Shown here: piece by piece, positions 1 to 12,499 of the stretch
Layout: each line of letters begins with the position of its first letter
Position numbering within the stretch: the first letter of the stretch is position 1
Assembly: GCA_947479185.1 (NCBI GenBank)
Contig: CANJYY010000043.1
Coordinates: 1-12,499 of the forward strand
Length of the DNA stretch: 12,499 nt
Direction of reading: 5' to 3'
Origin: Caulobacteraceae bacterium
GTDB taxonomy: Bacteria > Pseudomonadota > Alphaproteobacteria > Caulobacterales > Caulobacteraceae
The notes under the pieces: model-generated
Seen by the model: the letters and a program-made list of their open reading frames with translations, nothing else
Told to the model about the DNA's origin: nothing
The model's database searches: none
Made by a program: the position numbers and the translations under genes

Positions 1-2373
1 CATGACCACGGTGATGTCGGGCAGGTGGGTGCCGCCGAAGTAGGGGTTGTTGAGGGCGAAGGCCTCGCCGGGCCTCAGCACCGGATGTCGCGCCGTCGTC
101 GCCCGCACGCTGGCGCCCATGCTGCCCAGATGCACCGGCATGTGCGGCGCGTTGGCCACCAGCCCGCCGCCGGCGTCGAACAGGGCGCAGGAGAAGTCGA
201 GCCGCTCCTTGATGTTGACCGAATGAGCCGTGCGCTCCAGCGCCGCCCCCATGGCCTCGGCCACGCCCATGAAGCGGCGGTTGAACAGCTCCAGGGTCAC
301 CGGGTCGGGCGCGTCTGCGGCGATGACGCCGGCGGTCAGCGGCACGGTGCGGGTCAGTCGGATCAGGCCGCCGGCTTCCGCCGTGGCGCGCCAGCCGGCC
401 GCGACGGCGATCTGGGTGTCGGCGCGGATGATCAGGGCGGGGCCGTCGAGGGTGTCGAACTGGTCCGCCAGCATGATCGCGGAGGCTCCCCCCCGGGGGA
501 GCTGTCGGCCCGAAGGGACGACTGAGGGGGGCTGCGGTTGCCCCCCTCCGTCTCCGCTGCGCGGAGCCACCTCCCCCGGGGGGGAGCAGCCGGGTTCAGC
601 GGCTATGGCCTCCACCTCCACGCTGGCGATCAGGATCGTCCGCGCTGGCTCGACGAAGCCGAACAGCCGCTGGTGGGCGGCTTCGAAGGCGGCCTTGACG
701 GTCGCGAGCTCGCCCGGCGCGATCGGCAGGGCCGCGTCGGCCCCGTCGTAGCGCAGGCGCAGGCGGCGTTCGGCGGATCCGGCGGCGGCGCCCTGGGCGG
801 CGAGGGCCTCGCGGGCCTCATGCTCCAGACGGTCGGCGAGGGTGGTCGCGGCGGTCAGGCCGGCGGCGTCCAGCGGCGCCTCCAGCCCGGCCTGGCGCAT
901 CCCGCCCACCCGCGCCTGGCCGATGCCCCAGGCGGACAGCAGGGACGCGTGGCGGGGGCTGAGCACCTCGGTGACGCCGAGCGCGTCGGCGACCTGGCAG
1001 CAGACCTGGCCGGCCGCGCCGCCGAAGGCCACCAGCGCATGGCCGCGCGGGTCGAAGCCGCGTTCGGTCGAGATGCGGCGCACGGCCTGGGCCATCTGCT
1101 CGACGGCCACGGCGACGAAGCCCTCGGCGGCCGCCTCGACCGACAGGCCCATGGCCTGCGCCAGTTCGGCCAGCCGGGCGCTGGCGGCGGCGGGGTCGAG
1201 GGCTGCGTCGCCGTTCGGGCCAAACACCGGCGGGAAGAAGGCCGGGTCGAGCCGGCCGAGCACCAGGTTGGCGTCGGTCACCGTCGCCGGGCCGCCGCGG
1301 CCGTAGCAGGCGGGGCCCGGATCGGCGCCAGCGCTGGCGGGGCCGGCGCGCGCGCGGAAGCCGTCGAAGGTCAGGATCGAGCCGCCGCCGGCCGCCACGG
1401 TCTCCACGTCGAGCATCGGGCTGCGCAGCTTCGCGCCGGCGACCTTCGCCGCGTCGCGTCGCTCCAGCACCCCGGCGAAACGGCAGACGTCGGTCGAGGT
1501 GCCGCCCATGTCGAAGCCGAGCACGGCCGCCGCGCCGGCGCTTTCCGCCGTGCGGGCGACGCCGACCACGCCGCCGGCGGGGCCGGACACCACCGCGTCC
1601 TTGCCCCGGAAGGCCCCGGCGCGGACCAGCGCCCCGGCCGAGGTCATGAACCACAGGGGCGCGCCTTCCACCGCCCGGGCGACCTGGTCGACATAGGCGC
1701 GCAGCACCGGCGTCAGATAGGCGTCGGCCACCGCCGTCTCGGCGCGCGGCACGAAGCGGGGCAGGGGGCTGACCTCATGGCTCAGCGCGACATAGTCGAA
1801 CCCGGCGGCGCGGGCGATCTCTCCGGCCGCCAGTTCATGCGCCGGGTTCAGGTCGCTGTGCAGGAAGGCGATGGCGATGCTGGTGAAGCCGTCGGCGCTG
1901 GCGCGGGCCAGGTCGGTCGCCAGCCGGTCGGCGTCGAGCGCCGTGACCACGGTCCCGTCGGCCGCCAGCCGTTCGCCGGCCTCGACCACGCCGCTGTAGA
2001 GCGGCTCGGGCCGGACGATGTCGAGGGCGAACAGCTCGGGCCGCGACTGGTCGCCGATGAGCACCGCGTCGGCGAAGCCTTGGGTCGTGACGAGCAGGGT
2101 CTTCGCGCCCTTGCGCTCCAGCAGGGCGTTGGTCGCCACCGTGGTGCCCATCTTGATCGCCGCGACGCGGTTTGCGGGAAAGGACGCGCCCGGTTCAACC
2201 ACCAGCAGGCGGCGCATGGCCTCGACCGCCGCGTCGGCGTAGGACGGCGAGGCGGACAGGAGTTTCAGCGTCCGCTCGGACCCGTCGGGCGCGCGGCCGA
2301 TCACGTCGGTGAAGGTGCCGCCCCGGTCGATCCAGAAGGTCCAGCCGGGGGCGTTTTCAGCAACCGTTGTCAT
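1..2373 (-). CDS. 5-oxoprolinase-type HyuA-HyuB fusion hydrolase (C-terminus outside the window)
   Basis: The reading frame is open from ATG 2373 to base 1, giving 791 visible residues; fused 5-oxoprolinases usually have about 1200 to 1300, so roughly the last third is missing. Family role: cytoplasmic ATP-dependent opening of a cyclic amide such as 5-oxoproline to glutamate. The HyuA part begins with the phosphate-binding motif [10 protein letters not shown] (15-24). A second, actin-like ATPase motif is [10 protein letters not shown] (287-296), and [13 protein letters not shown] (349-361) is a HyuA hallmark. The HyuB part starts near residue 688, with [13 protein letters not shown] (721-733) and [12 protein letters not shown] (741-752). 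Residues 596-630 are encoded by a palindromic repeat and stand where HyuA normally has the strands leading to its GPAII motif (here GPALII, 644-649). No clear Shine-Dalgarno precedes the ATG, so the message may be leaderless. The next gene diverges 35 bp away. N-methylhydantoinase or acetophenone-carboxylase-like substrates are possible, but the fused form favours oxoprolinase. Confidence 0.88.
485..587. repeat. Palindromic interspersed repeat with cloverleaf folding, inside an ORF
   Basis: Perfect 17-bp inverted arms lie at 485-501 and 571-587. Each arm is a run of C followed by a run of G, so each is nearly self-complementary. Inside are three hairpins: 504-522 (4 plus 3 bp around one mismatch, GAA loop), 524-532 with 540-548 (9 bp, 7-nt loop) and 552-557 with 561-566 (6 bp, TGC loop). 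The whole unit lies in the coding frame of the oxoprolinase without a stop codon and encodes a Pro/Gly/Ser-rich segment. It resembles high-copy intergenic repeats I associate with Caulobacteraceae. That association is from memory; copy number cannot be measured here. Confidence 0.8.
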
Positions 2374-2408
2374 GTCCGCGCCACGATCATAAGCTGCAAG
2401 TCGATCCC

Positions 2409-3104
2409 ATGAGTTTCTGGCGCACCATAGCAGGCCTCGCGGCGCGTCGCGTCGACGACGCCGAATGCCCCGACTGTCCTCCCGGCCCCCCGGGAGAGGA
2501 CCCCGCCTTCACGACCGCCGTCACGGCGCTCGGGGCCAAGCTGGCCAAGGCGGACGGCCGGGCCGACCAGGACGAGTTCTACGCCTTCTCCCTCGTGTTC
2601 CAGCCCGACTCGGGGTCGGAGCGCAACGTCCACCGCCTGTATGATCTGGCGCGCCAGACGACGCGGGGATTCGAAAGCTACGCCAAGCGACTCGCCAAGC
2701 GCTACAGAAGTTGCCCCCAGTTGCTCGAGGACGTGCTGGACGGGCTGTTCCACATCGCCCGGTCCGACGGCGCGGTGACCAGCGACGAGCTGGCCTATCT
2801 GGAGACGGTGTCGGACCTGTTCGGCTTCTCGCCGCTGACCTTCCGGCGGCTGAAGGCGACCCATCTGGGGGCCGGGGCGGACGACCCCTATGTGATCCTG
2901 GGCGTGCTGCCCGACGCGGACGACGCGGTGGTGCGCGCCGCCTGGCGCGAGCAGGTCTCGGCGTCGCATCCCGACCGCGCGCGGGGCCGGGGTCTGCCGG
3001 CCGAGTTCATTGAGGTGGCGGAAACCAAGACCGCCTCGATCAACGCCGCCTTCGACGCGATCATGCAGGAGCGCCGGGAACTGGCGCTGGAAGGCGCCGC
3101 CTGA
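2409..3104 (+). CDS. TerB-like/J-domain protein (DjlA-type co-chaperone)
   Basis: A 231-residue protein. Residues 36-150 form an all-helical TerB-like module with two acidic repeats, KADGRADQDE (47-56) and ARSDGAVTSDE (117-127), a pattern typical of this metal-associated fold. Residues 158-225 are a J domain starting DDPYVILGV, with the diagnostic HPD at 187-189, the motif by which J proteins stimulate DnaK ATPase. The DjlA family pairs these two modules in the same order, but this protein has no N-terminal membrane anchor, so it is probably cytoplasmic or peripheral. A CPDC motif at 20-23 is a curiosity. I chose ATG 2409 because the J-domain/TerB protein then begins with a normal MSFWRT start; an in-frame ATG at 2367 would run back over the start of the divergent oxoprolinase gene. 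No strong Shine-Dalgarno is visible. Family and J domain are secure; the client protein is unknown. Confidence 0.85.
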   Translation: MSFWRTIAGLAARRVDDAECPDCPPGPPGEDPAFTTAVTALGAKLAKADGRADQDEFYAFSLVFQPDSGSERNVHRLYDLARQTTRGFESYAKRLAKRYRSCPQLLEDVLDGLFHIARSDGAVTSDELAYLETVSDLFGFSPLTFRRLKATHLGAGADDPYVILGVLPDADDAVVRAAWREQVSASHPDRARGRGLPAEFIEVAETKTASINAAFDAIMQERRELALEGAA

Positions 3105-3146
3105 ACGGGCAGACGCCGATTTCGCACCCGTTCGGCATGTGTTCAG

Positions 3147-3176
3147 TTGACGTTCAGCGGTTAACAACAAGATAGT
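3147..3176 (+). promoter_or_regulatory. Putative housekeeping promoter for the small membrane protein gene
   Basis: TTGACG at 3147-3152 and GATAGT at 3171-3176 are separated by 18 bp, in an AT-rich patch that stands out from its surroundings. The start codon at 3216 lies about 40 bp downstream. TTGACG is a good alphaproteobacterial -35; the -10 is approximate (4 of 6 to TATAAT). Assigned by eye. Confidence 0.5.
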
Positions 3177-3215
3177 AACACGTGGTCGCGCCTCTCGCGG
3201 CCGACCGAGGACAAG

Positions 3216-3512
3216 ATGGACAGATTGAACTCTGCGGGGGGTTCTCGTTCGGCCTTGAAGGGCCTGGTCTGGCTGGCGGGCGCGCTCGCCACCTGCGCCG
3301 CGCTGGCGGTCGGGGCCGTGCTGGCGGTGTTCGCCGCGGCCACGGTTGTCCTCATCGCCCTGATGTCCAGCGCGCTGCTGGGCCTGGCTGGCGTCGCGAT
3401 GCGCGCCAAGCGCACCGTCCGCTCCGCGCCGACCGGCGATCCCGACATCATCGAGGCCCGCAACGTCGGCGGCCACTCCTGGGTCGCTTACGGCTGGAAC
3501 GAGCGGCGGTAA
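3216..3512 (+). CDS. Small two-helix inner-membrane protein of unknown function
   Basis: A 98-residue protein with a short polar N-terminus, then a long hydrophobic stretch (about 16-60) rich in Ala, Val and Leu that is best read as two membrane helices, then a basic patch (MRAKRTVR, 62-69). The cytoplasmic tail holds DIIEARNVGGHSWVAYGWNE (77-96). The aromatic SWVAYGW tail looks like the conserved part, and I recall similar small proteins in Caulobacteraceae, but I know of no assigned function. GAGGA at 3207-3211 is spaced four bases from the ATG and supports the start. The gene has its own promoter-like sequence upstream and does not appear to depend on the J-protein gene before it. Reality as a gene is likely from the Shine-Dalgarno, the promoter and membrane topology; no function is offered. 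Confidence 0.75.
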   Translation: MDRLNSAGGSRSALKGLVWLAGALATCAALAVGAVLAVFAAATVVLIALMSSALLGLAGVAMRAKRTVRSAPTGDPDIIEARNVGGHSWVAYGWNERR

Positions 3513-3625
3513 CGCGCCTGGCGGCAACCGTCTCGCCTCGACCTCTTTCCTTCTAAATCGCTGCCGGGATGATCCTGGCGACCCTTTCCTCCGTAAGCCT
3601 GCTGTTCAACGGCCGGGGAGGAACC

Positions 3626-4018
3626 ATGTCGCGCCAGGACGCCAATGACATTCTGCGGCCAGTGGTTATCGGCTGGTGTTTCGCAGGGCTGATCGCAATA
3701 CCGCTCGCAGTCTACACCGATTTCCTCGGCGGGTGGCGCTGGCCTCCATACAACGCCATCTATGACCAGATGATCGTCAGCATCTACGTGGCGGTCGGCG
3801 TCAGCGCTGGTCTCGCCATCCGGACCCCGATGAAACATCGGAGTTTTCTCTGGTTCATCGTCTTGTCCAGCTACCTTCATGGCCTCGTGATGTTGTTCCA
3901 CGCGCTGGAAGATCACACCCACATGCACCACCTCATCGGCGACGTGTGGATATTGCTGGGCGCCACGTCGCTGGCCTGGCCGCTTTGGCGCACCCGTGCT
4001 GCCGTCACGGACAGCTGA
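3626..4018 (+). CDS. Four-helix membrane protein, DUF6632-like
   Basis: A 130-residue polytopic protein with predicted helices near 13-33, 47-66, 73-95 and 104-122. The order PPYNAIYDQMIVSIYVAVG (40-58), a polar turn RTPMKHRS (66-73), and a helix containing SSYLHGLVMLFHALED (81-96) matches the DUF6632 pattern as I remember it (Tyr-Met-Ile-x-x-Ile-Tyr, then a W/S-S-x-x-H-x-x-x-M helix). No biochemical role is known to me. A histidine cluster (H92, H97, H99, H101, H102) between helices three and four could bind metal; this is inference. I chose ATG 3626 because GGGGAGG ends five bases before it; an in-frame ATG at 3569 has no such site. Base composition is visibly less GC-rich than in neighbouring genes, which may indicate acquisition or just membrane-protein codon needs. 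Confidence 0.72.
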   Translation: MSRQDANDILRPVVIGWCFAGLIAIPLAVYTDFLGGWRWPPYNAIYDQMIVSIYVAVGVSAGLAIRTPMKHRSFLWFIVLSSYLHGLVMLFHALEDHTHMHHLIGDVWILLGATSLAWPLWRTRAAVTDS

Positions 4019-4104
4019 TCGCAGGCCGTCGGCAACGTGACCCTTGCACCACCGCGCGCCGCACAGCATTGTCGCGGCTTCAAACAAGTGTTCGGGAGAG
4101 AAAC

Positions 4105-4392
4105 ATGATCGGCGTAGTGGCGACTTTGACGGTGGCCGAGGGCAAGGGCCCCGACCTCGAAGCGGTGTTCGCGGACCTCGCGGCCAAGGTGAAGGCCAAT
4201 GAATCCGGCTGCCTGATGTACCAGCTGACCAAGAGCCGCACCGAACCCAACGTCTACAAGGTGCTCGAGATGTATGCCTCGCAGGAGGCCCTGACCGCCC
4301 ACGGCGGCACCGACTACTTCAAGGCCGCCGGCGCCGGCATCGGCGCCTGCCTGGGCGGCCGTCCGTCGATCGAATACCTCGACGCGGTCTGA
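4105..4392 (+). CDS. Antibiotic biosynthesis monooxygenase (ABM)-fold protein, YgiN-like
   Basis: A 95-residue protein, typical length for a single-domain dimeric alpha-beta ferredoxin-like ABM protein. Family landmarks are visible: an N-terminal strand (MIGVVATLTV), the helix with LAAKVKANESGCLMYQL (25-41), the strand YKVLEMYAS (51-59), and QEALTAHGGTDYFKA (60-74), the usual E-A-L-x-x-H-x-x-T-x-x-F region. Family members include cofactor-free quinol monooxygenases and haem-degrading enzymes, but many are uncharacterised, so the substrate is not assigned. GGGAGAG (4094-4100) precedes the ATG by four bases. The stop is followed four bases later by the start of an acyl-CoA dehydrogenase, so the two are almost surely co-transcribed and translationally coupled. 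This suggests a shared role in oxidation of an organic acid or aromatic compound. Confidence 0.85.
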   Translation: MIGVVATLTVAEGKGPDLEAVFADLAAKVKANESGCLMYQLTKSRTEPNVYKVLEMYASQEALTAHGGTDYFKAAGAGIGACLGGRPSIEYLDAV

Positions 4393-4396
4393 TCCG

Positions 4397-5608
4397 ATGG
4401 ACCTCGCGTTTTCGGATGACGACAAAGCCTTCCAGCGCGAGGTCCGCGACTGGATCGCTGAACACTATGACGACGACCTGCGGCGGATGATGGGACAGTC
4501 GAAGAACGGCTATCTCAACAAGGCCGGCCAGGTGAAGTGGCAGAAGAAGCTGGCCTCGAAGGGCTGGGCGACGGTCAACTGGCCGGTCGAGTTCGGCGGC
4601 CCCGGCTTCACCCCGTCGCAGGCCTATATCTACAACATGGAGATGAGCCTGGCGGGTGTGCCCACAGCCTCGCCCATGGGGCTGAAAATGGTCGCTCCGG
4701 TGATCATGGCCTTCGGCACCGATGAGCAGAAGGCCCAGCACCTGCCGCCGATCATCAACTCCGACATCTGGTGGTGCCAGGGCTATTCCGAGCCGGGCTC
4801 CGGCTCCGACCTCGCCAGCCTGCAGATGAAGGCCGAGCGGGACGGGGACGACTACATCCTCAACGGCTCGAAGATCTGGACCACCCACGCCCAGTGGGCC
4901 GACTGGATGTTCTGCCTCGTGCGGACGGACAACAGCGGCAAGCCGCAGAACGGCATCAGCTTCCTGCTGCTGCGCATGGATACGCCGGGCATCCTGGTGA
5001 AGGCCCTGCCGACGCTCGATGGTCCCGCGACCAATGAGCAGGAAATCAACCAGGTGTTCTTCGACAACGTCCGGGTGCCGGTGGCCAACCGCATCGGCGA
5101 AGAGGGCAAGGGCTGGACCTACGCCAAGTACCTGCTCGAATTCGAACGCGGCAACGCCTACGCGCCGGGGCTGATGAACCAGCTGCAGAAGGTGCGCAAG
5201 ATCGCCTCGGCCGAGCTCGGCGACGGCGGAGAGCCGCTGATCCGCGACCGCGACTTCCAGCGCAAGCTGGCCGAGATGGAGATCCGCATCGAGTCGCTCA
5301 ACGCCACCGAGATGCAGATCTTCTCGGCCATGGGCTCGGGCAAGCCGGTCGGGCCGGCCTCCTCGATGCTCAAGTGCGCGGGCTCCGAAGCCCAGCAGGC
5401 GATCACCGAACTGGCCCTGGAAGCGGTCGGCGGCTACGCCACGCCGTTCGTCCAGGACACCTGGGCGATGACCAACGATCCCCGGCCGGGCCCCGACTAC
5501 GCCGCGCCGGTCGCGCCCAGCTACTTCAACTACCGCAAGGCCTCGATCTACGCCGGCTCGAACGAGATCCAGCGCAACATCATGGCCAAGCTGGTGCTGG
5601 GTCTCTGA
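4397..5608 (+). CDS. Acyl-CoA dehydrogenase family flavoprotein
   Basis: A 403-residue FAD enzyme of normal family length. Expected role: alpha,beta-desaturation of an acyl-CoA, passing electrons to ETF. The N-terminal helical domain runs to about 120. The FAD/substrate motif YSEPGSGSDLASLQ is at 130-143, the middle beta domain at about 124-235, and the C-terminal helical domain carries LEAVGGYATP (341-350) and IYAGSNEIQRNIMAK (384-398). The position that carries the catalytic Glu in medium-chain enzymes (IYEGT) is Ala385 here, while LLEFERGN (247-253) places a Glu at 250 where isovaleryl-CoA-dehydrogenase-like members have theirs. This points to the subgroup acting on branched, cyclic or bulky acyl groups. 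The gene has no Shine-Dalgarno of its own and starts four bases after the ABM gene stop, so it is probably coupled to it. It ends at a strong hairpin terminator. The exact substrate is unknown. Confidence 0.92.
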   Translation: MDLAFSDDDKAFQREVRDWIAEHYDDDLRRMMGQSKNGYLNKAGQVKWQKKLASKGWATVNWPVEFGGPGFTPSQAYIYNMEMSLAGVPTASPMGLKMVAPVIMAFGTDEQKAQHLPPIINSDIWWCQGYSEPGSGSDLASLQMKAERDGDDYILNGSKIWTTHAQWADWMFCLVRTDNSGKPQNGISFLLLRMDTPGILVKALPTLDGPATNEQEINQVFFDNVRVPVANRIGEEGKGWTYAKYLLEFERGNAYAPGLMNQLQKVRKIASAELGDGGEPLIRDRDFQRKLAEMEIRIESLNATEMQIFSAMGSGKPVGPASSMLKCAGSEAQQAITELALEAVGGYATPFVQDTWAMTNDPRPGPDYAAPVAPSYFNYRKASIYAGSNEIQRNIMAKLVLGL

Positions 5609-5626
5609 TCCAGCCGTCAGGGCAAT

Positions 5627-5660
5627 GAAAAAGGGCGGAGCGCCTGGCGCTCCGCCCTTC
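5627..5660. terminator. Bidirectional rho-independent terminator between convergent genes
   Basis: A 13-bp perfect stem (5631-5643 with 5647-5659) is closed by a three-base loop. On the minus strand it is followed by a run of five T (5631 down to 5627), which suits the CsgG-like gene that stops 24 bases upstream in that direction. On the plus strand it follows the acyl-CoA dehydrogenase stop by 22 bases; the plus-side tail (CGTCGTTT) is only moderately T-rich, so termination is probably better for the minus-strand gene. Confidence 0.88.
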
Positions 5661-5682
5661 GTCGTTTCGGGGACCTGTTCCG

Positions 5683-6648
5683 CTAGCGCGCGGTCACGAA
5701 GGCCGAGGACACCCAGCCGCGGTTGCCGTGTTCGTCGTCCACTTCCATCCAGACGCCGTTGCGGCCGCCGGTGGGGTAGAGGATCGCGCCCGTGGGCACG
5801 TTCAGCACCATCGAGGCTGTCGGGCTCGGGCCCGAGCGCATCGGCATCGACTGGGTCGCCACCATGGCCGCCGGGCCGGCGTTGGCCGAGGCCTGTTCGC
5901 CGGTCGGCAGGGACCCGCCCTGGGCGTAGTGGATCAGGTCGATGAAGGCGTTGAAATAGGCGGCCGTGATGACCTTGCCGATCTCGGTGTTGCTGTAGCC
6001 GCCGCCGGCCGCCGCGCCGAAGCCGGTGCTGCCCAGCGCGCCGCCGCCGACGCCGAAGCCGATGTCGGTCTTCTTGGCGGTGCCTTCAGCGACATAGAGC
6101 TGCTCGGTCGTGCGGGCGTCGACCACGGTGATGATCACCTGGGCCTCGGCCTTCTTGGTGCGGATCTGGCCGGCCAGGGCGCCGAAGCCGCCGGGGATGA
6201 AGCTGCCCGCGACGGCGCCGATGGCGCTGCCGCCGGAATTGGAGTTCGAGTTGGCGATGTCCGGCACGAGGAAGAAGTCGGCCGCGACCACCTGGCCCCG
6301 GCCGATGTTCGAGCCCCGGGCCAGGTCGCCGGAGCCGGCCAGTTCACGTTCCTGGCCACGCATGGCCAGGCCGGCGTTACGGTCAACGACCCGGAAGCAG
6401 CCCGAGCGCGAGGCGAACAGCTTGATCAGCGATTCCGGGCTGGAGAGGCCGAGCTCGGTCCACCATTGCTTTTCCGGCTCCTGGATGGCGATCACGCCGA
6501 GCGGCCGGTCACATTTCGGCATTTCCGGCGTGGCGGCGTTGGCCGGCTTCTTCTTGTCCATGCCGTATTGGGCCCAGGCCGGGCCGGCCGGGGCGATGAC
6601 CATGGCCGCCAGGGCGACCCCGACCACGCCTTCAAAGATCTTGCGCAT
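5683..6648 (-). CDS. Exported CsgG/HfaB-like protein with C-terminal SH3-like segment
   Basis: A 321-residue protein. Residues 1-26 are a Sec signal peptide (positive MRK, hydrophobic core, AWA cleavage before Gln27). It ends in AWA-Q with no lipobox cysteine, unlike E. coli CsgG, so the product should be soluble periplasmic or inserted by other means. The body (about 45-245) has the CsgG-like order: GVIAIQEPEKQWW (51-63), a SGCFRVVDR strand (82-90), VVAADFFLVPDIANS (120-134), a Gly/Ala-rich insertion, AQVIITVVDART (169-180), and a long helix ending YFNAFIDLIHYA (231-242). Residues about 279-321 resemble a bacterial SH3 repeat (LNVPTGAILYP to RGWVSSAFV). Cys46 and Cys84 could form a disulfide. 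GGAGGGAA seven bases upstream supports ATG 6648. CsgG relatives form secretion pores or organise envelope assembly; here the role is unassigned. Confidence 0.82.
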   Translation of the reverse strand: MRKIFEGVVGVALAAMVIAPAGPAWAQYGMDKKKPANAATPEMPKCDRPLGVIAIQEPEKQWWTELGLSSPESLIKLFASRSGCFRVVDRNAGLAMRGQERELAGSGDLARGSNIGRGQVVAADFFLVPDIANSNSNSGGSAIGAVAGSFIPGGFGALAGQIRTKKAEAQVIITVVDARTTEQLYVAEGTAKKTDIGFGVGGGALGSTGFGAAAGGGYSNTEIGKVITAAYFNAFIDLIHYAQGGSLPTGEQASANAGPAAMVATQSMPMRSGPSPTASMVLNVPTGAILYPTGGRNGVWMEVDDEHGNRGWVSSAFVTAR

Positions 6649-6690
6649 AGTTCCCTCCAGGGCTTGTTCGTTGGGATCGGCGGGTGTCGC

Positions 6691-6711
6691 GGACGTCCCG
6701 TCCAGACGTCC
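6691..6711. promoter_or_regulatory. Inverted repeat upstream of the CsgG-like gene
   Basis: GGACGTC at 6691-6697 and GACGTCC at 6705-6711 form a perfect 7-bp inverted repeat with a 7-bp spacer, 42 bases upstream of the CsgG-like start. The core GACGTCCC also recurs as a direct repeat with a 13-bp step. It could be an operator for a dimeric regulator. It could instead be a small leader hairpin, or chance in GC-rich DNA. Confidence 0.35.
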
Positions 6712-6779
6712 CCGGCTGCGAGGCGGAATCTGCCCGCGATCCTTGGTCGAGACAGTGGCCTCGCGGAAGGCTGGCGACG

Positions 6780-6795
6780 CCCCCCATTCGGGGGG
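6780..6795 (-). terminator. Weak hairpin after the LuxR/hydrolase gene
   Basis: Six C (6780-6785), a four-base loop and six G (6790-6795) form a stable short stem 5 bases past the stop codon of the minus-strand regulator gene. There is no T-run after it, so this is a possible pause or mRNA 3-prime-end structure rather than a clear rho-independent terminator. Confidence 0.35.
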
Positions 6796-6800
6796 ACCCG

Positions 6801-8657
6801 TCAGGCGCTGGCGACGAGGTCGGCGATCGCGGTCGGGTGAGTGAAATAGACCAGCAGTCCGGCGTCATCGAGCGTCTGGAACCGCACATTGGGCAGGCCG
6901 CCCCAGATGATTTTCGAGTCGGGCAGGACCAGGTGGTCGCACTCGGTGATCGTCCAGCGCTCGCCGCCGACATTGGAGGGCACCTCCCAGCCGGCCACGA
7001 AGGCGCGGTGCTCGGCCGAGAACCCGGCGCTTGACCGGGCGAACATCGCCTGGGCGTCGCGCACCAGCGACTCCATGACGCCGGGCGTCTTCAGCGCCGC
7101 CAGGTCGCAGGGGATATGGGTCAGCGACTGGCGCATGACCTTTTCCATCAGGTCGGAGCGGGTCTGGCGGCGCAGGATCTCGCCGACCAGATCGATCATG
7201 TGCGGGTTTTCCATGAACGCCCGGGAGAGCACGCTCATCATCGAGGTCGGCAGGCGCACGCTCTGCCGGTTTTCGGCGCTGGCCGGCCACTTCGGATTGA
7301 CCGCTACGCCGGCCACGACCCGGTCGGGGTGGAGGCAGGCGAACAGCATGCCGGCCGGTGTGCCTGCGTCGCGGATCAGCAGCTTGGCGCGGTCGATGCG
7401 CAGGGCGTCGACAACCCTGGCCATGTCGTCGGCCGCCTGCTCCAGATAGGGCATGGCCGCGACGTCGGTCAGGCCGAATCCGGGCCGCTGCGGCACCAGG
7501 GGGCGATAGCCGCGCGCGTGCAGCGCGACGACCAGCGCCGGCGGCAGGCGCCGACCGGTGGTCGCGCCGTGCATGACCAGCACCGGCTTGCCGCTGCGCG
7601 GGCCGTAGTCGATCACCGCGATACGGCGGTCGCCCGAGGCGACGACGCGCAGGCGGCCGTTGGGGTCGGCCGGCTCGAGCACCGTCTCGGCCGCGCCGGA
7701 CAGCGCCGCCAGGGTGCTGCTCTCGGCGGCCAGCCGCACCAGATCCTTGGCCTTGTTGACCCCGGTCTTGGCGAAGACCGACTTGAGCTGGCCACGCACG
7801 GTCGCGTCCTTGACCCCCAGAGCCTCGGCAACCTCACGGGCGGTCAGGCCCTGGGCGAAGCGGGCGGCGGCACGCGCCTCGGCGGTTGTGGCGCCGAAGG
7901 TGGTGGCCAGCACGGTCTCGAGCGACGTCGGCGACGCGTGGTCGCCGCACATCAGGTCCATCATCCGGCGCACCAGGTCGGGCGAGCGACGGGCGCCGGC
8001 CTTCTTCATCGCCTTCTTGAGGGCTTCGCGGGCGGTCTCGCGACCGACGCCGATGCGGGCGGCGGCGGCTTCCAGGTTCGGCGCGTCGAGCAGGGCCTCG
8101 GCGAGGCGGGCCTCCAGCGGCGTCAGGCCGAACGCCTCGCTGGCGCGGGCCGACAGGTCGCTGGCGCGCGAGGGGGCGAAGCAGAGCAGGGCGATTCGTC
8201 GGGTCGGTCCGGCGAGGGCGGCGCGGCAGGCGTCGGACAGGGGCCAGCCGGCCGCGGCCTCGCGCGAGCTGGCGCAGGCGGCCAGGGCGGCGCCGTTGGC
8301 CCCCTCGACCAGGCCGGTGGCCTGCCCGTCGCGCAGCGCCAGCCGGACCAGCCGGCGAAAGGCGGCCAGATCGGGCTGGCCGCCGAACCACTTCGAGAAG
8401 ACCTCGTCGGCCAGGGCGAGCTCGCCGCCGGCCTCGACGATGGCCACGCCGATGGCAGAGCGCGGCGCAACGGTCGCCGATCCGCGGGCGGTGGCGATCT
8501 GCGACGCTTCGGTCAGGGCGGCGGTCAGAGCTTCGGGATCGCGGTCCAGCGCCCAGGCCAGCGCGGCCCAGTCTTCAAGGATGGCCTGGGACGGACGTCC
8601 CTCGGCCAGCCTCTCCCGCATGATCTCGGGAAAGCCGTACTCCAGTTTCTTCAGCAC
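6801..8657 (-). CDS. Regulator with PAS-like region, two LuxR-type HTH domains and an alpha/beta-hydrolase domain
   Basis: A 618-residue fusion. Residues 67-160 resemble a PAS fold (SAIGVAIVEAGGELALADEVF). The first LuxR/GerE-type HTH is at about 176-232 (FGLTPLEARLAEALL, then recognition helix GVGRETAREALKKAMKKAG). The second, at about 254-312, is FGATTAEARAAARFAQGLT with GVKDATVRGQLKSVFAKTG. Residues about 345-618 are an alpha/beta-hydrolase fold: oxyanion HG (363-364), PQRPGFG (389-395), nucleophile elbow LLIRDAGTPAG (426-436), acid CDHLVLP (573-579), and a C-terminal helix start at DDAGLLVYFTHP (597-608). By this alignment the nucleophile is Asp430, the acid Asp574, and the usual GH histidine is Leu601, so ordinary hydrolase activity is doubtful. 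The start is GTG 8657, fixed by GGAGG at 8665-8669. Most likely a ligand-responsive DNA-binding protein controlling the divergent oxidoreductase gene. Domain calls are firm; the loss of catalysis is inferred. Confidence 0.85.
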   Translation of the reverse strand: MLKKLEYGFPEIMRERLAEGRPSQAILEDWAALAWALDRDPEALTAALTEASQIATARGSATVAPRSAIGVAIVEAGGELALADEVFSKWFGGQPDLAAFRRLVRLALRDGQATGLVEGANGAALAACASSREAAAGWPLSDACRAALAGPTRRIALLCFAPSRASDLSARASEAFGLTPLEARLAEALLDAPNLEAAAARIGVGRETAREALKKAMKKAGARRSPDLVRRMMDLMCGDHASPTSLETVLATTFGATTAEARAAARFAQGLTAREVAEALGVKDATVRGQLKSVFAKTGVNKAKDLVRLAAESSTLAALSGAAETVLEPADPNGRLRVVASGDRRIAVIDYGPRSGKPVLVMHGATTGRRLPPALVVALHARGYRPLVPQRPGFGLTDVAAMPYLEQAADDMARVVDALRIDRAKLLIRDAGTPAGMLFACLHPDRVVAGVAVNPKWPASAENRQSVRLPTSMMSVLSRAFMENPHMIDLVGEILRRQTRSDLMEKVMRQSLTHIPCDLAALKTPGVMESLVRDAQAMFARSSAGFSAEHRAFVAGWEVPSNVGGERWTITECDHLVLPDSKIIWGGLPNVRFQTLDDAGLLVYFTHPTAIADLVASA

Positions 8658-8668
8658 AGGTCTGCCTC

Positions 8669-8691
8669 CATCCGGGTCCCTCGACCGGATG
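8669..8691. promoter_or_regulatory. Inverted repeat 1 in the divergent intergenic region
   Basis: CATCCGG (8669-8675) and CCGGATG (8685-8691) form a perfect 7-bp inverted repeat with a 9-bp spacer. It abuts the GGAGG ribosome binding site of the regulator gene, so a bound protein or an mRNA hairpin here could repress the regulator itself. Confidence 0.45.
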
Positions 8692-8728
8692 CCTCATCAG
8701 TGTAGCGCGGATCGGGGCGGGGAGAACA

Positions 8729-8751
8729 GGACTCTCCGAACAGCAGAGTCC
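8729..8751. promoter_or_regulatory. Inverted repeat 2 in the divergent intergenic region
   Basis: GGACTCT (8729-8735) and AGAGTCC (8745-8751) form a perfect 7-bp inverted repeat with a 9-bp spacer, the same geometry as the repeat centred exactly 60 bp away at 8680. The arms differ in sequence, so the two need not bind the same protein. Its position midway between the divergent genes is typical for an operator. Confidence 0.45.
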
Positions 8752-8786
8752 CCATACCGGGGAAGAGAATTTCTGCGTGGCGGCGC

Positions 8787-8806
8787 GTTCGAACAAACGT
8801 TTAAAC
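8787..8806. promoter_or_regulatory. AT-rich cluster of three palindromes before the oxidoreductase gene
   Basis: Three 8-bp perfect palindromes are packed into 20 bp: GTTCGAAC (8787-8794), AAACGTTT (8795-8802) and, overlapping it, GTTTAAAC (8799-8806). This AT-rich island in GC-rich DNA lies 28 bases before the GTG start. TTTAAA (8800-8805) could serve as a -10 element, in which case a bound regulator would overlap the promoter. Confidence 0.45.
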
Positions 8807-8833
8807 CGGAGCCTCAACCAACCGGAGCCGCCC

Positions 8834-9934
<1,101 letters not shown>

Positions 9935-9947
9935 CGGCCGGAACAGG

Positions 9948-10050
9948 CAGGGTGCGTGGTTCGACACGCACCCTGCGGGTGCTGCTCACGATGACAAAAA
10001 TTGGTAGTCATCCTGAGCAGGCCGCCTTGCGGCCGTGTCGAAGGACGCAC
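9948..10050. repeat. Palindromic interspersed repeat with cloverleaf folding, in a gene leader
   Basis: The outer stem is 9952-9968 with 10034-10050 (15 of 17 paired). It encloses three hairpins end to end: 9968-9973 with 9977-9982 (6 bp, TGC loop), 9982-9995 with 10007-10020 (13 of 14 paired, 11-base loop), and 10020-10025 with 10029-10034 (6 bp, CTT loop). A rival 11-bp perfect stem, 9948-9958 with 9965-9975, excludes the outer stem and could act as a terminator after the oxidoreductase gene. The sequence type (GTCATCCTGAG, then GTGTCGAAGGACGCAC) matches intergenic repeats I remember from alphaproteobacterial genomes; copy number is unverified. It ends six bases before the VOC gene start and contributes that gene's only Shine-Dalgarno-like sequence. 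Confidence 0.8.
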
Positions 10051-10055
10051 GCGCC

Positions 10056-10952
10056 ATGCTGACCGAGATCGACCGTATCCTGCTGGCCACGCCCGACGCC
10101 GTCGGCTCGGCCATGCCCTGGCGCGACCTGCTGGGGGCGGAGTTCGTCGGCCGCGACCGGCTGGACAGTCTCGGCGCCCAGCGTATGACCCTGCGGGTCG
10201 GGACCACCGACATCGAGTTCCTGGAACCGGACGGGACGGGCGTGGTCGCCGACGAACTCGCGCGACGGGGCCGGGCTCACCTGTTCGCGGCGGGGGCCCA
10301 GAGCGAGGACGCCGCGGGCGTCGCGCGCCACGCGGCCGGGGCCGGGGCGGCCTGTGTCGACGCCGACGACCGCCATTATGTGACGCTCGACATCGAGGGC
10401 GCGCCGATCCGGTTCGTCGTCTCGCCGGCGGAAGAGCGGACGCCCGCCGGGAACGTGGATTTCCTCTACGAGGCCACGGTGCTGGCCGCCGACCAGGCGG
10501 CCGCCGTCGACCAGATCGCGCGCACCTTCAACCTCGACGCCGCGGCGTTCACGACCATCACCTCCGAGGCGTTCGGCTACACCGGCGTGCTGACCCTGTT
10601 CCATCCCGACCGGCTGCACCGCTTCGAGGTCATCACCCCGATCGACATGGACAAGACCATGGGCCGCTACTACCGGCGGGAGGGGGCGTCCTACTACATG
10701 GCCTTCGCCGAGAGCGCGGACATGCCGCTGATCGAGCAACTGGCCGCCGAGGCCGGGGCGGGAATCACGCTGGACCGGCCGGACGATCGCGACCCGGCCC
10801 TGACCGCCGACCAGCTGTGGCTGCATCCGGCGACGCTGGGCGGGATGATGCTGGGGGTGTCGCGGCCGAGCATGGCCTGGCGCTGGTCCGGCAAACCCGA
10901 ACGGGTCGAGCCCGTCACGCCGACGTCGGGAACACCGGCCACATCGCGCTGA
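10056..10952 (+). CDS. VOC-superfamily (glyoxalase-fold) protein with two modules
   Basis: A 298-residue protein of two repeated beta-alpha-beta-beta-beta units. The N-half (about 3-125) opens with ITVATPD-like EIDRILLATPD and closes with YVTLDIEGAPIRFVV (108-122). The C-half (about 134-275) runs from DFLYEATVLAAD (135-146) through HRFEVITPID (188-197) to LWLHPATLGGMMLGVSRP (254-271), which is the characteristic metal-ligand and closing-strand region of glyoxalase/epimerase proteins. Possible metal ligands include His257 and the Glu/His residues of the other strands, but a complete set was not mapped. The VOC fold covers glyoxalases, extradiol dioxygenases, epimerases and resistance proteins, so no reaction is assigned. 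ATG 10056 is chosen; AAGGA at 10041-10045, inside the repeat, is the only Shine-Dalgarno-like sequence. A GTG at 10035 is an alternative. The gene is read in the same direction as the oxidoreductase and overlaps the next gene tail to tail. Confidence 0.8.
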   Translation: MLTEIDRILLATPDAVGSAMPWRDLLGAEFVGRDRLDSLGAQRMTLRVGTTDIEFLEPDGTGVVADELARRGRAHLFAAGAQSEDAAGVARHAAGAGAACVDADDRHYVTLDIEGAPIRFVVSPAEERTPAGNVDFLYEATVLAADQAAAVDQIARTFNLDAAAFTTITSEAFGYTGVLTLFHPDRLHRFEVITPIDMDKTMGRYYRREGASYYMAFAESADMPLIEQLAAEAGAGITLDRPDDRDPALTADQLWLHPATLGGMMLGVSRPSMAWRWSGKPERVEPVTPTSGTPATSR

Positions 10953-12213
10953 TCGCCTTCCCGTCCCAGACCGCCAGATCGCCGAACTGCAGCAGCACCG
11001 CCTCGCTCTGGGTCGGGCGCAGGAACACCATGTCGTCCGCCTTCAGCGAGACCCGGTCCGAGCCCGTCAGCAGCTCCTGATTCGAGGATCGGCCGAACAG
11101 CGCCGAGGTCTGCAGGCCCGGCGGCGAGACCGGCGCGGCCAGCCAGTGGCCCCCGTGGATGAAGAAGGCCTGTTCGGTGTTGCGGTCCCACAGGCGGAAC
11201 AGCGGCGTCAGGGCCTCGCCCGTCGGCAGGTCGGTGCGCGGCAGGGCCTTGAGCACCGGGGTGGCGATGAAGGCCGCCGGGGCGTGTGCGGCCAGGGTGT
11301 CGACGTCGAAATCCAGCGGTTTGACGAAGGCCGAGCCGACCGAGATGTCGTTGGCGTAGGGGCTGTCGTGGTGCAGCCGGTAGGTCGGCGAGCCGGCGGT
11401 GTTCAGCGTCAGGGCGGCGGGGTTGAACGCCGCGCCCTGCGCCGTCCGCACCTGGTCGAGGAAGCCCTGGTAGAGGCCGCGGCTGCGGGCCAGGCCCTTG
11501 TCGCGGCCGTGGCCCGCCTTCACGTGGCCGAGGTGCGGGTCGTAGCCCATCAGGCCGCCGAGGCTGAGCGCCGGATCGGCGGCGATCCGCGTCAGGGCGG
11601 CGGCGAAGTCGGCCGGGTTGCTGAATCCGCCGCGATGCAGGCCGACGTCGATCTCCAGGCTGACGCGCATCGTCGTGCCGGCGGCGCGGGCGATGGCGGC
11701 GTACTGGTCGAGCCGGGCCGGCGTGTCGATCAGCCACTGCAGCCGGCGGGCGGGGTCGAAGCCTGCCGCCTTGCCAGGACCGGCGGCGTAGAAGGCGCGC
11801 GCCTCCGCAGCGGCCAGCGGCTTGCCCATCAGGTAGTCGCCGTCCGGCCGGGCCGCGACCATGGTCGCCAGCATCGGGCCGTTGAAGACCATGAACCGGG
11901 TCGTGCCGGCGCCCCGCGCCACGGCGTCGAGCAGGCCGACGGACGGCAGCGACTTGACCACCACCCGCAGGCCCTGCCGGGCCGGCAGGAAGCCCTTCAC
12001 GGCGTCGATGTTGGCCTGCAGCCGCCGCTGGTCGATGACCAGGGTCGGGCGCGCCAGCCCGGCGGCCTTCAGCGCGGCCTGCAGGCCGAGGAAATAGGGC
12101 GAATGGACCCCGCCGTGGTCGCCTGGCCGCAGCGCCAGGGTCCCGGCCGCGCCCAGGGCCAGCACGCCGCCTCCGGCCAGCATCAGACGACGGCGATCAA
12201 GGGGCAGCGGCAT
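10915..12213 (-). CDS. Tat-signal PLP fold-type III enzyme, D-threonine aldolase/DSD1-like
   Basis: A 432-residue protein. The N-terminus has a twin-arginine-type signal: DRRRLML (6-12) followed by a Gly/Ala/Leu hydrophobic core to about 28, with no obvious AxA cleavage site, so it may stay anchored. The rest is an alanine-racemase-like barrel: TLVIDQRRLQANI (57-69), the PLP lysine in LRVVVKSLPS (82-91; K87), MVFNGPML (108-115), SLEIDVGLHRGGF (185-197), and LMGYDPHLGH (221-230), then a beta domain ending GDLAVWDGKAISAMWPVF (411-428). Family members cleave or deaminate D-amino acids such as D-threonine or D-serine. D-threonine aldolase and D-serine dehydratase use a C-terminal His-x-Cys metal site; here the corresponding place reads RPTQSE (399-404), so metal use or chemistry may differ. 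Export of a PLP enzyme by Tat would fit folding with cofactor before transport. It overlaps the VOC gene by 38 bp. Confidence 0.82.
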   Translation of the reverse strand: MPLPLDRRRLMLAGGGVLALGAAGTLALRPGDHGGVHSPYFLGLQAALKAAGLARPTLVIDQRRLQANIDAVKGFLPARQGLRVVVKSLPSVGLLDAVARGAGTTRFMVFNGPMLATMVAARPDGDYLMGKPLAAAEARAFYAAGPGKAAGFDPARRLQWLIDTPARLDQYAAIARAAGTTMRVSLEIDVGLHRGGFSNPADFAAALTRIAADPALSLGGLMGYDPHLGHVKAGHGRDKGLARSRGLYQGFLDQVRTAQGAAFNPAALTLNTAGSPTYRLHHDSPYANDISVGSAFVKPLDFDVDTLAAHAPAAFIATPVLKALPRTDLPTGEALTPLFRLWDRNTEQAFFIHGGHWLAAPVSPPGLQTSALFGRSSNQELLTGSDRVSLKADDMVFLRPTQSEAVLLQFGDLAVWDGKAISAMWPVFPTSA

Positions 12214-12271
12214 GGCAAGGCTCTCGGAAGGGCGGGGCGTGAGGGTCGAGCCTGGACCGATGTCCCGTCAA

Positions 12272-12288
12272 GACGCCTGTACGGCGTC
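12272..12288. promoter_or_regulatory. Short inverted repeat between divergent genes
   Basis: GACGCC (12272-12277) and GGCGTC (12283-12288) are perfect 6-bp arms with a 5-bp spacer, near the middle of the 136-bp gap between the Tat-signal PLP gene and the divergent small gene. Possible operator; chance is a real alternative at this GC content. Confidence 0.25.
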
Positions 12289-12349
12289 GGCATGGAACGG
12301 GCGCGTCCGTGAGCCGTTGGCGGAGGGCAACTTCAGACAGGTGATCGCC

Positions 12350-12499
12350 ATGACCAACGACGTGCAGAAGACCGACGGCTCGCAGCCCGGTGTGATGGGC
12401 GACGGCACCGAGGAGCAGAACCTCGGCCAGCCGGGTCATCCGGAAGCCCGCATCACCGAAGCCGAGGTGAAGGACGCCTTCGGCAAGACCGACAAGCCG
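12350..12499 (+). CDS. Small hydrophilic protein of unknown function (cut by the right edge)
   Basis: Fifty codons are visible and the frame is open at the window end. The residues are strongly hydrophilic and rich in Gly, Glu, Asp, Gln and Thr (for example GDGTEEQNLGQPGHPEAR, 17-34), followed by a more helical stretch with TEAEVKDAFGKTDKP. There is no signal peptide or membrane segment. The composition suggests a disordered or stress-type small protein, but I do not recognise a family. ATG 12350 is chosen; ACAGG is eight bases upstream, and a GGAGGG lies farther back (12322-12327). An in-frame GTG at 12341 is a possible alternative start. The gene diverges from the Tat-signal PLP gene. Evidence that it is real is codon quality and position only. 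Confidence 0.5.
   Translation, partial: MTNDVQKTDGSQPGVMGDGTEEQNLGQPGHPEARITEAEVKDAFGKTDKP

Follow-up and report, generated by a model that had tools for sequence, protein, structure and literature searches.

A predicted bacterial regulator whose hydrolase-fold domain lacks the catalytic histidine, encoded beside a divergent Old Yellow Enzyme gene

Background

GID1, a plant protein that acts via DELLA and is thought to derive from hormone-sensitive lipases, has an alpha/beta-hydrolase fold without the catalytic His and is a non-catalytic small-molecule receptor, as described in passages of PMC4875939 and PMC3531792. The first of these passages relates that activity was lost once the His became Val (PMC4875939), and the loss of the catalytic His also appears in the second (PMC3531792). 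The strigolactone and karrikin receptors D14, DAD2 and KAI2 likewise employ a hydrolase fold as a receptor, and in the account given by the same passages the Ser-Asp-His triad of D14 and of DAD2 is intact (PMC4875939, PMC3531792).

Here we analyze HydR, the name given here to a 618-aa bacterial regulator for which we propose such a use of the fold. HydR resembles GID1 in lacking the catalytic His. Unlike GID1, it comes with helix-turn-helix (HTH) domains of its own, shows Asp instead of Ser and lacks a conserved acid, and unlike D14 and DAD2 it has no intact triad. GID1-type receptors are the closest known parallel to the way in which HydR may work, and the likeness is one of mode of action only. 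In comparison with haloalkane and fluoroacetate dehalogenases and epoxide hydrolases, HydR is fused to HTH domains and lacks the His, a conserved acid, and the halide-binding residues. The 290-aa hydrolase of Microlunatus sagamiharensis (9wlv) is also unlike HydR, with a Ser elbow and a Gly-His by alignment, and without any HTH. VqmA and EL222, in chains of 191-228 residues, have a PAS domain followed by a LuxR-type HTH, an order that the PAS-like domain and the first HTH of HydR may share; unlike HydR, they presumably have a single HTH and no hydrolase-fold domain. A search of the open-licence literature found no report of such a regulator in the parts of the texts that it covered.

Locus and domain layout

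The window, i.e., the whole stretch of 12,499 nucleotides that was analyzed, is one contig (C43) of a source assembly of 2.77 Mb in 410 contigs that is 74% complete. HydR is encoded on the minus strand (6801..8657), from a GTG start and without internal stop, and full-length homologues exist. The named relatives come mainly from Caulobacter and Phenylobacterium, with many metagenome-assembled genomes among them.

The original prediction proposed a hydrolase fold fused to DNA-binding domains, and this architecture is borne out: a PAS-like domain is followed by two LuxR-type HTH and then by the alpha/beta-hydrolase fold. The PAS-like domain (residues 66-160; 8178..8462, minus strand) is suggested by a predicted model (pLDDT 88.4, pTM 0.84) and by Foldseek matches, the top ones being the PAS-HTH proteins VqmA and EL222 (E 1.5e-4 to 9.2e-4). 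The VIA rows for residues 66..236 have an rmsd of 7-9, which spans two domains, and a Pfam scan of HydR returned no PAS profile match. The two HTH (residues 171-237 and 249-315; 7947..8147 and 7713..7913, minus strand) are of the LuxR/NarL four-helix type and are predicted to bind DNA. The C-terminal domain (residues 334-618; 6804..7658, minus strand), which we call a pseudo-hydrolase domain, belongs to the alpha/beta-hydrolases by its fold and by its Pfam profile, Abhydrolase_1 matching residues 357-459 with an E-value of 2.9e-9 and 37.4 bits (cut-off 25.8).

Conservation of the active-site positions

We gathered homologues by similarity in a protein search with HydR (best 120 of 306 matches), and the counts out of 121 given below refer to the matches listed. 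A set of 166 unique sequences was selected by the presence of R429, D430, and Q390, which are thus constant in it by choice; the unbiased counts for the elbow are those of the 121 homologues and of 51 ORFs from named loci. Rows with identical ends were removed before counting (from 266 to 231), and the preparation of the set of 166 omitted the first part of L020, L048, L050, and the second ORF of L067. Adding P0049, which has His at position 390, to these HydR rows makes a set of 167.

All the motif residues named in the original prediction lie where it placed them. The nucleophile elbow of HydR reads L426-L-I-R-D430-A-G-T-P-A-G436, and the placement of an Asp at the nucleophile position, as first suggested, is well founded. 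In the predicted model, the strand 424-430 stops at D430 and a helix starts at 433, and the alignments set D430 opposite the elbow Asp of the dehalogenases 3u1t, 6f9o, and 5bov and opposite the Ser of 4y7d and 9wlv. Arg429 and Asp430 (7368..7373, minus strand) are each found in 121 of the 121 homologues listed. The Arg-Asp elbow also occurs in 50 of the 51 elbow-covering ORFs (54 ORFs read) from the loci of named genomes, the sole exception being L002, a paralogue in the source genome.

The place where hydrolases have Gly-His is occupied by G600-L601 (6855..6860, minus strand), within the sequence D597-D-A-G600-L601-L-V-Y-F-T-H607-P608. A profile alignment sets G600-L601-L602 opposite the Gly-His-Leu of 9wlv, in a second stretch that alone scores 1.7 bits. 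Residue 601 is never His, neither among the 121 homologues listed (79 Leu, 28 Phe, 10 Met, 3 Tyr, and 1 Trp) nor in the 166 selected sequences (95 Leu, 35 Phe, 15 Met, 12 Val, 4 Tyr, 3 Ile, and 2 Trp), which agrees with the proposed replacement of the catalytic His by Leu. The alignment of orthologues that had been suggested as a check thus gave conserved D430 and a conserved non-His residue, and none of the orthologues aligned combined Ser with His.

The proposal that D574 (6936..6938, minus strand) is the catalytic acid is poorly supported. It is present in HydR, in the turn C573-D574-H575-L-V-L-P579, but residue 574 is scattered among homologues, with Asp or Glu in only 74 of 166 sequences, and an acid at either 574 or 575 is found in 88 of 167. 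Residue 454, 24 positions after the nucleophile, which we take to be equivalent to the acid position of some dehalogenases, is Asn in 157 of the 167 sequences and acidic in none. Hence, no acid is conserved at 574/575 or at 454 among the 167 HydR sequences.

Other residues of the site are nearly constant. The oxyanion-loop motif H363-G364...G368-R369 (7551..7571, minus strand) is kept in the 166 sequences almost throughout (H363 in 166, G364 in 164, G368 in 166, and R369 in 165). Among the 121 homologues listed, H363 and R391 are present in all, R369 and Q390 in 120 (Q390-R391, 7485..7490, minus strand), and D411 is invariant; most relatives outside the clade have Asp or Glu at 390. The constancy of H363, R391, D411, R429, and D430 argues against mere decay of the site, and the conservation of D430 rules out that it is a decayed neutral residue.

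Relatives, sister group and tree

In profile searches, 23 of the 119 family genomes and 7 of the 385 class genomes proved to contain relatives. A broader profile had matches in 54 of 385 class genomes and 61 of 299 phylum genomes, not all of which are fusions, and the relatives that we fetched are a sample of at most 30 loci per genome search. A search with the hydrolase domain alone gave 17 matches, nearly all of them pieces of the same family as judged by length and identity, and the standalone relatives were therefore taken from the genome searches instead. All 12 standalone relatives fetched keep both Ser and His. L143, which carries Ser and Phe, is not counted among these 12; it is a fragment of 266 aa from the end of a contig and a near-copy of the fusion L125. 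Among the 45 other non-HydR proteins of at least 430 aa, the length from which we speak of fusions even if some show no HTH in the profile range (e.g., L107), His accompanies Ser or Asp in 9, and at least one member of the pair is missing from each of the others. In L070-L074, five of these 45 proteins, Asp and His are retained and a Ser stands one position past the elbow; if this later Ser is the nucleophile, the pair is kept in 14 of 45 instead of 9.

The paralogue L002 (881-2755, plus strand, on contig C154 of the source genome) has the layout of HydR, a short elbow with the sequence RGGAQ and without nucleophile, and Arg in place of the His. A search with this protein (best 120 of 183 matches, the paralogue included) delineated a sister group. 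Among these best 120 of 183, the elbow is one residue shorter, with a gap at 430 in 120 of 120, residue 601 is Arg in the 119 of 119 sequences that cover it, and R369 and D390 are found in 120 of 120. The sister group retains the fold and the HTH without a nucleophile residue, i.e., the same layout is kept without one.

We built a quick, unrooted tree of 85 hydrolase domains, without dehalogenases. The HydR rows were first thinned until all were less than 62% identical, which left 27, and the remaining sequences until they were less than 85% identical; L142 was too short and was dropped. As the tree is drawn from its midpoint, we infer the direction of change. The 36 rows of HydR and its sisters group together with a support of 100, and all of them lack His. 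Rows outside the definition by R429, D430, and Q390 were also placed on the tree, and of these only P0049 entered the HydR group. Over the whole tree, the presence or absence of the His requires at least 8 changes. The hydrolase domain of HydR would have descended from Ser hydrolases.

Two further groups of fusions combine an Asp elbow with Gly-His (L087, the same locus as L094, and L097/L098/L100), and their sequences suggest that they are possibly active Asp-type hydrolase regulators. A single clade of all Asp-elbow rows of the tree (HydR, L081, L087, and L097) was rejected with a p-AU of 2.2e-5, in a test made on the quick tree, with long branches and for a group named after the tree had been seen. 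Asp430 would have arisen separately from the other sampled Asp-elbow fusions, in a lineage where no His is seen.

The divergent Old Yellow Enzyme gene

The gene divergent from HydR encodes an Old Yellow Enzyme (OYE) family reductase (8777..9934, plus strand; PF00724 with 224.5 bits for a cut-off of 27). Its true start is probably the GTG at 8834, close to where homology begins. The motif Glu-Leu-His-Gly-Ala-His is present in 19 of the 19 OYE sequences read (the source included, the partial L016 left out), and we take its His-x-x-His to be the OYE active-site motif.

The pairing of the regulator with this gene, already pointed out in the original prediction, extends well beyond the source genome. 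The OYE gene is adjacent and divergent in 19 of the 19 named loci whose HydR is at least 53% identical. At the remaining 28 named loci where HydR has a match, the available DNA contains no OYE, several of these loci being cut by contig ends. In the same 19 loci with an adjacent OYE, some of which also reach contig ends, we found a nearby ACAD gene in 11 cases and a CsgG-like gene in 5. Five genomes of the family, the source included, have a HydR match above 900 bits, and OYE adjoins it in all five. Relatives of the OYE (E <= 1e-60) are found in 89 of the 119 family genomes, mostly without HydR; being far commoner than HydR, the OYE does not need it. The divergent adjacency in 19 of 19 loci makes the OYE, an ene-reductase, a likely target of HydR, and probably the main one.

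The divergent promoter region between the two genes covers 8658..8833, its end depending on the inferred start of the OYE. It contains a conserved block, AGAAATTCT in the minus-strand reading (8766..8774), which is a candidate operator. By raw count, this block is present in 10 of the 10 closest loci (the source included) and in 0 of the 10 more distant OYE-linked loci, and its absence from the latter means that no operator is established. A second block, GTTTAAAC (8799..8806), is a candidate operator or promoter element; again by raw count, 8 of the 10 closest loci have a TTTAAAC-like match, as do 6 of the 10 more distant ones, and its position varies.

The surroundings of the pair vary. In six loci (L004 and L007-L011), a second HydR with 50-54% identity lies beyond the OYE, and in L004, L007, and L010 a VOC-like gene stands between the two. 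In L020, the second copy of HydR is split into two ORFs (8001-9056 and 9078-9863), which is either a broken gene or an assembly error. A Pfam scan of ten neighbouring proteins identified DHFR, SMP-30 lactonase, ECH, SDR, kinases, and an antiporter, left three proteins unmatched, and gave no clue to the ligand. In L008, a DHFR gene and an SMP-30/gluconolactonase gene (2782-3297 and 3363-4274) are near the HydR-OYE cluster, and genes of 303 aa, the size of this lactonase gene, are near the OYE in several other loci. In the window, HydR is adjoined by a gene for a CsgG-family protein (5683-6648, minus strand), with LpoB below the cut-off and a weak SH3-like match.

A putative non-catalytic ligand sensor

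The hydrolase fold of HydR has no general-base His, no conserved acid, and not the Ser of its standalone relatives. Considering that other residues of the site are kept and that sister regulators have no nucleophile, these data are better explained by non-catalytic ligand binding than by enzyme activity or by a trap of dehalogenase origin. Our main reading, to which we give a probability of roughly 60%, is that HydR is a one-component transcriptional regulator of Caulobacteraceae with a non-catalytic hydrolase-fold sensor, and that it probably controls the OYE gene. The pseudo-hydrolase domain would bind a small molecule without turnover, the ligand-bound fold would pass the signal to the HTH domains, and HydR would in this way control the divergent OYE gene. 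With the OYE as the probable target, its substrates and compounds related to them are the probable ligands, and a candidate output gene makes ligand discovery practical. In the fusions sampled, these results point to bacterial regulators whose hydrolase fold has mostly lost the catalytic pair and now most likely senses the ligand within a transcription factor. This would be a bacterial counterpart of the conversion of an enzyme into a receptor in plants. Standalone Ser-His relatives, part-degraded fusions, and sites rebuilt with a hydrophobic residue or Arg at the His position are all available for study.

The fold could instead be a structural, dimerisation or partner-binding module without small-molecule ligand, sensing being left to the PAS-like domain. 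The latter is indeed a second candidate sensor, and the loss of catalysis would be equally expected. However, few residues of the protein vary as little as those of the active-site motifs, and at the His position each clade has settled on a residue type of its own, either hydrophobic or Arg, a pattern suggestive of tuned specificity; we regard a purely structural module as unlikely.

The original prediction drew on haloalkane dehalogenases, whose site is made of five residues. HydR has the elbow Asp. The catalytic His and acid are gone, as are the residues at 365 and 431, which we take to be the halide-stabilizing positions (Asn or Trp after the HG, and Trp after the nucleophile): among the 167 sequences, 431 is Ser, Gly, Ala, Asp, Thr, Ile, or Phe, and 365 is mostly Ala, Thr, Tyr, Phe, Ser, or Gln. 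Thus, only the Asp of the five is retained. The scores of curated dehalogenase models for HydR are far below their cut-offs, with 41.9 bits for NF002043 (265), 35 for NF002873 (466), and 23 for NF002938 (241). Sequence scores are nearly equal for the dehalogenase 6f9o (8e-14) and the Ser-elbow hydrolase 4y7d (8.3e-13), and the best fold match of the domain is 9wlv, with its Ser elbow, at a Z of 27.9 (24.1 or lower for the others). The fold match and the Ser-His pairs of the fetched standalone relatives disfavour dehalogenase descent as the leading view, and kinship with haloalkane dehalogenases is weakly supported. Of the sensor model as first formulated, sensing stands as the likeliest role, while this kinship and the covalent trap that went with it receive little support.

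The trap deserves consideration on its own. The OYE family acts on electrophiles, and the principle behind HaloTag is that loss of the catalytic His traps a covalent ester on Asp. A natural counterpart would be a covalent sensor in which Asp430 attacks an electrophilic ligand and the ester, persisting without His-activated water, switches the regulator and with it the transcription of the ene-reductase by which the electrophile is removed; evolution itself would then have produced a HaloTag-like receptor. The OYE neighbour in the 19 loci and the presence of D430 in all homologues listed, in spite of the absent base, speak in its favour, as does the entry for 8sdd, a His-to-Asn fluoroacetate dehalogenase solved with an Asp-glycolyl intermediate. 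Against it, the acid is not conserved, the halide-binding positions vary, the sister regulators have no nucleophile residue, and with no His in any of the 36 rows of the HydR group, no Asp-His ancestor is seen there; moreover, Arg429 and Arg369 could neutralise D430. The invariance of D430 leaves the covalent model some weight, and we hold it to be quite unlikely.

A non-catalytic sensor calls for another role of Asp430, for which positions 369 and 390 give indications. In the 65 rows outside the HydR definition, an acid at 390 is found in 29 of the 31 with R369 and in 12 of the 34 without it, an association with a p-value of 7e-7 that is uncorrected for relatedness. The 55 tree rows with R369 comprise 28 with D430 only, 25 with an acid at 390 only, one with both (L081), and one with neither. 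The covariation of 369 and 390 is clear in raw counts, with too few independent pairs on the tree, and the exclusive pattern of acids at 390 and 430 is essentially one clade-level event, in HydR rows that were picked by those residues. Read most simply, these sequences suggest that R369 may have exchanged the acid at 390 for Asp430 as the partner of its ion pair. Most likely, Asp430 is a fixed residue of the pocket or of an ion pair, together with Arg429 and Arg369, and not a working nucleophile. Against a plain pocket role, its constancy exceeds what a generic pocket residue needs.

It is very unlikely that HydR is still an enzyme working through another base (H607, or a water held by Arg and Asp), with regulation secondary: H607 (6837..6839, minus strand) is frequent (105 of the 121 homologues listed and 149 of 166), H363 is universal among the 166, and Ser-His or Asp-His is retained by some of the HTH fusions outside HydR, but H607 lies six residues past the His position, is absent from 17 of 166 sequences and is kept in 103 of 120 sisters that lack the nucleophile (best 120 of 183), which makes it an unlikely substitute base, and H363 also occurs throughout the Ser-His set (20 of 20), as part of its oxyanion motif. 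The other His that had been named as a possible member of the triad, at 575, is present in 12 of 167 sequences and was likewise rejected as a substitute base.

Further fusions and partial matches

Many of L120-L143 belong to a phylum group (f184) of mostly 2-3 Mb genomes that are rich in HTH-hydrolase fusions, in which a Ser elbow often goes with one of six residues in the His position (His, Asn, Phe, Ser, Ala, or Tyr). Tandem HTH-hydrolase genes were found in L067 (1471-3240 and 3250-4734) and in L090 (1492-3402 and 3430-4848). The source genome itself has a third, weak match on contig C372 (L003; 51-245, minus strand), to residues 336-401 and within a 508-aa frame.
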